Positions 1 to 5,761 of a stretch of DNA of 5,761 nt are shown here, one piece after another (within the stretch, counting starts at the first letter, position 1; each line of letters begins with the position of its first letter). The notes beneath the pieces were generated by a model, which was not told where the DNA came from, ran no database searches, and was given only the letters and a program-made list of their open reading frames with translations. Position numbers and translations under genes: made by a program. Source of the stretch: Phycisphaerae bacterium (GTDB lineage: Bacteria > Planctomycetota > Phycisphaerae > Phycisphaerales > SM1A02); the NCBI GenBank assembly GCA_002683195.1, contig NYSW01000034.1:1809-7569 (forward strand), in the 5' to 3' direction.

Positions 1-648
1 GACTTCAAGGCCGGCCCCACGAAGCTGGCGTGGCGATCCTGGACGAGTGGAACCCTCCCGTATCTCCTCAACGGCACCGCCAGCGTCGTTCTGATCCAGT
101 CGCCCTTCCTGGTGTTGGGCTGGATTCATGTCAGCGGGGAACAAGCGGCGATGTTCGCGGCTGCCGACCGGCTGGCACAACTGCTGGCGGTCGCGGGGCT
201 CGCGGGGAGCGCGATGTTCCTTCCCCTCCTGGCGGACGCGATCCGCTCCCGAAACCATGCCTACTGCCTGCGACTGATCCGGCGATGGTTCATCCTCGTC
301 GGAACCATCAATGTCATCGGGCTCTGCCTGCTCTGGCTTTTCGGGGATCACTTCCTCGGTCTGTATGGACTGCAGTACCGAGATGCCTATCCACTGCTTC
401 TGGTGACCGGCACATCGATCGGTTTCTCGATGACCGCGAGCGTGTTCCTGAGCGTCGTCCAATATGACGGTGGTGGACGCCTTGTGATCCGAACCTCGCT
501 GATCTGGTCCTTCATCGGAGTCTTGGCGATGATCGTCCTCGGTTCGAAATGGGAAGCCATGGGAGTCGCCATCGGCCAGGCCGGGGCCTTCATGGGGATG
601 TACCTGACCTTCACGATCATGGCCAGAGGCGTCCTCGGCAGGATGTGA
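1..648 (+). CDS. Polysaccharide (Wzx-like) flippase, C-terminal part, partial at left edge
   Basis: The frame is open from base 1 to a TGA at 646-648 and gives 215 residues; the true start lies outside the window. A GTG at 112 is internal, because the reading upstream of it continues the same protein. At least six hydrophobic segments are visible at about residues 19-43, 58-81, 96-115, 130-153, 164-181 and 186-208, with basic loops between them (RSR at 82-84, RLIRR at 91-95). The stretch around residues 33-60 (glutamine, then a hydrophobic run, then AAADRLAQLL) and the 'GLQYRDAYPLLLVTGT' stretch near 123-138 resemble the second half of MATE/MVF-type polysaccharide flippases, which move lipid-linked glycan units across the inner membrane. 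That family is an inference from topology and style; no catalytic motif exists to confirm it, and another multi-helix exporter is possible. The gene converges on the large minus-strand gene. Confidence 0.75.
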   Translation, partial: DFKAGPTKLAWRSWTSGTLPYLLNGTASVVLIQSPFLVLGWIHVSGEQAAMFAAADRLAQLLAVAGLAGSAMFLPLLADAIRSRNHAYCLRLIRRWFILVGTINVIGLCLLWLFGDHFLGLYGLQYRDAYPLLLVTGTSIGFSMTASVFLSVVQYDGGGRLVIRTSLIWSFIGVLAMIVLGSKWEAMGVAIGQAGAFMGMYLTFTIMARGVLGRM

Positions 649-903
649 GAAGCCACTCGTGCCGCCGGAGACCGGATACCGGTCTTCATGGACGCCGGTG
701 TGTGCGGCGGCGACACCGTCGATTCCGATGACCACGACACCCCGGATGCGTGCGGCGACTGCGCCGATGAGCCCGCCAGGGCCGAACCCGCCACCCGTGA
801 CTCCGGTGTGCTGGGCACCGCCGTCCACGGCGAGTTCGATCTTCATGCTCGCAGCGACCTGAACGACGCCCGCGGTTGCTGGGGTCTCCGCTTCACACCG
901 TGA
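649..903 (+). pseudogene. Asp/Cys-rich open frame, possible gene-end remnant or small ORF
   Basis: Directly after the flippase TGA the same frame stays open for 84 codons to a TGA at 901-903; an ATG at 688 would give 71 residues. No ribosome binding site precedes that ATG, and the hairpin at 667-687 ends at the base before it. The base use looks coding: about three quarters of the third positions are G or C and about half the first positions are G. The product contains 'VDSDDHDTPDACGDC', which resembles the thrombospondin-type-3-like blocks of the large gene in this window, and ends in 'FDLHARSDLNDARGCWG', loosely like a damaged dockerin loop. My reading is a decayed 3' end of a secreted-protein gene, but a small real gene or chance cannot be excluded. 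It is not recognisable as any named protein. Confidence 0.3.
667..687 (+). terminator. Hairpin after the flippase gene, terminator-like
   Basis: A 9-bp stem (GGAGACCGG with CCGGTCTTC, including one G-U pair) closes an ATA loop, beginning 18 bases after the flippase stop codon. The inner seven pairs are perfect. There is no T-run after it, so it is not a textbook intrinsic terminator, but its position between convergent genes fits transcription termination. Confidence 0.45.
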
Positions 904-934
904 GTCACGACCGCCGAACATCGAACCGGCATTT

Positions 935-966
935 CAGCCCGCCCCGACCGAGTTCGGAGTGGGCTG
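935..966 (-). terminator. Nested inverted repeat after the large gene, terminator-like
   Basis: Downstream of the minus-strand stop (992-994), outer arms CAGCCC (935-940) and GGGCTG (961-966) enclose an inner CCGA/TCGG pair at 948-957. The structure begins about 25 bases past the stop codon. No T-run follows on the minus strand, so termination is inferred from position and structure. Confidence 0.4.
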
Positions 967-991
967 GTTGCGTGTGGGATCGAATGGTGGC

Positions 992-3900
992 TCAGGGGCA
1001 GGCGCCCCAGGCCCCAATCAACAGACCGAGGTCGGCGGCATCGACGTTGCCGTCGGCATTGGCGTCCGCGGCGGCGTCGCTGGTGTCCCAGGCGCCAATG
1101 AGCAAGCCGAGATCGGCGGCGTCCACGTTGCCGTCGCCATTGATGTCACCGATGCAGACTTCGCATTCGTCCGGCACGCCGCTCTCGTCCGAGTCGGTGC
1201 AGTCCGCCGCGACGCACGAATCCTCATCGATGGTGGCCGGGCCCACGAGCTGGACAGGGAGGTTTTCGCAGACCGTGGTTCGGACGAGTTGAAGGGTTCC
1301 CGGGGTGGGATCGCCCTGCACGAAGATGCCGCCGCCCTCGGGGGTCGTGGCGGTGTTCCCGAACACCTGGCAGTCGAACATCGACAGGGTGCCACCGGCG
1401 TTCACCACGACGCCGCCGAGATCGGAGGTGCACGCGAAGACCAGGCTTTCACGGAATTCGACGTCGCCCTGAGCGACGACGAGGCCTGCGGCGGATCCTG
1501 ACTTTTCGCCGGAGATCATGATGTTCTCCAGAAGGACCGGGTCGCTTCCCGCCGCCGTGGAGATCCGGATGACCGGGTCCGCCGACCCATCGGGGCCGAT
1601 GAGGATCGTCGGATTCTCTGGGGTCCCCGTTCCAATGATGCTCAGGCCGGGGACGTCGACGTCCAACGCGGTGTAGTAGACGCCCGGTTCGAGCAGCAGG
1701 GTCTGGCCTGGACTGACGTAGGCGAGCGCGGCTTGGAAATCCGTGGTCGGGCCGATGTGGAAGACCGTGTCGGGATCGCAGCCGTCCGCGATGCCATCGC
1801 CGTCCGAGTCGAGCCAATCGAGAGAATCGGGACACGTGTCGTCGCAGTCAGGGACGCCGTCGAAGTCGGAGTCGAGGTCGGACACCCCGCAACCACAAAG
1901 GCCGGCGAAGAACTTGGAGGGATCGTCGGGGCAGTCGTCGAGGCAGTCCACCAACCCGTCCCCGTCGGTATCGACGTCTGGAACACCGCAGCCGCAGACA
2001 CCGGGTTCCGTCTTGAAGGCGTCGTCCGGGCAGAGATCGCATCGATCGGCGACTCCATTTCCATCCAGCAGGCAGCTGGACGAAAGGCAAGTGGAGCCGG
2101 CGGTGAACAGAGATGTGCCTGTGCAGTCCGGTACGTCAGTACAGTCCGGCGAGGCGAACACCTGTAGATTCGGATCGCCTGCGGGCGCCGTATTGCCGCA
2201 GATCACGGTGTCGGTCAGTGTGATGATTGCAAAAGTTTCGGTCGGAGTGACGGCGGAAATGGCACCTCCAGGAAGGCCCGGACTCCCGAGGAGGTTGCTG
2301 TTGATCTTGCAGTTCTCGATAGAAACGTAGCTGTTCCCGCCGATCTGGATGCCGCCCCCGCCAGTCGCCGCGGTGTTGGAATTGATGCTGCTGTCCGCCA
2401 AAGTCAGAAACCCGCCGGAATAGGAGATCGCGCCGCCGAGCAGGTCGGAGCTGTTCCCGACAAACTCGCAATTCTCGAACCGCGCCGAATCCGCGGGGAG
2501 CCCGGAGTGGTGGTACGCGCCGCCGCCGAACATCGCGTGGTTGTCGAGGAAGCGGCAGCCCGCGAAGGCCGTTGCCGCCAGAAGGTTGGACTCGATGGAG
2601 ACGGCGCCGCCATAGAAAGCCGAGTTGTCGACGAAGGTGACGTTCTTGAACGTTCCGTATGCGGCAGGAAGGACGATGGAGCCGCGCAGCCTGATGGCTC
2701 CGCCGTAACCGCCGGGTGCCTGGCCCCCTTCGATCTGAAGATTGCTGAGATTCAGGAATTGAGCGTTGAAGACCCGGGCCGGAGCAGCGTCGTCCCGCAT
2801 CTTGATGACTGCGCCGCCACCGGCACCGGAAATGGTCATGCTGTCGATGCTGATCGTATCGTCGATCAAGTACGTACCTTCGGGGATCGACACGCGTTCG
2901 TGCGATGCGTTACCCGTGAAGCTCTCGAGGAAGATCCCGAGATCGCCATCGGAGACAGGGTCGTAGGTGACCTCGACCGCATCGTCGCAGACGTCCGGGA
3001 TGCCGTCCTCGTCCACATCCGGACCGTCGTCCGGGAAGCCCGGGCACACGTCGAGGTGGTCGGGAACACCGTCATTGTCGCTGTCGTCGGGCACGCAGGC
3101 GCAGCCGCAGCCGGGGTCCACGAGATTCGGGGATCCGGGTGGGCACTCGCCGAGTGCTCTTTGGAGAAGTTCGAATGCGGAGTGACCATTCCCGGCGAAG
3201 AATGGCTGGTCAAGATAATCCCGCCATTCGGTGTCGTTGCGTGAGGGGCAGACGGATTGAAAGATAAACGGCTGTCGTTCCATGATTCCACCCGCGACCG
3301 CGGTGGTCATGTTGCCGAGGTACTCGAACTCCTCGCTCGTCAAGGGAAGCAGGACGCCGCTCATCGATTGGTGGAGATCGTCGTTCGCGGCGTCGACGAA
3401 CTGGACCTGGACGACCGTGACATCGATCGCCGTCCCGGCGTCAGCACCCGTGATGCCGTAGAGCGAGTTCTTTTTCAGGGCGGCCTGGCAGAAGAAGGTG
3501 TTGATGATGTAGTAATGGTCGCGATCGCGGTCTTCGGCGAACACGGAGTTGACGATGAATGCGACGTTGGGATCGGCATCGGGTGCCACGTTCAACGGAA
3601 ACGGATTGGATTCGTGGAAATTGAAGATGTGAGTGTCAGAGGTTGGGATGCCGCTGTTCGTATGCGGCTTCTCCCCGGTGAACCTGTCCGTGATTCCGAA
3701 CAGCTTGGCCGTGTTCTTCGGGAGGAAGACGTCCCCGCCGGACCGTTCGGCCACCACGATGTCCGTCGAGGCTTCGAAGATGACGAGTTGTGGATTGTTG
3801 CTTGCGTAGCCGCCGTAGTCGATGTCCTGGGCGAGTGCGTCGAGCGAGGCGGAAAGGCCCTCTGGACGGAGCCCGAGGTCGCGGATCATGTGGGCAACAC

Positions 3901-5305
3901 CGAGATCATCGACCCAGACACCGTCGACGCCGGAGAAGATCCTGCGTTCGGCCAGTTGCGGCATGTCGGTGAATCGCTCCAGGTCGGCATTCGGTGTGAC
4001 GGACAACTCGTTGCTGTCGTTGATCTCGAGGTTGATGTCCATCTTGTCCGCGGGGAAGATGTCCGTCATGATGAGGTCTCGGACTTCATTCCCGCACAGT
4101 TGACCGAGCCCCGCGATCTGGCAGAGGTTGCCGGCGTTCGCCCAGAGTGACTGCGTGAAGATGCCGTCCGACGCGAACGGGCCGACGGCGGAGGAAGAGA
4201 TGGCGGCCGCATCGATGACCGACAGGCTTCGGTAGTCCACGTCGGCGGGGATGACGGTGCTCGAGGCCGCCGGGACGCCCCGCCTCAATATTGAATAGTG
4301 GAACCGCCTGTCGCGGGCGAAGAACTGGGCATGGTCGTTGGCGGCGTCTTGCGCCGGGCTTCCGATGGTCAGTGGTTCGAAAGGGTGCGACAGCGCATCC
4401 TGGGCCACGTCCGATGCGAACCAATTCTCGAAATCGGCGGACCAGTTAAAGGTGATCGGAATCGAGCCGAAACTAGGTTCGAAGCTGGCTTCACCCACAT
4501 ACGGTTGGTCATAGGGGAAAAGGGGATAGGTCCACGTGAGCCAACCCTGGCTGTTCGGATCCATCCTGGTCCCCGGCAGGTAATTCCACCCCTGTGCACT
4601 GTTGACGAGGTCGTAGAGCATCGCCTCTGCCGCGCTGGAGCCGAGCCGATGCGCGCCTGCGACGTGGGCTGGCAGGCCCGCGGCCCAGATCAGATTGATG
4701 CCGTCCGCCCAGGCGTTCCGGTCGCCGGAACGCTGCACCGTGGCCGTGATGTTCGTACCCATTTCGAAAGGGCCGAACACCCATTCACGATTGACCCTTG
4801 CCCAGTCGTTGTCGAATGCTCGGAAACGAATGAGATCGGGAACGAACTCGTTCAGCAGATCGGAAACCTCGTCATACGGCCAGCTGAGATCCGGAAAGAT
4901 GACTTCCGGGAATCGGGTCATCTGGCCGAGGTAGCCGTCCGGGGAGTTCCAGCCGACTCGGTTCGCGTGGAGCAGGAGGGCGTTCTCGAACTCGGGCGAG
5001 TAGGCCAGCTGCGTCATGAGCCAGGTACCACCGGAGTTGGCGGTGATGGTGTGGGTGCGACTGAAGAGGGCCTCGAGATCGCCGCTCGTGGGGGCGTAGT
5101 CATCGGCCTTCGACGGAAATGAGGGCGAGAGCATGCCCCGGATCAGGCTCGTGTGAACCGAGTGCGCGTAGATCCCGCCGCCTGAGAAGGACATCAAGGT
5201 CTTGCGTTCCGTCGCTGATCCCTCGGCGATGGTGGCGTGTGACGACGACGCCGCGACGCCAACGATGATCGTGGCCGCTGCAAGGAATGACCGGGGGCTA
5301 TGCAT
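992..5305 (-). CDS. Secreted cPLA2/patatin-like phospholipase with beta-helix and dockerin modules
   Basis: This 1437-residue protein appears to be an exported acyl-ester hydrolase joined to binding modules. Order of parts: signal peptide (1-24); lipase domain (about 35-720) with an oxyanion-type SGGG at 41-44, nucleophile motif SGGTW (Ser91) and DGVWVDDLGV (Asp461), matching the Ser-Asp dyad of the cPLA2/patatin fold; Asp/Cys calcium-type block (732-776); beta-helix with GGA repeats (about 778-1050); second Asp/Cys block (1080-1177); second beta-helix (about 1180-1365); dockerin-like pair (1384-1434). The start at 5305 is preferred over an in-frame ATG at 5380 because GAGGAG lies six bases upstream and the signal peptide then begins at residue 1. 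Lipid hydrolysis is inferred from motifs; substrate is unknown. Loss of activity is possible, since the Arg that follows GGG in cPLA2 (SGGGFRA) is Tyr here (SGGGIYA). The role of dockerins in non-cellulosomal bacteria is not settled; surface attachment or protein assembly is plausible. The reading frame is intact throughout. Confidence 0.9.
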   Translation of the reverse strand: MHSPRSFLAAATIIVGVAASSSHATIAEGSATERKTLMSFSGGGIYAHSVHTSLIRGMLSPSFPSKADDYAPTSGDLEALFSRTHTITANSGGTWLMTQLAYSPEFENALLLHANRVGWNSPDGYLGQMTRFPEVIFPDLSWPYDEVSDLLNEFVPDLIRFRAFDNDWARVNREWVFGPFEMGTNITATVQRSGDRNAWADGINLIWAAGLPAHVAGAHRLGSSAAEAMLYDLVNSAQGWNYLPGTRMDPNSQGWLTWTYPLFPYDQPYVGEASFEPSFGSIPITFNWSADFENWFASDVAQDALSHPFEPLTIGSPAQDAANDHAQFFARDRRFHYSILRRGVPAASSTVIPADVDYRSLSVIDAAAISSSAVGPFASDGIFTQSLWANAGNLCQIAGLGQLCGNEVRDLIMTDIFPADKMDINLEINDSNELSVTPNADLERFTDMPQLAERRIFSGVDGVWVDDLGVAHMIRDLGLRPEGLSASLDALAQDIDYGGYASNNPQLVIFEASTDIVVAERSGGDVFLPKNTAKLFGITDRFTGEKPHTNSGIPTSDTHIFNFHESNPFPLNVAPDADPNVAFIVNSVFAEDRDRDHYYIINTFFCQAALKKNSLYGITGADAGTAIDVTVVQVQFVDAANDDLHQSMSGVLLPLTSEEFEYLGNMTTAVAGGIMERQPFIFQSVCPSRNDTEWRDYLDQPFFAGNGHSAFELLQRALGECPPGSPNLVDPGCGCACVPDDSDNDGVPDHLDVCPGFPDDGPDVDEDGIPDVCDDAVEVTYDPVSDGDLGIFLESFTGNASHERVSIPEGTYLIDDTISIDSMTISGAGGGAVIKMRDDAAPARVFNAQFLNLSNLQIEGGQAPGGYGGAIRLRGSIVLPAAYGTFKNVTFVDNSAFYGGAVSIESNLLAATAFAGCRFLDNHAMFGGGAYHHSGLPADSARFENCEFVGNSSDLLGGAISYSGGFLTLADSSINSNTAATGGGGIQIGGNSYVSIENCKINSNLLGSPGLPGGAISAVTPTETFAIITLTDTVICGNTAPAGDPNLQVFASPDCTDVPDCTGTSLFTAGSTCLSSSCLLDGNGVADRCDLCPDDAFKTEPGVCGCGVPDVDTDGDGLVDCLDDCPDDPSKFFAGLCGCGVSDLDSDFDGVPDCDDTCPDSLDWLDSDGDGIADGCDPDTVFHIGPTTDFQAALAYVSPGQTLLLEPGVYYTALDVDVPGLSIIGTGTPENPTILIGPDGSADPVIRISTAAGSDPVLLENIMISGEKSGSAAGLVVAQGDVEFRESLVFACTSDLGGVVVNAGGTLSMFDCQVFGNTATTPEGGGIFVQGDPTPGTLQLVRTTVCENLPVQLVGPATIDEDSCVAADCTDSDESGVPDECEVCIGDINGDGNVDAADLGLLIGAWDTSDAAADANADGNVDAADLGLLIGAWGACP
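1004..1156 (-). other. C-terminal dockerin-like module, two calcium loops
   Basis: Residues 1384-1434 hold two F-hand loops with the dockerin ligand spacing D-x-N-x-D-(6)-D: Asp1387, Asn1389, Asp1391, Asp1398 and Asp1414, Asn1416, Asp1418, Asp1425. All ligands are present in both. Each is followed by LGLLIGAW. Type I dockerins bind cohesins in cellulosomes; in planctomycetes, single C-terminal copies like this are frequent on secreted proteins and their partner is not established. It is the last module before the stop. Confidence 0.85.
1007..1135 (-). repeat. Pair of identical 16-residue dockerin repeats
   Basis: DGNVDAADLGLLIGAW occurs twice, at residues 1391-1406 (bases 1088-1135) and 1418-1433 (bases 1007-1054). 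The two 48-base segments differ at eight positions, all silent, so the protein repeat has been kept while the DNA drifted. Confidence 0.9.
1211..1768 (-). other. Second beta-helix region
   Basis: Residues about 1180-1365 repeat the design of the first beta-helix: an entry segment (DFQAALAYVSPGQTLLLEPG, then a Val/Ile-rich run with LSIIGTG), followed by short strands and turns such as VFGNTATTPEGGGIFVQG. It is shorter and less regular than the first region. The two probably arose by duplication of a beta-helix plus Asp/Cys-block unit, an inference from matching order and not from high identity. Confidence 0.65.
1775..2068 (-). repeat. Second Asp/Cys block with 33-residue CGCG repeats
   Basis: Residues 1080-1177. 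Two units of exactly 33 residues (1092-1124 and 1125-1157) share 19 identical positions, including CPDD, K, CGCGV, the DxDxDxDG loop and a closing DC. A third, shortened unit (1158-1177) keeps CPDS and LDSDGDGIADGCD but lacks the CGCG part. These are thrombospondin-type-3-like calcium loops with a disulfide-forming insert, acting as a linker between the two beta-helix regions. Confidence 0.8.
2156..2974 (-). other. First right-handed parallel beta-helix region
   Basis: Residues about 778-1050 start with a classic helix-capping style (VSIPEGTYLIDDTISI, then MTISGAGGGAVI) and continue as short beta strands with recurring N-x-x-F/I and GGA turns, as in pectate-lyase-like and polymorphic membrane protein folds. 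Such domains act in polysaccharide binding or cleavage or as adhesive stalks; no catalytic residues can be assigned, so a structural or binding role is favoured. Confidence 0.75.
2258..2704 (-). repeat. Pmp-like FxxN...GGA repeats in the beta-helix
   Basis: Successive units begin at residues 891 (FVDN...GGAV), 919 (FLDN...GGGA), 948 (FVGN...GGAI), 974 (INSN...GGGGI) and 1001 (INSN...GGAI), spaced 28, 29, 26 and 27 residues, with an extra GGAI at 868-871. This pairing of FxxN and GGA[I/V] is the signature of chlamydial polymorphic membrane protein repeats, also seen in other bacterial surface proteins. One more copy (VFGN...GGGI, residues 1314-1327) sits in the second beta-helix. Confidence 0.7.
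2978..3112 (-). other. First thrombospondin-type-3-like Asp/Cys block
   Basis: Residues 732-776 contain DSDNDGVPD and DVDEDGIPD loops with paired cysteines (CGCAC, DVC, DVC). Such DxDxDG loops bind calcium in thrombospondin type 3 repeats and often serve as stiff linkers in secreted bacterial proteins. Here the block separates the lipase domain from the first beta-helix. Confidence 0.75.
3146..5203 (-). other. cPLA2/patatin-like catalytic domain
   Basis: Residues about 35-720. 'LMSFSGGGIYAHS' (38-50) aligns with the glycine-rich oxyanion motif, 'TANSGGTWLMTQLAYSPEF' (88-106) with the nucleophile elbow (cPLA2 has GLSGSTW), and 'SGVDGVWVDDLGV' (458-470) with the strand carrying the catalytic Asp before the conserved Gly. 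The codons for Ser91 and Asp461 are at 5033-5035 and 3923-3925. The domain is large for a patatin (commonly under 400 residues) and closer in size to cPLA2 or fungal lysophospholipase catalytic domains. The end of the domain is approximate; residues 500-720 continue without low-complexity sequence. cPLA2-like domains are better known from eukaryotes than from bacteria, so the closest relatives are an open question. Confidence 0.7.
5234..5305 (-). other. Signal peptide of the phospholipase-like protein
   Basis: Residues 1-24 have a short basic start (MHSPR), a hydrophobic core (FLAAATIIVGVAA) and a small-residue cleavage site S-H-A before TIAEG. This indicates Sec export with probable signal peptidase I cleavage after Ala24. 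There is no lipobox cysteine, so a lipoprotein is unlikely. Confidence 0.85.
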
Positions 5306-5311
5306 CAACTT

Positions 5312-5317
5312 CTCCTC
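5312..5317 (-). promoter_or_regulatory. Ribosome binding site that sets the start of the large gene
   Basis: On the minus strand GAGGAG lies six bases before the ATG at 5303-5305. This is a strong Shine-Dalgarno match at good spacing and supports this start over the in-frame ATG at 5380, which would put 25 non-hydrophobic residues in front of the signal peptide. Confidence 0.8.
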
Positions 5318-5388
5318 GTCAAACTGTGTGAACACGGGCGGGCTTTTCAGCTCTTGGGGCTCGTGGACGCTACCTATCACGTGGATTT

Positions 5389-5412
5389 ATGTCCCGGTAA
5401 AAATCGGGATAT
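5389..5412. promoter_or_regulatory. Inverted repeat upstream of the phospholipase-like gene
   Basis: Eight-base arms ATGTCCCG and CGGGATAT match at seven of eight positions in inverted orientation, around an A/T-rich loop (GTAAAAAT). The site lies about 85 bases upstream of the start codon, in the only AT-rich patch of the region. It could be an operator or a small hairpin. No convincing -35/-10 pair could be assigned; an ACATAAAT on the minus strand beside it is a weak -10 candidate. Confidence 0.35.
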
Positions 5413-5602
5413 GTCCAGAAGTCTGAAAGCTCGCCATTCCTTTGGGTGGCGCGGGGGCCGGCAGGAGTTCTTCCTTGATGACGTCGATCGTGCCGACTAC
5501 GAAGGCGTCGACGATTCCTGCGTCGGCGACATCGACCGCGACGGCAAGGTGTAGGACGGCGATCTCGGACTGCTTCTCGGACGCGGGGGGCCGTGCGACT
5601 GA
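5411..5602 (+). pseudogene. Degenerate dockerin-ended gene fragment with in-frame TAG
   Basis: In one frame, bases 5519-5599 read CVGDIDRDGKV, a TAG stop at 5552-5554, then DGDLGLLLGRGGPCD and a TGA at 5600-5602. This is a planctomycete-type dockerin end: ligand positions 1, 3, 5 and 12 of the calcium loop are all Asp and the register is kept across the stop, which occupies loop position 9. The usual GAWGPC ending has become GRGGPC. Only about 36 codons upstream (from an ATG at 5411) remain before the region upstream of the divergent phospholipase-like gene, and they show no recognisable domain, so the rest of the gene is missing. I infer a truncated, nonsense-containing gene remnant. A sequencing error at the TAG would restore the motif but would still leave a very short protein. 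Confidence 0.6.
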
Positions 5603-5761
5603 GCAGAGAGGGAGCAGCGAGATTCAACCAGATGCACGGTCACAGTCCGGTACCAGCCTGGCTGGGGGGTCGTTTTTCAATTGCCGGGAACGGGCCACAG
5701 GACGCCCGCGGAGGGGGCCTGAAAGCGGATCGCCGGCATGCGGCATCCGGTTACCCTCGCA
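5603..5761. other. Right-end noncoding stretch, nothing firm seen
   Basis: No open frame with coding character, tRNA or clear promoter is visible. A small palindrome (CCAGC-CTG-GCTGG at 5653-5665) is followed seven bases later by a five-T run, which could end transcription of the degenerate fragment, but it is too weak to call as a terminator. Confidence 0.4.

Follow-up and report, generated by a model that had tools for sequence, protein, structure and literature searches.

The protein encoded in the window, by which we mean the whole 5,761-nt stretch of DNA analyzed here, is probably a secreted lipid acyl hydrolase that is held at the cell surface; from sequence and structure modeling, we put the probability of this reading at about 0.6. 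The protein would be exported by its signal peptide, which was read from the sequence, and its patatin/cPLA2-type domain would hydrolyze lipid ester bonds, with Ser91 as the nucleophile, Asp461 completing the dyad and the SGGG motif forming the oxyanion hole. The fold and these residues were seen in silico, and activity of the domain is presumed from them. Calcium-loaded DxDxDG blocks would form rigid spacers that separate the enzyme from two β-helix arms, which may hold a polymer or a cell surface. At the C-terminus, a disulfide-clasped GC-type dockerin would act as an end tag that anchors the protein at the cell surface without recognizable cohesins; the anchoring is suggested in part by an NCBIfam name, while the end position and the lack of co-occurring cohesins over the cut-off were observed in related genomes. 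The protein would most likely serve feeding, by freeing fatty acids from lipids on or close to the cell surface.

The open reading frame runs uninterrupted for 1437 codons on the minus strand of the 5.8-kb window, from an ATG at position 5305, and its G+C content at the three codon positions (61/48/80%) is as in a real gene. The features of the protein, which ends in the residues WGACP, are listed in Table 1. A motif scan found no lipobox-like match at its start. The list of modules and the coordinates given in a first-pass annotation of this DNA were borne out, with helix 2 and both calcium blocks falling under the Pfam cut-offs. Beside the start of the lipase gene, positions 5442–5602 on the plus strand resemble the last part of a dockerin half-repeat, with a stop in frame, and are likely a remnant of another dockerin-tailed gene. 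Positions 1–648 on the plus strand encode the C-terminal 215 residues of a hydrophobic membrane protein that reads as flippase-like; it had no Pfam match, and was matched in 4 of 298 genomes of the class at E ≤ 1e-5, with 25–29% identity.

Table 1. Features of the predicted surface-held lipase gene and its product.
Feature	Position	Strand	Basis
CDS, 1437 aa, predicted secreted multidomain protein	992..5305	-	ORF, codon-position G+C, two relatives aligned full length
Shine-Dalgarno-like GAGGAG, 6 nt 5' of ATG	5312..5317	-	sequence
Putative signal peptide, residues 1-24, hydrophobic core, SHA end	5234..5305	-	sequence reading by eye
Patatin/cPLA2-like catalytic domain, residues 33-725	3131..5209	-	
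SGGG oxyanion-loop motif, residues 41-44	5174..5185	-	GGG in 28/28; between strand and helix in model
Ser91, predicted nucleophile (ANSGGTW)	5033..5035	-	28/28 invariant; strand-Ser-helix elbow in model
Asp461, predicted second dyad member (VDGVWVDD)	3923..3925	-	28/28 invariant; strand-final residue in model
Calcium-loop (TSP3-like) block 1, residues 732-775	2981..3112	-	two DxDxDG loops; TSP_3 E 2.4e-4, under cut-off
β-helix 1, residues 778-1060	2126..2974	-	PF13229 and Chlam_PMP over cut-off as fragment
Calcium-loop (TSP3-like) block 2, residues 1075-1179	1769..2083	-	three DxDxDG loops; TSP_3 E 0.25, under cut-off
Probable β-helix 2, residues 1181-1365	1211..1765	-	PF13229 E 0.015, under cut-off; aligns with final helix-like stretch of P0002/P0003
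C-terminal GC-type dockerin, residues 1383-1434, two half-repeats	1004..1159	-	PF00404, NF041540
Cys1384, directly before repeat 1, predicted to form a clasp with Cys1436	1154..1156	-	sequence; pairing in related genomes
Cys1436 in terminal WGACP, predicted to form a clasp with Cys1384	998..1000	-	sequence; pairing in related genomes

No enzyme model in Pfam or NCBIfam directly matched the catalytic domain, and neither PF01734 (Patatin) nor PF01735 (PLA2_B) gave a match at E ≤ 10; the domain lies outside these curated families. A patatin fold is supported by an AF2 structure model together with transitive homology. The model was built on an alignment of 28 sequences, from which two relatives, P0014 (halves swapped) and P0004 (a fragment), were left out; a three-sequence input gave a pLDDT of 28.7 and was set aside. 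The pLDDT was below 50 at 140 of 706 residues and 75 for the Asp461 block. Foldseek matches to the model had weak E-values (best 0.06, none ≤ 0.001) and shared 8–14% identity with the domain; they included patatin-17, cPLA2-IVD, cPLA2-IVA, iPLA2-beta, CapV/CapE, PlpD, VipD and ExoU. The BFVD fold search returned nothing at E ≤ 0.001; its best five rows were an esterase, three patatin-type proteins and an NTE, at least four of the five being named patatin, NTE or esterase. A profile of the three domains matched PDB sequences only at E-values of 0.3 or worse, which were taken as chance, and none of the 281 pattern matches from a scan of viral contigs with the family alignment was a relative. The first-pass annotation had proposed a cPLA2/patatin-type domain, to be abandoned if a predicted structure lacked a lipase fold. 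That reading survives, since the model yields such fold matches and has the catalytic residues in place. The Pfam searches proposed at the same time found PF00404, and PF13229 for helix 1 as a fragment, but not PF01734 or PF01735 on the enzyme domain.

In the 28 aligned sequences, G42-G43-G44 and D461 are invariant, as are the S, G, G and W of A-N-S91-G-G-T-W. The nucleophile elbow of patatin-type enzymes has the motif G-x-S-G-G/S; the first elbow position in the window protein is Ala, not Gly. The second Gly after the Asp is found in 25 of 28 sequences and is Val in the window protein and its two closest relatives, which counts against an enzyme. The window protein thus has DGV instead of the DGG of the patatin/group IV cPLA2 superfamily, from which it also differs in its predicted secretion and its fusion to a β-helix/dockerin tail. 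We considered the possibility that the patatin fold has been kept without any action on outside lipids, in a pseudo-enzyme or the lipid-binding part of an adhesin. The Val substitution, the fusion to adhesin-like β-helices and the long branch of the window clade (4.27 changes per column in the tree) are consistent with this alternative. However, GGG, Ser and Asp have been kept in three full-length members at 35–42% identity to the window domain, which suggests selection for catalysis, and we regard a non-enzyme as unlikely.

Two relatives, P0002 and P0003, align with the window protein from end to end with the same layout, and share 35–36% identity with it over 98% of the catalytic domain. At 1819–1825 residues, they differ in having extra β-helix and calcium-loop blocks; P0003 comes from the Phycisphaerae MAG SP135 (CMJ33_08445). 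A further 26 sequences (P0005–P0030) belong to an unnamed patatin-like family that shares most of the catalytic domain, its C-terminal part included. Their named sources include Flavobacteriaceae, Aureisphaera and Gilvibacter MAGs, and at 517–695 residues they are far shorter than the window protein. Six of these (P0005–P0010) have a dockerin-like end without the β-helices, which was under the cut-off in all four that were scanned. Lipobox-like stretches were present in 9 of the 20 remaining sequences (P0011–P0030). Two of the six short dockerin-tailed ones also had such a stretch, so that the two kinds of anchor, lipid and dockerin, overlap to some extent. The notion of the dockerin as a replacement for the lipobox is only weakly supported. 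The PF01734 cut-off was passed by the relatives P0014, P0020, L006 and L007. The protein searches scored the 7982, 7994 and 7995 candidates richest in shared words, and relatives sharing fewer words may have been missed. According to the tree, the dockerin tail may have been gained once or twice. The catalytic domain has a known enzyme fold, within which it forms a deep branch with few sampled members, and the scaffold that carries it is of a known kind.

Two of the relatives are irregular. In P0014, the second half of the patatin-like domain precedes the first, which could have come about by circular permutation, by fusion of tandem copies or through a fault in the assembly. P0004 is a 409-residue relative whose final ≈35 residues appear to be out of frame.

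Behind the catalytic domain, the tail contains five DxDxDGxxD loops, at residues 741, 763, 1112, 1145 and 1166. The two blocks that carry them missed the TSP_3 (PF02412) cut-off of 25 bits, with scores of 21.2 and 11.5, and are for this reason called only TSP3-like. The calcium blocks claimed earlier are thus confirmed in their loops, but not as members of the TSP_3 family. A weak hit of the calcium block, at E 0.061, was to a binary-toxin calcium-binding model, and we ascribe it to a chance likeness between calcium loops. Of the two β-helices in the earlier claim, the first is borne out by fragment scores of 31.4 bits for PF13229 (cut-off 25.9) and 24.8 bits for Chlam_PMP (cut-off 20.6), while the second reached 15.4 of the required 25.9 bits for PF13229.

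Tails of this kind are common in relatives. A search with the window tail gave 52 matches in one related genome (G001) and 58 in another (G183), and by our own count 93 of these 110 rows reached the dockerin end; PF13229 had 9 and 12 matches, respectively. Five tail-bearing ORFs were picked from the tail matches and read, a sixth frame (L047, 448 residues) having been dropped because it looked spurious. Four of them combine a β-helix, calcium loops and a dockerin, and one a β-helix and a dockerin. The lipase motif SGG[ST]W was absent from all five, three of which were cut at the start. The combination of modules in the tail is therefore ordinary, contrary to the initial impression of an unusual one. 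Because similar tails are so common, what sets the window protein apart is that a patatin-like enzyme has been joined to such a scaffold. In the literature, "patatin" and "dockerin" occur together in one paper; no work was found that names both "right-handed beta helix" and "planctomycet". Two β-helix/dockerin proteins (L044 and L045) also contain long FG-GAP-like repeats, in which LGDLDGDGDLDAMVAN is an example of the unit.

The same tails bear on whether the protein is a weapon, that is, a phospholipase that is delivered to prey, hosts or algae and attacks their membranes. In favor of this, some patatin-type enzymes are secreted effectors, with VipD and ExoU appearing in the list of fold matches, and β-helices can bind surfaces. 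Yet comparable tails are found on proteins that lack the lipase motif, no delivery or immunity genes were seen in the 5.8-kb window, where the neighbors are only partial, and no feature points specifically to prey, hosts or algae. We consider such a function very improbable.

The dockerin predicted earlier was confirmed: PF00404 scored 36.8 bits (cut-off 22.9) and was over the cut-off in the whole protein too, and NF041540 (dockerin_GC) scored 30.8 bits (cut-off 29) on the 55-residue C-terminal fragment; with the whole protein as query, dockerin_GC gave no listed match at E ≤ 1. The dockerin ends of P0002 and P0003 are visible in the alignment with the window protein, but scans of these two whole proteins listed no dockerin model, and the P0003 end, scanned by itself, was under both cut-offs (21.0 against 22.9 and 20.7 against 29 bits). 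NF041540, "GC-type dockerin domain-anchored protein", describes a C-terminal domain like that of the window protein, with Cys at both ends, whereas the N-terminal parts of the other GC-dockerin proteins that were scanned or read differ. The term "GC-type dockerin" was not found in the literature. At E ≤ 0.001, PF00404 had 35 matches in G001 and 18 in G183. The distance from the match to the stop was ≤12 residues in 45 of these 53 dockerins and 13, 93 and 133 residues in three others; in the remaining five, the examined stretch ended ahead of any stop.

Among the 53 dockerins, 29 had both flanking cysteines, 17 had neither, five had only the C-terminal and two only the N-terminal one. Of the five with only the C-terminal Cys, three (L026, L055 and L066) had another in the first calcium loop in place of the missing one. 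The pairing rule was formed on 20 matches, and fixed definitions were then applied to 15 from G001 and 18 from G183; in this held-out set, the pairing was significant at p = 1e-4 (Fisher), for proteins that are not independent of each other. This co-occurrence suggests that the paired cysteines form a disulfide clasp. Lipid attachment at the terminal Cys was set aside, because the N- and C-flanking cysteines go together.

The first-pass annotation had allowed for tethering in a complex, and one rival reading is a dockerin–cohesin complex like that of a cellulosome. The nearest published model that we found is the peptide-degrading "planctosome" proposed from cohesin and dockerin modules in freshwater Planctomycetes (PMC6461901), which requires cohesins. 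The window protein shares type I dockerin repeats with cellulosomal dockerins and with the "planctosome". It differs from both in that the two related genomes have no cohesin over the cut-off and the class sample no co-occurrence. Despite their 35 and 18 dockerin matches, neither G001 nor G183 had a cohesin over the cut-off, and two weak cohesin hits in G001 read as other proteins. In the class, cohesins over the cut-off were found in 20 of 150 genomes and GC-dockerin matches in 42 of 150, with at least 10 matches in 14; at most 37 GC-dockerin candidates per genome were scored, and both counts are taken to cover the same 150 genomes. Cohesins occurred in 1 of the 14 GC-dockerin-rich genomes and in 19 of the 136 others, so there is no enrichment; a sub-threshold hit in G097 (22.7 against 24.1 bits) would raise the former to 2 of 14. 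Five genomes (G004, G014, G033, G047 and G120) appear to have hugely expanded their GC-type dockerins, with 95–223 first-look candidates each.

A role for the dockerin in docking the lipase onto a cellulosome-like or "planctosome"-like scaffold has in its favor the PF00404 score, the modules described in freshwater Planctomycetes (PMC6461901) and the cohesins in those 20 genomes of the class. The counts argue against a cohesin partner, with divergent cohesins and incomplete genomes as possible reasons for missing one, and we consider membership in such a complex quite unlikely. The complex tethering suggested at first pass thus found no backing either in the two related genomes or across the class.

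Under the preferred reading of a surface-held lipid hydrolase, it is conceivable, and we suggest it tentatively, that GC-type dockerins serve Phycisphaerae as a C-terminal tag for the cell surface, clasped by a disulfide and independent of cohesins, which routes the lipase clade there along with many unrelated enzymes and β-helix proteins. If so, this would be a sorting system with a reach like that of PEP-CTERM or MYXO-CTERM, and it would call for a receptor. Several of these genomes encode dozens of proteins with a terminal GC-type dockerin while no cohesin was detected in them, which makes the holding partner a testable question. The catalytic domain would represent a deep branch of patatin-like hydrolases, missed by the Pfam models, on a surface-type scaffold of planctomycete-like bacteria, and the window protein is a concrete candidate for lipid use by such cells.
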